The notes below the pieces were generated by a model, which worked only from the letters and a program-made list of their open reading frames with translations, was not told where the DNA came from and did not search any database. 64,000 nucleotides of DNA from Defluviimonas salinarum (lineage in GTDB: Bacteria > Pseudomonadota > Alphaproteobacteria > Rhodobacterales > Rhodobacteraceae): NCBI RefSeq assembly GCF_026013545.1, contig NZ_JAPDOG010000018.1, forward strand, positions 1 to 64,000. The letters are read 5' to 3'. Below are positions 1-64,000 of this stretch, in pieces (position 1 is the first letter of the stretch; every line of letters begins with the position of its first letter). The position numbers and the translations under genes are program-made.

Positions 1-38
1 TCCATCTGCTCGTCCGTCAGCCAGAAAAGATTGCTCAT
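1..38 (-). CDS. IS5-family transposase, N-terminal 13 codons (runs off left edge)
   Basis: Reading leftwards from an ATG at 38 the sequence encodes MSNLFWLTDEQM and then leaves the window. This is the usual opening of IS5-family transposases of alphaproteobacteria, which begin with a short hydrophobic stretch followed by a T-D-E/A-Q-M motif. The upstream GGGTCAGGACCC motif near 101-112 fits the end of such an element. Only the start is visible, so integrity of the transposase cannot be judged. Confidence 0.7.
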   Translation of the reverse strand, partial: MSNLFWLTDEQM

Positions 39-114
39 CATCAACCCCGTCAGTCTGGAGCCTTGAATCACCCGGCGGCGGCAGCTTCAAGCAGATCAAT
101 GGGTCCTGACCCTA
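1..114 (-). mobile_element. IS5-type insertion sequence, left part only
   Basis: The stretch holds the transposase start (38 to the edge) and, on the same strand upstream, AGGGTCAGGACCC (113-101). That motif resembles the terminal repeat of IS5-group elements as I recall them. The reverse-transcriptase-like frame to the right loses family resemblance near here, so the element apparently interrupts that gene. The exact boundary (about 113-116) and the target duplication cannot be fixed without the other end. Confidence 0.5.
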
Positions 115-434
115 ACCAAGAGAGCTTGAGGTATAGGATGTGTGATATGCAGGTTCCTGCGCTCGTATCCCCTCTTGGGCTTTGAGGGAATTTCAGCCTC
201 GGCGCTTTCGACGAAATAGGTATATGCGCCTCGACGCTTCCTTTTGCATGGTGTCTTGCCGAGAGATTTTGTATCAATCTTGAAAACACTTTCGGATTCC
301 CATCTGGTCAATACATCTTGCGACAGGCGTCCGAAATCTTCTGTAGTGAAAACAGGAGGTAGTTCCTTCGGGAAGTACCCTTTTGAAAGCAAGGCTTGTT
401 GTATCGTCTGACTTGGCACGTTAGCCCCCCACAA
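115..434 (-). pseudogene. Reverse-transcriptase-like protein, N-terminal fragment cut by an IS
   Basis: The leftward frame begins at a TTG (434) or a GTG a few codons later (about 419). It encodes a segment with KGYFPKELPPVFTTEDFG near its start and, about 70 residues on, KRGYERRNLHITHPIPQALL. The first resembles the amino-terminal motif of bacterial Abi/UG-type RNA-directed DNA polymerases. The second resembles the pre-palm segment in which a basic stretch is followed by an I-x-H/N-P motif. The polymerase palm with its xxDD motif is absent, because the frame runs into the IS5-type element. It is therefore a non-functional remnant. Base composition is lower in GC than the chromosomal genes to the right, which suggests imported DNA. 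The family call rests on motif memory only. Confidence 0.4.
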
Positions 435-656
435 ATCATCCGACGGCAGTTAAGCGCAACCTTTGCACTTCATCAACATACCTGCCGAAACCTGTGCTGC
501 AATTGCGTCTCGGGTGGCTTTTCAAGCAACTCCAGTACAATGCGCACCTTCGGCTTTTCCCCCTATAGCCGCCGTTTGCGCATGATAACGTACAAAGTCT
601 TTCGCACATTTGACCGTGAGGTCGGCCCCTTTCAGACTGGCTGAGAGGAGCTGAGA

Positions 657-840
657 ATGGACGAGAACGAGACGCCGAAACCGATGGGGCAAGTGATCCA
701 GATCGACGAGGCCCGGATACGGGACCATCTGGACGAGATGGTGCGCGGTACGGTCGAGGAAGCCCTGAACGCGATGCTGGATGCCGAAGCCGACCGCCTA
801 TGCGGCGCGGGCCGGTATGAGCGGAGTGAAGGGCGCAAGG
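657..840 (+). pseudogene. IS256-family transposase, N-terminal fragment (~61 codons)
   Basis: A GAGAGGAGCTGAGA Shine-Dalgarno precedes the ATG at 657. The frame reads like the start of IS256-family transposases: an early I-x-I-DEARIRDHLDEMVR stretch, then EEALNAMLDAEADRLCGA and RYERSEGRK. It breaks off exactly at 840, where the terminal inverted repeat of the IS481-type element begins. The DDE catalytic core is missing. The remainder of this transposase is not found on the far side of the IS481 element, so the insertion was accompanied by a deletion or rearrangement rather than simple interruption. Confidence 0.75.
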
Positions 841-1945
841 TGTCCACTTAACCTTCTTGACTGACGAATGACATGACGGTTTCGAGGGGTCGTTTGCCTT
901 GGTTTCGGTATCCCAGATGCGGGCGTTCGGTGTTGTAGTGGACGAGCCAGGTGTCGAGGTCGGCCTGGAGCGCCTCGACGGTCTCGTAGAAGGTCTCGCG
1001 CATTTTCACCCGGAAGAACTCGTTGAGGACGGTGCCGTTGAAGCGCTCGACAAAGCCGTTGGTCTTGGGTGACTTCACCTTCGTGCGGCGGTGTTCGATG
1101 CCGCCCAGGTCGAGATAGAGCTCGTAGGGATGGCGCTCGGTGCCGCAGAACTCGCGGCCGTTGTCCGTCAGGATCGCTTTCACCGGCAGGTCCAGATTCC
1201 GGTAGAAGGGCAGAACGTCGTTGTGCAGCACGGCCACGGCGGCCTCCGGCTGCTTGGAGACGTGCAGGAAGCCGAAGGCGTAGGAGCCATAGGTGTCGAC
1301 CACGGCGTGCAGATAGACCTTGCCGACGCCCTTGAGGCTGCCGACGAAGAAGGTATCGGCCGACAAGAGCTCGCTTGGAGCTGCTGATTCCACGTGCCTT
1401 TCCCGGAAGCAGGGGTTCATCTTCTCTAGGAATGCGGCCTGCTCCGAGGTGATCTCGATCGCCTTCTCGGCATTCTGGCTCTCCAGTGCGAGCCAGCGAT
1501 CGATCTTCGTCCCCAGACCCTGGTCGTGCAGGATCTTCTGGATGGTGATCGACGAGACGCGGATGCCCTCCAGCGCCAGCATCGCCTCGTGCCGGTTGCA
1601 GCCGTAGGCCGGATGGGCGAGCGCCAAAGCCTTGATCTTCTCCACGGTCTCAGGCGGGGTCGTCTGCGGGTGGCTCTTGTGGATCGGCGGCAGGTCCTTC
1701 AACCCGTCGAAGCCCTGCGTCTGGAACCGGCGCTTCCACTCGTAGAAGCTCGTCCGGTCCATGCCGCGCTGCCTGCACGCCTCGGCGACGTTACCGAGTT
1801 CCCTGGCCAGATCCAGCACGCTCAGACGCTGCTGCGCGACCTTGCTCGCAGCGTCACGCGGCCCGGCCTTCTTCGCTGCCGATGAGTGTCCCATGTGGCG
1901 ATCCTCCTTGCCCAAAAATAGCACGGCAAGAAGATTAAGTGGACA
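841..1945 (-). mobile_element. Complete IS481-type insertion sequence with terminal inverted repeats
   Basis: The left end TGTCCACTTAACCTTCTTG (841-859) matches the inverted right end TGTCCACTTAATCTTCTTG (1945-1927) at all but one position. Between them lies one transposase gene filling nearly the whole element. The length of about 1.1 kb, the 5'-TGT termini and the single DDE transposase agree with the IS481 family. No direct target duplication is visible: flanks are GCGCAAGG on the left and GACCAACG on the right. The left flank is IS256 debris and the right flank is chromosomal. Confidence 0.85.
848..1894 (-). CDS. IS481-family transposase
   Basis: The ATG at 1894 follows an AAGGAGGATCGCC ribosome-binding site. 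A longer in-frame extension upstream would run out of the element and is not credible. The 348-residue protein has an N-terminal helix-turn-helix of the insertion-element repressor type (about residues 20-60, with MDRTSFYEWKRRFQ). An integrase-type catalytic domain follows, with the DDE triad visible as D180 (LLSADTFF), D244 (ILTDNGREF) and E283 (FVERFNGT). It ends with the IS481-like YNTERPHLGYRNQGKRPLE segment. Length and catalytic residues are intact, so the element may still be able to move. Confidence 0.9.
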   Translation of the reverse strand: MGHSSAAKKAGPRDAASKVAQQRLSVLDLARELGNVAEACRQRGMDRTSFYEWKRRFQTQGFDGLKDLPPIHKSHPQTTPPETVEKIKALALAHPAYGCNRHEAMLALEGIRVSSITIQKILHDQGLGTKIDRWLALESQNAEKAIEITSEQAAFLEKMNPCFRERHVESAAPSELLSADTFFVGSLKGVGKVYLHAVVDTYGSYAFGFLHVSKQPEAAVAVLHNDVLPFYRNLDLPVKAILTDNGREFCGTERHPYELYLDLGGIEHRRTKVKSPKTNGFVERFNGTVLNEFFRVKMRETFYETVEALQADLDTWLVHYNTERPHLGYRNQGKRPLETVMSFVSQEG

Positions 1946-1970
1946 GACCAACGTATCGTGGAAGCCCCTA

Positions 1971-2738
1971 TTATTTCGGCCCGACCAGCGCGAACATTGC
2001 GCCCTGCGGATCCTGTCCGACCATGATGAAGGCGCCGCCCGGCACTTCGAGCGGGCCGTGGAAGACCCGCCCGCCCGCACCGCTCACGCGGCCGATGGCG
2101 GCGCTCACGCCTTCGGTGCCGAAATAGGGCAGCCAGAACGGCCGGTCGGGGCCCGGCATTCCGGGAGCCTGCCGCATCATGCCGCCGATATCGGCCTTGC
2201 CGTGACGGAAGAGGTGGTAGCCGCCCATCTCGGCGAGATCCATCACGTCGCCCTGCTTCCAGCCGAACTGCTTGCCGTAGAAGGCCATCGCCGCCTCCGG
2301 GTCGGAGGTCATCAGCTCGTGCCAGCAGCCGTGGCCGGTTCGCTTCTGGTCGAAGGCGGCGCTGTTCGCGCCGTCCTCGGGGGCGAGGAGGCCGAACGGC
2401 GCGCCTTGCGGATCGGCAACGACGGCAAAGCGGCCGGTATCGGGGATGTCGGCAGGGGCCTGATGCACGGTGCCGCCGGCCTTGGCGACGGCCTTCGCGG
2501 CCTTGTCGCAATCGCTGACGGTGACGTAGAAGATCCAGGCCGGCGGCGCGCCCGCCGGCGCGGCCATCATCCCGGCGACCATTGTCTCGCCGGCGCGGGC
2601 GATCCGGTAATCGACCCCGTCCATCCCGGAATCGGCGACCGTCCAGCCGAGGACATGCGCGTAGAACCGCGCCGCGGCATCAGGGTCGGGTGTGGTCAGT
2701 TCGTACCAGCAGGGAGTGCCGCGCTTCGCCTTGGCCAT
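1971..2738 (-). CDS. VOC-family (glyoxalase/bleomycin-resistance fold) two-domain protein
   Basis: The 255-residue protein starts at an ATG preceded by CCGGAGGATCGAC. It has two similar vicinal-oxygen-chelate halves. The first (about residues 5-125) contains GTPCWYELTTPDPDAAARFY; the second (about 130-255) contains GCWHELMTSDPEAAMAFY. Tandem VOC proteins of this kind resemble mycobacterial Cfp30B and are usually annotated as hydroxylase or glyoxalase-like proteins. The substrate is unknown. The stop codon lies 25 bp from the end of the IS481 element, so the gene itself is intact, although its downstream neighbourhood has been replaced by mobile DNA. Confidence 0.8.
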   Translation of the reverse strand: MAKAKRGTPCWYELTTPDPDAAARFYAHVLGWTVADSGMDGVDYRIARAGETMVAGMMAAPAGAPPAWIFYVTVSDCDKAAKAVAKAGGTVHQAPADIPDTGRFAVVADPQGAPFGLLAPEDGANSAAFDQKRTGHGCWHELMTSDPEAAMAFYGKQFGWKQGDVMDLAEMGGYHLFRHGKADIGGMMRQAPGMPGPDRPFWLPYFGTEGVSAAIGRVSGAGGRVFHGPLEVPGGAFIMVGQDPQGAMFALVGPK

Positions 2739-2806
2739 GTCGATCCTCCGGTTTCAGCCCGCCCCCGAGCCTGCGCCCCTCGGGCCGCGAAAGCAAGCGG
2801 CGGGGC

Positions 2807-3238
2807 TCAGACCGCGCGGTCGAGCTTGGTCGAGAGGTGGATCAGGCTTTCGGAGGATTTCACCCCGGTCATCTCGCCGATCATGTCGAGGACGCCGTCG
2901 AGCACCGCCGTCGATGGCGCGGCGACCTGCAGCAGGAAATCGACCCGGCCGGAGGTGGTGTGGACCCGCTCGACCTCCGGGATCGCCTTCAGCCGGGTCA
3001 GCACGTTGGCCTGGGCGCGCGGCTCTATCGTGAGAAGAACGGTGGCGCGGATCCGGCTTTGCCGCGCCGCCTCGCCGAGCTTGACCGTGTAGCCCGCGAT
3101 CACGCCGGAGGTCTCGAGCCGCTCCAGCCGCGCCTGGATCGTGGAGCGCGCGACCTTGAGCCGGCGGGCCAGCGTGGCCACCGAGACGCGAGCGTCTGAG
3201 CCGAGATAACCAAGGATTGAGCGGTCGAGGTCGTCCAT
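2807..3238 (-). CDS. Lrp/AsnC-family transcriptional regulator
   Basis: The 143-residue protein has the family's N-terminal winged helix-turn-helix (about residues 3-60, with ARRLKVARSTIQARLERLE). A C-terminal RAM ligand-binding domain follows. It is transcribed divergently from the PLP decarboxylase gene at 3462, and a perfect palindrome lies 29-45 bp upstream of its start. This arrangement is typical of an autoregulated AsnC protein that also controls the neighbouring amino-acid gene. An amino acid such as ornithine or lysine is a plausible effector, but that is inferred from the neighbour only. Confidence 0.88.
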   Translation of the reverse strand: MDDLDRSILGYLGSDARVSVATLARRLKVARSTIQARLERLETSGVIAGYTVKLGEAARQSRIRATVLLTIEPRAQANVLTRLKAIPEVERVHTTSGRVDFLLQVAAPSTAVLDGVLDMIGEMTGVKSSESLIHLSTKLDRAV

Positions 3239-3266
3239 GCGGCGATTCCGGCGATATGACAGGCTG

Positions 3267-3283
3267 TTCGTTATTCTAACGAA
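3267..3283. promoter_or_regulatory. Candidate AsnC operator: perfect 17-bp palindrome
   Basis: TTCGTTATTCTAACGAA is two 7-bp arms around a 3-bp centre, in the intergenic region between the divergent AsnC and decarboxylase genes. A further half-site TTCGTTA occurs at 3341-3347, on the decarboxylase side. Lrp/AsnC proteins commonly bind such dyads as oligomers. The spacing lets one site block the regulator's own promoter while the two sites together could control the decarboxylase. Confidence 0.5.
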
Positions 3284-3461
3284 GTTCTGAGGCGAATCTA
3301 CTCTTTTGATCGGTAGAAATGTGCATCATATCCGGCAAACTTCGTTACAGGAGAAGGGCGGCCCATTCGCACCTGGCCTGGTTTGGTGAAATGCGTAAGC
3401 GCTTTCCAACCGGATGCCCCGGTAAAAAGGTGGCTGCGCCTTGTTGGCAGGGAATACGCCG

Positions 3462-4607
3462 ATGGGGCTCTCTAAGACGATCTGGACGACTCCGTCCGAA
3501 TTCCTCCGTATCGAACGCCCGGACAACCCGGTGATGTTCTTCGCGCCCACGGTGCTGCAGGCAACCGCGCGGCGGTTTCTCGACGGCTTTCCCGGCCTCG
3601 TCACCTACGCGGTGAAATCGAACCCCGCGGAGATGGTCGTCCAGAACCTCGTCGCCGCCGGGATCCAGGGCTTCGACGTCGCCTCGCCGGCCGAGATCGA
3701 GATGGTGCGCCGCCTCGCCCCGGCCGCGGCGCTGCATTACAACAACCCCGTCCGCGCCCGCCACGAGATCGACTATGCGGTCAAGATGGGCGTGAAGTCC
3801 TATTCGGTCGACAGTCGCTCGGAGCTCGCGAAGCTCATCGAGATCGTGCCCGTCGAGGGCGCCGAGATCTCGGTGCGCTTCAAGCTGCCGGTCGCGGGGG
3901 CGGCCTACAACTTCGGTGCGAAGTTCGGTGCCACGGTGGAACTCGCGGCGGAACTGCTGCGCGAGGTGCACGAGGCGGGCTTCATCGCCTCACTGACCTT
4001 CCATCCCGGCACCCAGTGCACCGATCCGATGGCCTGGGACGCGTATTTGCGCGCCGCCGCCGGGATCTGCGCCAATGCCGGCGTCAGGGCGCGGCGGCTG
4101 AACGTCGGCGGCGGCTTCCCCTCGCACCGGCTGAACGACGAACGCCCGCAACTCGACGCGATCTTCGAACTGATCGGCCGCGTTGCCGACGAGGCCTTCG
4201 AGGGCGCGCCGCCAGCCCTGGTCTGCGAGCCGGGCCGCGGACTGGTGGCGGAGAGCTTCACGCTCGCGACCCGGATCAAGGCGGTGCGCGACGGCGAGCA
4301 TGTGTTTCTCAACGACGGTACCTACGGCAATCTCGACGAGCTGCCGATTACCGGGATCATCGACCGGATCGCGGCGGTGAACGGCGACGGCGAGACGCGC
4401 CGGGGGGCGCCGCGGCCGCGTGTGATCTTCGGGCCGACCTGCGACAGCGTCGACCGGCTGCCGGGCGAGGTCGCGCTGCCGGAAGACGTCGAGGAAGGCG
4501 ATTACCTAGTGTTCTCGGGAATGGGTGCCTATTCGACGGCCACGAACACCGGCTTCAACGGCTTCGGCAGGATGACGGTCGCCACGGTCATGCGTCTCGG
4601 CGCCTGA
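3462..4607 (+). CDS. Ornithine/lysine/arginine-type decarboxylase, fold-III PLP enzyme
   Basis: This 381-residue protein is a group IV (alanine-racemase fold) amino-acid decarboxylase that makes polyamines such as putrescine. The PLP lysine is K52 in YAVKSNP. FHPGTQC near residue 182, the glycine-rich phosphate loop NVGGGFPS, the CEPGRGLV segment and the catalytic cysteine in GPTCDSVDR are all present in family order. The ATG at 3462 has AGGGAA 7 bases upstream and was preferred over an in-frame TTG 21 bases earlier. It is divergent to an AsnC-family gene. Substrate choice between ornithine and lysine cannot be read from motifs alone. Confidence 0.88.
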   Translation: MGLSKTIWTTPSEFLRIERPDNPVMFFAPTVLQATARRFLDGFPGLVTYAVKSNPAEMVVQNLVAAGIQGFDVASPAEIEMVRRLAPAAALHYNNPVRARHEIDYAVKMGVKSYSVDSRSELAKLIEIVPVEGAEISVRFKLPVAGAAYNFGAKFGATVELAAELLREVHEAGFIASLTFHPGTQCTDPMAWDAYLRAAAGICANAGVRARRLNVGGGFPSHRLNDERPQLDAIFELIGRVADEAFEGAPPALVCEPGRGLVAESFTLATRIKAVRDGEHVFLNDGTYGNLDELPITGIIDRIAAVNGDGETRRGAPRPRVIFGPTCDSVDRLPGEVALPEDVEEGDYLVFSGMGAYSTATNTGFNGFGRMTVATVMRLGA

Positions 4608-5009
4608 GGCCGGCGGTCCGGACCGGCAGGGGGCCGGCGCTCGCGCCGGCCCTATCGATTCGCACCAACCCGTGCGGAAGGCCGCCACCCGGCGGGTCAA
4701 CCTTTCGTCAAACTTCTGTGCATAGGCTTCAGTCACCGGGCATCGGGATTACCTCTATTGGACCGGTCCCGATGCCGGGAGAGGCAATCCGGGCGAGGCC
4801 GCGGCCCGCCCGAACGCAGGAGTCCGCAACATGTGCAGATCCGACCGTCCGGATGCGCCCGATCACAGCGGCGAACGGGTCACGGCTTTGTTGCGCGTGT
4901 GGAAACAGAAACATTTGGTAACGGCAAGTTACACCTTCGCGCCTTTGGCCGACTCGGGGGTCGGGGCTATGCTGGAACACAGGGTGAAGACACGGGAGGC
5001 CTGTTTAGG
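4608..5009. other. Intergenic region with a strong hairpin, no gene seen
   Basis: About 400 bases separate the decarboxylase from the DUF2235 gene. A perfect 10-bp palindrome, GGGCCGGCGC/GCGCCGGCCC, lies at 4631-4652, 24 bp after the decarboxylase stop. It has no T run, so its role as a terminator is uncertain. Open frames crossing the region lack a ribosome-binding site and recognisable protein features. The right part (4900-5009) probably holds the promoter of the next gene. Confidence 0.5.
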
Positions 5010-6089
5010 GTGACGCGGCTGACCGAAAAGCTGCTGAAGCTGTTGCGCATCGGCCGTCAGGTCGAGACGCAGAGCGCGGTTCGCGGGCGCGGGCCGTGCG
5101 ATCACGTCATTTGCCTCGACGGGACGCTCTCTTCTTTGGAGCCGGGGCAGGAGACGAATGTCGGCCTCATCTACCGGCTCCTGCAGCAAGTGCCGCATTC
5201 GTCGCGCCTGTCGCTCTATTACGAGGCGGGCGTGCAGTGGCACATGTGGCGCAACACGCCCGACGTGGCGATGGGGCGCGGCATCAACCGCCAGATCCGC
5301 CGCGCCTATGGCTGGCTCGCGACCCGCTACCGGCCCGGCGACCGGATCTTCCTCTTCGGCTATTCGCGCGGCGCCTACGCGGTCCGCTCGCTCGCGGGGA
5401 TCCTCGATCAGGTCGGGCTGCTCAAGGCCGAACACGCGACCGAGCGCAATGTCCAGCTCGCCTACCGCTATTACCAGCGCGAGAGCGAGAGCAAGTTCGA
5501 GGCGGTCTTCCGCCGTCGCTTCTGCCATCCGAAGGTCGAGATCGAGATGATCGGGGTCTTCGACACGGTCAAGGCGCTGGGCGTTCGGCTGCCGCTCTTG
5601 TGGATGTGGACCGAGCCCCATCACGAGTTCCACAACCACGCGCTCGGTCCGGTGGTGAAGCACGGCTATCACGCGCTGGCTCTCGACGAGAACCGCGCGG
5701 CCTTCGATCCGATCATGTGGGAGACCACCGATGGCGACTGGGAGGGCAGGGTCGAGCAGGTCTGGTTCCGTGGCGCCCATGGCGATGTCGGCGGCCAGTT
5801 GAGCGGTCTGACGGAAGCGCGGCCGCTGTCGAATATCCCGCTGGTCTGGATGCTGGAAAAGGCCGCGCGCTGCGGACTGGCCATGCCGGATGGCTGGCGA
5901 GCCCGGTTCCCCACCGATGCCGCGGTGGTCTCGGTCGGCACGACGCGCGGCTGGGGCAAGGCGTTCGTCCTGCGCGCCCGGCGGCAGGTCGGACGCGACC
6001 CGTCGGAAAGCCTGCATCCCACCGCGACAGCCAGACGGACACGGGCGGCGTGGTCACTGCCGGCGATCGGGCGGCGGAGCGGAACCTGA
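5010..6089 (+). CDS. DUF2235 alpha/beta-hydrolase (Tle1-like phospholipase fold)
   Basis: A GTG start at 5010 follows GGGAGGC at the right distance; an upstream extension lacks family similarity. The 359-residue protein shows the DUF2235 hallmarks: LDGT (D37-T39) near the N-terminus, the nucleophile elbow GYSRGAY with S119, VFDTVKALG (D185), and HGDVGG (H257, D259) for the rest of the catalytic site. DUF2235 includes type VI secretion phospholipases (Tle1), but most alphaproteobacterial members are housekeeping proteins of unknown substrate. No signal peptide, VgrG or immunity gene is nearby, so a secreted effector role is not supported here. Confidence 0.8.
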   Translation: MTRLTEKLLKLLRIGRQVETQSAVRGRGPCDHVICLDGTLSSLEPGQETNVGLIYRLLQQVPHSSRLSLYYEAGVQWHMWRNTPDVAMGRGINRQIRRAYGWLATRYRPGDRIFLFGYSRGAYAVRSLAGILDQVGLLKAEHATERNVQLAYRYYQRESESKFEAVFRRRFCHPKVEIEMIGVFDTVKALGVRLPLLWMWTEPHHEFHNHALGPVVKHGYHALALDENRAAFDPIMWETTDGDWEGRVEQVWFRGAHGDVGGQLSGLTEARPLSNIPLVWMLEKAARCGLAMPDGWRARFPTDAAVVSVGTTRGWGKAFVLRARRQVGRDPSESLHPTATARRTRAAWSLPAIGRRSGT

Positions 6090-6193
6090 GCCGCGCGCGA
6101 CCGCGGCTCGGCGGTCCTTGCGCTGTCGAATGCCGCTCCGGTTCGCGGCACCTGCGTTACGCCGGCATCGGATGCCGGCTCGGGTTCGCCGGT

Positions 6194-6817
6194 TCAGGGA
6201 TCGACCGAGAAGAGCAGCCCGCAAAGGAAGATGTTGGCGTCGTGGTGCATGCCGATGAGGACGTAACCGTCGCGGCAGACATGTGTCGAGGTACCGGCTG
6301 CCGGTACGGGATAGGGCGCCTGCGTTCCGCCGGGGCCGTCGACATAGATCTCTGACAGCGGTTGCCAGCCGGGATTGCGGCCGGCGGGAAGCTCCTCGCC
6401 GATCTCAACGCAGGTGAAGGTGTTGTCGGGCACGTCATAGGCCGTCATGTAGGCGTTGGGGCCACACCAGTGCATGGACGGGCCGGAATAGCCGGGCACC
6501 AGAAGGTGGTCGTAGGTCGGGTCAGGCCACTGGCGCAGGGGCAGCTTCCCACCCTCGCGAGGGGCGCTGACGAACACGTTCTTGACCTCGAACCAGCTCG
6601 ACTGGACCGGAATGCAGATCGTGTAACCGGTATCGTAGCGGATCCCCATCACGGCATAGTAGTCTTCGCTGTTCGCGTTGAACGGGCAGGGGCGCCAGTC
6701 GCGCATGGTGGCATAGGGATCCTCGTCGGGCATCGGGATCGTGGGCAGCGCCGCGGCAAGCGCCGGGGCGAGGCAAAGCGCGGCGGCGAGGGCAAGAAGC
6801 GAACGGATGCTGGGCAT
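6194..6817 (-). CDS. Exported protein of unknown function
   Basis: The ATG at 6817 follows a strong GTCAGGAGGAAGTC ribosome-binding site. The 207-residue product begins with a Sec signal peptide (MPSIRSLLALAAALCLAPALA, cleavage after about residue 22). The mature part is rich in aromatic residues and proline and has several cysteines spread along it (for example RPCPFN, YTICIP, HWCGPN, TCVEIG, VCRDGY, FLCGLL), which suggests disulfide bonding in the periplasm. I do not recognise the family. It stands alone, convergent with the DUF2235 gene. Confidence 0.6.
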   Translation of the reverse strand: MPSIRSLLALAAALCLAPALAAALPTIPMPDEDPYATMRDWRPCPFNANSEDYYAVMGIRYDTGYTICIPVQSSWFEVKNVFVSAPREGGKLPLRQWPDPTYDHLLVPGYSGPSMHWCGPNAYMTAYDVPDNTFTCVEIGEELPAGRNPGWQPLSEIYVDGPGGTQAPYPVPAAGTSTHVCRDGYVLIGMHHDANIFLCGLLFSVDP

Positions 6818-6986
6818 GACTTCCTCCTGACAATCATCATGTGGCCGGGAGGGATGGCCGAGGCGCGTGTCGGCCATTGGGACACCGGCCGAAGTGAAGA
6901 CCAAGAAATTATCGTGACATGATAACACGATATCGGCCACTTGTCGCGTACGGAAGGTGGTCGGGCGCGACCGGCCGGGCGCAAAT

Positions 6987-7016
6987 CGGCCCCGGACTGT
7001 GAGCGGTCCGGGGCCG
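6987..7016 (-). terminator. Putative metF terminator hairpin
   Basis: A perfect 11-bp stem, CGGCCCCGGAC (6987-6997) paired with GTCCGGGGCCG (7006-7016), encloses an 8-base loop. It lies 17 bp beyond the metF stop on the minus strand. The following bases on that strand are GATTTGC, a weak T tract, so termination is plausible but not certain. Confidence 0.5.
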
Positions 7017-7033
7017 GCTTGCCGAACGTCCCT

Positions 7034-7900
7034 TCAGGCGACGTTCTGCAGGGAGACCTGCGGCTCGAGCCCGAGCGCGTGGCAGATCTCGCGCGTCAGG
7101 TGCGGCCGGTTGAGCGTGTAGAAGTGCAGATCCTCGACGCCGCCCTGGATGAGGTCGTCGCAGAGCTCGGTCGCGAGCGCGGTGGCGAGGAGATGCTCGC
7201 GCCCGTCGCGGATCGCCTTGTCGAAGGTCTTGTCGAGCCAGTCCGGCACCGAGGTGCCGCAGCGCTCGGCGAAGCGCCGCGCACCGGACCATGAGATGAT
7301 CGGCAGGATGCCGGGGATGATCGGCGCGTCGATGCCGGCCTTCTCGCAGGCGTCGCGGAAGCGGAAGAAGCTCTCGGCCTCGAAGAAGAACTGGGTGATC
7401 GCCGAGGAGGCGCCGGCGTCGATCTTGCGCTTCAGCCAGGCGACGTTCGCCGCCATGTCGGCGGCCTCGGGATGGGCCTCGGGATAGGCGCCGACGCGGA
7501 TTGTGAACTTGCCGGTCTCGGCCAGCGCCTCGATCAGTTCGACCGAGGAGGCGAAGCCTTCGGGATGGGCGCTGAAGCTCTCCTCGCCCTTCGGCGCGTC
7601 GCCGCGGAGCGCCACGATCTCGGTCACGCCGGCCTTGGCGTAGCTCTCGGCGATCGCGAGCGTCTCGGCGCGGGTCGCATCGACGCAGGTGAGATGCGCC
7701 GCGACGTTGAGGCCGTAATGGTCGCCGATCGTGGTGACCGCCTCATGCGTCAGCTCGCGGGTCGTGCCGCCGGCGCCGTAGGTGACCGAGACGAAGTTCG
7801 GCTTCAGGGGCGCAAGCATCTGCACCGTCTCCCACAGCCGGAACGACGCGTCGAGCGTCTGGGGCGGGAAGAACTCGAAGGAAATCCGGGGTGCAGGCAT
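7034..7900 (-). CDS. metF: 5,10-methylenetetrahydrofolate reductase
   Basis: This 288-residue flavoprotein reduces 5,10-methylene-THF to 5-methyl-THF for methionine synthesis in the cytoplasm. The family signature is clear: SFEFFPP at the N-terminus, FVSVTYGAGG, HLTCVDATR, ALRGDAPKG, AGASSAITQFFF and PGILPI. The start at 7900 (MPAPRISFEFF) has GAGGACGACACG upstream and was chosen over an in-frame ATG 36 bases earlier. It is divergent to metR, the usual alphaproteobacterial arrangement, so control by MetR with homocysteine as co-effector is expected. It competes with the FolD enzymes at 19395-21193 for methylene-THF. Confidence 0.95.
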   Translation of the reverse strand: MPAPRISFEFFPPQTLDASFRLWETVQMLAPLKPNFVSVTYGAGGTTRELTHEAVTTIGDHYGLNVAAHLTCVDATRAETLAIAESYAKAGVTEIVALRGDAPKGEESFSAHPEGFASSVELIEALAETGKFTIRVGAYPEAHPEAADMAANVAWLKRKIDAGASSAITQFFFEAESFFRFRDACEKAGIDAPIIPGILPIISWSGARRFAERCGTSVPDWLDKTFDKAIRDGREHLLATALATELCDDLIQGGVEDLHFYTLNRPHLTREICHALGLEPQVSLQNVA

Positions 7901-7928
7901 CGTGTCGTCCTCGTGTTGGATGGGCTCT

Positions 7929-7954
7929 TGTCTCATATCGGAGGACGTGAGACA
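7929..7954. promoter_or_regulatory. metF-metR intergenic inverted repeat
   Basis: TGTCTCA (7929-7935) and TGAGACA (7948-7954) form a 7-bp inverted repeat in the 108-bp gap between the divergent metF and metR genes. LysR-type regulators bind interrupted dyads in exactly this position. The repeat is a candidate MetR site; it does not match the enteric MetR box, so this is positional inference. Confidence 0.35.
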
Positions 7955-8008
7955 AATTCATAATTCTCAAGATCAATATGAGGTAGATCGGATGATAGCG
8001 GGGCGGCG

Positions 8009-8914
8009 ATGCATCTCGAGCTGAGGCATCTGCGGACGATCAAGGCGATCCACGAGGCCGGCGGTCTGGCGCGGGCGGCCGAGCAGCTCAACATCACCCA
8101 GTCCGCACTCAGCCATCAGGTCAAGGGGCTGGAAGAGCAGGCGGGGGTGGAGCTCTTCGTGCGTCGGTCGAAGCCCTTGAAGCTCTCGGCGGCGGGGCTG
8201 CGGATGCTGCGCACCGCCGAACGGGTGCTGCCGGAGATCGCGGCACTCGGCGAGGAGTTCCGCTCGCTGAGGTCGGGCAAGAGCGGGCGGCTCCATATCG
8301 CGATCGAGTGCCATGCCTGTTTCGACTGGCTCTTTCCGGTGCTGGAGCAGTTCCGCCGCGCCTGGCCCGAGGTCGATGTCGATATCCGCCCCGGCCTCGC
8401 CTTCGAGGCTCTGCCGGCGCTGGCGCGGGAGGAGGTGGACCTCGTGGTCTCCTCGGATCCCGAGACGCTGTCGGGCATCGTGTTCCGACCGCTCTTCGAC
8501 TATGCGCCGACCTTCGTGGCGGCACGGCAGAACCCGCTGGCGGAAAAGCCCTTCGTCGTGGCCGAGGATTTCCGCGACCAGGTGCTGATCACCTATCCGG
8601 TGGACCGCGCCCGGCTCGACATCTTCTCCGAGGTGCTGCGCCCGGCGCGGGTCGAGCCGCTGGCGGTGCGGCAGGTCGAGCTGACGGCGGTGATCCTGAT
8701 GCTGGTCGCGTCGAACCGGGGTGTTTCGGTGTTGCCCGACTGGGTGCTGCGAGAGGTGAAGTACCAGCCCGACTACGTCACCCGGCCGGTGACCGAAAAG
8801 GGGCTGACGAAGCGGATGTATGCCGGGGTCCGCGAGGCGGAGGCGACGCGGCCCTTCATGGCGCATTTCCTCAAGCTCGCGCGGAGCGAGCCGGTGAAGC
8901 TGCAGCGGGCCTGA
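8009..8914 (+). CDS. metR: LysR-family regulator of methionine genes
   Basis: The 301-residue protein has a LysR winged helix (HLRTIKAIHEAGGLARAAEQ, then QSALSHQVKGLE, residues about 3-60). A periplasmic-binding-protein-like effector domain follows. Its position divergent to metF, its length and the motif YVTRPVTEKGLTKRMYAGVR in the C-terminal half fit MetR. It should activate metF in response to homocysteine. The next gene starts 3 bp after its stop codon, so the phosphodiesterase is probably cotranscribed. Confidence 0.85.
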   Translation: MHLELRHLRTIKAIHEAGGLARAAEQLNITQSALSHQVKGLEEQAGVELFVRRSKPLKLSAAGLRMLRTAERVLPEIAALGEEFRSLRSGKSGRLHIAIECHACFDWLFPVLEQFRRAWPEVDVDIRPGLAFEALPALAREEVDLVVSSDPETLSGIVFRPLFDYAPTFVAARQNPLAEKPFVVAEDFRDQVLITYPVDRARLDIFSEVLRPARVEPLAVRQVELTAVILMLVASNRGVSVLPDWVLREVKYQPDYVTRPVTEKGLTKRMYAGVREAEATRPFMAHFLKLARSEPVKLQRA

Positions 8915-8916
8915 CG

Positions 8917-9684
8917 ATGCATCCGTTCCTCGACCATCCGAAACCGATCGCCTTCGCCCATCGCGGCGGTGCGCTCGAGGCCGAGGAGAACACGGAGGCC
9001 GCCTTCGCCCATGCGGCGGCGCTGGGGTACAGCCATATCGAGACCGATGTGCAGGCGACCCGCGACGGTGTGGCGGTGATCTTCCACGACGACACGCTGG
9101 AGCGCATGGCGGGGCGGCCCGAGCGGGTCGATGCGCTCGACTGGGCCGAGCTGTCGCGGGTCCGGACGCGGGGCGGGGCGGCGATTTCCCGGCTCGACGA
9201 CGTGCTCGCGGGCTTTCCGAGGCTCTACGTCAATCTCGAGGCGAAGTCGGATGCGGCGGTCGAACCGATGGCGGCGACGATCACGGCGGCGGGCGCGCTC
9301 GGGCGGGTCTGCGTGGGATCCTTCGAGCCGCGCCGGACGGCGCGGCTCTGCGCGGCGCTCGGGCCCGGGCTTTGCTGGTCGCCGGCCCATGCGGGCGTGG
9401 CGCGGCTCTGGCTCGCGGGCTGGGGGCTGCCGGTGGCGGTCGGCGGGTTTCCCGCGGTGCAGGTGCCGCCCACGCATCGCGGCATACCGCTCGTCACCAA
9501 GCGGTTCGTCCGCGCCGCCCATGCGCGCGGGATCGAGGTCCATGTCTGGACCGTCGACGCGGCCCCGGAGATGGAGCGGCTGATCGATCTCGGCGTCGAC
9601 GGGCTGATGAGCGACCGGCCGACGCTCCTGCGCGCGGTGCTCGCCGGCCGCGGGCTCTGGCGCCCGCGGCCGGCGGGTGTCTGA
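8917..9684 (+). CDS. Glycerophosphodiester phosphodiesterase
   Basis: The 255-residue protein has the GDPD TIM-barrel signatures: FAHRGG at residues 9-14, the metal ligands in EENTEAAF and HIETDVQATRDG, and FHDDTLERM. A conserved EAKSD strand and a C-terminal HVWTVD follow. It hydrolyses glycerophosphodiesters to an alcohol and glycerol-3-phosphate. No signal peptide is seen, so it is likely cytoplasmic (UgpQ-like). The ATG lies 3 bp after metR, indicating translational coupling. No phosphate transporter is nearby. Confidence 0.88.
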   Translation: MHPFLDHPKPIAFAHRGGALEAEENTEAAFAHAAALGYSHIETDVQATRDGVAVIFHDDTLERMAGRPERVDALDWAELSRVRTRGGAAISRLDDVLAGFPRLYVNLEAKSDAAVEPMAATITAAGALGRVCVGSFEPRRTARLCAALGPGLCWSPAHAGVARLWLAGWGLPVAVGGFPAVQVPPTHRGIPLVTKRFVRAAHARGIEVHVWTVDAAPEMERLIDLGVDGLMSDRPTLLRAVLAGRGLWRPRPAGV

Positions 9685-9768
9685 GGGCGGATTTCGGGCG
9701 CCCGGCCCCTTCACAACCGGCCCGGGCGCGCGTATAGGCACGGGCTTGATGACAAGGAGCCGGGGCCG

Positions 9769-10560
9769 ATGCAGGGCAGTGCCAACCTCAACCTGATGAT
9801 CAAGGCGGCGCGCAAGGCCGGCCGCAGCCTCGTGAAGGATTTCCGCGAGGTGGAGAACCTGCAGGTTTCGGTCAAGGGGGCGGGGGACTTCGTCAGCCGC
9901 GCCGATCTCGCGGCCGAGAAGATCATCCGCGACGAACTGATGGCCGCGCGGCCGACCTATGGCTGGCTCGGCGAGGAGACCGGCGAGACCGCGGGCGCCG
10001 ACCCGACCCGGCGCTGGATCGTCGATCCCCTCGACGGGACCACGAACTTCCTTCACGGCCTGCCGCACTGGGCGGTGTCGATCGCGCTCGAGCACAAGGG
10101 CGAGATCGTCGCGGGCGTGGTGTTCGATCCGGCCAAGGACGAGATGTACTGGGCCGAGAAGGGCGCGGGCGCCTGGATGAACGAGAGCCGGATCCGGGTC
10201 TCGGGACGGCGCTCGATGGTCGAGGCGGTGTTCGCGACCGGGGTGCCGTTCGGGGCCAAGAAGACGCTGCCGGCGACCCTGCGCGACCTCGCGCGGCTGA
10301 TGCCGGCCTGTGCCGGGGTGCGGCGCTGGGGCTCGGCCTCGCTCGACCTCGCCTATGTGGCGGCGGGACGCTACGACGGCTTCTGGGAGCGCGAGCTCGG
10401 GGCCTGGGACATGGCGGCGGGGCTTCTCCTGGTGCGCGAGGCCGGCGGTTTCACCGACGCGGTGCGCGAGGGGCGCGACATCTTAGAGTCCGGCGCGGTG
10501 ATCGCGGCCAATGGCGAGCTTTTCGGCGCGCTCGCGAAGATCCTGCGGGAAGACGCCTGA
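9769..10560 (+). CDS. suhB: Inositol monophosphatase family protein
   Basis: The 263-residue protein carries the Li+-sensitive phosphatase signatures. GEETGE supplies the metal-binding glutamate, WIVDPLDGTTNFLHG the metal aspartates, and ELGAWDMAAG the C-terminal motif. Members hydrolyse inositol-1-phosphate or related sugar phosphates; the bacterial SuhB protein also acts in rRNA transcription complexes. An AGGAGCCGGGGCCG sequence precedes the ATG. It appears monocistronic, ending before a double hairpin. Confidence 0.88.
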   Translation: MQGSANLNLMIKAARKAGRSLVKDFREVENLQVSVKGAGDFVSRADLAAEKIIRDELMAARPTYGWLGEETGETAGADPTRRWIVDPLDGTTNFLHGLPHWAVSIALEHKGEIVAGVVFDPAKDEMYWAEKGAGAWMNESRIRVSGRRSMVEAVFATGVPFGAKKTLPATLRDLARLMPACAGVRRWGSASLDLAYVAAGRYDGFWERELGAWDMAAGLLLVREAGGFTDAVREGRDILESGAVIAANGELFGALAKILREDA

Positions 10561-10585
10561 GGGCGCGCCCGGGCCGGGCCGGGTA

Positions 10586-10623
10586 AGGGGGCTGTCCGCC
10601 CCCTCTTGCCGCTCATGCGGCAA
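10586..10623. terminator. Double-hairpin bidirectional terminator of Rhodobacteraceae type
   Basis: Two stems follow each other in the gap between convergent genes. One is AGGGGGC/GCCCCCT (10586-10604, loop TGTCC); the other is TTGCCGC/GCGGCAA (10606-10623, loop TCAT). They are followed by TTCACCCCCGAGGGTATTT. Very similar blocks recur in intergenic regions of many Rhodobacteraceae genomes, from memory. It probably ends transcription of suhB and of the GFA gene from both sides. Confidence 0.55.
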
Positions 10624-10657
10624 TTCACCCCCGAGGGTATTTCGGCAATGAAGAAGA

Positions 10658-11047
10658 TCAGGTCCGGTCGGACGGGTGGTCGATGCCATCGGTCCAGGCG
10701 ACCGGATCGAGGTCGCGCGGGTTGACGCCGTCGAGGCAGGCGGCGTTGAGCCCGTATTCGTTCGGGTTCGAGCGGCGGCGGTGGTGGGTGTAGATGCCGC
10801 AGGTCTTGCAGAAGTAGTGCTTCGCCGTGCCGGTGTTCCAGGTGTAGAGCGTGAGGTTGTCTTCGCCCTTCACCACGCGGAGCCCGTCGAGCGGCACGGT
10901 GACGGTGACGGCGCCACGCCTCGCGCAGAACGAACAGTCGCAGCGCCGCGCCGTGGCGAGGCCTTTCGGGGCGAGGGTGACTTCGAGCTCGACCGCGCCG
11001 CAATGGCAGCGGGCAGGGTGGGGCTTGCGGATCTCGGGCAGGGTCAT
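10658..11047 (-). CDS. GFA-domain (glutathione-dependent formaldehyde-activating-like) protein
   Basis: The 129-residue protein has the zinc-binding cysteine pattern of the Gfa/CENP-V family: CHCGAV near residue 14, CDCSFCARRG near 37, and CKTCG near 82. The prototype Paracoccus Gfa binds S-hydroxymethylglutathione, but most family members have no assigned reaction, so formaldehyde handling is only suggested. The start ATG overlaps the stop of the upstream rhomboid gene (ATGA), so the two are translationally coupled. Confidence 0.82.
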   Translation of the reverse strand: MTLPEIRKPHPARCHCGAVELEVTLAPKGLATARRCDCSFCARRGAVTVTVPLDGLRVVKGEDNLTLYTWNTGTAKHYFCKTCGIYTHHRRRSNPNEYGLNAACLDGVNPRDLDPVAWTDGIDHPSDRT

Positions 11048-11787
11048 TTGCGCCTCCGGCGGATGACCGGGATCGAGGACGGGGAATACTCGGTCTCGGG
11101 ATGGGGCGGGCGGCCCTGCGTCCGCTGCCAGAAGGCGGCCGCGCCGCGCCTCAGCCACAGGGGCAGCGTCAGCGCCATGCCGGCGGCGAAGCCCCCCGCA
11201 TGGGCCCAGTAGGCAATGCCGCCGGCCTCGGACGGGGTGCCGAGGCCGCCGAGGATCTGCATGCCGAACCAGAGCCCGAGCATGACCCAGGCCGGCAGTG
11301 CGAAGACCCGGAAGAAGACGAAGAAGATCACGAGGATGTCGATCCGGGCGCGGGGGAAAAGCAAGAGGTAGCCGCCGAGGACGCCGCCGATCGCGCCCGA
11401 GGCGCCGACCGTGGGCACGACCGAGCCGGGATCGGCGGCGATATGCGCCGCGGCCGCGGCAAGGCCCGAGACGAGGTAAAAGGCGAGGAAGCCGAGATGC
11501 CCCATCTGGTCCTCGAGATTGTCGCCGAAGATCCAGAGAAAGAGCATGTTGCCGGCGAGATGCATGAGTCCGGCATGGAGGAACATCGAGGTGAGGACGC
11601 CGCGGACCTCGCCACCCTCGGTGACGGCCGCCGGGATCATCGCCCAGTCGCGCCAGAAAACCATCATCGCGCGTTCGCTGTTCATGTGGGGCAGCTGCAG
11701 CAGGAACGCGACGATGTTCGCGGCGATCAGGCCGTAGACCACATAGGGCGTGCGCCGGGAGGGGTTGTGGTCGCGGATCGGGAACAT
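11044..11787 (-). CDS. Rhomboid-family intramembrane serine protease
   Basis: The 247-residue protein has about six hydrophobic segments. The catalytic serine is in GASGAIGG and the catalytic histidine in YWAHAGGFAAG; HAGLMHLAGNM supplies the oxyanion histidine and asparagine. GlpG-type rhomboids cleave membrane proteins within the bilayer; the substrate here is unknown. The ATG at 11787 (MFPIRDHNPS) gives the typical rhomboid N-terminus and was preferred over an upstream in-frame start. Confidence 0.88.
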   Translation of the reverse strand: MFPIRDHNPSRRTPYVVYGLIAANIVAFLLQLPHMNSERAMMVFWRDWAMIPAAVTEGGEVRGVLTSMFLHAGLMHLAGNMLFLWIFGDNLEDQMGHLGFLAFYLVSGLAAAAAHIAADPGSVVPTVGASGAIGGVLGGYLLLFPRARIDILVIFFVFFRVFALPAWVMLGLWFGMQILGGLGTPSEAGGIAYWAHAGGFAAGMALTLPLWLRRGAAAFWQRTQGRPPHPETEYSPSSIPVIRRRRK

Positions 11788-11818
11788 GGCGTCACGTTTC
11801 CCGATCCGCTGAAGCGCG

Positions 11819-14800
11819 TCAAGCGGTGCCCGCCTCGGCGAGGAGCTGGGCGTTGCCGCCCGAGGCGGTGGTGTCGACGCAGACATGGCGTTCATGCGCG
11901 ACATGGCCGAGATCGGGCCGCGTGGTGATCAGCGGCAGGATCGGGCCGGTGCGGGCCGCGAGCGCCTCGCCATAGGCGCGCGCCTCGGTCTCCTCGCCCC
12001 AGAAGAGGACGCCGGAGAAGCCCTTGAGCGAGCCGAGCGCGGCGGGGTCGAGCCGGCCGGCGACGGCGACGGCTTGGCCGCCGAGCGCCTGCACCGCCTC
12101 GGCCTGCGCCTCGGTCGCCTCGCGCCCCGGGCCGAGGCAGAGGAAGGGCGCGCGCGCGAGCAGCGTCAGCCGGTTCGATTCACCGGTCGGGCCGGGCAGG
12201 TCGATGCGCGACAACACCGCAGGGACCGGTGCGGCGTCGAGTGCCGCCTGGATCCTGGCCGGGTCGGCCTTGCCGGCCGCCGCGCCGGCGGCGGGGGCGG
12301 GTTCGGGCTTCGTGAAGCGGGCGAGGTATTCCGGGCCGCCGGCCTTCGGGCCGGTGCCGGAGAGCCCCTCGCCGCCGAAGGGCTGCGAGCCAACGACCGC
12401 GCCGATCTGGTTGCGGTTGACGTAGATGTTGCCGACGTGGAGCGCCTCGGTCACTTCCTGGACGCGGTTGTCGATCCGCGTGTGCAGACCGAAGGTCAGG
12501 CCGTAGCCGGTAGCGTTGATGTCGTCGATGATCTTCGGCAGGTCCTCGGCGTCGAAGGTCGCGACATGGAGCACGGGGCCGAAGATCTCGCGCTTCATTT
12601 CGGCTATGCCCTTCACGCGGATCACCGTCGGCGCCACGAAATGGCCGCCTCGCGGCGTCGAGAGCTGGCGCAGCAGCCGACCCTCGCGGCGGGCCTTCTC
12701 GATATGGGCGCGGATGCCCTGTTCGGCCTCCTCGTCGATGACCGGGCCGACATCGGTGGCAAGGTGCCACGGATCGCCGACCGTCAGCTCCTCCATCGCG
12801 CCGAAGAGCATGTCGGTGAAATGCGCTGCGATGTCTTCCTGCACATAGAGGCAGCGGAGCGCGGAGCAGCGCTGGCCGGCGGACTGGAACGACGAGGCGA
12901 CGATGTCGCGCACCGCCTGTTCGGGGAGCGCGGTGCTGTCGACGATCATCGCGTTGAGGCCGCCGGTCTCGGCGATGAGCGGCGCGCCGGGGGCGAGGTG
13001 TCTCGCCATCGCCTTGCGGATCAGCATCGCGGTCTCGGTCGAGCCGGTGAAGCAGATGCCGTTCACGCGCGCATCGGAGGTGAGTCGGGCGCCGACGGTG
13101 GCGCCGTCACCGGGCAGGAGCTGCAGCGCCGAGGCCGGGACGCCGGCCTTGTGGAGAAGCGCCACGGCATGGGCGGCAATCAGTGGCGTCTGCTCGGCGG
13201 GTTTTGCCAGCACCGCGTTGCCCGCGGCGAGCGCGGCCGCGATCTGGCCGGTGAAGATCGCGAGCGGGAAGTTCCAGGGGCTGATGCAGGTGAAGATGCC
13301 GAGGGGCGGCTGCTTCAGCTCAAGTCCCCGCGCGGCGTAGTAGCGCAGGAAGTCTACCGCCTCGCGCAGTTCGGCGACTGCATCCATCTGGGTCTTGCCG
13401 GCCTCGCGCGCCAGAAGCGCGAAAATCGGGCCGAAGTTCTCCTCGTAGAGGTCGGCGGCGCGGTTGAGGACAGTGGCGCGCTCGGCCGCGCCGGCCGCCC
13501 AGGGCTTGGCGGATTTGAGCGCGGTGTCGACGTCTTCCTTGGTGGCGTCGGTGACGCGGCCGACGCTGGCGCCGGTCGCCGGGTTCACCACCTTCTTCGG
13601 GGTTGCGCCCACGACCTTGCCCGCGAGGATCGGCTGGGCGGAGAACTCCGCCTTGCCGTGCGGCTCGCGTGCCGCGTCGATGCGCGCGAGCGTCGGCACA
13701 TCGGTGAGATCGAAGCCCTCGGAGTTGCGGCGCTCCGGCGCGAAGAGGTCCGGCCCCTTGCGGATGGCGCGGTTGGTGAGGCCGGGCAGCATCGCCTCGA
13801 CGGCGGCGAAGGGGCAGGTGGCCACTTCCTCGGCGGGCACGTCTTCGTCAACGATCTGGTTGACGAAGGAGGAGTTGGCGCCGTTCTCGAGGAGCCGGCG
13901 GACGAGATAGGCGAGAAGGTCGCGATGCGCGCCGACGGGCGCGTAGATGCGGCAGCGGGTGCCTTCGCGCTTCAGCACGATGTCGTGGAGCCGTTCGCCC
14001 ATGCCGTGCAGGCGCTGGAACTCGAAGGGCTGGCCGTCGGCCATGTCGAGGATCGCGGCGACGGTATGGGCGTTGTGGGTGGCGAACTGCGGATAGATAC
14101 GGTCGGTCATGCCGAGAAGCTTCTTCGCGTTGGCGATGTAGCTCACGTCGGTCGCTTCCTTGCGGGTGAAGACCGGGAAATCCTCGAGCCCCATGACCTG
14201 CGCCCGCTTGATCTCGGCATCCCAGTAGGCGCCCTTGACGAGGCGGACCATGATCTTGCGGTCGAGCTGGGTCGCGAGCCCGTGGAGCCAGTCGAGCGCC
14301 GGCCCGGCGCGGCGGCCATAGGCCTGCACGACGACGCCGAACCCGTCCCATCCGGCCAGTTCAGGATCGGACAGAACCGCCTCGATCACCTTGAGCGAGA
14401 GCGAGAGCCGGTCGGCCTCCTCGGCGTCGATGTTGAAGCCCATGCGCGCCCTCGCGGCCTGCCGCGCGAGGTCGCGGACGACCGGGACAAGCTCCTTCAT
14501 CACGCGCGCCTCTTGCGCCACCTCGTAGCGCGGATGCAGCGCCGAGAGCTTCACCGAGATCCCGGGATTGGTGCGGATGTCGTCGCTCTTGCAGGCGCCC
14601 GCGATGGCCGAGATCGCCTTCGCATAGGCCTGGGCGTAGCGCTCGGCATCCTCGGCGGTCTTGGCGGCCTCGCCGAGCATGTCGTAGGAATAGGAGTAGC
14701 CCTGCTTTTCCATCCCGCTCGCGCGTTCCATCGCGGCGTTGATTGTCTCACCGAGGACGAATTGCTTGCCCATCTCCTTCATCGCCTGGCGGGTGGCGCG

Positions 14801-15259
14801 GCGGATCACCGGCTCGCCGAGGCGCTTCACCGCGCCGCGCAGGTGGCCGACGATGCCGGGCTCCTTCTCCTCCAGCACCTTGCCAGTCAGCATCAGTGCC
14901 CAGGTCGAGGCGTTGACCAGCGAGGAGGCGGAATGGCCGAGATGCTTGCCCCAGTCCGAGGGGGCGATCTTGTCCTCGATGAGTGCGTCCATCGTGTCGG
15001 CATCGGGCACCCGCAGCAGCGCCTCGGCAAGGCACATGAGCGAAATGCCCTCCTCGGTCGAAAGCCCGTATTCGGCGAGGAAGACTTCCATGAGGCCCGG
15101 CCGCACATCGGCGCGGATCTGCTTCACCAGCCCGGCGCCGGCGGTGGCAATGCGTGCGCGGGTCTCGGAATCGAGCGCGGCACTGGCGATGAGCCGCTCC
15201 AGAAGCGGGACTTCGGGGGTGAGCGAGCCGGTTTCGATCTCGTGCCAGTGCTGTTCCAT
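11819..15259 (-). CDS. putA: Bifunctional proline dehydrogenase / P5C dehydrogenase
   Basis: This 1146-residue enzyme oxidises proline to glutamate in two steps. The N-terminal half is the FAD-dependent proline dehydrogenase barrel (KLSALHPRYE, VRLVKGAYWD, ATHNAHT, YAPVGAHRDLLAYLVRRLLENGA in part). The C-terminal half is the aldehyde dehydrogenase with SPWNFPLAIF, ETGGLNAMIV (general base) and the catalytic cysteine in SAGQRCSALR. The ribbon-helix-helix DNA-binding domain of enteric PutA is absent, so it is not its own repressor. The divergent Lrp-family gene serves that role. GC-rich antisense frames across the gene are shadows. Confidence 0.96.
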   Translation of the reverse strand: MEQHWHEIETGSLTPEVPLLERLIASAALDSETRARIATAGAGLVKQIRADVRPGLMEVFLAEYGLSTEEGISLMCLAEALLRVPDADTMDALIEDKIAPSDWGKHLGHSASSLVNASTWALMLTGKVLEEKEPGIVGHLRGAVKRLGEPVIRRATRQAMKEMGKQFVLGETINAAMERASGMEKQGYSYSYDMLGEAAKTAEDAERYAQAYAKAISAIAGACKSDDIRTNPGISVKLSALHPRYEVAQEARVMKELVPVVRDLARQAARARMGFNIDAEEADRLSLSLKVIEAVLSDPELAGWDGFGVVVQAYGRRAGPALDWLHGLATQLDRKIMVRLVKGAYWDAEIKRAQVMGLEDFPVFTRKEATDVSYIANAKKLLGMTDRIYPQFATHNAHTVAAILDMADGQPFEFQRLHGMGERLHDIVLKREGTRCRIYAPVGAHRDLLAYLVRRLLENGANSSFVNQIVDEDVPAEEVATCPFAAVEAMLPGLTNRAIRKGPDLFAPERRNSEGFDLTDVPTLARIDAAREPHGKAEFSAQPILAGKVVGATPKKVVNPATGASVGRVTDATKEDVDTALKSAKPWAAGAAERATVLNRAADLYEENFGPIFALLAREAGKTQMDAVAELREAVDFLRYYAARGLELKQPPLGIFTCISPWNFPLAIFTGQIAAALAAGNAVLAKPAEQTPLIAAHAVALLHKAGVPASALQLLPGDGATVGARLTSDARVNGICFTGSTETAMLIRKAMARHLAPGAPLIAETGGLNAMIVDSTALPEQAVRDIVASSFQSAGQRCSALRCLYVQEDIAAHFTDMLFGAMEELTVGDPWHLATDVGPVIDEEAEQGIRAHIEKARREGRLLRQLSTPRGGHFVAPTVIRVKGIAEMKREIFGPVLHVATFDAEDLPKIIDDINATGYGLTFGLHTRIDNRVQEVTEALHVGNIYVNRNQIGAVVGSQPFGGEGLSGTGPKAGGPEYLARFTKPEPAPAAGAAAGKADPARIQAALDAAPVPAVLSRIDLPGPTGESNRLTLLARAPFLCLGPGREATEAQAEAVQALGGQAVAVAGRLDPAALGSLKGFSGVLFWGEETEARAYGEALAARTGPILPLITTRPDLGHVAHERHVCVDTTASGGNAQLLAEAGTA

Positions 15260-15356
15260 GGGTGTCCTCCTGCGAATGGCCCATCATAACGCTTGATTGT
15301 CAGTCGTAATTCCTAAAATTATACAGAACATAGGCAAAGTAACCAAAGATAGCGCC
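15260..15356. promoter_or_regulatory. putA-putR divergent promoter region
   Basis: The 97-bp gap is markedly AT-rich around 15295-15350, unlike the surrounding genes. It contains the imperfect dyad GTAATTCCTAAAATTATAC (15306-15324). It must hold both promoters and, by analogy with other putR systems, the Lrp-type operator that lets PutR activate putA when proline is present. Exact promoter elements are not resolved. Confidence 0.45.
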
Positions 15357-15827
15357 ATGAAAGTGCCAATCGACCTTCCTGAGCTGGACCGTTTCGATGC
15401 CGCGATTCTGCGCGCCCTGTCCGAGGACGGACGGATGCCGGTGACCGAGCTCGCCCGCCGCATCGGATTGACCAAGACGCCGACCCAGGCGCGGGTGCGG
15501 CGTCTGGAGGAGGTCGGGGTGATCGTGGGCTACCGCGCTGTGCTGAACCCGATCCGCATGGGGCTCGCGCATGTGGCCTACGTCGAGGTGCGACTTTCGG
15601 ACACGCGCGAGGCGGCGCTACAGGCCTTCAACCGCGCGGTGCGCGGGGTGCCCGAGATCGAGGAATGCCACATGATGGCCGCCGGGTTCGACTATCTGAT
15701 GAAGGTCCGGACCTCCGACATCGCCGATTACCGGCGGGTGCTGGGCGAGCGGATCTCGCAATTGCCGCATGTCGCATCGACCTCGACCTATGTGGCGATG
15801 GAGGCGGTGAAGGAGGCGGGGATCTGA
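15357..15827 (+). CDS. putR: Lrp-family activator of proline catabolism
   Basis: The 156-residue protein has an Lrp winged helix (about residues 10-65, with ELARRIGLTKTPTQARVRRLE) and a RAM domain (HVAYVEVRL onward). The TKTPTQ recognition helix and the position divergent to putA are characteristic of PutR/PutZ-type regulators of alphaproteobacteria, which activate putA with proline as effector. The start at 15357 (MKVPIDLPELD) is favoured over an upstream in-frame start lying inside the AT-rich promoter region. Confidence 0.85.
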   Translation: MKVPIDLPELDRFDAAILRALSEDGRMPVTELARRIGLTKTPTQARVRRLEEVGVIVGYRAVLNPIRMGLAHVAYVEVRLSDTREAALQAFNRAVRGVPEIEECHMMAAGFDYLMKVRTSDIADYRRVLGERISQLPHVASTSTYVAMEAVKEAGI

Positions 15828-15868
15828 CCTTGCCGGCGCCACGCTTTCCGCTATGGTCGCCGCCGCTG

Positions 15869-15952
15869 GCCCGCGTGGTGGAATGGTAGACACAGGGGAC
15901 TTAAAATCCCTAGGCTTCGGCCGTGCCGGTTCAAGTCCGGCCGCGGGTACCA
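15869..15952 (+). tRNA. tRNA-Leu (anticodon UAA)
   Basis: The acceptor stem GCCCGCG (15869-15875) pairs with CGCGGGT (15942-15948), followed by discriminator A and an encoded CCA. The anticodon loop contains ACTTAAAAT with anticodon TAA. The long variable arm of a class II tRNA (TAGGCTTCGGCCG) and the T arm GGTTCAAGTCC are all present. It decodes UUA and UUG. It is a potential integration site, and the next gene looks foreign, but no repeated 3' tRNA fragment was found. Confidence 0.95.
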
Positions 15953-16138
15953 GCGCAGGCATCCCGAGTCCGGTCCCGGAGTGGACCGGGCGGCGGGCGC
16001 CGCGAACAGTTCGGCCCACTGCAAAGTTCGGCGTGTCCTCGGTAGCAAGCGCGGGGCGCCGCCCCCGAGAGGTTAGGTCGCGCGGTCTCGCACCTTCGCC
16101 TCCGAAGTCGAAGGAAGGGCTGCATCGCGACGCTGGCC

Positions 16139-17125
16139 CTAGCGCGCGCCGCGTCCGACCAGCGCGGCGATCTTGTCGCGCCAGGCAGACGTCCGCCTGA
16201 CTTGCCCGCAATACCGGGCGAACGAAGGCGGCAGAAAGCGCGCATTCTGCTTGAGAAACTGGCGGTTCGCGGCTTCGAACTCGTGCTTCAGATCGTTCAG
16301 CAGGTCCGCATGTCGACGGTGAAACTCCCTTTCGAACTCGGCCTTCTCGCCCTCTTCCACGCGCGCGTCCCAATCCTTCAGCGTCTGCAGCGCCTGTTCC
16401 TGGGGCACGGTGTGTTGCGGATGCGCGGCACGCAACTCCCTGAGTTTCTCGGTGGCCAGCAGGCTGGAGCCGACATTCACCTGATTGAGCGCGACCGCGC
16501 TGTCGGCCGGGAGTTGAACGGCCGTCGCGAACGTGGCGAAGAGGCGCGCGGGGTCGCGATCATAGATGATCATCTTGAAATGATCCCGCCCGAAGGTTTC
16601 GATCCACGGCGTGAGCGCGGTCTCGAGATCCTGCGACGCCTTCCAGACGTCAACGAAGGCCGCGAAATCCGACGACCAGTTCCAAGCGGGCGACTTCACG
16701 ACCTGCTTGTATTTCGAGATCGCCACCTCCCATTGCGGCCTGAAGCAATAGATCGTCACCACACGGCGGGTGAGCTCATAATCCTTCAGGAGACCGGGGT
16801 CGCATACCGCTGGCTCGTTCATGCTTCGCAGGAAGACCTCGCTAGAGATCAGGCAGTTCCGTGCTCCGGAGGCGGTGACCTCGGCGCTGACGGCGTCGAT
16901 CGCCCGCGACAGGGGCCCGCAGTTGCCGTGGTCCGCGCCGTGCTTCGAGGCGCGGCGCAGTGTATCCGCAAGATCGAGGTGGCCGGGCGGGATCCTCGGA
17001 TTGATGCCGGCCTCTGGATAGCAGAACGAGCGTTTCGTGATCCAGTGGTCGCGGTTCACGCGAAACGCCCGCTGGATTGCCGTTGTGCCGGTCTTGTAGG
17101 CGCCGATATGAATGTAAGTGGTTAT
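16139..17125 (-). CDS. Sulfotransferase-like protein with apparent non-canonical start
   Basis: The frame encodes a PAPS-dependent sulfotransferase-like protein. The 5'-phosphosulfate loop YIHIGAYKTGTT sits at the extreme N-terminus, and FRPQWEVAISKYKQVVK, near the middle, fits the 3'-phosphate-binding segment. A charged C-terminal half follows, with EEGEKAEFEREFHRRH. The first usual start codon (GTG, 17059) lies after the PAPS loop and would delete it. Upstream, the family-like opening reads ATA-ACC-ACT-TAC, with AAGGTGA 6 bases before the ATA at 17125. Either ATA is used as a start, or an ATG has mutated and the gene is decaying. It lies next to tRNA-Leu and its composition is lower in GC, suggesting transfer. 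Confidence 0.6.
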   Translation of the reverse strand: MTTYIHIGAYKTGTTAIQRAFRVNRDHWITKRSFCYPEAGINPRIPPGHLDLADTLRRASKHGADHGNCGPLSRAIDAVSAEVTASGARNCLISSEVFLRSMNEPAVCDPGLLKDYELTRRVVTIYCFRPQWEVAISKYKQVVKSPAWNWSSDFAAFVDVWKASQDLETALTPWIETFGRDHFKMIIYDRDPARLFATFATAVQLPADSAVALNQVNVGSSLLATEKLRELRAAHPQHTVPQEQALQTLKDWDARVEEGEKAEFEREFHRRHADLLNDLKHEFEAANRQFLKQNARFLPPSFARYCGQVRRTSAWRDKIAALVGRGAR

Positions 17126-17595
17126 CTGATGTCACCTTCAACTTGTGTGCAACGGATTGATCCGACGGCGGTCCGGATGGTCACTCTGTGGAGTGGTCCG
17201 GTCTTAGCAAAGCATGAGGCGACTGTATACAGGCCGGGGGCGGTGCGTCGCGAAGCTGGTCGGTCGCCGGTATGGCTGCGATCTGACCCAGTCGGACGAC
17301 GGGAAAACGATGCCTTGGACTGGCGGCGAAGGGGCGTTGAGCGGCCTGCTGTCAGCCCCACGTGCCCGGCAGCCAGGGCCGAATGCCCGCCCGGCGGGTG
17401 CTCGTGTCGCTTCCGGGCCGGAATCCGCGGAAAACGACGGTGCGGTGAATGGGGGGTGTTGATCCGCAGGAAAAACTATTTATTGTGAAGAATAATTTGG
17501 AATCGCGGCGTCAGGCGGTGCGGAGATTCGCCATCGGGCGGTCGCGGGTCGATGCATCGGTCCGCATGATGCGGCTGGACAGGGAGACAGAGAAG
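17126..17595. other. Intergenic region upstream of formate-THF ligase
   Basis: About 470 bases between divergently read genes. I find no convincing gene: the open frames present lack ribosome-binding sites and protein-like composition. An AT-rich patch at about 17470-17505 (AAAAACTATTTATTGTGAAGAATAATT within it) is the best candidate for the fhs promoter. No known riboswitch fold was recognised. Confidence 0.4.
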
Positions 17596-19272
17596 ATGGC
17601 GTTCAAGACGGATATTGAGATTGCGCGCGAGGCGCAGAAGCGTCCGATCATGGAGATTGGAGAGAAGCTGGGGATCCCGGCGGAGCATCTTCTGCCGTAT
17701 GGTCATGACAAGGCGAAGGTGAGCCAGGAGTTCATCCGGTCGCTGGAGGGCGGGAAGGACGGCAAGCTGATCCTGGTGACGGCGATCAACCCGACGCCTG
17801 CGGGCGAGGGCAAGACGACGACGACGGTTGGTCTTGGCGACGGTCTGAACCGGATCGGCAAGAAGGCGGTGATCTGCATCCGCGAGGCCTCGCTGGGGCC
17901 GAACTTCGGGATGAAGGGCGGGGCTGCCGGTGGCGGCTATGCCCAGGTGGTGCCGATGGAGGAGATGAACCTCCACTTCACCGGCGACTTCCACGCGATC
18001 ACGTCGGCCCACAACCTTCTGTCGGCGATGATCGACAACCACATCTACTGGGGCAACGCGCTGGAGATCGACACCCGCCGGGTCAGCTGGCGCCGGGTGA
18101 TGGACATGAACGACCGGGCGCTCAGGCAGATCAACGTGTCGCTCGGCGGGGTGGCGAACGGCTTCCCGCGCGAGGCGGGCTTCGACATCACGGTGGCCTC
18201 GGAAGTGATGGCGATCCTGTGTCTCGCGAAGGATCTTGGTGACCTGCAGAAGCGCCTTGGCGACATCGTGGTGGCCTACCGGCGCGACAAGTCGCCGGTC
18301 TATGCCCGCGACATCAAGGCCGACGGGGCGATGACGGTGCTCCTGAAGGACGCGATGCAGCCAAACCTGGTGCAGACCTTGGAGAACAACCCGGCCTTCG
18401 TGCATGGCGGCCCGTTCGCCAACATCGCGCATGGCTGCAACTCGGTGATTGCGACGAAGACCGCGCTGAAGCTCGGCGACTACGTTGTGACCGAGGCGGG
18501 CTTCGGCGCCGATCTGGGGGCCGAGAAGTTCTTCGACATCAAGTGCCGCAAGGCGGGTCTGAAGCCGGCGGCGGCGGTGATCGTGGCGACGGTCCGGGCG
18601 ATGAAGATGAACGGCGGGGTGGCGAAGGCCGATCTCGGCGGCGAGAACGTGGACGCGGTGAAGAAGGGCTGCCCGAACCTCGGCCGCCACATCGCCAACG
18701 TGAAGTCGTTCGGCGTGCCGGTGGTTGTGGCGATCAACCACTTCTACTCGGACACCGATGCCGAGGTGGCGGCGGTGAAGGCCTATGTCGCCGAGCAGGG
18801 CGCCGAGGCGATCCTGTGCAAGCACTGGGCCAACGGCTCGGCGGGGATCGAGGATCTCGCGAGGAAGGTCGTCGAGATGGCCGAGAGCGGCTCTGCGAAC
18901 TTCGCGCCGATCTATCCCGACGAGATGCCGCTGTTCCAGAAGATCGAGACCATCGCCAAGCGCATCTACCACGCCGACGAGGTTCTGGCGGACAAGTCGA
19001 TCCGCGACCAGCTCAAGGCCTGGGAAGAGGCGGGCTACGGGCATCTGCCGGTCTGCATGGCCAAGACCCAGTACTCGTTCTCGACCGACCCGAACCGGCG
19101 CGGCGCGCCGACCGGGCATTCGGTGCCGGTGCGCGAGGTGCGGCTTTCGGCCGGGGCCGGGTTCATCGTGGTGATCTGCGGCGAGATCATGACCATGCCG
19201 GGCCTGCCGAAGGTGCCGTCGGCGGAAGTGATCCGTCTCAACGAGGCGGGCCAGGTCGAGGGTCTCTTCTGA
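17596..19272 (+). CDS. fhs: Formate-tetrahydrofolate ligase
   Basis: This 558-residue enzyme makes 10-formyl-THF from formate, ATP and THF, feeding one-carbon units into biosynthesis and the serine cycle. It has the family P-loop [14 protein letters not shown] near residue 70. Further conserved blocks are [56 protein letters not shown] and the C-terminal [11 protein letters not shown]. The ATG at 17596 follows AGGGAGACAGAGAAG; an in-frame extension of 49 codons is poorly conserved in character and was rejected. It heads a run with two folD genes and is known as ftfL in methylotrophs. Confidence 0.96.
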
Positions 19273-19281
19273 TCGGAAGGA

Positions 19282-19316
19282 GCGGCGGGGCGGGGCATCG
19301 AGCCCCGCCCCGCCGC
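19282..19316. terminator. Perfect 15-bp hairpin between fhs and the first folD
   Basis: GCGGCGGGGCGGGGC (19282-19296) pairs without mismatch with GCCCCGCCCCGCCGC (19302-19316) around the loop ATCGA. It begins 10 bp after the fhs stop. There is no T run, so it may be a rho-independent-like pause, a 3' stabiliser of fhs mRNA, or an attenuator that makes the folD genes less expressed than fhs. Confidence 0.5.
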
Positions 19317-19394
19317 GCGTCCCGCGGGGCCCTATGCGGGGCCGCGGCCCGCGGGGGCGGCGGGACCGGAACACGAGACCGGAATGCGGGGCGG

Positions 19395-20285
19395 ATGAGC
19401 GCGACGATCATCGATGGCCGGGCCATGGCGCGGCGGATCCAGGCGGCGGCCGCGGTCGAGGCGGCGGAGCTGGCCCGGGCGGGCTGGGCGCCGCGTCTGG
19501 TCTCGCTCTCGGTCGGGGCGACGGCGGCGGCGGAGCTTTACGTGCGCAACCAGCGCCGCCAGGCGGCGGCCGCGGGGATCGGCTTCGAGGCGCGCGACTA
19601 TCCCGCGACGATCTCGGCCGAGGAGCTGGGCGGGGTGATCGCCGGGCTCAATGCCGATCCGCGGGTGCACGGGATCGTGATCCAGCGGCCGCTGCCGGCG
19701 GCGATCCCGGTCCGGGCGCTGCAGCGGGCGATCCATCCCCTGAAGGATGTCGAGGGGCTGCACCCGGCCTCGATCGGCAACATCGTCTACGACGATCTGG
19801 CGCTCGGCCCCTGCACGGCACGGGCGGCGGTGGAGATCCTGAGGGCGCTGCCGCTCGATCCCGCCGGGCTCGAGGTGACGGTGATCGGCCATTCGGAGCT
19901 CGTCGGCAAGCCGGTGGCGTTCCTCCTGATGGGGCTCGGCGCGACGGTGACGGTGTGCCATGCGCTGAGCCGCGAGGTGGCGGCGCATGCGCGGCGCGCG
20001 GACGCGGTCTTCGTCGCGGTCGGGCGGCCGGGCCTCGTGACGGCGGAGATGCTGAAGCCGGGGGCGGCGCTGATCGACATCGGCATCAACCGGGTCGAGA
20101 CGCCGGAGGGCCCGCGGCTGGTGGGGGATGCGGATTTCGAGACCTGCGCCGAGGTCGCCGGCTGGATCACGCCGGTGCCGGGCGGGGTCGGACCGGTGAC
20201 GGTGGCGATGCTGATGCAGAACGCGGTGCGCGCCACGAGGATGCAGATGGAACGGTACCGCGGCGCCTATGCCGGCGGTCAATGA
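19395..20285 (+). CDS. FolD paralogue lacking the catalytic lysine (predicted methylene-THF dehydrogenase)
   Basis: The 296-residue protein aligns end to end with the canonical FolD encoded next to it. It has the NAD(P) loop [16 protein letters not shown] and the signatures DIGINRVE and [15 protein letters not shown]. The catalytic set is altered. Where FolD has Y50-x3-K54, this protein has YVRNQ with Q53. Where FolD has D121 in KDVDG, it has E121 in KDVEG; Q98 is kept. In human DC301 the equivalent lysine (K56) is required for cyclohydrolase activity, so this copy probably lacks cyclohydrolase. Its stop overlaps a possible start of the next gene (ATGA), coupling the two. Confidence 0.85.
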
Positions 20286-20302
20286 GCAACGAGGAGACGG
20301 GA

Positions 20303-21193
20303 ATGAGTGCCAAGATCATCGACGGCAAGGCCTTTGCCGCCGGGGTGCGGGGCCGGGTGGCAAGCCATGTGGCGCGGCTGAAGGCCGATCACGGGATCAC
20401 GCCGGGGCTGGCGGTGGTGCTGGTGGGCGAGGATCCGGCGAGCGAGGTCTATGTCCGCTCGAAGGGCAAGTCGACCGTGGAGGCGGGGATGAACTCCTAC
20501 GAGCACAAGCTCGACGCCGACACGTCGGAGGCGACGCTTCTCGCGCTGATCGACGCGCTGAACAAGGATCCGGCGGTCAACGGGATCCTGGTGCAGCTGC
20601 CCTTGCCGAAGCATCTCGACGCCGATCTGGTGATCAACGCGATCGACCCGGCGAAGGATGTCGACGGCTTCCACATCTCGAACGTGGGGCTTCTCGGCAC
20701 CGGGCAGAAGTCGATGGTGCCCTGCACGCCGCTCGGCTGCCTGATGATGCTGCGCGACCATCACGGCTCCTTGTCCGGGCTCGACGCGGTGGTGGTCGGG
20801 CGCTCGAACATCGTCGGCAAGCCGATGGCGCAGCTGCTCCTCGGCGACAGCTGCACGGTGACGATCGCGCACAGCCGCACCAAGGACCTCGCCGAGGTCT
20901 GCCGCCGCGCCGACATCCTGGTGGCGGCGGTGGGCCGGCCCGAGATGATCCCCGGCGACTGGGTCAAGCCCGGCGCCACGGTGATCGACGTCGGCATCAA
21001 CCGGATCGAGCGCGACGGCAAGACGAAGCTCGTGGGCGACGTCCATTACGCGAGTTGTGCCGAGGTCGCCGGCGCCATCACCCCGGTCCCCGGCGGCGTC
21101 GGCCCGATGACCATCGCCTGCCTGCTCGCCAACACGCTGACCGCCGCCTGCCGCGCCAACGGTCTGCCAGAGCCCGAAGGGCTGACAGCCTAA
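20303..21193 (+). CDS. folD: Bifunctional methylene-THF dehydrogenase / methenyl-THF cyclohydrolase
   Basis: The 296-residue protein interconverts 5,10-methylene-THF and 10-formyl-THF with NADP. All catalytic residues sit at the E. coli positions: Y50 and K54 in [10 protein letters not shown]98 in LVQLPLP, D121 in KDVDGFH. The nucleotide loop [16 protein letters not shown] and C-terminal [15 protein letters not shown] are intact. GAGGAGACGGGA precedes the ATG at 20303; an in-frame ATG at 20282 that overlaps the previous stop is an alternative start. With fhs it converts formate to methylene-THF for serine synthesis. Confidence 0.95.
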
Positions 21194-21195
21194 AG

Positions 21196-22035
21196 TCAGA
21201 GGCCGAGGTAGCCGATCCCGGCAAAGACAAGAGCGACGCCGCCCCATTGGGGCAGCGTCATCCGCTCGCGGAGGAAGGCCCAGGCGAGAAGGATCGTCAC
21301 GACGCCGAAGACCGATGAGGCGACGGAGGCGAATTCCGGGTGCGGCAGGCCGCCCGCAAGGAGGACGAGCCCGAGCGCCGCGGCGTCGAGCACGCCCATC
21401 GTCGCAAGCAGGAGCCAGGGCGCGCGCAGGAACCGCCCGCGCCCGGGTGAGAGCGTGACGACGCCGGCCACGACCGCGAGGGCCGCGGCGCGGGCGACAA
21501 AGATCGCGGGCAGCCCGCCGCCGCCGCCGCTCGCGGCCTGGCCGAGCGCGAAGGTCAGGGCAAAGCCGGTGCCGCCGAGGCCGGCCCAGATCATCGCCGC
21601 CCGACGGCCGCCCGAGGCGGCCCCGCTCTCGTCCGACAGGATGGCGATCAGCGCGATGCCGCCAACGATCGTGGCGGCCGCGAGCCATTGCAGCATCGTC
21701 GGCGGAGTCCCCGTCGCCGCTGCCCAGAGGAGCGACAGGATCGGATAGGCGCCGATGATCGGCGCGACGAGCCGCAAGGGGCCGATTGCGAAGGCCCGGT
21801 AGAGGCTGTAGGTCCCGCCCGCAAAGGCGAGGCCAGCAAGCCCGGCGAGTGCCGCCGAGCGCGCCGGCAGCGCGGCCGCTTCGGCAAGCGAGAACGGCAG
21901 CAGCGCCACGAGGCCGGTCGCAAGTACAACGGTCATCGCCGCCGCGACGTCGACGCGCTGGCTGACATAGCGCACGCAGACATCATGGACGCCCCAGCAC
22001 AAAGCCGCCGCGAGGCCGAAATAGAGCGATTCCAT
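21196..22035 (-). CDS. EamA/DMT-family membrane transporter
   Basis: The 279-residue protein consists of about ten hydrophobic segments in two EamA repeats. The first repeat has GGTYSLYRAFAIGPLRLVAPIIG; the second has EFASVASSVFGVVTILLAW with LRERMTLPQWGG. These are typical of drug/metabolite exporters of amino acids and related compounds. The substrate is unknown. It is transcribed towards folD and interrupts the one-carbon genes, with its stop only 2 bp from that of folD. Confidence 0.85.
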   Translation of the reverse strand: MESLYFGLAAALCWGVHDVCVRYVSQRVDVAAAMTVVLATGLVALLPFSLAEAAALPARSAALAGLAGLAFAGGTYSLYRAFAIGPLRLVAPIIGAYPILSLLWAAATGTPPTMLQWLAAATIVGGIALIAILSDESGAASGGRRAAMIWAGLGGTGFALTFALGQAASGGGGGLPAIFVARAAALAVVAGVVTLSPGRGRFLRAPWLLLATMGVLDAAALGLVLLAGGLPHPEFASVASSVFGVVTILLAWAFLRERMTLPQWGGVALVFAGIGYLGL

Positions 22036-22195
22036 CGCGCTCAGCCGCCCTTCCGTCCGGAGCGACTTGAAGCATTGCCGTGATCCGGCGCCGTCATGTT
22101 TTCCTCATCTTCGCTTGCGGGACGGGTAGCGTCGCGTTATTCTTCATGCTAAACAAATATTCCGAAGATGCAAATCGCGACGGTCGGAGGCGCTG

Positions 22196-24565
22196 ATGCT
22201 CGACAAGATCCCTGCCAGGTTCGTTCCGGGTCCGCCGCGTCCGAGTCGCATCCTCACGGCCGAGGCACTGACCCTGCCGCCCGGCACCGAACGCTATGTC
22301 GTTCCCGGGGCGGGCGCAATCCTCGTCCCGCTTGCGGCGGGCGACCGGATCACCGTCATCAATGACGAGGGCGGCCAGCCCTGCGAGATCGTCGCCGCCG
22401 GTCCCGACGGCAAGATCGACGCCGGGATCCTCGGACAGGCCGCGAATTCCGACGCGGCCGGGCTCAAGGCGCTGCTGGCGGGCGAGGAGCCGAGCCTGCT
22501 CGCGCTCCGCCGCGGCATCGAGGCGCGTCGCATCGATCTTGCCCGCGCAGGCGCGCTGCGCGCCTTCGATGCGACGACGCCGGCACGGACCGAGTGGGAG
22601 CTGACCGCCACGCGCGACGGCGTGGTGATCGTCGCGGCGCCGGGCGGGGCGATGGACCTCGACGCGCAGGATACGGCGACGCCGCTGACCTTGAGGATCC
22701 GCCGCGCCACGCTGCGGCCGGTCAAGGGCTTCGACTTGCCCGACCCGCTCGCCGATCCGGTTCTCGATCTCCGGGTCCGGTCCGCGACGGCGGAGGCCTA
22801 TCTCGTCAAGGCCGGCGACTACATCCAGATCCTTGACGTTGACGGCCGCCAATGCACGGATTTCCAGTGCTTCGACGCCCGCAAGCTCGACCGCGGCATC
22901 GAGCACGCGCTCGACGTGACGACGACGCGGACGCTGATGGGCCACGCCTATCCGATGCCGGGCCTGCACGCGAAATACTACGACCAGGAGATGCTGCCGC
23001 TCGTCGAGGTGGTGCAGGACACCTGCGGCCGTCACGACGCCTTCGCGCTGGCTTGCTCGTCCAAGTATTACGACGACATCGGCTATCCCGGCCACACCAA
23101 CTGCTCGGACAATTTCAACGGTGCGCTCGGCAAGCACGGCGTCACCCCGCGCCGGGGCTGGATGGCGATCAACTTCTTCTTCAACACCGGGCTCGACGCG
23201 CATGGCGTGATGTATGCCGACGAGCCCTGGACGCGGCCGGGCGACTACGTGCTCCTTCGCGCGATGACCGATCTCGTCTGCGTGAGCTCCGCCTGCCCCG
23301 ACGACACCACGGCCGCCAATGGCTGGAACCCGACCGACATCCACGTCCGCACCTATTCCGGGGCGGAGAAATTCTCGCGCGCAATCGCCTATCGCCCCAC
23401 CAAGGACTCGGAGCCGAAGATGACCAAGGAGACCGGCTTCCACGCCAGCTTCGCCAAGCACACCCGCAACTTCGTCGAGTACCGCGGCTACTGGCTGGCC
23501 AACTGCTTCGCCACGGCTGGCCCGATCGAGGAATACTGGGCCTGCCGCGAGAGGGCGGTGATCCTCGACCTCTCGCCCTTGCGCAAGTTCGAGATCACCG
23601 GGCCGGATGCCGAGGCGCTGATGCAGTACACGCTGACGCGCGACGTGCGAAAGCTCACCACCGGCGGCGTCGTCTACACCGCGATGTGCTACGAGCATGG
23701 CGGCATGATCGACGACGGCACGCTGTTCCGCCTTGGCCGCGACAATTTCCGCTGGATCGGCGGCGACGATTATTCCGGGATCTGGCTGCGCGAGCAGGCC
23801 GAGAAGCTCGGGCTGAACGTGCTGGTCCGCGCCTCGACGGACCAGCTCCACAACGTCGCCGTGCAGGGGCCGAAGAGCCGCGACATCCTGAAGGGGCTGA
23901 TCTGGACCGCGCCGCACAACCCCACGATCGAGGAACTGGCCTGGTTCCGCTTCACGCCGGCGCGGATCGGCGGGCCGGACGGCGTGCCGATCGTGGTCTC
24001 GCGCACCGGCTACACGGGCGAGCTCGGCTACGAGGTCTTCTGCCATCCGCGCGATGCCGGCACGGTCTTCGACGCGATCTGGGAGGCGGGCGAGCCGCAT
24101 GGCATGCGGCCGATGGGGCTCGAGGCGCTCGACATGGTGCGGATCGAAGCAGGGCTGATCTTCGCGGGCTACGATTTCTCAGACGAGACCGATCCGTTCG
24201 AGGCCGGGATCGCCTTCACCGTGCCCCTGAAGTCCAAGCAGGACGATTTCATCGGCCGCGAGGCGCTGTTGCGCCGCAAGGAGCATCCGAGCCGCAAGCT
24301 CGTCGGGCTCGACATAGACGGCGCCGTGGACGTCGGCCACGGCGACCCGGTCCATGTCGGCCGCGCGAAGGTGGGCGAGGTGACGTCCTCGATGCGCTCG
24401 CCGATCCTCGGCAAGAACATCGCGCTGGCCCGGATCGACGTCGCCCATGCCGGGATCGGCACCGAGGTCGAGATCGGCAAGCTCGACGGGCAGCAGAAGC
24501 GCCTGCCGGCGCGGATCGTGCCTTTCGCCCATTACGACCCGAAGAAGACGCGACCCCAGAGCTGA
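22196..24565 (+). CDS. DUF1989-GcvT fusion, predicted THF-dependent demethylase/aminomethyltransferase
   Basis: The 789-residue protein joins two modules. The N-terminal 370 or so residues hold a DUF1989 (urea-carboxylase-associated) region with conserved cysteines and aspartates (GRQCTDFQCFDA, HTNCSDNFNGAL, CVSSACPDDTT). Residues about 420-785 are a glycine-cleavage T-protein fold with DLSPLRKFEITGPDA, the catalytic aspartate in GGMIDDGTLF and GYTGELGYEVF. T-protein relatives pass methyl or methylene groups to THF. With fhs and folD nearby, this suggests demethylation of an amine or similar compound. The substrate is not deducible. CGGAGG precedes the ATG, and the haemoglobin gene follows 9 bp later. 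Confidence 0.8.
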   Translation: MLDKIPARFVPGPPRPSRILTAEALTLPPGTERYVVPGAGAILVPLAAGDRITVINDEGGQPCEIVAAGPDGKIDAGILGQAANSDAAGLKALLAGEEPSLLALRRGIEARRIDLARAGALRAFDATTPARTEWELTATRDGVVIVAAPGGAMDLDAQDTATPLTLRIRRATLRPVKGFDLPDPLADPVLDLRVRSATAEAYLVKAGDYIQILDVDGRQCTDFQCFDARKLDRGIEHALDVTTTRTLMGHAYPMPGLHAKYYDQEMLPLVEVVQDTCGRHDAFALACSSKYYDDIGYPGHTNCSDNFNGALGKHGVTPRRGWMAINFFFNTGLDAHGVMYADEPWTRPGDYVLLRAMTDLVCVSSACPDDTTAANGWNPTDIHVRTYSGAEKFSRAIAYRPTKDSEPKMTKETGFHASFAKHTRNFVEYRGYWLANCFATAGPIEEYWACRERAVILDLSPLRKFEITGPDAEALMQYTLTRDVRKLTTGGVVYTAMCYEHGGMIDDGTLFRLGRDNFRWIGGDDYSGIWLREQAEKLGLNVLVRASTDQLHNVAVQGPKSRDILKGLIWTAPHNPTIEELAWFRFTPARIGGPDGVPIVVSRTGYTGELGYEVFCHPRDAGTVFDAIWEAGEPHGMRPMGLEALDMVRIEAGLIFAGYDFSDETDPFEAGIAFTVPLKSKQDDFIGREALLRRKEHPSRKLVGLDIDGAVDVGHGDPVHVGRAKVGEVTSSMRSPILGKNIALARIDVAHAGIGTEVEIGKLDGQQKRLPARIVPFAHYDPKKTRPQS

Positions 24566-24574
24566 GGAGGGATC

Positions 24575-25000
24575 ATGGCCGCGAGCATCCTCGACCAGTT
24601 GGGCGGCGAACCCGCCCTGCGCAATCTCGTCAACCATTTCTACGATCTCGTGGAGACCGACCCGCGCGGCGAGAACCTGATGCGGCTGCATTTCCGTGGC
24701 CATGGGCTGAGCCATGTCCGCGAGGCGCAGTTCGACTTCCTCAGCGGCTTCCTTGGCGGCCGGCGCTACTACGAGGAAAAGCACGGCAGCATGGAAGTGC
24801 GGCTGATGCACGCCCATGTGCCGATCGCGCTCGAGGATGCCGAGAGCTGGCTTGAGCTGATGAACCAGGCGATCGACGATCTCGGCTATCAGGGGCCGCA
24901 TGTCGAGAAGATGCGCGCGGCGTTCCGCCGGGTCGCGCTGATCCTGGTCAACGATCTCCGCGAATGGGGCCTTCCGGCCGCGGATTCAGCCGGCCCCTAG
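24575..25000 (+). CDS. Group II truncated haemoglobin
   Basis: The 141-residue protein has a short 2-on-2 globin fold. NHFYDLVETDP holds the B10 tyrosine; FLSGFLGGRRYYEEKHG precedes the E/F region. RLMHAHVPI supplies the proximal histidine, and ESWLELM holds the G8 tryptophan diagnostic of group II. Such proteins bind O2, NO or peroxide. The gene follows the DUF1989-GcvT gene by 9 bp with a GAGGAGGGATC ribosome-binding site, so its haem chemistry probably serves that enzyme. Its last 15 bp overlap the 3' end of the convergent glycerate kinase gene. Confidence 0.88.
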   Translation: MAASILDQLGGEPALRNLVNHFYDLVETDPRGENLMRLHFRGHGLSHVREAQFDFLSGFLGGRRYYEEKHGSMEVRLMHAHVPIALEDAESWLELMNQAIDDLGYQGPHVEKMRAAFRRVALILVNDLREWGLPAADSAGP

Positions 25001-26275
25001 CAGCATTATCTGGACGTCAGCGACGTTTGTTCCTGTTGGTCCTGTTGTGAGGAGGTCTTTGGCTGCGTTGAGGGCTTTGTTGCTGTCGTTGTTGTCGAGG
25101 AGGGTTTTGGGGTTTTCGCCGGTGGCGCGGATTCGGGCGGGGGAGCCCTGATCGGTGATGCCGCCTGCGGCGTCTGTTGGGCCGTCGCGGCCGTCGGTTC
25201 CGCCGGAGAGGAAGGCCCAGGGGCGGTCGAGGTCCGGCATGGCGAGGGCGACCCGCAGCGCGAGTTCCTGGTTGCGGCCGCCGCGGCCGGTGCCCTTGAG
25301 GGTGACGGTTGTCTCGCCGCCGAAGATGAGGCAGGCGGGGCGGCCGCGGGGGGCGGCGGTTGCGGCGGCGACGATGGCGTCGGCGGCGTCCGCGACGTCG
25401 CCGGTGAGGCGGTCGCTGACGATCACCGGTTCGAGGCCGCGGGCGCTTGCTGCCGTTGCGACGGCTTCGAGGCTGAGGCGGTTCGAGCCGATGAGGTGGT
25501 TCGCCGCTGCGGGTCCGGGGCCGGGGGCGGCTTCGGGCTGCGCGAGCCGGGCGCGGACGGGCTCGGGCAGGTCGGGCCAGAGCCCGCGCTCGGTGAGGAG
25601 CGCGCGGGCCGCGGCGCGGGAGCCGATCGGGGCGGTGGTCGGGCCCGAGGCGATGACGCGCAGGTCGTCGCCGATGACGTCCGACAGGATATAGGCGGTG
25701 ACCGGGGCGGGGGCGGCGTGGCGGGTGAGGCCGCCGCCCTTGAGCCGCGAGAGGGTCTGGCGGACGAGGTTGATCTCGGTGATCTCGAAGCCGTGGGCGA
25801 GGAGGAGCCGGTTGACCTCGGCCTTGTCGGCGAGGGTGAGGCCCTCGGCCGGGGCCGGGGCGAGCGCCGAGCCGCCGCCGGAGATGAGCGCGATGACGCG
25901 GTCGGCCCCGGTCGCGGCGTCGAGCCGGCGCAGCGCCTCGGCGGCGGCGGCGGCGCCGTTCGCGTCCGGCACCGGGTGGCCGGCGGCCATCACCGTGGCG
26001 CCGGGCAGGTCCCGGACGTTCTCGTAGTTCGTGATCACAAGCACGTCGGCCGGGGCATCGCCGAGTTGGCGGAGCATCTCCGCGGCCATCGGGATCGCGG
26101 CTTTGCCAATCGCCACAACCACATAGGCCCCGCCCGGCGCGGGGCGGGGCAGGGGGTGGCGGGCGAGTGCGGCGGCGAGCGCCCGGGCGGGATCGGCCGC
26201 GGCACAGGCCGCCGCGAAGAGCTCCGCGGCGGTCTCGCGCAATGTGATCACGGGGTCGGCCGCAGAACCCGCCAT
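24986..26275 (-). CDS. gckA: Glycerate 2-kinase, MOFRL family
   Basis: The 429-residue protein phosphorylates glycerate to 2-phosphoglycerate, the exit of the serine cycle towards C3 and C4 compounds. It shows the DUF4147 N-terminal fold (VVVAIGKAAIPMAAEML, AGHPVPDANG, ALISGGGSAL, VNRLLLAHG). The C-terminal MOFRL domain has CLIFGGETTVTLKG, GGRNQELALR and FLSGGTDGRDGPTDAAGG. It lies 4 bp behind mcl and is cotranscribed with it. The last 35 or so codons are unusual: they favour A-ending codons (ACA, GGA, CCA, AAA), whereas the rest of the gene is strongly G/C-ending. Confidence 0.93.
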   Translation of the reverse strand: MAGSAADPVITLRETAAELFAAACAAADPARALAAALARHPLPRPAPGGAYVVVAIGKAAIPMAAEMLRQLGDAPADVLVITNYENVRDLPGATVMAAGHPVPDANGAAAAAEALRRLDAATGADRVIALISGGGSALAPAPAEGLTLADKAEVNRLLLAHGFEITEINLVRQTLSRLKGGGLTRHAAPAPVTAYILSDVIGDDLRVIASGPTTAPIGSRAAARALLTERGLWPDLPEPVRARLAQPEAAPGPGPAAANHLIGSNRLSLEAVATAASARGLEPVIVSDRLTGDVADAADAIVAAATAAPRGRPACLIFGGETTVTLKGTGRGGRNQELALRVALAMPDLDRPWAFLSGGTDGRDGPTDAAGGITDQGSPARIRATGENPKTLLDNNDSNKALNAAKDLLTTGPTGTNVADVQIMLLGAG

Positions 26276-26279
26276 GGCC

Positions 26280-27257
26280 TCAGGCCCCGGCGATCTGGCG
26301 CGCCTTCGCGACCAGCACCTCGGCCTGGCGGATCGAGGCGTAGTCGATGAGGCGGCCGTCGAGCGACACCGCGCCCTTGCCCTGTTGGGCGGCTTCCTCC
26401 ATCGCGGCGAGGATCCGCTGGGCCTTGGTGACCTCGGCCTCCGAGGGGCTCATCACCTCGTTGGCGAGCGCGATCTGGGAGGGGTGGATCGCCCATTTGC
26501 CCTCGCAGCCGAGCACCGCGGCGCGCTTGGCGGCGGCCTTGTAGCCCTCGGGGTCCTGGAAGTCGCCGAAGGGTCCGTCGATGGGGCGCAGGCCGTTGGC
26601 GCGGGCCGCGACCACCATGCGGGCGAGCGCGTAGTGCCACATGTCGCCCCAGTGGACGGCGCGGGAGCCGTCGGCGAGCGGGTCGGTCAGCACCGCGTAG
26701 TCGGGGTTGACGCCGCCGATGATCGTGGTGCGGGCGCGGGTCGAGGCGGCGTAGTCGGCGACCCCGAAGTGGAGCGATTCGTTGCGCTTGGAGGCGGCGG
26801 CGATGGCGGAGACGTTCTGCATGCCGAGCGCGGTCTCGATGATGTGCTCGAAGCCGATGCGCTTCTTGTAGCCTCGCGCGTCCTCGATCTGGGTCACCAT
26901 CATGTCGACGGCATAGACGTCGGCCGCGGTGCCGACCTTGGGGATCATGATCAGATCGAGCCGCTCGCCGGCCTGTTCGACGACGTCGACGACGTCGCGG
27001 TACATGTAATGGGTGTCGAGGCCGTTGATTCGGACCGACATGGTCTTCTTGCCCCAGTCGATCTCGTTCAAGGCCTTGATGATGTTCTTGCGGGCCTCGG
27101 CCTTGTCGTCGGGCGCGACCGCGTCCTCGAGGTCGAGGAAGATCACGTCGACGTCGGATTGTGCCGCCTTCTCAAACATTTGCGGGGCGGAGCCGGGGAC
27201 GGCCAGCTCGCTGCGGTTGAGCCGGGCGGGGGCCTGCTGGATGACGTGGAAGCTCAT
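26280..27257 (-). CDS. mcl: L-malyl-CoA / beta-methylmalyl-CoA lyase
   Basis: The 325-residue CitE-fold lyase splits malyl-CoA to acetyl-CoA and glyoxylate, the key cleavage step of the serine cycle. Family features include RSELAVPGSAPQMFEKAAQSD in part, IFLDLEDAVAPDDK with the metal-binding acidic residues, MSVRINGLDTHYMY, IPKVGTAADVY, ALGMQNVSAIAAAS and KWAIHPSQIALANE. The start at 27257 (MSFHVIQQAP) follows the normal Mcl N-terminus. It sits between the LuxR-type regulator upstream and glycerate kinase downstream. Confidence 0.94.
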   Translation of the reverse strand: MSFHVIQQAPARLNRSELAVPGSAPQMFEKAAQSDVDVIFLDLEDAVAPDDKAEARKNIIKALNEIDWGKKTMSVRINGLDTHYMYRDVVDVVEQAGERLDLIMIPKVGTAADVYAVDMMVTQIEDARGYKKRIGFEHIIETALGMQNVSAIAAASKRNESLHFGVADYAASTRARTTIIGGVNPDYAVLTDPLADGSRAVHWGDMWHYALARMVVAARANGLRPIDGPFGDFQDPEGYKAAAKRAAVLGCEGKWAIHPSQIALANEVMSPSEAEVTKAQRILAAMEEAAQQGKGAVSLDGRLIDYASIRQAEVLVAKARQIAGA

Positions 27258-27437
27258 GGGGAAGATCCTTCGGGATTGCCGCGATGCAGCGGATGGGTGA
27301 CGGCCGCCATTCAAACGCGCAAGAGTTCTTTCCTGTCAAGCAACAAAATTGCGTCAATGACCGGCGCCGCGACAGATCGTGCAAGGTCCTCCGGGCGCGG
27401 GTCCGGGCGCGGATACGCGCGCGAGGCGGCGTCGGGC

Positions 27438-28091
27438 TCAGTTGCCGGGGCGGGTCGGGGCGCCGAGCCGGGCGGCGTAGTAGAAGGCGATCGCCTGGGC
27501 GCGGCTCGTCACGCCGAGCTTCTCGAAGAGGTTCGAGAGGTGGAACTTGACGGTGTTGGCCGAGATCGCGAAGTCGCGGGCGAGCTCGCGGTTGGTGAGC
27601 CCCTTCGAGAGCGCCTCGAGGAGCGCCCGCTCGCGCCGGGTGAGGCTCTGGATCGGGTCGGCCTTGAGCTCGCGGATGTCGAGGAACGGGAACACCATCT
27701 GGCCCTGGGCGACGGCGCGGCAGGTCTCGAGGAGCTTCTCGACCGGCGTGGTGCGGGCGACGAAGCCGGCGGCGCCGGCGAGCATCGCGAGCCGCGGCAC
27801 GTCGCCCCTCGGGTCGTCGCCGTAGACGACGAGGCGGGGCGCATGGGGCTGTTCGCGCAGGACCTCGATCAGCTTCTGGCCGCCGAGTGCCGGCAGGTTC
27901 CAGTCGATCACCCCGACCTTGACCGGGACCCGCATCACCGCGCCGAGGAAGCCCTCGGCGGTGGCGGTGGTGGCGACGAGCGAGAATCGGGGGTCGCGGT
28001 CGAAGATCTCCGACATCGCCGAGAGCACGAGCGGATTGGGGTCGGCGAGCGAGACCGCGATCGGGGCGGATTTGTCATCAAGCTGTTGCAT
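27438..28091 (-). CDS. NarL/LuxR-type response regulator of the serine-cycle cluster
   Basis: The 217-residue protein has a receiver-like domain with a conserved aspartate at the phosphorylation position (D63, VGVIDWNLPALGG). A C-terminal LuxR helix-turn-helix follows (about residues 150-205, with LTRRERALLEALSKGLTNRELA and ANTVKFHLSNLFEKLG). No histidine kinase is beside it. It lies at the centre of the two divergent serine-cycle arms, next to a dense dyad array. It is therefore the obvious candidate to switch the pathway on, a role played by the unrelated LysR protein QscR in Methylobacterium. The effector signal is unknown. Confidence 0.82.
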   Translation of the reverse strand: MQQLDDKSAPIAVSLADPNPLVLSAMSEIFDRDPRFSLVATTATAEGFLGAVMRVPVKVGVIDWNLPALGGQKLIEVLREQPHAPRLVVYGDDPRGDVPRLAMLAGAAGFVARTTPVEKLLETCRAVAQGQMVFPFLDIRELKADPIQSLTRRERALLEALSKGLTNRELARDFAISANTVKFHLSNLFEKLGVTSRAQAIAFYYAARLGAPTRPGN

Positions 28092-28137
28092 TCCTTGCCT
28101 CTTTCGCCAGAACCTACCCGTCAGGGTGGGGGGTTGT

Positions 28138-28200
28138 CCGGTATACCTCGGTATCCATACCGAAATGGGTAGGGAATTCCCCATACCATCGGATACCCGA
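28138..28200. promoter_or_regulatory. Dense dyad array at the divergent serine-cycle promoter
   Basis: Within about 60 bp lie GGTATACC (28140-28147), CGGTATCCATACCG (28149-28162, perfect dyad), GGGAATTCCC (28172-28181) and two further half-sites, ATACC (28183-28187) and GGATACCC (28191-28198). The pentamer GGTAT or its complement ATACC recurs about five times. The array lies 47 bp upstream of the regulator's ATG and 118 bp upstream of sgaA, as expected for cooperative operator sites serving both arms. Confidence 0.6.
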
Positions 28201-28318
28201 AAGCAGGAGTAACGCAGGTTGTGACGCCGCGGCAAGTGCGATTGTCTTGCGGCAACGGACCTCGCCGTCCGCGTCCCGCCTCCGCCGCGCCCGCGGCCCG
28301 AACCAGCAGGTCCGAGAG

Positions 28319-29566
28319 ATGAACGAACCGACGATCTTCCCCGCCCTCGAGATCCCCGAGACGCTCGCCGCCGGCCCCGGGCCCGGTAACACCGACCCGC
28401 GCGTGCTCGCGGCCTTCGCCCGCACCGGGCTCGCCGACCACATGCAGGCCGACGTGCTGCGCGGCATGATCGAGTGCAAGCAGATGCTGCGCCAGGTCTG
28501 GGGCACCAGGAACACCTACACCTACGGCGTCGGCGGCACCGGTTTCTCCGGGCTCGACTGCATGCTCGGCGCGATCCTGCCGGGCGACAGCGTGGTGGCC
28601 TTCGTCAACGGCACCTTCTCCGGCATCGACGGGCTGACGATCCGCATGAAGGCCGCGACCCGCGAGGAGCTGCGCGCCAACGCGCTCGACCCGCAGGCCG
28701 CCTCGGTGACGGTGGTCACCGTGCCGCACGGCGAGTCGGTCACCGGCGAGATCGTCGAGAAGGTGCTGGCCGAGAAGAAGCCGAAATGGGCCTTCATGGC
28801 GCATTGGGAGACCGGCTCGGGCCGCGTGAACGACCTTCGGGGCTTCTCGGAGGCCTGCGAACGTCACGGCGCGATGGGGCTTGTCGACGCGGTCTCCTCG
28901 CTCGGCATCGCCGACTTCTCGATCGACGACTACCCGGGCGTCGTCGGCTGGGCCTCCTGCCCGCAGAAGGGGGTGCTCTGCCTGCCCCTGACCTACGCGC
29001 CGGTCAGCTTCACCGATCGCTACATCGCCGAGGTCCGCGCCAATGGCTGCGCCTCCTACGTCCACAACCCGGTCCTTGAGGCCCGCCACTGGGGCGTGGT
29101 CGAGGGCAAGGACGTGGCCGCCGGCTCCTACCACCGCACCCATTCGGGCTACGCGGTCGCGGCCTTCCACGAGGCGCTGCGGCTCACGCTCCAGCAAGGG
29201 ATCGCGCAAAAGGCGCGCGACTACGCCTTCCACGAGAAGGCGCTGAAGGACGCGGTCACCGCGATGGGCTGCACCGTCACCTCGAACATGACGAGCCTCG
29301 TCGTTCTCAACCTGCCGGCAAGCCTCGCGGGCCGCGAGAAGGAGCTGGTGCAGGGCGCCCGCGCCAGGGGCTTCGGCATCTGGCCGACGCTCTCGGAGCC
29401 GGTGCAGGTCCGGATCGGCATCCTCAACCAGCTGAGCCAGGCCGCGATCACCGAGATCGTCACCCGCTTCGGTGCAGGCCTGAACGAGATGGGCGCCGGC
29501 ATCGACATGGACCGGGTCCGCGAGGGTCTCGCGCGCCACTACCAGACCGCGATCGCGGCCGAATAA
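28319..29566 (+). CDS. sgaA: Serine-glyoxylate aminotransferase
   Basis: The 415-residue class V PLP aminotransferase converts serine and glyoxylate to hydroxypyruvate and glycine. Recognisable blocks are [44 protein letters not shown], the cofactor aspartate in LVDAVSSLG and the Schiff-base lysine in SCPQKGVLC. The ATG at 28319 starts the typical short N-terminus; an upstream extension enters the promoter region. It is the first gene of the right arm, followed by mtkA, mtkB and hprA. Confidence 0.94.
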
Positions 29567-29585
29567 TCTCACCGGGAGGATCGAG

Positions 29586-30782
29586 ATGGACATCCACGAA
29601 TACCAGGCCAAGGAGATCCTTGGAAAGTTCGGCGTCACGGTGCCGGAAGGCGGGCTCGCCTACAGCCCCGAGCAGGCGGCCTACCGCGCCCGCGAGCTCG
29701 GCGGCAACCGCTGGATCGTCAAGGCCCAGGTCCATGCCGGCGGCCGCGGCAAGGCCGGCGGGGTGAAGCTCTGCAACAACGAGCACGAGATCCTCGATGC
29801 CGCCGAGAGCATGTTCGGCAAGAAGCTCGTGACGCATCAGACCGGGGCCGAGGGCAAGGGCGTCTACCGCGTCTATGTCGAGGCCGCGGTGCCGTTCGAG
29901 CGCGAGATCTATCTCGGCTTCGTCCTTGACCGCTCCTCGCAGCGGGTGATGATCGTCGCCTCCTCGGAAGGCGGCATGGAGATCGAGGAGATCTCGGCCG
30001 AGAAGCCCGACAGCATCGTGCGCTCCACCGTCGAGCCGGCGGTCGGGCTGCAGGAGTTCCAGGCCCGCGAGATCGCCTTCGCGCTCGGCATCCCCGCCAA
30101 GCTCACCCAGCAGATGGTGCGCACGCTGCAGGGCTGCTACCGCGCCTTCACCGAGCTTGACGCGACCATGGTCGAGATCAACCCCTTGGTCATCACCTCC
30201 GACGACCGCATCCTCGCGCTCGACGCCAAGATGACCTTCGACGGCAACGCGCTCTTCCGCCATGCCCAGGTGGCCGAGCTCCGCGACAAGTCCCAGGAGG
30301 ATCCGCGCGAGAGCCGTGCGGCCGACCGCGGCCTCTCCTATATCGGGCTTGCGGGCAATATCGGCTGCATCGTCAACGGCGCCGGTCTCGCGATGGCGAC
30401 GATGGACACGATCAAGCTTGCCGGCGGCGAGCCCGCGAACTTCCTCGACATCGGCGGCGGCGCCACGCCCGAGCGGGTCGCGAAGGCCTTCCGGCTGGTC
30501 TTGTCGGACGCCAACGTCCAGGCCGTGCTCGTCAACATCTTCGCCGGCATCAACCGCTGCGACTGGGTCGCCGAGGGCGTGGTGCAGGCGCTGACCCAGA
30601 ACCCCGTCGACGTGCCGGTGATCGTGCGCCTTGCCGGGACCAACGTCGAGGAGGGACAGAAGATCCTCGCCAAGTCCGGGCTGCCGATCATCCGCGCCAC
30701 CTCGCTGATGGAGGCCGCCGAGCGCGCGGTCACCGCCTGGCAGAACGACAAGTCGCAGAACACCAATGTGAGGGCCGTCTGA
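29586..30782 (+). CDS. mtkA: Malate-CoA ligase (malate thiokinase) beta subunit
   Basis: The 398-residue ATP-grasp protein resembles Suc[43 protein letters not shown] and [14 protein letters not shown]. Placement between sgaA and mtkB in a cluster with mcl and hprA marks it as the malate thiokinase subunit rather than succinyl-CoA synthetase. It activates malate to malyl-CoA at the expense of ATP. CGGGAGGATCGAG precedes the ATG. It overlaps mtkB by one base (TGATG), coupling synthesis of the two subunits. Confidence 0.93.
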
Positions 30783-31675
30783 TGAGCATCTTTCTCGACC
30801 GCACGAGCCGCGTCATCGTCCAGGGCATCACCGGGCGCATCGCGCAGTTCCACACCAAGGAAATGATCGACTACGGCACCAATGTCGTCGGCGGCGTCGT
30901 GCCCGGCAAGGGCGGCGAGACGGTGCACGGCGTGCCGGTCTTCAACACCGTGAAGGAAGCCGTGGCCGCGACCGGCGCCGATGCCAGCCTCGTCTTCGTG
31001 CCGCCCCCCTTCGCGGCGGATTCGATCATGGAAGCGGCCGACGGCGGCATCCGCTACGCGGTCTGCGTGACCGACGGCATCCCGGCCCAGGACATGATCC
31101 GCGTCAAGCGCTACATGTACCGCTACCCCAAGGAGCGCCGCATGGTGCTGACCGGGCCGAACTGCGCCGGCACGATCAGCCCGGGCAAGGCGCTTTGCGG
31201 CATCATGCCGGGCCATATCTACCTGCCCGGCCATGTCGGCATCGTCGGCCGCTCGGGCACCTTGGGCTACGAGGCCGCCCAGCAATTGAAGGACCGCGGC
31301 ATCGGCGTCTCGACCTCGGTCGGCATCGGCGGCGACCCGATCAACGGCTCGTCGTTCCGCGACATCCTCGAGCGCTTCGAGCAGGACCCCGACACCCATG
31401 TGATCTGCATGATCGGCGAGATCGGCGGGCCGCAGGAGGCCGAGGCCGCGGCCTATATCCAGGAGCACATGACCAAGCCGGTCATCGCCTATATCGCCGG
31501 CCTGACCGCGCCCAAGGGCCGCACCATGGGCCATGCCGGCGCGATCATCTCGGCCTTCGGCGAGAGTGCGTCCGAGAAGGTCGAGATCCTCTCGGCGGCG
31601 GGCGTCACCGTGGCCGAGAACCCCTCGGTCATCGGCGAGACGATCGCCCGGGTGATGAAGAAAGCGGCCGCGTAA
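30782..31675 (+). CDS. mtkB: Malate-CoA ligase (malate thiokinase) alpha subunit
   Basis: The 297-residue protein resembles SucD. The CoA-binding Rossmann motif VIVQGITGRIAQFH lies near the N-terminus, followed by GKGGETVHGVPVF and VGRSGTLGYEAA. The phosphohistidine is in GRTMGHAGAIIS near residue 245. It forms the catalytic partner of MtkA. The coupling to mtkA and the adjacent hydroxypyruvate reductase support a serine-cycle role. Confidence 0.94.
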   Translation: MSIFLDRTSRVIVQGITGRIAQFHTKEMIDYGTNVVGGVVPGKGGETVHGVPVFNTVKEAVAATGADASLVFVPPPFAADSIMEAADGGIRYAVCVTDGIPAQDMIRVKRYMYRYPKERRMVLTGPNCAGTISPGKALCGIMPGHIYLPGHVGIVGRSGTLGYEAAQQLKDRGIGVSTSVGIGGDPINGSSFRDILERFEQDPDTHVICMIGEIGGPQEAEAAAYIQEHMTKPVIAYIAGLTAPKGRTMGHAGAIISAFGESASEKVEILSAAGVTVAENPSVIGETIARVMKKAAA

Positions 31676-31698
31676 CGGCCGCGCAAAGGGAGGCGACG

Positions 31699-32670
31699 AT
31701 GGCGAAACCCAGGGTGCTGGTGACGCGGGCCTGGCCCGCACCGGTCGAGGCGAAGATGGCGGAAGCCTTCGACGTCACGCTCAACCGCGACGACCGGCCC
31801 CTGGGCGCGGCCGAGATGAAGGCCGCGCTGACCGACTACGACGCGGTCCTGCCGACCGTCACCGACCGGCTGCCGGCCGAGCTCTTCGACGCGCCTCAGC
31901 TCAGGGCCAAGATCCTCGCCAACTACGGCGTCGGCTTCGCCCATATCGACACCGATGCCGCGAAATCCCGCGGCATCACCGTCACCAACACGCCCGACGT
32001 CCTGTCCGACTGCACCGCCGACATCGCGATGACGCTGATGCTGATGGCCGCGCGACGCGCCGGCGAGGGCGAGCGCGAGCTGCGCGACGGCCGCTGGACC
32101 GGCTGGCGCCCGACCCATCTCATCGGCACCAAGGTCTCCGGCGCCACGCTCGGCATCATCGGCTTCGGCCGCATCGGCCAGGCCATGGCGCAGCGCGCCC
32201 ATCACGGCTTCGGCATGAGGATCCTCGTGCAGAACCGCTCCGCCGTCGCCCCCGAGGTGCTCGCCCGCTACGGCGCCACCCAGGTCGCCAGCGTCGAGGA
32301 CATGCTGCCCGAATGCGACTTCGTCTCGCTCCACTGCCCCGGGGGTGCTGTCAACCGCCACCTCATCAACGCCCGCCGGCTCGAGATGATGAAGCCCACC
32401 GCCTTCCTCATCAACACCGCCCGCGGCGAGGTCGTCGACGAGGCCGCCCTCGCCCAGGCGCTGTGGTTCAACACCATCGGCGGCGCCGGCCTCGACGTCT
32501 TCGAACGCGAACCCAAGATCCACCCAGACCTCATGGGCGCCGACAACCTCGTCATGCTCCCCCACCTCGGATCCGCAACACGCCAAACCCGCGAAGGAAT
32601 GGGGTTCCGAGTGCTCCAAAACCTCACCGAATACTTCCAAGGAAAAACACCCCAAGACAAGGTCGCCTAA
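31699..32670 (+). CDS. hprA: Hydroxypyruvate/glyoxylate reductase, D-2-hydroxyacid dehydrogenase family
   Basis: The 323-residue protein reduces hydroxypyruvate to D-glycerate, the substrate of the glycerate kinase in the left arm. The nucleotide-binding GFGRIGQAMA and the catalytic arginine (INTARGEVVDE), glutamate (DVFEREP) and histidine (MLPHLGSAT) are present. The last 35 or so codons (from about 32560) switch to A-ending codons and lower GC, matching the odd 3' end of gckA. GGGAGGCGACG precedes the ATG. It ends the right arm. Confidence 0.93.
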   Translation: MAKPRVLVTRAWPAPVEAKMAEAFDVTLNRDDRPLGAAEMKAALTDYDAVLPTVTDRLPAELFDAPQLRAKILANYGVGFAHIDTDAAKSRGITVTNTPDVLSDCTADIAMTLMLMAARRAGEGERELRDGRWTGWRPTHLIGTKVSGATLGIIGFGRIGQAMAQRAHHGFGMRILVQNRSAVAPEVLARYGATQVASVEDMLPECDFVSLHCPGGAVNRHLINARRLEMMKPTAFLINTARGEVVDEAALAQALWFNTIGGAGLDVFEREPKIHPDLMGADNLVMLPHLGSATRQTREGMGFRVLQNLTEYFQGKTPQDKVA

Positions 32671-32680
32671 GGCGGCCTTT
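32659..32680. terminator. Putative terminator overlapping the hprA stop codon
   Basis: AAGGTCGCC (32659-32667) can pair with GGCGGCCTT (32671-32679) with one G-T wobble. The loop is the hprA stop codon TAA itself, and TTTC follows. It sits in the 16-bp gap between convergent hprA and recR and could stop transcription in either direction. Confidence 0.4.
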
Positions 32681-32686
32681 CGGGGG

Positions 32687-33286
32687 TCAGAGGCGCTTGC
32701 GGGCCCTGAGAGCGGCCTGGATCGTGCCGTCGTCGAGATAGTCGAGCTCGCCGCCAATCGGCACACCCTGGGCGAGCGAGGTGACGGCGACGCCGCTGCC
32801 GTCGAGCGCCTCGGCGATGTAATGCGCCGTGGTTTGGCCGTCGACGGTGGCGTTAAGCGCGAGGATCACCTCGCGGATCTCCTCGTCGCGGACGCGGGCG
32901 AGGAGCTTCGGGATCCGCAGTTCCTCGGGCCCGACCGCGTCGAGCGCCGAGAGCGTGCCGCCGAGGACGTGGTAACGGCCCTTGAAGGCCTGGCCGCGCT
33001 CCATTGCCCAGAGGTCGGCGACATCCTCAACGACGCAGATCTCGCCCGTGGCGCGGCGCTCGTCGCGGCAGATGTCGCAGATGTCCGCGGTGCCGATATT
33101 GCCGCAGGCGGCGCATTCGCGCGCCGAGGTCGCGACCTCGGCCATCGCCTTCGCAAGGGGCGCCATCACCGCGCCGCGCTTCTTTATCAGGTGCAAGACC
33201 GCGCGGCGCGCCGAGCGGGGCCCGAGGCCCGGCAGGCGCGCCATCAGCTCGATCAGCGCCTCGATGTCGCGGGTGGCTTCTGACAA
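32687..33286 (-). CDS. recR: Recombination protein RecR
   Basis: The 199-residue protein acts with RecF and RecO to load RecA at gaps. An N-terminal helix-hairpin-helix ([21 protein letters not shown] in part) is followed by a zinc finger with four cysteines ([16 protein letters not shown]) and a Toprim domain ([33 protein letters not shown] in part). It is the last gene of the widely conserved dnaX-ebfC-recR operon, starting 7 bp after ebfC. Confidence 0.96.
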
Positions 33287-33293
33287 GGCCGCC

Positions 33294-33647
33294 TCAGAAC
33301 GGCAGCTTTATGTCGGCGGGCAGGCCCATGTCCTGCATCATCTTCTGCTGCTCGGTCCGGGTGCGTTCCTGCGCGCGCTTCTGCGCGTCCTTGATCGCGG
33401 CGAGGATCAGGTCCTCGACCACTTCCTTCTCCGAGGGCTGGAAGATCGAGGGGTCGATGTCGAGCGACTTCAGCTCGCCCTTGGCGCTGCAGGTCGCCTT
33501 CACCAGCCCCGCGCCGCTTTCACCGGTGACGGTGATGCGGTCCATCTCCTCGGTCAGCGCGGCCATCTTGGCCTGCATCTCCTGCGCGGCCTTCATCATC
33601 TTGGCCATGTCGCCGAGCCCGCCGAGCCCGCCCAAACCTTTCAGCAT
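33294..33647 (-). CDS. ebfC: YbaB/EbfC-family nucleoid-associated protein
   Basis: The 117-residue protein has a glycine- and methionine-rich N-terminus ([18 protein letters not shown]) and the helix [15 protein letters not shown]. The small beta-alpha core of the family, with [20 protein letters not shown] in part, follows. EbfC binds DNA as a dimer. It lies 10 bp after dnaX and 7 bp before recR, its usual place. Confidence 0.94.
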
Positions 33648-33657
33648 GTCTTTCTCC

Positions 33658-35397
33658 TCAGCCTTCCTCGAACGGATCCCATTCGTCCTCGACCTCGGGC
33701 AGGGCCTCTGCCTGCACCTCGGCCTGAACCTCGTCGGGGGTCCTGATAGCGGTGATATGGGCCTTCGGGAAGGCCGCGAACACCGCCTGCACCAGCGGAT
33801 TCTCGCGCGCCTTCTCCTTGGCGGCGGTTTCCTTCGCGTCGCGGGTCTCGGCGATCGTCGGCGCGCCGCCCTCGGAGACGACCGAGACGCCCCAGCGGAC
33901 GCCGGTCCAGCTCTGGAGCCGGGCCGAGAGCGTCGCGGCGAGATCGCGCGGGGCCTCTTGCGTCGGCTCGAACTCGATCCGGCCGGGGGTGTAGCGGACG
34001 AGGCGGAGGTGGTTCTCGACCTCGATCAGGAGCTTCACGTCGCGGTTGGCGCGGATCAGCTCCACCACGGCGGGAAAGCTCGCGTAGCGGGCGAGCGCGA
34101 CGTCGGTGTCGAGCGCGCGGGCGGTGGCGGCGCCGCTGGCGGTGGGGGCGGCCGAGACGCTCGCGCGGGGCGCGGCATGGGTCGGCGCCGCGCCCGGTGC
34201 GGGGCCGCGGCCAGCGGTGGCGGAAGGGCTGGGGCCCTCGGCGAGGCGCCGCATCAGCTGCTCGGGATCGGGCAGGTCGGCGACATGGGTCATGCGGATC
34301 ACCGCCATCTCGGCGGCCATCATCGCGTTCGGGGCGGCGGCCACCTCCTCGAGCGCCTTGAGGAGCATCTGCCACATCCGCGTCAGCACCCGCATCGGCA
34401 GCGCGCCGGCCATGGCGATGCCGCGGGAGCGTTCCTCGGGCGGCACGGTCGGATCGTCGGCGGCCTCGGGGGTGATCTTGATGACCGAGATCCAGTGGGT
34501 GATCTCGGCAAGGTCGCGCAGCACCGCCATCGGGTCGGCGCCGTCGGAATACTGCGCGCCGATCTCGTTCAGGGCTCCTGCGGCGTCGCCCTTGAGGATC
34601 AGGTCGAAGAGGTCGAGGACGCGGCCGCGGTCGGCGAGCCCCAACATGGCGCGGACCTGGTCGGCGGTGGTCTCGCCCGCGCCGTGGCTGATCGCCTGGT
34701 CGAGGAGCGAGGTGGCGTCGCGGGCCGAGCCCTCGGCGGCGCGGGTGATGAGGGCGAGCGCGTCGTCGGTGATCTGGGCCTTCTCGGCGCTGGCGATCTT
34801 CCTCAGGAGCGCGATCATCACTTCGGGTTCGATGCGGCGGAGGTCGAACCGCTGACAGCGGGAAAGCACCGTGACCGGGACCTTGCGGATCTCGGTTGTG
34901 GCGAAGATGAACTTCACATGGGCGGGGGGTTCCTCCAGCGTCTTGAGGAGCGCGTTGAACGCGCTCGTCGAGAGCATGTGGACCTCGTCGATGATGTAGA
35001 TCTTGTAGCGCGCCGAGGCGGCCCGGTAGTGGACGCTCTCGATGATCTCGCGGATGTCGTTGACGCCGGTGCGGGAGGCCGCGTCCATCTCCATCACGTC
35101 GACGTGGCGGCCTTCCATGATCGCCACGCAATGCTCGCACTTGCCGCAGGGATCGGTGGTGGGGCCACCGGCGCCGTCGGGGCCGACGCAGTTCATGCCC
35201 TTGGCGATGATCCGGGCGGTTGTCGTCTTCCCGGTCCCGCGGATGCCGGTCATGATGAAGGCCTGCGCGATCCGGTCGGCCGCGAAGGCGTTCTTCAGGG
35301 TGCGGACCATCGCCTCCTGCCCGACGAGGTCGGCGAAGGTCTCCGGGCGGTACTTGCGGGCGAGGACCTGGTAGCGGGTCGCTGTCTCTTCGGTCAT
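33658..35397 (-). CDS. dnaX: DNA polymerase III subunits gamma/tau
   Basis: The 579-residue clamp-loader ATPase shows the Walker A GIRGTGKTTTARI near residue 45. The zinc module CGKCEHC, the DEVHMLS Walker B and the sensor segment ATTEIRKVPVTVLSRCQRFDLRR in part follow. A variable C-terminal tau region ends with an acidic tail. The ATG at 35397 (MTEETATRY) is preferred; an upstream extension crosses a low-complexity GC repeat. No frameshift slip sequence was noticed that would clearly make a separate gamma form. Confidence 0.95.
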   Translation of the reverse strand: MTEETATRYQVLARKYRPETFADLVGQEAMVRTLKNAFAADRIAQAFIMTGIRGTGKTTTARIIAKGMNCVGPDGAGGPTTDPCGKCEHCVAIMEGRHVDVMEMDAASRTGVNDIREIIESVHYRAASARYKIYIIDEVHMLSTSAFNALLKTLEEPPAHVKFIFATTEIRKVPVTVLSRCQRFDLRRIEPEVMIALLRKIASAEKAQITDDALALITRAAEGSARDATSLLDQAISHGAGETTADQVRAMLGLADRGRVLDLFDLILKGDAAGALNEIGAQYSDGADPMAVLRDLAEITHWISVIKITPEAADDPTVPPEERSRGIAMAGALPMRVLTRMWQMLLKALEEVAAAPNAMMAAEMAVIRMTHVADLPDPEQLMRRLAEGPSPSATAGRGPAPGAAPTHAAPRASVSAAPTASGAATARALDTDVALARYASFPAVVELIRANRDVKLLIEVENHLRLVRYTPGRIEFEPTQEAPRDLAATLSARLQSWTGVRWGVSVVSEGGAPTIAETRDAKETAAKEKARENPLVQAVFAAFPKAHITAIRTPDEVQAEVQAEALPEVEDEWDPFEEG

Positions 35398-35485
35398 TGG
35401 GCCTCGGGCGGGATTCGGATCAGCCGCTACACTAGGCAGGCGCCGCGCCGCCGTCCACCCGGAGCGAGGCCGGGGCTTCGCGCCT

Positions 35486-35508
35486 CCCCTCCCCCTCGTG
35501 GGGAGGGG
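35486..35508. repeat. CCCCTCCCC hairpin, REP-like intergenic repeat
   Basis: CCCCTCCCC (35486-35494) and GGGGAGGGG (35500-35508) form a 9-bp stem around CTCGT, inside a C/G-tract region between rsgA and dnaX. Similar CTCCCC-CTCGTG-GGGAGG blocks recur in alphaproteobacterial intergenic DNA, from memory. Only one copy was noticed in this window. Confidence 0.45.
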
Positions 35509-35548
35509 ATGGGGGTGGGGGGCGCCCCGGCCGCGTCCGTCTACGGCG

Positions 35549-36589
35549 TCAGTTCGGGCGTTTCGCCTTCTTCGCCTGCTTGACGACCTTCGCGAAGGCC
35601 TTGCCGCGGCGGCGCTTCTCGGCGGCCGAGGCGGCATGGGCGGCGTCCTCGGCTCGAAGCTTCTTCCAGCGGTCGAGGCGCGCGGCGTCGACCTGGCCGG
35701 CGGCGATCGCCGCCTGCACGGCGCAGCCGGGCTCCGGCCCGTGGGTGCAGTCGCGGAAGCGGCATTCGCCGGTCAGCCCGGTGATCTCGGCGAAGGCTTC
35801 GTCGATCCCCTCGGCCATGTCGGTGAGCCTCAGTTCCCGCATCCCCGGCGTGTCGATCAGCCAGCCGCCGCCCGGGATCGGATGCATCTCGCGCGCGGTC
35901 GTGGTGTGGCGACCCTTCATGTCGTCCTCGCGCACCGTAGCGGTCTCGAGGTCGATGCCGGTGAGTGCCGAGGCGAGCGTCGACTTGCCGACCCCGGACA
36001 TGCCGAGGAAGGCGACGGTGCGGCCCGGCCCGCACCAGGGCCTGAGCGCCTCGGCCGCGGCTTCGGCCTTGGCGTTCAGCAGGATCGCCGGGACCGCGGG
36101 CGCGATGGCGCGGAGCCGGTCGAGGTAGGTTTCCGGATCGTCGGCCTTGTCGGCCTTGGTCACGACGAGGACCGGCGGGATGCCGCCCGCGTGGGCGAGC
36201 GCCAGGTAGCGTTCGAGCCGCGCCTCGTTGAACTCCTCGGTCGCCGAGGTGGTGATGAAGACCGTGTCGACATTGGCCACGATGAGCTGTTCGCGCGAGG
36301 CCTCGCCCGCCGCGCGCCGGAAGATCCGGCTGTGGCGGTCGAGGAGCCGGGCCACGCGGTCGGTCGCGGGATCGGCGAGCACCCAGTCGCCGACAGCGAC
36401 ATCGCCGGCGGAAAGATCCGGCGGCAGCGTCAGGAGGAGCGGCCCCGCTTCGGAAAGCGCGGTCAGCCGGTCGCGGTGGACGCCCGTCACGCGGGCGGGG
36501 GAAAAGGCGCCGAACTCATCGGTGTCGAGCTGGCGCTGGAAATTTGCCGACCATCCGAGATCGGCGAGCGTGTGGGAATTCAGGGTCAA
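35549..36589 (-). CDS. rsgA: Ribosome small-subunit-dependent GTPase A
   Basis: The 346-residue protein is a circularly permuted GTPase that checks maturation of the 30S subunit. An OB-like N-terminal domain is followed by the G4 motif VVTKADKAD, then the P-loop GMSGVGKSTL. The G3-like DTPGMREL comes next, then a C-terminal zinc-binding segment (ECRFRDCTHGPEPGCAV). The start is a TTG at 36589 with GAGGGCAGAGAC upstream; no in-frame ATG preserves the N-terminus. It lies downstream of the SRP RNA gene on the same strand. Confidence 0.93.
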   Translation of the reverse strand: MTLNSHTLADLGWSANFQRQLDTDEFGAFSPARVTGVHRDRLTALSEAGPLLLTLPPDLSAGDVAVGDWVLADPATDRVARLLDRHSRIFRRAAGEASREQLIVANVDTVFITTSATEEFNEARLERYLALAHAGGIPPVLVVTKADKADDPETYLDRLRAIAPAVPAILLNAKAEAAAEALRPWCGPGRTVAFLGMSGVGKSTLASALTGIDLETATVREDDMKGRHTTTAREMHPIPGGGWLIDTPGMRELRLTDMAEGIDEAFAEITGLTGECRFRDCTHGPEPGCAVQAAIAAGQVDAARLDRWKKLRAEDAAHAASAAEKRRRGKAFAKVVKQAKKAKRPN

Positions 36590-36746
36590 GTCTCTGCCCT
36601 CGTCATAGATCGAAATCCTTGCCCGGCGGTTGACGGCGCGGGCGGGTGATGTCGGGACGGGCGGGGCGGATCAAGGTCTCAGACGGCCCCGGCCCGGAGG
36701 GAATGAAGCTCTGCCATGTCCTTCTCCTGAAGCGGGTGTCGAGGGT
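36590..36746 (-). other. Leader between SRP RNA and rsgA with a tiny ORF
   Basis: On the minus strand CAGGAGAAGGAC precedes ATG at 36717, giving a 12-codon frame MAELHSLRAGAV. A second frame through the same DNA ends IRPARPDITRPRRQPPGKDFDL just before rsgA but has no good start. The strong ribosome-binding site makes a leader peptide conceivable; otherwise nothing is recognised. Confidence 0.25.
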
Positions 36747-36840
36747 GAGAGGCTGGACAACGACCCAAGCGGGGCTCGTTACGGCTGCTTCCTTCCGGAC
36801 CTGACCGGGTTGGCGAGGCGCTCGCCCGCGCCAACCTCTC
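36747..36840 (-). ncRNA. ffs: Signal recognition particle 4.5S RNA
   Basis: The minus strand carries the universal SRP core GGTCAGGTCCGGAAGGAAGCAGCC (split here: GGTCAGGTCCGG then AAGGAAGCAGCC), the Ffh-binding hairpin. The 5' end GAGAGGTTGGC (near 36840) pairs with the 3' end CAGCCTCTC (near 36747), closing a rod of about 94 nt, the usual size of bacterial 4.5S RNA. The RNA works with Ffh and FtsY in membrane protein targeting. Confidence 0.93.
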
Positions 36841-36987
36841 GGGGCCCGATATAGGCGAGGGCCGGCGGATTCGCAAGGCGGCTGGATGTCGGCATCCCGT
36901 CGGCGTTGCGTATGGCACGACCGCGCGCCGGGCAGGGGCCGCGTTAACCCGGTTCTGCGAGGCTGGGGCGAGCCGCAAGGAGCAACG

Positions 36988-37458
36988 ATGACCGACCGTC
37001 CCGTCCCGCCGAAGCGTTTCGCCCAGACCCGCACCGCGCGGCTCGCCCGCGCCCGCCTCGCCCGCCACCTGCAGGGCCTCGGCGACGACGAGGGGCTGTG
37101 GCTCCGGGTGCAGGAGCGGGTTCCCGAGGCCTGGGCGACGGTCGAGGAGGATCTCGACTGCGAGGAGGAGAAGGTGAAGGTCACGTTGAGGTTCGACGCG
37201 AGCGTCGCGAAGCTCTTCCGGGCGATGGGCAAGGGCTACCAGGCGCGGATCAACCATGTGCTGGCCACCTATGCGCAGATGCGGATGGGCGAGATCGAAA
37301 GGCAGGCGCGCGCGCTTCGGGCGGTGATGGCGGAATACGGCGTCATCCAGTCCGAGGAGGCGCGGCAGCGCTACCTCGCGATGCGCGAGGACAGTGACAT
37401 CTTCGATGCCGAGGCGCGGGCGGTGCTCGACGCGGCCCTCGGGGTGACGGGGATGTGA
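36988..37458 (+). CDS. BrnA-like antitoxin-family protein, no toxin partner seen
   Basis: The 156-residue protein contains the BrnA-type ribbon-helix-helix segment KVTLRFDASVAKLFRAMGKG followed by YQARINHVLATYAQ. Here it sits in the middle of a longer protein with a basic N-terminus and an acidic, helical C-terminal extension. True BrnA proteins are about 80-100 residues and follow brnT. No brnT-like gene is on either side, so this is either a stand-alone regulator or an orphaned antitoxin derivative. A CGCAAGGAGCAACG ribosome-binding site precedes the ATG. Confidence 0.7.
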   Translation: MTDRPVPPKRFAQTRTARLARARLARHLQGLGDDEGLWLRVQERVPEAWATVEEDLDCEEEKVKVTLRFDASVAKLFRAMGKGYQARINHVLATYAQMRMGEIERQARALRAVMAEYGVIQSEEARQRYLAMREDSDIFDAEARAVLDAALGVTGM

Positions 37459-37585
37459 CGGGACGGGATGACGCGGCGCCCTGCCGTGAAAGGCGATCCC
37501 CGGAGGCCAGACCCGGTGCGATCGGATGCCGGGATGCGGCGGGCGGGGGCGATCCCGATCGCGGTCAGGGAGAGCCACGGCGCGA

Positions 37586-37599
37586 TTGATCAGGGTCAA
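37586..37599. promoter_or_regulatory. FNR-type box upstream of the DUF1254/DUF1214 gene
   Basis: TTGATCAGGGTCAA is an FNR box (consensus TTGAT-N4-ATCAA) with one substitution. Inverted, it reads TTGACCCTGATCAA, nearly the same as the boxes at 56837 and 61555. Its centre is 75 bp before the ATG at 37668. A class II FNR site at -41.5 would put the transcript start near 37634, leaving a 34-base leader. Confidence 0.55.
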
Positions 37600-37667
37600 G
37601 GCCGGTTCGGGGACCACGCGCTAAGAGGTCCACCTGCACTCTGAACCGCTGACCGCAAACCGGAGGT

Positions 37668-38678
37668 ATGAAGATGCGAATGACGATTCTGACGCTGGTG
37701 CTCTGCGCCCCGACCCTCGCCCTTGCCGAGCAGGTCACGCTCGAGAACCTTGTCCGCGCGGAATCCGATACGATGATCCGGGCCAACCTGGCGAGCTACG
37801 GTGTCGGACTGGGCGAGATCGTCCACGAGCGCGAGCCGGTGTCGGCCGAGGGCGCGCAGCCGATCATCCGCGCCAACCAGGACACGCTCTACTCCGCCAT
37901 TGTGCTGGATCTGTCCGAGCCGGCGACGGTCACGCTGCCGGAGGCTGGCGGCCGTTTCCAGTCCATGCTGGTGATCAGCCAGGACCACTACAATTTCGTG
38001 GAGGCGACGCCGGGCGCCTATGAGTTGACCGAGGATGAGGTCGGCACGCGGTTTGCCTTCGTCCTGTTCCGCACCTTCGTCGATGCGTCCGACCCGTCCG
38101 ATCTTGCCGGGGCGCACGCCGCGCAGGACGGGATCCAGGTGAGCGGCGGCGGCGCCGGACCGTTCGAGGCGCCGGACTGGGACCTCGAGAGCCTCGCCGG
38201 GGCGCGCAAGGCGCTGAACGATCTGGCGGCCGCGACGGGCTTCGACGCTTCCCGTGCCTTCGGCCGCAAGGACGAGGTCGACCCCATCGACCACATGGTC
38301 GGCGCGATGGCGGGATGGGCCGGGCAGCCGGCCACGACGGCCAGCGCCGTCATCGGCAGCGTCGAGGCGAATGACGGCAAGACTCCGCATAGGGTCACGG
38401 TGAAGGACGTGCCCGTCGACGCCTTCTGGTCGGTGACGGTCTACAATGCCGACGGCTACCTGGAGCCCAACGACCTCGGCCGCAACAGCTACAACAACAG
38501 CTCGGCCAAGCCGAACGACGACGGTTCCTACACGCTTAACTTCGGCGGCTGCGATGACGGGCGGATCAACTGCATCCCGGTAACCCCTGGCTGGAACTAC
38601 ACCGTCCGCCTCTACAAGCCGCGCGCCGAGATCCTCGACGGCAGCTGGACGTTCCCGGCGATCGAGCCCGCCGGCTGA
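37668..38678 (+). CDS. Periplasmic DUF1254/DUF1214 protein
   Basis: The 336-residue protein starts with a Sec signal peptide (MKMRMTILTLVLCAPTLALA, cleaved after about residue 20). A DUF1254-like N-terminal half (PIIRANQDTLYSAIVLDLSEP in part, and MLVISQDHYNF) precedes a DUF1214 C-terminal half (DAFWSVTVYNADGYLEPN, YNNSS, GWNYTVRLYKPR). Family members are exported beta-rich proteins of unknown activity. GGAGGTATGAAG precedes the start; an in-frame ATG two codons later is an alternative. The FNR-type box upstream suggests expression under low oxygen. Confidence 0.8.
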   Translation: MKMRMTILTLVLCAPTLALAEQVTLENLVRAESDTMIRANLASYGVGLGEIVHEREPVSAEGAQPIIRANQDTLYSAIVLDLSEPATVTLPEAGGRFQSMLVISQDHYNFVEATPGAYELTEDEVGTRFAFVLFRTFVDASDPSDLAGAHAAQDGIQVSGGGAGPFEAPDWDLESLAGARKALNDLAAATGFDASRAFGRKDEVDPIDHMVGAMAGWAGQPATTASAVIGSVEANDGKTPHRVTVKDVPVDAFWSVTVYNADGYLEPNDLGRNSYNNSSAKPNDDGSYTLNFGGCDDGRINCIPVTPGWNYTVRLYKPRAEILDGSWTFPAIEPAG

Positions 38679-38803
38679 TTATCGCCCGCACGGATTGGGA
38701 AGCCGGTTTGCGGCTGGACGGCCCGCGATCGCTGCAAGAATATGGAGAGCGGCACAACGCCAACAGCCGCACGGTTGCGAAGGGGCACCCCGGGGAGGCC
38801 GCG

Positions 38804-39274
38804 ATGAAGAGCGATACCGATCATCTGCGTCACGCCGTGAAGGTCGCCGCCGAGAGCCGTGCGAGCGGCAATCATCCGTTCGGGGCGCTCCTGGTCGGGC
38901 CAGAGGGCGACGTGCTCCTGTCGTCGGGGAACACCTATGCGCAGGATCGCGGCGTCGGGCATGCCGAGGCGAACGTGGCCCGCGCGGCCGCGCAGCAATA
39001 CGACCCGGCATTCCTCGAGCGCTGCACGCTGGTGACCTCGGTCGAGCCGTGCTGCATGTGTGCCGGGGCCTGTTACTGGGCCGGCATCGGCACCGTGGTC
39101 TATGGGCTCAGCGAAAAGCGGCTGGCCGAACTGACCGGGGACAATCCGGAGAACCTGACCCTCGATCTGAGCTGCCATCAGGTGTTCGCCGCCGGACGTC
39201 GCCACGTGGCGGTGCGTGGCCCGTTCCCTGACCTCGAAGACGAGATCGTGAAGGACCACAAGGATTTCTGGTGA
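38804..39274 (+). CDS. Nucleoside/guanine deaminase-family protein
   Basis: The 156-residue cytidine-deaminase-fold protein has the zinc motifs HAEANVARAA (catalytic HAE) and EPCCMCAGACYW (PCxxC). The fold and length match guanine deaminase GuaD/nucleoside deaminases that convert guanine, cytosine or related bases. GGGGAGGCCGCG precedes the ATG at 38804, preferred over an upstream in-frame ATG at 38708. It stands alone after the DUF1254 gene. Confidence 0.85.
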   Translation: MKSDTDHLRHAVKVAAESRASGNHPFGALLVGPEGDVLLSSGNTYAQDRGVGHAEANVARAAAQQYDPAFLERCTLVTSVEPCCMCAGACYWAGIGTVVYGLSEKRLAELTGDNPENLTLDLSCHQVFAAGRRHVAVRGPFPDLEDEIVKDHKDFW

Positions 39275-39338
39275 CGGCTCTCCGTAGGGGCAGAGGGCCG
39301 CGCGGCGAAGGAGCGGGAGCCGAACCGCGCCCCTGGGG

Positions 39339-40490
39339 TCATTCGAAGACGATGCGGATCGGCGTCTGCCCCAGGATCTCGCCCAGCCGCGTCTGGGGAG
39401 CATGTCCGTATCGCGGATTGTTGTTCAGCCCCTGGCCGATCAGCTGAACCACCTCCGGCGAGCCGGCGTACTTGGAATGGCTGCCGGATGCGGAATCCTC
39501 GATCGCCGAGAGGTCGATGGCCGTCACGCCGAGCTCGGACAGCGCCTCGGCATCGGCGGCGCCGACACGCGGAACGCCGCCGGCCAGCCGGCGCGAGGCC
39601 TTGAGGGCCACGTCGTCCTTGGACAGCAGGACGAAGAAGTTGCCCGGATCGGGGCCGAGTTGCCGCATCTGGGTCCGGAAGAGATCGAGGTCGATGTCGG
39701 GCGAGGCGAGGATGACGTATTGCAGGCGGCCGGTGCGGTTGAACTGGCCTTTCTGGGCCCGGTCGACGATCGCCTCCATGGTCAGGAAGGTGCCCATGGA
39801 ATGGGCGAAGAGGTCGAAGCCCTCGGCATGGGTTCGTCCGAGAATATCGGCCGTTTCGATAAGCTTGGGGCGCGCCACGAGGGCGCTGTTCAGGTCGTAG
39901 ACATAGCGCGTCGCCTTGCCCGCCGAGGCCCAGGTGAAGAGCACCGGCACGCCGGTGAAACCGGTGTCCTCGACGAACTGGCCGACCCGCAGAAGCGCGT
40001 CGCTCGCCGTGTTGTTGAAGCCGTGAACGAAGAGGAGGATGTCTCTGTCGCCGGGCGGGCGCTTGCGCAGTTCCGCCTCGATGGCGGCGATGAAGGCGCG
40101 GTCGCTGGCGTAGACCGACGGCTCGACGATCGCGAATTCCGTGCGCGGATCGGGCGGGAGCTTTTCCGGGCGCTCCAACTCGCCGGTGACATGGGTCGGG
40201 GGAACCGACACATCGACAGAGGCGAGGCCCAGCTCCGGGGCGCGCTCGCCCGAGTATAGCGCGCCGACGACCTCGGAAGCCGCGCGCGTCGTCGCGATGA
40301 AGATCTTGTGCTGGTGGGCCGCGGCCACGGAGGCGACGGGGACCTCGGGGTTGTCGATGCCGATGAGTTCGGGCGGCTTCCCGCAGGAGGCGAGCCACAG
40401 CGCCGTGCAGGCGATCGCGAGGCGGCTGAGCGGCAGCGCCGTACGTCCGGACACGCGGCGCCCCGGTATCGGAGATTTCTGCTCGGCCAT
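39339..40490 (-). CDS. Lipoprotein alpha/beta-hydrolase, DUF900 family
   Basis: The 383-residue protein has a lipoprotein signal (LAIACTALWLASC, lipobox cysteine near residue 36). A DUF900 hydrolase domain follows: IFIATTRA, DILLFVHGFNNTASDAL, the nucleophile elbow FAHSMGTF and YVILASPDIDLDLF. It should be anchored in a membrane facing the periplasm; the substrate is unknown. The start at 40490 has GGAGACTGGGTG upstream and places the lipobox correctly. Confidence 0.82.
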   Translation of the reverse strand: MAEQKSPIPGRRVSGRTALPLSRLAIACTALWLASCGKPPELIGIDNPEVPVASVAAAHQHKIFIATTRAASEVVGALYSGERAPELGLASVDVSVPPTHVTGELERPEKLPPDPRTEFAIVEPSVYASDRAFIAAIEAELRKRPPGDRDILLFVHGFNNTASDALLRVGQFVEDTGFTGVPVLFTWASAGKATRYVYDLNSALVARPKLIETADILGRTHAEGFDLFAHSMGTFLTMEAIVDRAQKGQFNRTGRLQYVILASPDIDLDLFRTQMRQLGPDPGNFFVLLSKDDVALKASRRLAGGVPRVGAADAEALSELGVTAIDLSAIEDSASGSHSKYAGSPEVVQLIGQGLNNNPRYGHAPQTRLGEILGQTPIRIVFE

Positions 40491-40683
40491 CACCCAGTCT
40501 CCATGCACAACATGATCCCGGCCCGGAGGTTTCGGACCGTTGGATCGCCCGGCCCATCGGGCAACGGGTGACCAGCGGCCGAGGCGAGCGCGGGCCGGTT
40601 CTTCGCGGCGATGCTCACATGCTTTGGCGCGGTCGCGCAACGCCCAACTTGATCGCGGGCCGGCGGCGTGGCATCGGATCCAT

Positions 40684-41163
40684 ATGACAGGGTTCACCAT
40701 TTCGGAACTGGCGGCGGGCGGCGGGCGGCTCGCGCTCTGCCCGATGCCGGGGCGGGGCGGAGATTATGCCGGCGATCTCGCGGCGATTCTCGGCTGGGGA
40801 CCTTCGCTCGTCCTGACGATGGCGACGGGGCCAGAGCTTGCGGCGATGGGGGCGCTCGGGCTCTCGGGCGATCTCGCGGCGCGGGGGATCGGCTGGCACC
40901 ACCTGCCGGTCGCGGATTTCGGCGCCGACAGCGCGGCGCTGCGCGAGGGCTGGGGGGCCGCGTCGCAGGCGGCGCGGGCGGAGCTTGCGGCGGGGCGGGG
41001 GGTGCTGGCGCATTGCTTGGGCGGCTGCGGCCGCTCGGGCATGGCGGTGCTGCGGCTCATGGTCGAGGCGGGCGAGGCGCCAGAGGCGGCGCTGGCGCGG
41101 CTCCGCGTGGTCCGGCCCTGCGCGGTCGAGACCGAGGCGCAGCGGCTCTGGGCGGCGCGGTAG
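40684..41163 (+). CDS. Dual-specificity-type protein phosphatase
   Basis: The 159-residue protein carries the cysteine-phosphatase loop HCLGGCGRSG near residue 110 and a candidate general-acid aspartate upstream in VADFGAD. That fits the C-x5-R dual-specificity/tyrosine phosphatase fold. The N-terminal half (LALCPMPGRGGDYAGDLAAI) resembles small phosphatases often found beside ribosylation or metabolic genes. No kinase is adjacent, so the substrate is unknown. Confidence 0.75.
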   Translation: MTGFTISELAAGGGRLALCPMPGRGGDYAGDLAAILGWGPSLVLTMATGPELAAMGALGLSGDLAARGIGWHHLPVADFGADSAALREGWGAASQAARAELAAGRGVLAHCLGGCGRSGMAVLRLMVEAGEAPEAALARLRVVRPCAVETEAQRLWAAR

Positions 41164-41211
41164 CGCCGCCGCGCGGGCGGGTCGCGCGGAAGACCGGGGC
41201 GGTCCGGTGCG

Positions 41212-42051
41212 ATGCTGTATGCTCACTCAGAAGAGTCGACGCGCGGGTTTCGCCACCGACGGCGCCACGCGCGTCCGGAAGCGGGAGCGAGAGAGACATC
41301 ACTGACCCGCGCGCTGCTCATTGCCGCCTCGGTGGCGATGGCCGCCCTCGGATCCGGCCGGTCCGCGAATGCCGAGAGCTTCGCCGGTTCCACCAATGAC
41401 GCTCGCATCCTTATCGCGTTTCAGGCCGACGAGGCGGCGGTGCAGGCGATGCTGTCCGTGGGCTGGCAGTCGGTGCCGTTTCCGGGCGGGGCGCTCGACG
41501 GTGCCAACATGCTTCTGGTCCTCGTCGACCGCTACCTTGCCCGCGACGCCGAGGGCAATCCCTCCGATCCGGCGAGCTTTCGCACGACGGCGCTTGTCTG
41601 CCTCGCGAAAGGGGAGGGATCGGAGGAGGAGCGGACCTATGCCACGGCTGAGCGCTATGACCCCTATGGCAATGGCGAGGCGGCGGAGATCCGGCGGTCG
41701 GCGACGCTTGAAAGCGCGGGCACCGCGGCGCCGAAATGGGCCGAGGAATGGACGCTCGCGCCCGAGAGCGGCGGCGAGTTGACCTTCACGCTGCGCTACC
41801 AGTCCGGCACGCCGTCCTGGTCGGCGAGCGAGGCCTTGCCCTATTCCAACACCAATCCCGACTTCCACCGCATCTACCGCTTCGACCAACTCGTCGATCT
41901 CGCCATGAGCGAGCCCTTGGGCAAGGCGCTCGACGGGGACATGTCGCTCGGGTCGAGCGTGGAGGGGCTGGCCGGGCTCTTCGACGGCAGCGAGAAAGTC
42001 GTCGCGGCGATGGTGATCCCGATGTATGTCCGCGAGGTCTTCCTGCCCTGA
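41212..42051 (+). CDS. Exported protein of unknown function; start uncertain
   Basis: The frame encodes a signal-peptide-like stretch (LTRALLIAASVAMAALG, ending SANAES). A soluble domain follows with LVLVDRYLARDAEGNP, EEWTLAPESGGELTFTLRYQ and RIYRFDQLVDLAMSEPLG. The only upstream ATG (41212) would put 30 charged residues before the signal peptide. The first residue of a natural signal peptide is encoded by CTG at 41302, with GGGAGCGAGAG before it; the next in-frame ATG is at 41338. I do not recognise the family. Confidence 0.55.
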   Translation: MLYAHSEESTRGFRHRRRHARPEAGARETSLTRALLIAASVAMAALGSGRSANAESFAGSTNDARILIAFQADEAAVQAMLSVGWQSVPFPGGALDGANMLLVLVDRYLARDAEGNPSDPASFRTTALVCLAKGEGSEEERTYATAERYDPYGNGEAAEIRRSATLESAGTAAPKWAEEWTLAPESGGELTFTLRYQSGTPSWSASEALPYSNTNPDFHRIYRFDQLVDLAMSEPLGKALDGDMSLGSSVEGLAGLFDGSEKVVAAMVIPMYVREVFLP

Positions 42052-42068
42052 CGGGCCGGGGTGCCGGC

Positions 42069-42416
42069 TCAGCTTCCGAGCGGGTCCTCGCGGCACCAGA
42101 TCCGGGTGAAGGCGCCGGTGCAGGTGGCCGCGTGGTTCAGCCCCTTGACGTGGAAGCGGGTGTAGAGCACGCGGTCCTCGATGGTGACGTCGAGGCTCTG
42201 GCGCAGGAGGGTGAAGCAGTCCGAGGGGCGGAGCTTGCAGCCGACGAGCGCGATGGTCGCGACCGGGTCGTCCCCGGTGCCGACGTCGGTTGTCGCGATG
42301 CGGCGTTCGATCGCGGCGCGCAGATGCGCGTCGAACGCGTCCGAACCGGGCCGGGTGAGCCAGGCCGCGCCGGCGGCGATGCCGGCGAGAACCGGAAGCC
42401 AAAGGATCAGACGCAC
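42069..42416 (-). CDS. Small membrane-anchored protein of unknown function
   Basis: The 115-residue protein begins with one hydrophobic anchor (LILWLPVLAGIAAGAAWL). A periplasmic domain with four cysteines follows (VGCKLRPSDCFTLL, ATCTGAFTRIWC), suggesting two disulfides. GGAGGTCCCGCC precedes the ATG. The family resembles short alphaproteobacterial DUF4359-like proteins, but that is a weak impression. It is transcribed towards the previous gene and downstream of cpdB. Confidence 0.55.
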   Translation of the reverse strand: MRLILWLPVLAGIAAGAAWLTRPGSDAFDAHLRAAIERRIATTDVGTGDDPVATIALVGCKLRPSDCFTLLRQSLDVTIEDRVLYTRFHVKGLNHAATCTGAFTRIWCREDPLGS

Positions 42417-42480
42417 GGCGGGACCTCCTGATTGCCCGCCGCTTATGCCCTGCCGGGCGGCCGTCGTCGAGGCCCGGCCG

Positions 42481-44460
42481 TCAGAGCGCGATGCGGAACC
42501 GGGCGAAGCCGTCCGGCCCGTCGCCGGCCGGTTCGATCGCCAGCGATGTCAGGCCGTCGAGGTGGCCGGCGGCCCGCGGGCCGGTGTCGAACACGACGCT
42601 CGTCCCCGGCAAGGCCTTGAATTTCCAGTTGGAATCGGCAGCCGGGTTGATCGTGCCCTGTTCGATGATGTAGCGCACAATGATGTCGCGGTTGGTGTCG
42701 GGCCCTTCGAAGATGATGGTGTCGCCCTTGGCGCCGGGGAACGCGCCGCCACCGGAGGCGCGGTAGTTGTTCGTCGCGATCACGAACTCGGCCGCGGGGT
42801 CGACGGGCTGGCCCTCGTGCATCAGGCTGCCGATACGGCTCGCGCCGGGGTTCAGATCCTCGCCCTTGGGTCCGTATTTCGAAGGCTGCGAGAGGTCGAT
42901 CTCGTAGGTCACGCCGTCGATGACGTCGAAGTTGTAGGAGGGGAAGTCGGGATTGATGAGCGGCTGGTCGGCTTCGCCCGGCGTGACCTGGTTGAAGATG
43001 CCGGCGGAGCGTTCGAGCCAGTCCTTCAACTCGGCCCCGGTCACCTTCACCGCGCGGATCGTGTTGGGGTAGAGATAGAGGTCGGCGACATTCTTGATCG
43101 CGACGTCGCCCGGCGGCACGTCGGTGTAATAGTCCGGCCCGCCCCGGCCCCCGGCCTTGAAGGGCGCGGACGCCGAGAGGATCGGCAGGGCCTCGTAATC
43201 GGTGCCCTTCATCATCTCGGCGATGTACCATTTCTGGGCGATCGAGACGATCTGGACCGACGGGTCGTCGGCGACGAGCGCGAAGTAGCTGTGCAGCGGC
43301 GCCGAGGTCTTGCCGACCGCGCGGCGGATGTAGCCGAGCGTTTCGTCGTGCTCCTTCCGGACCGCGTCGAGCACTGTCGGCACGCTCTCGACGAGGGGCG
43401 TCACCGAGCGGTCCTCGTTCCGTTGCGAGATCGGCCGGGCCTCGGTCGTGAAGCTGATCACCCGCCATGCGTTGCTGTCGCGTTCGAGGAGGAGGTCGAT
43501 GAGTCCCATGTGGGAGCCCCAGAACCCGGCCATCACCGCGGGCTTGCCGGAGATCGTGCCGGTCGCGGCATCGACCTCGGCATAGCCGTCGAAGGTCGGC
43601 GAGGGGAAGACAAGGTGGCTGTGGCCGGTCATCACGGCGTCGATCCCCTCGACGCGGGCCAGGGGCACCGAGGCGTTCTCCATCCCGTCGGCATGGTCTG
43701 CGTCTGCGATGCCGGAATGGGAAAGCGCCACGATGATGTCGCAGCTCTCCTCGCGCATCTGCGGCACCCAGGCCCGCGCCGTCTCGACGATGTCGCGGGC
43801 CTGCGCCTTGCCTTCGAGGTGGCGGCGGTCCCAGGTCATGATCTGCGGCGGTACGAAGCCGATGAGGCCGACCCGGATCGGATGGGCCTGGCCGGCGCCA
43901 TCCGTCACCTCGCGGTCGAGGATGACATAGGGTTTCAGGAGCGTCTCGTCCGCGCGTGGGGAGGCGCCGAGCCTTGTCGCCACATTGGCCGAGACGATCG
44001 GAAAATTGGCGCCGGCGACCGATTTCATGAGGAAGTCGAGCCCGTAGTTGAACTCGTGGTTGCCGAGCGTCGAGGCGTCGAAGCCGAGCGTGTTCATCGC
44101 GGCGATGATCGGGTGAAGGTCGCCCTCCTTCATGCCGCGCTCGTAGGCGATGTAGTCGCCCATCGGGTTGCCCTGCAAGAAGTCGCCGTTGTCGACGAGC
44201 ATCGCGTTGGTGGCCTCGGCGCGGATCGCCTCGATGATCGCGGCGGTGCGGGCGAGGCCCACGGTGTCGACCGGCTTGTCGGAGTAATAGTCGTAGGGGA
44301 AGACGTGGACGTGGAGGTCCGTGGTCTCCATGATCCTCAGATGCGCCTGTCCGGCGGCGGCGAAGGCGGAATAGGGATGCAGTGCGATCAAGGAGGCTCC
44401 GGCGGCGGTTCCGGAGAGAAAATCCCTCCGGGTCAATGGGTTGAGCGGTACACTTGTCAT
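42481..44460 (-). CDS. cpdB: 2',3'-cyclic-nucleotide 2'-phosphodiesterase/3'-nucleotidase
   Basis: The 659-residue periplasmic enzyme degrades 2',3'-cyclic nucleotides and 3'-nucleotides. A twin-arginine signal (LTRRDFLSGTAAGASLIALH in part) leads the protein. The metallophosphatase domain has TTDLHVHVFPYDYYSD, VDNGDFLQGNPMGDY, LGNHEFNYGLDF, SHSGIA and MTGHSHLVFP. A 5'-nucleotidase C-terminal substrate domain follows, with NYRASGGGAFPG. GGGAGGCGACC precedes the ATG. The twin-arginine start implies folding before export. Confidence 0.93.
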   Translation of the reverse strand: MTSVPLNPLTRRDFLSGTAAGASLIALHPYSAFAAAGQAHLRIMETTDLHVHVFPYDYYSDKPVDTVGLARTAAIIEAIRAEATNAMLVDNGDFLQGNPMGDYIAYERGMKEGDLHPIIAAMNTLGFDASTLGNHEFNYGLDFLMKSVAGANFPIVSANVATRLGASPRADETLLKPYVILDREVTDGAGQAHPIRVGLIGFVPPQIMTWDRRHLEGKAQARDIVETARAWVPQMREESCDIIVALSHSGIADADHADGMENASVPLARVEGIDAVMTGHSHLVFPSPTFDGYAEVDAATGTISGKPAVMAGFWGSHMGLIDLLLERDSNAWRVISFTTEARPISQRNEDRSVTPLVESVPTVLDAVRKEHDETLGYIRRAVGKTSAPLHSYFALVADDPSVQIVSIAQKWYIAEMMKGTDYEALPILSASAPFKAGGRGGPDYYTDVPPGDVAIKNVADLYLYPNTIRAVKVTGAELKDWLERSAGIFNQVTPGEADQPLINPDFPSYNFDVIDGVTYEIDLSQPSKYGPKGEDLNPGASRIGSLMHEGQPVDPAAEFVIATNNYRASGGGAFPGAKGDTIIFEGPDTNRDIIVRYIIEQGTINPAADSNWKFKALPGTSVVFDTGPRAAGHLDGLTSLAIEPAGDGPDGFARFRIAL

Positions 44461-44672
44461 GGTCGCCTCCCTGCGCGCGGATGGTCACTGTCGCAGGGTA
44501 TCATGACATGGGGCCGACACTAATCGCTGGCGTAAACGGTTTCCATACCATTTGCGCGTAATTCATCATCGTTAGTATCGTAAGGGTTGAGTTTGCCGGA
44601 GGCGTCAGATGGCGGGTTTGCAACCGGTGATGTGCCGTGCCACATCTGGGCGGCGACGGTGCGGAGCGGGCG

Positions 44673-45632
44673 ATGCGGCTGGCGGAGACGGTGACATTCG
44701 GAGGCGCGGGGCTCGACCGGGCGGCCGGGCTGCGCGGCGATCCGGAGGCGGTCGCGGCGCACCTCTGCGCCGGGGAGACGCGAATCCTGCCGGTCTGGCG
44801 CGGCAAGCCGCTGTTCGCGGGGAATGCCGCGGGCTGGTTGCCGCCCGGCCATGCGGTGCTCGCCGAGGCCGCGGAGGCGCCGGTGCTGCTCGGGCTCGAG
44901 GGTGGTGCGGCGCGGTTCGCGGTCGATGTCTCGGGCTGGGAGCCCCCTGCGGGCGAGGCACTGGCGGAGGGGGTCTTCTTCGATCCGACCGAGCAGCGTC
45001 ATCCGGCCCTGCCGGGCGATCACCGCTTCGCCGAGCTGCGCGGGCTCATGGCGGAGCTTGCGGCCGGGGACGCGGAGCTTGTGGCGACCGCGAAGGCGCT
45101 TCTCGGCTGGCACCGGAGCCACCGGTTCTGTTCGGCCTGCGGCCGCCCGAGCGCGGTGATCGAGGCGGGCTGGCAGCGCCGCTGCCCGGACTGCGGGACA
45201 CGGCATTTCCCGCGCACCGATCCGGTGGTGATCATGCTCGTCACGTGCGGCGAGCGGACACTGCTCGGCCGCTCGCCGGGCTGGCCCGAGGGCATGTATT
45301 CGTGTCTCGCGGGCTTCATGGAGCCGGGCGAGACGATCGAGGCCGCGGTGCGCCGCGAGGTCGCCGAGGAGACCGGGGTGCGGATCGGGCGGGTAAGCTA
45401 TCTCGCGAGCCAGCCCTGGCCCTATCCCTCGTCACTGATGATCGGCTGCCTCGCCGAGGCCGAGAGCGAGGCGATCACGCTCGACCCGGTCGAGCTGGAG
45501 GCGGCGGTCTGGATCGGCCGCGAGGAGGCGGCGCGGGTGCTGGCCGGGGACCATCCGACGATCCGCCGGCCGCGGCGGGGGGCGATCGCGGGGTTCCTGC
45601 TGACCCATTGGGTTGCGGACCGGCTGGATTGA
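44673..45632 (+). CDS. nudC: NADH pyrophosphatase (NAD-decapping Nudix hydrolase)
   Basis: The 319-residue protein has the NudC layout: a variable N-terminal domain, a zinc ribbon with four cysteines (CSACGRP and CPDCGTRHFPRTDP), then the Nudix box GFMEPGETIEAAVRREVAEE. The QPWPYPSS motif specific to NADH pyrophosphatases follows. It hydrolyses NADH and NAD-capped RNA. The ATG at 44673 has GCGGAGCGGGCG before it; an in-frame GTG 36 bases upstream is an alternative. Confidence 0.93.
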   Translation: MRLAETVTFGGAGLDRAAGLRGDPEAVAAHLCAGETRILPVWRGKPLFAGNAAGWLPPGHAVLAEAAEAPVLLGLEGGAARFAVDVSGWEPPAGEALAEGVFFDPTEQRHPALPGDHRFAELRGLMAELAAGDAELVATAKALLGWHRSHRFCSACGRPSAVIEAGWQRRCPDCGTRHFPRTDPVVIMLVTCGERTLLGRSPGWPEGMYSCLAGFMEPGETIEAAVRREVAEETGVRIGRVSYLASQPWPYPSSLMIGCLAEAESEAITLDPVELEAAVWIGREEAARVLAGDHPTIRRPRRGAIAGFLLTHWVADRLD

Positions 45633-45671
45633 CGCCATTAGACCGGGCATGCGGATGAGGGAGATGAGCGC

Positions 45672-46145
45672 GTGAAGTTTTCCACGGTGCAGGACATTGC
45701 GGCCCCGGCTGATCTGGTCTTCGACGCGGTGTCGGACTTCGCCGCGTTCGAGCGTGCCGCGTTGCGGCGCGGGGCGGAGGTGTCGCGGGTCGACCGGCCC
45801 GAGGAAGGCATCCTCGGCACCACCTGGAGCCTGCGGTTCCCGTTGCGCGGGCGGATGCGCCGCCTCGTCTGCGACGTGCAGCGATTCGAACCGCCGAACG
45901 CGATGCTGGTGGCCGCGGAAAGCGGCGGCTTCGAGATGACGCTCAACGTCGGCCTCGTGGCGCTGGCGCGGGCGCGGACACGGCTGGGCCTCGATCTCGA
46001 GATCAGGCCGCGCTCGATGACCGCGCGGCTGATGCTGCAGACGCTGAAGCTGAAACGCGCGAGCTACATGCGCGAGTTCGAGGGCCGGGTGAAACGCTAT
46101 GCCGGGGAACTGGAGCAGCGCCACGCCCCCGGCCGCGTCGAGTGA
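45672..46145 (+). CDS. SRPBCC-family (START-like) protein
   Basis: The 157-residue protein starts at GTG 45672 behind GAGGGAGATGAGCGC. It shows the SRPBCC beta-helix-grip pattern: an AAPADLVFDAVSDFAAFERA opening, central strands around WSLRFPLRGRMRRL, and a long C-terminal helix. Such proteins bind hydrophobic ligands. Its last 20 codons form the first part of the tandem repeat array that fills the gap to pheA. The stop TGA lies inside repeat unit 1, so the array was built from this gene's own 3' end. Confidence 0.78.
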   Translation: MKFSTVQDIAAPADLVFDAVSDFAAFERAALRRGAEVSRVDRPEEGILGTTWSLRFPLRGRMRRLVCDVQRFEPPNAMLVAAESGGFEMTLNVGLVALARARTRLGLDLEIRPRSMTARLMLQTLKLKRASYMREFEGRVKRYAGELEQRHAPGRVE

Positions 46146-46889
46146 TCGGACTCAGGGACGCGACGGGTTGGCCGGGTAGACGCCGAGAAGCGACTTCGAC
46201 GAGAGGGGGCGAGTTCCTCGCGCGTGGCGGACATGGGTGTCCTTCGGGTGAAACGCGAAGCCGGGGAACTGGAGCAGCACCAAGCACCCGGCCGCGTCGA
46301 GGGACCCGGCGCAGGGACGCGACGGGTCGACCGGGCAGACGCTGAGGAGCGACTTCGACGAGAGGGGGGCGAGCTCCGCGAGCGCGAGGCGGACGTTGGT
46401 GTCCTCCGGGTGAGACGCCAAGCCGGGGAACTGGACCAGCGCCATGCCCTGGCCGCGTCGGGTGATCCGGCGCAGGGACGCGACGGGTCGGCCGGGCGAC
46501 GCCGGGAAGCGACTTCGAAGTGAACGGGGCGAGCTCCTCGCGCGTGGCGGACATGGGTGTCCTCCGGGTGAAACGCCAAGCCGGGGAACTGGACCAGCGC
46601 CATGCCCCGGCCGCGTCGGGTGATCCGGCTCAGGGACGCGACGGGTCGGCCGGGCAGACGCCGGGAAGCGACTTCGAAGTGAACGGGGCGAGTTCCTCGC
46701 GCGTGGCAGACATGGGTGTCCTCCGGGTGAAACGCCATGCCGGGGAACTGGAGCAGGACCACGCACCCGGCCGCGTCGAGGGACCTGGCTCAGGGACGCG
46801 ACGGGTCGGCCGGGTAGACGCCGAGAAGCGACATCGACGAGGTGAAGTAGTCGAGCTCCTCGAGCGCGAGGCGGACGTTGGTGTCGTCC
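46087..46889. repeat. Five tandem ~160-bp units built from joined 3' ends of two convergent genes
   Basis: Units begin at 46087, 46246, 46408, 46566 and 46725, with lengths 159, 162, 158, 159 and 165. Each opens with GGGTGAAACGC..GCCGGGGAACTGGA, the 3' end of the SRPBCC gene. Each continues with CAGGGACGCGACGGG..CGGGCAGACGCC..GCGACTTCGA, matching the pheA 3' end read on the other strand. Unit 1 contains the real SRPBCC stop and unit 5 the real pheA stop and final codons, so both genes are intact. Units 3 and 4 are almost identical and thus youngest; units 2 and 5 share the GTCGAGGGACC variant. CCGGGTG at both junctions suggests microhomology started the duplication. Confidence 0.9.
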
Positions 46890-47623
46890 GGGTGGCCTTC
46901 GATATCGGCGTAGAACTGGGTCGCGGAGAACGAGCCGTCGACCATGTAGCTTTCGAGCTTGGTCATGTTGACGCCGTTGGTCGCGAAGCCGCCCATCGCC
47001 TTGTAGAGCGCGGCCGGGATGTTGCGGACGCGGAACACGAAGGTGGTCATCATCTTGCCGTCGCCGCGCCGGGCGAGGTTCGGCTCGCGCGCCATGACGA
47101 GGAAGCGGGTGGTGTTGTGCGCCCGGTCCTCGATATGGCGGGCGATGAGGTCGAGCCCGTAGATCTCGCCGGCAAGCTCGGAGGCGAGCGCGGCGAGCTT
47201 CGGATCGCCGAGCTCGGCGACGTGGCGCGCCGATCCGGCGGTGTCGGCGCCGGTCACCGGCTTCAGCCCGTGCTTGGTGAGGAAGTTGCGGCACTGGCCG
47301 AGGAGCACGGTGTGGCTCATCGTGCCCTCGATCTCCTCGAGCCGGGTGCCGGGCACGGCGAGGAGGTTGATGTGCACGCGCACGAAGGTCTCGGCGACGA
47401 TGTGGAGGCCGGATTCGGGCAGGAGGTGGTGGATGTCGGCCACGCGCCCGTAGGTCGAGTTCTCGACCGGCAGCATCGCGAGCTCGGCGCGGCCGCTGCG
47501 CACCGTCTCGATCGTGTCCTCGAAGGTGGCGCAGGGCAACGCCTCGAGGTCCGGATAAGCCTGGTGGCAGGCCTGATGCGAATAGGCTCCGGGCTCTCCC
47601 TGGAAGGCGATCCGACCGGTCAT
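46790..47623 (-). CDS. pheA: Prephenate dehydratase
   Basis: The 277-residue protein converts prephenate to phenylpyruvate for phenylalanine synthesis. The catalytic domain has IAFQGEPGAYSHQACHQ, LPVENSTYGRVADIHHLL, the conserved TRF motif in NTTRFLVMA and a C-terminal ACT domain with the GALxxAL-like IPAALYKAMGGFA and ESYMVDGSFSATQFYADIEGH in part. No chorismate mutase domain is fused. It lies divergent to the cytochrome c gene. Its last 33 codons lie in unit 5 of the tandem array, and decayed copies of them recur in units 1-4. Confidence 0.94.
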   Translation of the reverse strand: MTGRIAFQGEPGAYSHQACHQAYPDLEALPCATFEDTIETVRSGRAELAMLPVENSTYGRVADIHHLLPESGLHIVAETFVRVHINLLAVPGTRLEEIEGTMSHTVLLGQCRNFLTKHGLKPVTGADTAGSARHVAELGDPKLAALASELAGEIYGLDLIARHIEDRAHNTTRFLVMAREPNLARRGDGKMMTTFVFRVRNIPAALYKAMGGFATNGVNMTKLESYMVDGSFSATQFYADIEGHPDDTNVRLALEELDYFTSSMSLLGVYPADPSRP

Positions 47624-47743
47624 GGGGGTGGCTCCTTGGCGACAGCCCGGCTCCGGGCGCTTCGCGGCGCTAACTATACCTTGAAACCGGGCAGGGGAAG
47701 CGGGTAGATACGCCGCGACGGAATGCCAGGGTAGAGGCGCGAC

Positions 47744-48271
47744 ATGTTCGACACGATGACTGTAACGAAGGCCGGCGGCGCGCTGTGCGGGGCTTTCCTG
47801 ATCTTCCTTCTGGGCAAGTGGGCGGCCGAGTCGCTCTACCATACCGCCCCGGCCGCGCATGGCGGCGAGGAGGTCGCGCAGGCCTACACGATCGACACCG
47901 GCGCCGAGGCGGGCGGCGGGGAAGCCGCGGCCGAGGAAGGCCCGGACTTCGCGACGCTGCTGGCTTCGGCCGACGCCGCGGCTGGCGAGAAGGTCTTCGG
48001 CAAGTGCAAGGCCTGCCACAAGCTAGACGGCTCGAACGGCACCGGTCCGCATCTCGACGGCGTGGTGAACCGCGCGGTGGGCGCTGTCGCGGGCTTCGGC
48101 TACTCGGACGCGATGGCCGGTCATGGCGGCACCTGGGATCCCGAGACGCTCTCGGCCTTCCTCGAGGATCCGAAGGGCAATGTCGCCGGCACCAAGATGT
48201 CCTTCGCCGGCCTCAAGAAGCCCGAGGACCGCGCCAACCTGATCGCCTATCTGCAGTCGCTCGGCGGCTGA
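47744..48271 (+). CDS. Membrane-anchored cytochrome c (c-y/c552 type)
   Basis: The 175-residue protein has an uncleaved N-terminal anchor ([20 protein letters not shown]). A flexible Ala/Gly/Glu-rich linker follows, then a class I cytochrome c domain with the haem motif CKACH and the methionine ligand in GTKMSF. Cytochromes of this type carry electrons from the bc1 complex to terminal oxidases such as cbb3, whose genes lie at 61665. The family is called cycM or cycY in Rhodobacter and Paracoccus. It ends before a clear terminator. Confidence 0.9.
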
Positions 48272-48297
48272 TCCGCACACGCTGCGGCAAGAATGCA

Positions 48298-48322
48298 GGC
48301 CGCCCCGAGGGGCGGCCCTTTT
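48298..48322 (+). terminator. Rho-independent terminator of the cytochrome c gene
   Basis: GGCCGCCCC (48298-48306) pairs perfectly with GGGGCGGCC (48309-48317), followed by CTTTT. The 9-bp GC stem plus T tract, 26 bp after the stop codon, is a canonical terminator. Confidence 0.8.
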
Positions 48323-48434
48323 CATGTCCGCAGGCAATATCACAAATTCGCAACTTGATGCCGCGCCCCGCGACGTTCTAGCTTGCCTAGGCAGAAGAAA
48401 CGGGTGCCGCGGACGGCGCGCGAAGGAGGTAGCG

Positions 48435-50354
48435 ATGAATCGGCAGGGACCCGGACACGAGGCCGGACTCGGATCCTGGGCGCAGAGGCGCAGGCTGGCG
48501 CTGGCCGCTCCGGGCGTCGCGGCGCTTCTCTGTCTGGCGCTGCCCGGCGCCGCGGGCGCGCAGGGCGCCGTCACCATCTCGCACGGTTATTCCAACTTCG
48601 GCGAGCTGAAATACCCGGCCGATTTCGCCCATCTCGACTACGTCAACCCGGACGCGCCCAAGGGCGGCGAGATCTCGATCTGGTCGCAGGGCAGTTTCGA
48701 CAGCTTCAACCAGTATGCCCGCGACGGCGTGCCGGCCGCGCTCAACACGATCGGCAGCGAGGCGATCCTGACCACGACCGCCGACGATCCCTATGCCGCC
48801 TACTGCTTCCTCTGCACCACGCTCGAATACCCCGAGGACCTCTCGTTCGTCACCTTCAACCTGCGTGACGACGTGACCTTCTCGGACGGCGCGCCGATGA
48901 CGGCCGAGGACGTCGCCTTCAGCTTCAACCTGTTCCTCGAACAGGGCATCGCCGAATACCGCCGCATCGTCGAGGGCTTCATCGACCGGGTCGAGGTCGA
49001 GACGCCGCACCGGATCACCTTCTATTTCAACGACACCGCCTCGCTGCGCGACCGCGTCGGCTTCGCCGGCGGCACCCCGGTCTTTTCCAAGGCCTGGTTC
49101 GAGACGACCGGAACCCGGCTCGACAAGGCGACGCAGGCCCCGTTCATGTCGACCGGCGCCTATGTGCTCGACAGCTTCCGCTTCAACAGCCAGGTCGTCT
49201 ACAAGCGCAATCCCGACTACTGGGGCGGCGACGTCCCGTTCAATGTCGGGCGCAACAATTTCGACCGCATCCGGGTCGAGTATTTCGGCGACAGCGACGC
49301 CGCCTTCGAGGGCTTCAAGGCGGGCGACTACACGTTCCGCAACGAGAACTCCTCGCAGGACTGGGCCACGGGCTACGATTTCCAGGCCGTCACCAAGGGC
49401 TGGGTGAAGCGCGAGGAGATCCCCGACGGCAATGTCGGGACGCGGCTATCCTGGGTCTTCAACCTCGACCGGCCGAACTGGCAGGACGCCCGCGTGCGCG
49501 ACGCGATCGGCATGATGTTCAACTACGAATGGTCGAAGCAGACGCTGCAGTACGGGCTCTACGAGCGCCCGGTCTCGTTCTGGTCGAACACCGATCTGGC
49601 CGCGTCCGGCACGCCGTCGGAGGGCGAGGCCGCTCTTCTCAAGCCGCTGGTCGACGAGGGGCTTCTCGACGCCGCGATCCTGACCGATGCGGCGCGGGCT
49701 CCGCTGGAACACGACGCGGCGGCGAACCGGCCGTCGCGGAGGATCATCCGCGAGGCGGCGGCGCTTCTGGATGCGGCGGGCTGGACCACAGGATCCGACG
49801 GGATGCGCAGGAATGCCCAAGGTCAGCCCCTGAGCCTGACGATCATCCAGTTCAGCCCGATCTACGACCGTTTCATCAACCCCTTCATCGAGAACCTGCG
49901 TCTCATCGGCGTCGAGGGGAAACTTGAGCGGGTCGACACGTCGCAATATGTCGAGCGCCGCCGCAAGGGCGATTTCGACCTCGCCAACCAGGGCTTCGAC
50001 ATGGATTTCGAACCGTCGATCGGGCTCGAGCAATGGTTCGCCTCGAAGACCGCCGACGACAGTTCGCGCAACCTGATGCGGCTGAAGAACCCCGCGATCG
50101 ACCGGCTGATCGGCCATGTCATCGCGGCCAAGACGCTCGACGAGCTGAAGACCTCGGTCCATGCGCTCGACCGGGCGCTCCGGGCTGTGGGCTTCGACAT
50201 CCCGCTCTGGTACAACCCGGTGACCTGGGTGGCCTATTACGACATCTACGGCCATCCCGAGAACCTGCCGCCCTTACAGGTGGGCGAGCTGGACTTCTGG
50301 TGGTATGACGCCGACAAGGCCGCAGAACTGAAAGCGGCGGGCGCCCTCAACTGA
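48435..50354 (+). CDS. yejA: ABC transporter substrate-binding protein, YejA type
   Basis: The 639-residue family 5 solute-binding protein has a signal peptide ([22 protein letters not shown], cleavage near residue 42). The YejA-like blocks [20 protein letters not shown] in part, [23 protein letters not shown] in part, and [21 protein letters not shown] in part are present. YejABEF systems import peptides, including microcin C in E. coli. A GAAGGAGGTAGCG ribosome-binding site precedes the ATG. It leads a five-gene operon. Confidence 0.93.
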
Positions 50355-50382
50355 GGCGGCCGAGGAAAGAGCAGACCGTCTG

Positions 50383-51468
50383 ATGGGCGCCTATATCCTG
50401 CGAAGATTGCTTCTGATGATCCCGACCCTGTTCGGGATCATGCTGATCAACTTCACGCTGACGCAATTCGTGCCCGGCGGGCCGGTCGAGCAGATCATCG
50501 CCCGGCTCGAAGGCTCGGGCGACGTGTTCCAGAACATCACCGGAGGCGGCGACACCGCCCTGCAGGATCAGTCCGGCGGCGACGAGCGCTATCTCGGCGC
50601 GCGCGGCCTGCCACCGGAGTTCATCAAGGAGCTGGAGCAGCAGTTCGGGCTCGACCGGCCGGCGCATGAGCGGTTCTTCAAGATGATCGGCGACTATCTC
50701 GTCTTCGACTTCGGCGAGAGCTATTTCCGCAAGATCTCCGTGATCGACCTCGTGGTCGAGAAGATGCCGGTCTCGATCACGCTCGGGCTCTGGTCGACGC
50801 TCCTCGCCTATCTGATCTCGATCCCGCTCGGCATCCGCAAGGCGGTCCGGGACGGGTCGAAGTTCGACACCTGGACCTCGGGCACGATCATCGTCGCCTA
50901 TGCGATTCCGGGCTTCCTTTTCGCGGTGCTTCTCATCGTGCTCTTCGCGGGCGGCAGCTACTGGCGCATCTTCCCGCTGCGCGGTCTCACCTCGGACAAC
51001 TGGGAGAGCCTGAGCCTGATCGGCAAGATCGGCGATTACTTCTGGCACATCACGCTGCCGGTGGTGGCCTCGACGATCTCCAGCTTCGCGACGCTGACGC
51101 TCCTGACCAAGAACAGCTTCCTCGACGAGATCAACAAGCAGTATGTGCTCACCGCCAAGGCCAAGGGCCTGAGCGAGGGGCGCGTGCTGTACGGCCATGT
51201 CTTCCGCAACGCGATGCTGATCGTGATCGCGGGCTTTCCCGGCCTCTTCATCGCGGTCCTCTTCGGCGGCGGGCTCCTGATCGAGACGATCTTCTCGCTC
51301 GACGGGCTCGGGCGGCTTGGCTACGAGGCGGCGGTGGCGCGCGATTATCCGGTGGTCTTCGGCACGCTCTATGTCTTCGGTCTCCTCGGCCTCCTGATCG
51401 GGCTTCTGTCGGACCTCACCTATGTCCTCGTCGATCCCCGGATCGACTTCGAGAAGCGGGCCGGCTGA
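50383..51468 (+). CDS. yejB: ABC transporter permease YejB
   Basis: The 361-residue permease has an N-terminal membrane segment ([18 protein letters not shown]), a long periplasmic loop and five further membrane segments. The EAA-like coupling motif is [24 protein letters not shown] in part. [13 protein letters not shown] and [12 protein letters not shown] are typical of YejB. Its stop overlaps the yejE start by one base (TGATG). Confidence 0.93.
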
Positions 51469-52567
51469 TGCGGCTGTCCCCCCTCAACCAGCGCCGCTGG
51501 CGCAACTTCAAGGCCAACCGCCGGGCGCTCTGGTCGCTCTGGATCTTCCTCGCCCTCTTCCTGCTCTCGCTCGTGGCCGAGGTCATCGCCAACGACAAGC
51601 CGATCCTCGTGAGCTATCGAGGCCAGCTTCACTTCCCGATCTACAAGTTCTACCCGGAGACGGCCTTCGGCGGCGATTTCAAGACCGAGGCGGTCTACCG
51701 CGAGCCGGAGGTGCGCTGCCTGATCAAGACCGGCGGGCGCGAGGAGTGTTTCGACGACCCAGAGGGGGTGATCGAAGATGCCGCCGACGGAGACGTGGCA
51801 GGCGAGGCGATCGAGAAGGGCTGGATCCTTTGGCCGCCGATCCCCTACAGCTACAACACGATCAACAACGTTGGCACCGCGCCCTCGGCGCCCGATGCCG
51901 ACCACTGGCTCGGCACCGACGACACCTCGCGCGACGTGCTGGCGCGGATCATCTACGGCTTCCGGCTCTCGATCCTCTTCACGCTGATCGTGACGACGAT
52001 CTCCAGCCTCATCGGCATCGCGGCGGGTGCGGTGCAGGGCTATTTCGGTGGCTGGGTCGACCTTACCTTCCAGCGGCTGCTGGAGATCTGGGGCTCGACG
52101 CCCGGCCTTTACGTCATCATCATCCTCTTCGCGATCCTCGGGCGCAGCTTCGGGCTCCTGGTCTTCGTGACGATCCTCTTCGGCTGGCCCGCCCTCGTCG
52201 GCGTGGTCAGGGCCGAGTTCCTGCGGGCGCGGAACTTCGAATATGTCCGCGCCGCCCGTGCGCTCGGCGTCGCGGACCGGGTGATCATGTTCCGCCACAT
52301 CCTGCCGAACGCGATGGTGGCGACGCTGACGCTCCTGCCGTTCATCGTCACCGGCGCGATCGGCGGGCTCGCGGCCCTTGATTATCTCGGCTACGGCCTG
52401 CCCTCGTCGCTGCCCTCGCTCGGGGAGCTGGCGCTGCAGGGCAAGTCGAACCTGCAGGCGCCGTGGCTCGGCTTCTCGGCCTTCTTCACCTTCGCCATCA
52501 TGCTCTCGCTTCTGGTCTTCATCTTCGAAGGCGTGCGCGATGCCTTCGATCCCCGGAAGACTTTCAA

Positions 52568-52571
<4 letters not shown>
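51468..52571 (+). CDS. yejE: ABC transporter permease YejE
   Basis: The 367-residue partner permease begins with LSPLNQRRWRNFKANRRALW and a membrane segment. A periplasmic domain (YRGQLHFPIYKFYPETAFGG in part) and the DPP/OppC-like core with LGTDDTSRDVLARIIYGFRLS in part follow. The coupling motif is YVRAARALGVADRVIMFRHILPNA in part. It overlaps yejF by four bases (ATGA). The gene order A-B-E-F is the standard one. Confidence 0.93.
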
Positions 52572-54171
<1,600 letters not shown>

Positions 54172-54175
<4 letters not shown>

Positions 54176-55389
54176 AGATCCTCTTCGTCCACCAGAACTT
54201 TCCCGGCCAGTTCCTGCATCTTGCCCCGGCGCTCGCGGCGCGCGGGCACGAAGTGCTGGCGCTGACGGCTGAGGCAAACCAGCGCCCGTCGCCGGTGCCG
54301 GTGATGCGCTACCGGACCCCGCCCGAGGTTGCGGTGCAGGGGATCGCCCGGAGCTATGCCGAGGCGGCCGAGCGCGGTGCGACGGTGGCGCGCGCCTGCG
54401 CCCAGCTGTCCGAGACGCGCGGCTTCGTGCCCGACGTGGTCTTCGGCCACGGCGGCTGGGGCGAGACGATGTATCTCCGCGAGGTCTGGCCCGAGGCGCG
54501 GCACCTGACCTATGCCGAGTTCTACTACCGGAGCCGCGGCCTCGACACCGACTTCGACCCCGAGTTCCGGCGCACCGGGCTCGGATCCCGGCTCGGCGTG
54601 GCGTCGCGGAAGGCGCATCTCCTGATGGCGCTCGAGGATGCAGATGCCGCGCTCGCGTCGACCGCCTGGCAGGCCTCGACGCTGCCGGACCATGTCCGGG
54701 CGAAGACCACGGTGATCCATGACGGGATCGACACCGAGAGGGTGCGGCCCGATCCCGCGGCGCGGCTCGAACTGCCGGGCGGGCGGGTGCTCAAGCCGGG
54801 CGACGAGGTGGTGAGCTTCGTCTGCCGCAACCTCGAACCCTATCGCGGCATCCATGTCTTCCTGCGCGCGCTGCCGGCGGTGCTGGAGGCGCGGCCCGAG
54901 GCGGAGGTGGTGATCGTCGGCGGTGAGGGCCAGAGCTACGGTCCCGCACCGGGGCCGGGGCAGAGCTGGAAACGCCGTTTCCTCGACGAGCTCGGGCCCC
55001 GAATCGACCCCGCGCGGGTGCATTTCCTCGGCCAGGTGCCCTATCGGCAGTTCCTCGCGCTAATGCAGGTGACGCGGGTCCATGCCTATCTGAGCTATCC
55101 CTTCGTGTTGTCATGGTCGATGCTCGAGGCGATGAGCGCCGGGGCGCTGGTCGTGGGCTCGCGCACGCCGCCGGTCGTGGAGGTGATCCGCGATGGCGGG
55201 AACGGTCTGCTCGTGGAGTTCTTCGACGTCGCGGGCTGGTCGCGGGCGCTCATTTCGGCGCTGGCCGATCCGGCGCGGGACGCGGGCCTGAGGGCGGCGG
55301 CGCGGCAGACGATCATCGAGGGCTACGACCTGAAATCGGTCTGCCTGCCGCGGCTGATTGCCTTCGTCGAGGGCCGGGCGCAGGGCTGA
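54172..55389 (+). CDS. Glycosyltransferase family 4-like protein
   Basis: The 405-residue protein has a GT-B fold. The N-terminal half opens with KILFVHQNFPGQFLHLAPALAARGH in part. The C-terminal half has NLEPYRGIHVFLRALPAV, VHFLGQVPYRQFLALMQ and the acceptor-side SMLEAMSAGALVVGSRTPPV. The last segment is the family 4 donor-binding motif with its glutamate. Its ATG overlaps the yejF stop (ATGA), so it is translated with the peptide importer, an unusual partnership. The sugar donor is unknown. Confidence 0.85.
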
Positions 55390-55445
55390 CGGGGCGCGAT
55401 CTTTCGGCGAAAAATCGGAGTCCCGGCGGCGCGGCGGTGCGGGGT

Positions 55446-56801
55446 TCAGACCGCCGGGCTGTGACCGGCCTTCGACAGGTCGTAGGCGTCGAAGACGCGG
55501 GCGATCATCCGGGTGAGCGGCCGCCCCTTCTCGGGGACCGCAAGGCCCGCGGCGTCAACCGTGACCATGTCGCCGAACTCGCGCGCGGCGAGCGCGTACA
55601 TCTCCTGCAACTCGGCGTCGCTTATGCCAAAGCTCGTCCGCAGCTCGGTGCTGTCGATGCGGAAGTCGCACATCAGCGCCTCGATCATCCGCGCCCGGAG
55701 CTTGTCCTGGCCGGCGAAGCCATGGCCCTTCGCGGTCGAGAACCGGCCCTCGCGGATCGCCTTGGTATGGGCCGAGGTCGAGGGCGCGTTCTGGGCGTAA
55801 CCTTGCGGGAAGCGCGAGATCGACGAGGCGCCGAGACCGATCAGCGCTGGGGCGAGGTCGTCGGTATAGCCCTGGAAGTTGCGCCGGAGCCGGCCCTCGC
55901 GCGCGGCGACGGCCAGCCCGTCGGTGGGCAGCGCGAAATGGTCGATGCCGATCTCGTCGTAGCCGTCGGCGACGAAGAGGTCGCGCGCGGTCTCGAAAAG
56001 CTTCAGTCTTTCCTCGGGGCGGGGCAGGCTGTCGGAGGGGATCATCACCTGGCGCCGCGCCATCCAGGGCACATGGGCATAGCCGTAGAGCGCCACCCGG
56101 TCAGGGCCGAGCGACAGGAGCTTCTGCACCGAATCGGCTATGCGCGCGCGGGTCTGGTGCGGCAGGCCGAAGAGGATGTCGGCGTTGAGCGAGCGGATGC
56201 CGCGGGCGCGGAGCTTGTCGGCGGCGAGCTTCGTGACCTCGAAGCTCTGGTCGCGGCCGATCGACTTCTGGATGTCGGGGTCGAAGTCCTGGACCCCGAT
56301 CGAGGCGCGGTTCATCCCCGCCTCGGCCAGCGCGTCGAGCCTTGCGTCGTCGATCTCGTTGGGGTCGATCTCGACCGAGAACTCGGCGCCCTCGCCCATC
56401 GGCACCACGTCGAATACGGTCCGGGCGAGGTCGCGCATCAGGTCGGGCGCGAGCAGCGTCGGCGTGCCGCCGCCCCAGTGGAGCCGCGAGAGCGTGACGC
56501 CGGCGGGCAGCTCGGCCTGCAGGAGTCTGAGCTCGGACTTCAGCACCTCGACATAGGCGCGCACCGGCTCGTCCGAGGTCGTTCCTTGAGTCCGGCAGGC
56601 GCAAAACCAGCAGAGCCTGCGGCAGAACGGCACGTGCAGGTAGAGCGAAATCCGCGAACCCTCTGGAATCAAACCGATCCAGTTCCGAAAATCTTCGGGC
56701 CCGGTGCAGGAATTGAAGTGCGGAGCGGTCGGATAGCTCGTATAACGCGGTACACGCGCGTCAAAAAGCCCGAGCCGCGTGAGTTGCGATTCAGCTGTCA
56801 T
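55446..56801 (-). CDS. hemN: Oxygen-independent coproporphyrinogen III oxidase
   Basis: The 451-residue radical-SAM enzyme makes protoporphyrinogen without oxygen, for haem under micro-oxic conditions. It has the N-terminal PRYTSYPTAPHF, the iron-sulfur motif CRRLCWFCAC (C-x3-C-x2-C-x-C), GGGTPTLL and SIGVQDFDPDIQKSIGR in part. ATG 56801 gives the usual MTAESQLTRLGLFD start; ATG 56825 is an alternative. No Shine-Dalgarno precedes 56801, and the FNR box centre is about 42 bp upstream, so a leaderless transcript is possible. It is divergent to fnrL. Confidence 0.95.
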   Translation of the reverse strand: MTAESQLTRLGLFDARVPRYTSYPTAPHFNSCTGPEDFRNWIGLIPEGSRISLYLHVPFCRRLCWFCACRTQGTTSDEPVRAYVEVLKSELRLLQAELPAGVTLSRLHWGGGTPTLLAPDLMRDLARTVFDVVPMGEGAEFSVEIDPNEIDDARLDALAEAGMNRASIGVQDFDPDIQKSIGRDQSFEVTKLAADKLRARGIRSLNADILFGLPHQTRARIADSVQKLLSLGPDRVALYGYAHVPWMARRQVMIPSDSLPRPEERLKLFETARDLFVADGYDEIGIDHFALPTDGLAVAAREGRLRRNFQGYTDDLAPALIGLGASSISRFPQGYAQNAPSTSAHTKAIREGRFSTAKGHGFAGQDKLRARMIEALMCDFRIDSTELRTSFGISDAELQEMYALAAREFGDMVTVDAAGLAVPEKGRPLTRMIARVFDAYDLSKAGHSPAV

Positions 56802-56836
56802 GGGCCTAGCGTTAGTAGCCGCCATCACACCGGACC

Positions 56837-56850
56837 TTGACCCAGATCAA
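56837..56850. promoter_or_regulatory. FNR box between hemN and fnrL
   Basis: TTGACCCAGATCAA matches the FNR consensus TTGAT-N4-ATCAA at all but one position. It lies in the short gap between the divergent hemN and fnrL genes. It would let FnrL activate hemN (centre about 42 bp before ATG 56801) and, by sitting only 9 bp before ATG 56860, regulate its own gene. Confidence 0.8.
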
Positions 56851-56859
56851 AGAATGCAG

Positions 56860-57606
56860 ATGTCCCTTCATGAAGTCCCCCTCTCGGCGCCGAAATGCGG
56901 CGACTGCCCCATTCGTCACCGGGCGGTCTGCGCGCGCTGCGAAGCGGACGAGCTCGCGGCACTCGACGCGATCAAGTACTACCGCAGCTTCGAGGCGGGC
57001 CAGACGCTGATCTGGTCGGGCGACCGGATGGATTTCGTGGCCTCGGTGGTCACCGGGGTCGCGACGCTGACCCAGGTGCTGGAGGACGGGCGCACACAGG
57101 CGGTGGGGCTCCTCTTCCCGTCGGATTTCGTCGGCCGGCCGGGGCGCGACACCGCGCCCTACAATGTGATCGCCACAACCGACCTTCTCATGTGCTGCTT
57201 CCGCAAGAAGCCGTTCGAGGAATTGATGGGCCGCACCCCGCATATCGGCCAGCGGCTTCTGGAAATGACGCTGGACGAGCTCGACGCGGCGCGGGAGTGG
57301 ATGCTGATCCTCGGCCGTAAGACCGCGCGCGAGAAGATCGCGAGCCTTCTGGCGATCGTCGGTCGGCGCGAGGCGTCGCTGCACCGCCGTGCGCCGCAGG
57401 GCCGGATCGTCTTCGACCTGCCGCTGACGCGCGAGGCGATGGCGGATTACCTTGGCCTGACGCTGGAAACGGTAAGCCGGCAGATCTCGGCCCTGAAACG
57501 CGACGGGGTGATCGAGCTGTCCGGCAAGCGCCACATCACGATCCCGGATTTCGACCGTTTGATGGAAGAGGCCGGGGACGACGCCGACGGCGGACTCGTC
57601 GGCTGA
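56860..57606 (+). CDS. fnrL: Fnr/Crp-family oxygen-sensing regulator
   Basis: The 248-residue protein has the iron-sulfur-ligating cysteines of FNR proteins in CGDCPIRHRAVCARC plus a further cysteine in the effector domain (MCCFRKK). The cyclic-nucleotide-binding fold, dimer helix and Crp helix-turn-helix (DYLGLTLETVSRQISALKRDGVIEL in part) follow. The ExxSR recognition motif is present as ETVSR. Length and sequence style match Rhodobacter FnrL. ATG 56860 (MSLHEVPLS) is favoured over ATG 56854. It should control the FNR boxes at 37586, 56837, 61523 and 61555. Confidence 0.94.
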   Translation: MSLHEVPLSAPKCGDCPIRHRAVCARCEADELAALDAIKYYRSFEAGQTLIWSGDRMDFVASVVTGVATLTQVLEDGRTQAVGLLFPSDFVGRPGRDTAPYNVIATTDLLMCCFRKKPFEELMGRTPHIGQRLLEMTLDELDAAREWMLILGRKTAREKIASLLAIVGRREASLHRRAPQGRIVFDLPLTREAMADYLGLTLETVSRQISALKRDGVIELSGKRHITIPDFDRLMEEAGDDADGGLVG

Positions 57607-57721
57607 GAGAGGCGGCGAGATCGTGGCAGATCTCGCGAAGTCATCTCCATCCACCTTGCGGACAAAGCGGGCGTTCAGACACGTTTAGGAGAAACGGCCC
57701 CAGAGCATCTGGAAGTCGGGT

Positions 57722-58141
57722 TCACGATACCAGCCCGAGCTGACGCGCAATCGTTGCAGCATCGTAGTAGTCTCGACCTTCGACCACCTTTCCATCCTTG
57801 ACCCGCATCACGCTGCAGTAGCGCGTCTCTTGCCGCCGACCACTCGGCTCAAACGTCCCGAGCGACGATTCAAGCGGTCCGGTATGGGTACCGCGATTGA
57901 CGAACTCGACCACTGCCCGGTCTCCGTCGACGACGACGTTTGTGACTTTGACCTCTCCATCGGGAAACGCTCGCCGCCAGCGCTCGTAGTCCATTCGATA
58001 TCCCTCGGGCCCGATCTGGCTCTCGCCTCGGGCGACGTCCTCGAACTGGCAGTCCTCCGCAATGACCGCAACGCCGCGTTCGGGATCGCGCATGTCCCAC
58101 GATTCGTGGAATTGCCGAACGACCTTTTCGGTGGGATGCAT
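57722..58141 (-). CDS. SnoaL/NTF2-like ester-cyclase-fold protein
   Basis: The 139-residue protein has the cone-shaped NTF2 fold typical of SnoaL-like proteins: VVRQFHESWDMRDPE, YERWRRAFPDGEVKV, NRGTHTG and RVKDGKVVEGRDYYD. The catalytic role is unknown. GGAAGGTCATCGCC precedes the ATG at 58141. Base composition is lower in GC than the flanking genes, suggesting later acquisition. It is divergent to the MttB-family gene. Confidence 0.75.
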   Translation of the reverse strand: MHPTEKVVRQFHESWDMRDPERGVAVIAEDCQFEDVARGESQIGPEGYRMDYERWRRAFPDGEVKVTNVVVDGDRAVVEFVNRGTHTGPLESSLGTFEPSGRRQETRYCSVMRVKDGKVVEGRDYYDAATIARQLGLVS

Positions 58142-58367
58142 GGCGATGACCTTCCGGTGAGTGTTTGTGTGAAGAGAGTAGCGGCCAGCGTTGATCAGTC
58201 CAACGGAAAGTCCCCATTGGGCTAAGGCCGGACTGACACTGGATCCGGGCATCTCTAATTCCTTTGCCGGATACCATGACCTCTGCTACCGTCGCGGCAG
58301 CTGAAGTCGGCAGGCAGTCAGCCTAATCGGTGTGTGCCGTAACTATCTCTGTCCGATGGAGGTACTT

Positions 58368-59930
58368 ATGGAACACAGAACAACCCGCCGTGCAGCCCGC
58401 CGCGAGCGGCCGGTGCGGCAGACCAGCGCGGCGAACGCGTTCCGGCTTGACGAGACGGGCGCGGCGCGGGCGCGGTTCGGCTTTCTCGATGCCGGCGATC
58501 TCGACATCCTCAAGGCGCGGGTGGTGGAGCTGCTCTCCGACTACGGCGTCGTCGTCCTGCATCCCGAGGCGCGGGCGCGGCTGATCAAAGCCGGGGCGCG
58601 CGAGGGGACGGGGGCCGACCGGCTGCGGCTGCCACGGGAACTCATCGCCGAGGCGCTTGCCGCCACGCCGAAGGCGGCGCGGCTCGCTGGCAAGAAGCGC
58701 GGCCTCGATCTAGTGCTGCCGCGGCCGGACGGCGGCTTCGTGATGCGCACCGGGACCGGCGCGCATGGCTATGTCGATCCGCGCGACACCAAGTATCGCA
58801 ACATGGACCTGACCGCGGTGAGCGAGATCGCGGCGGTGGCCAACACGCTCGACGAGGTGGGCTTCATCGCCCATCCCTTCGTCCACGGCGTGCCGGAGAA
58901 GACCGCCGACATCCACAGCTACGGGCGGCTCATCGCGCGCACCGACAAACATGTCTGGATGCAGCCCTACCAGTGGGAGAACGTAGACTACCTGATGAAG
59001 ATCGCCGCGATCGCGGCGGGGGGCGAGGCGGAGCTGCGCGCCAATCCGATTACCAGCGTCATCACCTGCTCGTTCACGCCCTTGGAATTCAAGTACATGG
59101 ATACCCATGTGATCATCGAGGCGGGCAAGTATGGCGTGCCGCTCCATGCCTGTTCGCTGCCCTCGTCGGGGGGCACGGCGCCCTTGTCGACCGCGTCGAT
59201 GGCGGTGATGGCGGCAGCCGAGATTGTCGGCATGACGGTGATGGCGCATGTGCTCGCCCCCGGCACGCCGGTGATCGCGACGCCGCTGATGTTCACGCTC
59301 GACATGCGCACCGGGTCGGCGCTGCAGTCCTGCGTCGAGTCCCTGCAGGCCGCCAACATGTCGATCCAGCTGATGAAGCAGGGGTTCGGCATGATGGCGC
59401 ATACCTACGGATCGGGCTCGGACACGCCCGACGTCGATCACCAGTCGATGGCCGAGCGCGCGCTCATCACCGAGACGGTGGCGCTGGCGGGCGCGGATAT
59501 CCTCGGCGGGGTCGGGCAGCTCGAATGTGCCACCGTGTTCAGCCCGGTCCAGGCGGTGCTCGACAACGAGGTCGGGGCGATGATGCGGCGATTCCTTCGC
59601 AAGCCCACGTTCGATGCCGAGAGCCTGAACTGGGAGGAGATGATGCGGATCCGCCAGGGCGGCCATTTCCTCGACAGCGCGCATACGATCGAGACCTGCC
59701 GCGACCAGCTCCAGCCCCAGGTGTTCCTGCGCCAGGGGCGGGACGACTACGAGAAGTCGGGCCGCCGCACCGCCTTCGACGCGGCGCGCGAGGCGGCGCT
59801 GGCGGCGATCGCGGCGGCGCCGGAGGAGGGCGTGCTGTCGGAGGACCAGCGCAAGGAGATCGCGGCCCTCGCCGCCCATGCCGACGAGCATATCGTCGCG
59901 GCCTATGCCGGGGCGGTCGAGGTGATCTGA
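58368..59930 (+). CDS. MttB-superfamily methyltransferase, non-pyrrolysine type
   Basis: The 520-residue TIM-barrel protein belongs to the trimethylamine methyltransferase superfamily: DYGVVVLHPEARARL, GTGAHGYVDPRD, TSVITCSFTPLEFKYMD in part, GSGSDTPDVDHQSMAE in part and the acidic C-terminal half. It reads through without any in-frame TAG, so it is not a pyrrolysine MttB. Characterised non-Pyl members such as MtgB demethylate glycine betaine or other quaternary amines onto a corrinoid protein. No corrinoid protein gene lies nearby. GGAGGTACTT precedes ATG 58368; an in-frame GTG at 58332 is less likely. Confidence 0.88.
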   Translation: MEHRTTRRAARRERPVRQTSAANAFRLDETGAARARFGFLDAGDLDILKARVVELLSDYGVVVLHPEARARLIKAGAREGTGADRLRLPRELIAEALAATPKAARLAGKKRGLDLVLPRPDGGFVMRTGTGAHGYVDPRDTKYRNMDLTAVSEIAAVANTLDEVGFIAHPFVHGVPEKTADIHSYGRLIARTDKHVWMQPYQWENVDYLMKIAAIAAGGEAELRANPITSVITCSFTPLEFKYMDTHVIIEAGKYGVPLHACSLPSSGGTAPLSTASMAVMAAAEIVGMTVMAHVLAPGTPVIATPLMFTLDMRTGSALQSCVESLQAANMSIQLMKQGFGMMAHTYGSGSDTPDVDHQSMAERALITETVALAGADILGGVGQLECATVFSPVQAVLDNEVGAMMRRFLRKPTFDAESLNWEEMMRIRQGGHFLDSAHTIETCRDQLQPQVFLRQGRDDYEKSGRRTAFDAAREAALAAIAAAPEEGVLSEDQRKEIAALAAHADEHIVAAYAGAVEVI

Positions 59931-59959
59931 GCCGGAGGGCCCGGCGAAAGGAGAGCGGT

Positions 59960-60604
59960 ATGGAGCTGCTGGCGGTCAGCGTCGGGCAACCGCGCCCGGC
60001 GCTCTATAACGGCAAGGAGATCGCGACCGGGATCTGGAAGGCGCCGGTGGCGGGACCGGTAAGGGTGCGGCGGCTGAATGTCGACGGCGACCGCCAGGCC
60101 GACCTGACGGTGCATGGCGGCGTCCACAAGGCGGTCTATGCCTTCCCGGTCGAGCATTACGGCTTCTATCAGGAGCGCTTCGGGCCGGGACCGTTCGGCT
60201 TCGGCCATTTCGGCGAGAACCTGACCATCCGCGGGCTGAGCGAGGACGAGGTACGGATCGGCGACCGCTACCGGGTCGGCGGCGCGCTCCTCGAGGTCTC
60301 GCAGCCGCGCTCGCCCTGCTTCAAGTTCGGCCTGCGCATGGGATCGCGGGAGGCGATCAAGGCCTGCGTCGCGAGCGCGCGCACCGGCTTTTACCTCCGC
60401 GTCGTGGAGGAGGGCGCGGTCGAGGCCGGCGACCGCATCGCCGCCGAGCACTGGGACGAGGCGGCCCCGACCGTCGCCGAGGTGCACCGGCTCTATTTCC
60501 TCGACCGGAGCGACCTTGCGGGGCTGCGCCGGGCGGCGGGCTGCGCGGCGCTCGCCCCCGCCTTCCGTGACGAGTTCATCGCCCGTCTCGCCGCGCTCGG
60601 CTGA
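59960..60604 (+). CDS. MOSC-domain protein (YiiM-like)
   Basis: The 214-residue protein has a MOSC beta-barrel (GIWKAPVAGPVRVRRLNVDGD in part, VHGGVHKAVYAFPVEHY, GHFGENLTIRGL, and the conserved cysteine in QPRSPCFKFGLRMG). A C-terminal three-alpha helical tail with DRSDLAGLRRAAG follows. Relatives such as YiiM reduce N-hydroxylated compounds through a molybdenum cofactor. GAAAGGAGAGCGGT precedes the ATG. It lies 29 bp after the MttB-family gene and is probably cotranscribed, which hints at an N-oxide or amine-related role. Confidence 0.82.
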   Translation: MELLAVSVGQPRPALYNGKEIATGIWKAPVAGPVRVRRLNVDGDRQADLTVHGGVHKAVYAFPVEHYGFYQERFGPGPFGFGHFGENLTIRGLSEDEVRIGDRYRVGGALLEVSQPRSPCFKFGLRMGSREAIKACVASARTGFYLRVVEEGAVEAGDRIAAEHWDEAAPTVAEVHRLYFLDRSDLAGLRRAAGCAALAPAFRDEFIARLAALG

Positions 60605-60616
60605 CCCCGCGCGGGG

Positions 60617-61456
60617 TCAGTGCGCCATGAGCACCGGCACGACGGCATGTTCGAGCATGTTGCGCGTGGTGCCGCCGAGGATCGCCTCGCGGAAGCGCGA
60701 ATGGCCATAGGCGCCCATCACCACCATGTCGGCGTTGATGTCGCGCACATGCCGGGCCAGAACTTCGGAGGTCTTGGGCAGAGTCTTGGCCAGCACCGAG
60801 ACCTCGGCATGGATTCCGTGGCGCGAGAGAAGCTGCGAGAGCATGCCGCCGGGATCGGACCGCTCTGGTCCGTGGCTCGGCGGGTCGATGATGGTGATGT
60901 CCACGGCGGTCGCAGCCTTGAGGAGCGGAAGGCCGGCGCGGGTCGCCGTCAGCGCCTCGTCGCTCTGGTTCCAGGCGAGCACTATGCGGGCGCCGAAATC
61001 CACGTTCGACATGCCTTCGGGAAGGACAAGGACCGGCGCCTTGCCCTCGAAGAGCGCGGCTTCGAGAATCGCCTCGGCGGCGGTGCTGCCGTTGGGGCCG
61101 TAGGGCTTTTGCAGGACGACCAGATCGGAGAAGCGCGCGAGCAACGCCACCGGCCCGCCGAGCGCGCCGATCTGCGCGACCGCGGTGTCGACGCCCCAGC
61201 GGATGTCTTCGGCATCGAGCCGGTCGCGGATCGCCTGTTCGGCGCGGGTTGCCTCATTCTTGGCTTCGTTATAGGCCTCCTGGGTGAGGATCGCGGTGGC
61301 ACCGGCGTAGTAATACCCGGTCTGGGTCTGGTCGACGCCGATGCAGAGCACATCGAGATGGGCGTCCTCGCGCCGGGCGAGCGCCACGGCCGCATCGACC
61401 TGAGATGTCGCGCTTTTCGCGTCCGTGATGATCGTAAGTATCGACTTGTAGGCCAT
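60617..61456 (-). CDS. Universal stress protein, UspA family (tandem domain)
   Basis: The 279-residue protein has two UspA-like halves. The second ends with the nucleotide-binding motif VMGAYGHSRFREAILGGTTR, whose G-x2-G-x9-G(S/T) spacing indicates an ATP-binding type. GGAGGAGGAGCAGC precedes the ATG. It is divergent to ccoN, and an FNR box lies 66 bp upstream of its start. It is therefore likely part of the low-oxygen response, like Usp proteins beside cbb3 genes elsewhere. Confidence 0.88.
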   Translation of the reverse strand: MAYKSILTIITDAKSATSQVDAAVALARREDAHLDVLCIGVDQTQTGYYYAGATAILTQEAYNEAKNEATRAEQAIRDRLDAEDIRWGVDTAVAQIGALGGPVALLARFSDLVVLQKPYGPNGSTAAEAILEAALFEGKAPVLVLPEGMSNVDFGARIVLAWNQSDEALTATRAGLPLLKAATAVDITIIDPPSHGPERSDPGGMLSQLLSRHGIHAEVSVLAKTLPKTSEVLARHVRDINADMVVMGAYGHSRFREAILGGTTRNMLEHAVVPVLMAH

Positions 61457-61522
61457 GCTGCTCCTCCTCCCAGCGCCAGGCTGTGTCGGTGGAAATCTTG
61501 TCGCTTAGGTCAGCGTCGCGCC

Positions 61523-61536
61523 TTGACAAGGATCAA
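61523..61536. promoter_or_regulatory. FNR box 1, uspA-ccoN intergenic
   Basis: TTGACAAGGATCAA is an FNR-type dyad. It is the nearer of the two boxes to the uspA start, so it probably activates that gene, although it may also act with the second box on ccoN, 32 bp away centre to centre (about three helical turns). Confidence 0.75.
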
Positions 61537-61554
61537 GCGTGCCGCAGTGACGAA

Positions 61555-61568
61555 TTGACCCAGATCAA
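61555..61568. promoter_or_regulatory. FNR box 2, upstream of ccoN
   Basis: TTGACCCAGATCAA is identical to the box at 56837. Its centre is about 103 bp before the ccoN ATG. Rhodobacter and Paracoccus cco operons are classic FnrL targets, and this site is in the expected place. Confidence 0.8.
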
Positions 61569-61664
61569 AGCAGCGCTTACACCCCCCGGGCCACAACCCG
61601 GCCGTCAGAAAAGGTCCGCGGCACTGCCGAATCGGACAACAAGACATTGCGAGGGAACGCAGAG

Positions 61665-63266
<1,602 letters not shown>

Positions 63267-63280
63267 GGGAGGCCGGAACC

Positions 63281-64000
63281 ATGGCCATTCTGGAAAAGCA
63301 CAAGGCTCTCGAGAAGAACGCGTCGCTTCTGCTCGTCGGCTCGTTCCTGGTCGTCACCATCGGCGGCATCGTCGAGATCGCGCCGCTCTTCTACCTCGAG
63401 AACACGATCGAGAAGGTGGAAGGGGTGCGGCCCTACACGCCGCTGGAGCTCACGGGGCGCGACATCTACATCCGCGAGGGTTGCTACGTCTGCCACAGCC
63501 AGATGATCCGGCCGATGCGTGACGAGGTCGAGCGCTACGGGCACTACTCGCTCGCCGCGGAATCGATGTACGATCACCCGTTCCAGTGGGGATCGAAGCG
63601 CACCGGGCCGGATCTGGCGCGGGTGGGCGGCCGCTACTCGGACGAGTGGCATGTCGACCACCTGACAGACCCGCAGTCGGTGGTGCCGGAATCGGTGATG
63701 CCGAAATACGGCTTCCTGTCGAACCGCTTCATCGAGCCCAAGTACATCGAGGACCGGCTGAAGACCGACGCGCTCGTGGGCGTGCCCTACACCTCGGAGA
63801 TGATCGAGCTCGCCAAGGCAGATTTCGCCGCGCAGGCCGATCCGGACGCCGATACCGAGGGGCTCGTGGAACGCTATCCGGGCGCCACGGTGTCGAACTT
63901 CGACGGCCAGAAGGGCATCACCGAGATGGACGCGCTCGTCGCCTATCTGCAGGTGCTGGGCACGATGGTCGACTTCTCGACCTTCCAGCCCGACCCGAAC
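63281..64000 (+). CDS. ccoO: Cytochrome cbb3 oxidase subunit II (3' end cut by window edge)
   Basis: The visible 240 codons encode an N-terminal membrane anchor ([22 protein letters not shown] in part) and a monohaem cytochrome c domain with CYVCHSQ. Conserved [16 protein letters not shown] in part and [16 protein letters not shown] in part are also present. CcoO proteins are about 240-245 residues, so only a few residues are missing. It passes electrons to CcoN. ccoQ and ccoP are expected just beyond the window. Confidence 0.97.

Follow-up and report, generated by a model that had tools for sequence, protein, structure and literature searches.

The window, i.e., the whole 64-kb stretch of Defluviimonas salinarum DNA that was analyzed, holds two convergent genes, an SRPBCC-type gene and pheA, with a tandem array at their junction. 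The features of the locus are as follows, in window coordinates.

45672-46145, plus strand: intact SRPBCC-type gene (Polyketide_cyc2, PF10604, E 6.9e-08), whose last 58 coding bases and stop codon open unit 1
46085-46091, plus strand: CCGGGTG at the left breakpoint, inside the SRPBCC gene
46085-46243: unit 1, 159 bp, with the working SRPBCC 3' end (stop TGA at 46143-46145) and a decayed pheA copy with gaps of 3, 1, and 2 nt, its stop triplet kept
46244-46405: unit 2, 162 bp, with the SRPBCC stop changed from TGA to GGA and the pheA stop from TCA to GCA; the pheA copy has a 3-nt gap only
46406-46563: unit 3, 158 bp, with a 1-nt deletion in the SRPBCC copy; the pheA copy has gaps of 1, 3, and 2 nt and has lost its stop
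46564-46722: unit 4, 159 bp, with a 1-nt deletion in the SRPBCC copy; the pheA copy has gaps of 3 and 2 nt and keeps its stop triplet
46723-46887: unit 5, 165 bp, with an SRPBCC copy that has lost its stop (GGA) and the working pheA 3' end (stop, TCA on the plus strand, at 46790-46792); the closing CCGGGTG follows the unit
46888-46894, plus strand: CCGGGTG at the right breakpoint, inside pheA
46790-47623, minus strand: intact pheA, prephenate dehydratase (PF00800, E 4.3e-56)

Tandem Repeats Finder (longest period 500) reported the array at 46085-46894 with a period of 159, 5.0 copies, 86% matches, and a score of 1110, and listed it a second time at period 319 (score 1149); the remaining four arrays of the window scored only 57 to 61. 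Alignment resolved all five units into the same order of parts: the last 58 coding bases of the SRPBCC gene, its stop position, a 6-bp spacer, the stop position of the opposite strand, and, reversed, roughly 100 bp from the 3' end of pheA. In a BLAST control, the 644 bp between the two working stops matched each gene end four times, at 87 to 92% and 82 to 87% identity. The initial annotation, made from the sequence alone, had described five tandem units of 158 to 165 bp between the two genes, each joining an SRPBCC 3' end to an oppositely oriented pheA 3' end, and both the repeat finder and the alignments agree with it. It had also placed the real stops in the outermost units, which is where they lie: the SRPBCC gene ends in unit 1 and pheA in unit 5. 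The two proteins (157 aa and 277 aa, respectively) end about where those of relatives end and thus carry no altered tail at present, so the suggestion that the array is a source of altered protein tails found no support. Head-to-tail copies of one unit of tens to hundreds of base pairs make a bacterial minisatellite, and that is what the array is: a case of a known kind, which gives no hint of a novel molecular system.

CCGGGTG stands at both outer edges, and the identity there covers exactly 7 bp, with flanks that differ (GAGGG and AAACGC around the left copy vs GTCGT and GCCTTC around the right one). The microhomology proposed earlier at the two breakpoints was thus recovered. Identity runs of at least 7 were found at 308 of 200,000 random point pairs (~0.15%), drawn 140 to 180 bp apart in the window, with draws starting at 45900-47100 (~2%) skipped. 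The internal borders at 46406, 46564, and 46723 read CCGGGTG as well, and the border between units 1 and 2 (46244) reads TCGGGTG. At each internal border pheA-like sequence lies to the left of the motif and SRPBCC-like sequence to the right, as expected if a pheA copy was there joined to an SRPBCC copy. Short identity common to both breakpoints is the mark of a microhomology-mediated tandem duplication, and the 7 bp found here fit slippage or microhomology-mediated joining, an event that we infer from the junctions; no two-unit intermediate of such a duplication was found. Caution comes from Salmonella, for which the excerpted text of a study of spontaneous duplications with short junction identity gives 11 bp as the shortest verified case and lists 7- and 9-bp candidates as not verified (PMC3411829); these lengths would advise restraint about a 7-bp origin.

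The spare pheA copies have departed from the working end in a common manner. All four carry GACTTCGA for GACATCGA, have lost 3 nt, and read GTCCT for GTCGT. Of the 11 relatives aligned, all share the A and the 3 nt with the working end, and 8 have its G at the third of these positions (C in L073, A in L077 and L011). Since relatives mostly keep the working-end state, it is most likely that the common departures originated in a spare copy, before amplification or in its course. Three of the four spare pheA copies (units 1, 3, and 4) have frame-shifting gaps of 1 or 2 nt. Not every spare end is frameshifted, because the copy in unit 2 has an in-frame 3-nt loss only, yet its stop is gone; we counted this copy against the decay-based reading. 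Unit 2 is also a mosaic, whose right end aligns like the working pheA end. Compared with unit 5, the pheA copies differ at codon positions 1/2/3 by 4/4/3 (unit 1), 3/6/2 (unit 2), 3/6/4 (unit 3), and 4/6/5 (unit 4) mismatches. With no third-position excess, the spare pheA copies give no sign of coding constraint.

Among the spare SRPBCC copies, the stop is lost in units 2 and 5 and the frame in units 3 and 4. Their mismatches to unit 1 amount to 5/5/12 at the three codon positions, summed over four comparisons that are not independent. This third-position excess could mean that the working copy has changed or that constraint is weak, and may count weakly against decay. Identity reaches 97% between units 3 and 4 (5 mismatches and 1 gap) vs 84 to 91% in the other nine pairs, and the former two probably represent the most recent growth step of the array; the recent expansion or homogenization read from this pair at first inspection stands.

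The MIRU elements of mycobacteria are minisatellite-type repeats that are dispersed, some of them with variable copy number. According to the excerpted text of one report, they occupy 41 locations in H37Rv (PMC2734929). A dispersed family of this type was considered for the unit found here and rejected: in a search of the 5.0-Mb genome, with 40 of 81 first-look candidates scored, the five array units matched at E 8e-79 to 3e-40 and were the only ones with E below 0.05, the next match having E 0.0575. Neither of the two findings that the initial annotation had named as refuting it turned up: the units do hold both gene ends, and, on the same 40 of 81 scored candidates, the genome yielded no dispersed copy. 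The unit differs from the dispersed MIRUs in having been found at one locus only.

A genome rich in such arrays was also considered and set aside: twenty sampled stretches of 20 kb (400 kb, ~8% of the genome) contained two other arrays with a period above 100 bp. One, at L152:15193-16737 (G000:C4), has a 312/624-bp period and lies in a 2091-aa frame that encodes domains of the cadherin, bacterial Ig, RTX, and calcineurin-like phosphoesterase types. The other, at L153:9150-11472 (G000:C4), has a 318/609/927-bp period and lies in frames of RTX calcium-binding repeats; two open frames of different phases overlap there and cover the array (6973-9426 and 9173-11713), an arrangement that two genes, a frameshift, or an error in sequencing may explain. 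The periods of both arrays are multiples of three (one extra L152 listing has a 623-base consensus), and both sit in coding frames. The junction array is of a different kind. Neither of the two arrays with a period above 100 bp in the sampled stretches lies at a gene-gene junction, genes having been mapped at the array sites only. A shorter array at L158:11673-11995 (G000:C23), with a 42-bp period, 7.7 copies, and 95% matches, lies in an 864-aa frame with no Pfam match, where other frames are open too.

Searched with the DNA of the whole region, 21 congeners (one genome per species) showed matches to the two genes and none to an array. The junction could be read in 18 of them, 17 of which have a single convergent junction with a gap of 1 to 35 bp; G024, from another genus, has a gap of 8 bp. 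Single junctions in congeners, together with the unit alignment, uphold the original proposal that the gene-gene junction itself was duplicated while both genes stayed intact. The exception among the 18, G010, carries an unrelated 835-bp insert between the two genes (L055:2341-3175, C8), with a 120-aa minus-strand open reading frame that matches Lumazine_bd_2 (PF12893, E 5.9e-23). In G018, outside the junction count, there was no SRPBCC match and the pheA match was cut short. In G001:C1 (L056) and G002:C7 (L057), the SRPBCC gene and pheA still face each other on one contig but lie ~39.7 kb apart, and Tandem Repeats Finder detected no array beside either gene. The SRPBCC gene is followed in L056 by a rhodanese-domain gene and an oxidoreductase/AIRS-domain fusion, and in L057 by open reading frames of the same lengths as in L056 (354, 726, and 336 aa) plus a tRNA-Met. 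The separation in these two genomes probably goes back to a common rearrangement or insertion at the junction.

Beyond the congeners, an SRPBCC homologue lies downstream on the opposite strand in 55 of 80 named pheA loci (the best 80 of 587), with gaps of at most 35 bp in 37, 36 to 100 bp in 8, and more than 100 bp in 10. These loci came from a scan with PheA; a scan of genome contigs with the SRPBCC protein gave no match. As both congeners and named loci mostly have a narrow gap, the tight convergent junction is likely ancestral. Arrays with a period of at least 25 were detected by Tandem Repeats Finder in 7 of the 80 named loci, all upstream of pheA, and none downstream of it. The gaps of the 15 linked named loci (of 55) with more than 60 bp and that of G010 showed no similarity to the gene ends (blastn, E 1e-3) and thus hold no remnant of a single duplication. 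The idea of a hot spot for junction arrays gained no support, Tandem Repeats Finder having detected no other array between the genes in 24 loci, 55 relatives' loci, and the 80 named pheA loci. Among the genomes compared, the array was seen in D. salinarum only.

We consider it highly probable that the array is a lineage-specific, passive minisatellite that arose by microhomology-mediated duplication of the junction, decay of the spare ends, and later unequal recombination, most likely without a function of its own. The ancestor would have had the two convergent genes with their stops 6 bp apart, as suggested by the spacer of 6 bp that every one of the five units retains and by the 1- to 35-bp gaps of the 17 congeners. 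A segment of ~160 bp, bounded by one CCGGGTG in either gene, would then have undergone tandem duplication through slippage or microhomology-mediated joining, as the breakpoint identity suggests. Such a duplication would be harmless: with the full 3' ends of the two genes inside the segment, each gene kept one working end. The spare ends would have decayed thereafter, and unequal recombination may have joined the decayed SRPBCC end of the right unit to the decayed pheA end of the left one, raising the count to five. Units 2 to 4, each with a spare SRPBCC and a spare pheA end, would be products of unequal crossing-over between the two initial units, and the step that formed units 3 and 4 was presumably the latest. 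The effect of the array would be to move the stops from ~6 bp to 644 bp apart, and most likely nothing beyond that.

The persistence of units that are mostly 9 to 16% diverged counts against uselessness, for a useless repeat need not persist. In one bolder reading, which we hold to be improbable, the repeat locks itself in place: contraction would yield a decayed SRPBCC tail, and selection against such products would keep a functionless array in a neutral ratchet. Judging by the translations, a contraction that recombines the SRPBCC part with unit 5 would fuse the SRPBCC protein to a frame without a stop that stays open through pheA in antisense to 47707; with unit 2, the fused frame would remain open as far as 46523, and units 3 and 4 hold frameshifted copies. 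Contraction may therefore be costly as a consequence of inner-end decay, and a useless array might be held where it is.

A passive origin has to be weighed against the possibility that the array is kept for insulating the convergent genes, polymerases colliding in spare DNA with less antisense overlap into the coding parts. The stops lie 644 bp apart here vs 1 to 35 bp in 17 of 21 congeners, and the unrelated insert of G010 and the gaps above 100 bp in 10 of 55 linked named loci would also fit insulation; they indicate that the junction spacing is free to grow. A gap of at most 35 bp nevertheless suffices in those 17 congeners and in 37 of the 55 linked named loci. Intrinsic-terminator-like sites (a GC-rich hairpin followed by a T run) numbered 0 in 45600-47800 (mean of 0.5 in shuffles), so that this is not an array of intrinsic terminators, and the same interval held no sigma-70-like promoter, in a scan that covers sigma-70-like promoters and intrinsic terminators but not other promoter types or Rho-dependent ends. 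Folds of the units (142 to 150 nt, both strands) stayed at shuffle level in 9 of 10 cases (z of -1.25 to +0.53); the tenth, the minus strand of unit 5 with the real pheA end, had a z of -2.09 and was counted against the passive reading. With no terminator-like site and nearly all folds ordinary, the bidirectional transcription-collision or termination function first envisaged for the array found no support, and we judge insulation to be quite unlikely.

There is still less reason to suspect that the units or their number come from misassembly. The assembly is a draft in 88 contigs, and the number of units of the type of units 3 and 4 is the least certain, because these two are nearly identical; the other nine unit pairs, 9 to 16% different and with distinct indels, were not created by misassembly of one locus, which makes an artifact very unlikely. 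Least probable of all is a repeat that is transcribed from one side and works as an RNA or a peptide, the gene ends being mere raw material: long open frames do run through sections of the array on either strand but are expected at a GC content of ~70%, no frame stays in register through all units because one of the five lengths (159, 162, 158, 159, and 165 bp) is not a multiple of three, Rfam gave no family at gathering score (two subthreshold hits both lie outside the array), and 9 of 10 folds are at shuffle level.

The passive minisatellite has partial parallels. In the excerpted account of Yersinia pestis VNTRs, 10 of 88 loci overlap stop codons and 6 of 88 start codons, with motifs of 1 to 60 bp; its authors expected less effect at stop-codon overlaps, yet found low diversity there (PMC3689786). 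Like the array described here, those stop-codon VNTRs are tandem repeats that include a gene 3' end and its stop codon; as excerpted, that account (PMC3689786) names one gene end per locus, whereas the present unit of ~159 bp holds two opposite gene ends. In the Mycobacterium tuberculosis complex, the rnc-fpg1 repeat (ETR-F/VNTR3239) extends from a point 40 bp past the rnc stop up to the start codon of fpg1, and its length is reported, in the text excerpted, to correlate with fpg1 expression (PMC2734929). It resembles the present array in being lineage specific and in occupying a junction that is a few to some tens of base pairs wide in other mycobacteria but, as excerpted, contains no two convergent 3' ends (PMC2734929). 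Stop-codon VNTRs are thus already published, and what sets the present array apart is that a single unit contains the ends of two convergent genes. Among the matches listed in open-licence PMC (titles and abstract starts), none describes a unit of this type, which is no proof of absence.

To conclude, the array records a tandem duplication that crossed a gene boundary and left both genes whole, with the outermost ends under selection and the inner ends decaying. A self-locking ratchet, if true, could preserve junction duplications generally. Variation of the copy number between isolates is plausible, the near-identity of units 3 and 4 suggesting no more than a recent change, and the array would be usable as a strain marker if the copy number does vary. 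The locus thereby offers a clean case for the birth of a minisatellite in compact bacterial genomes.
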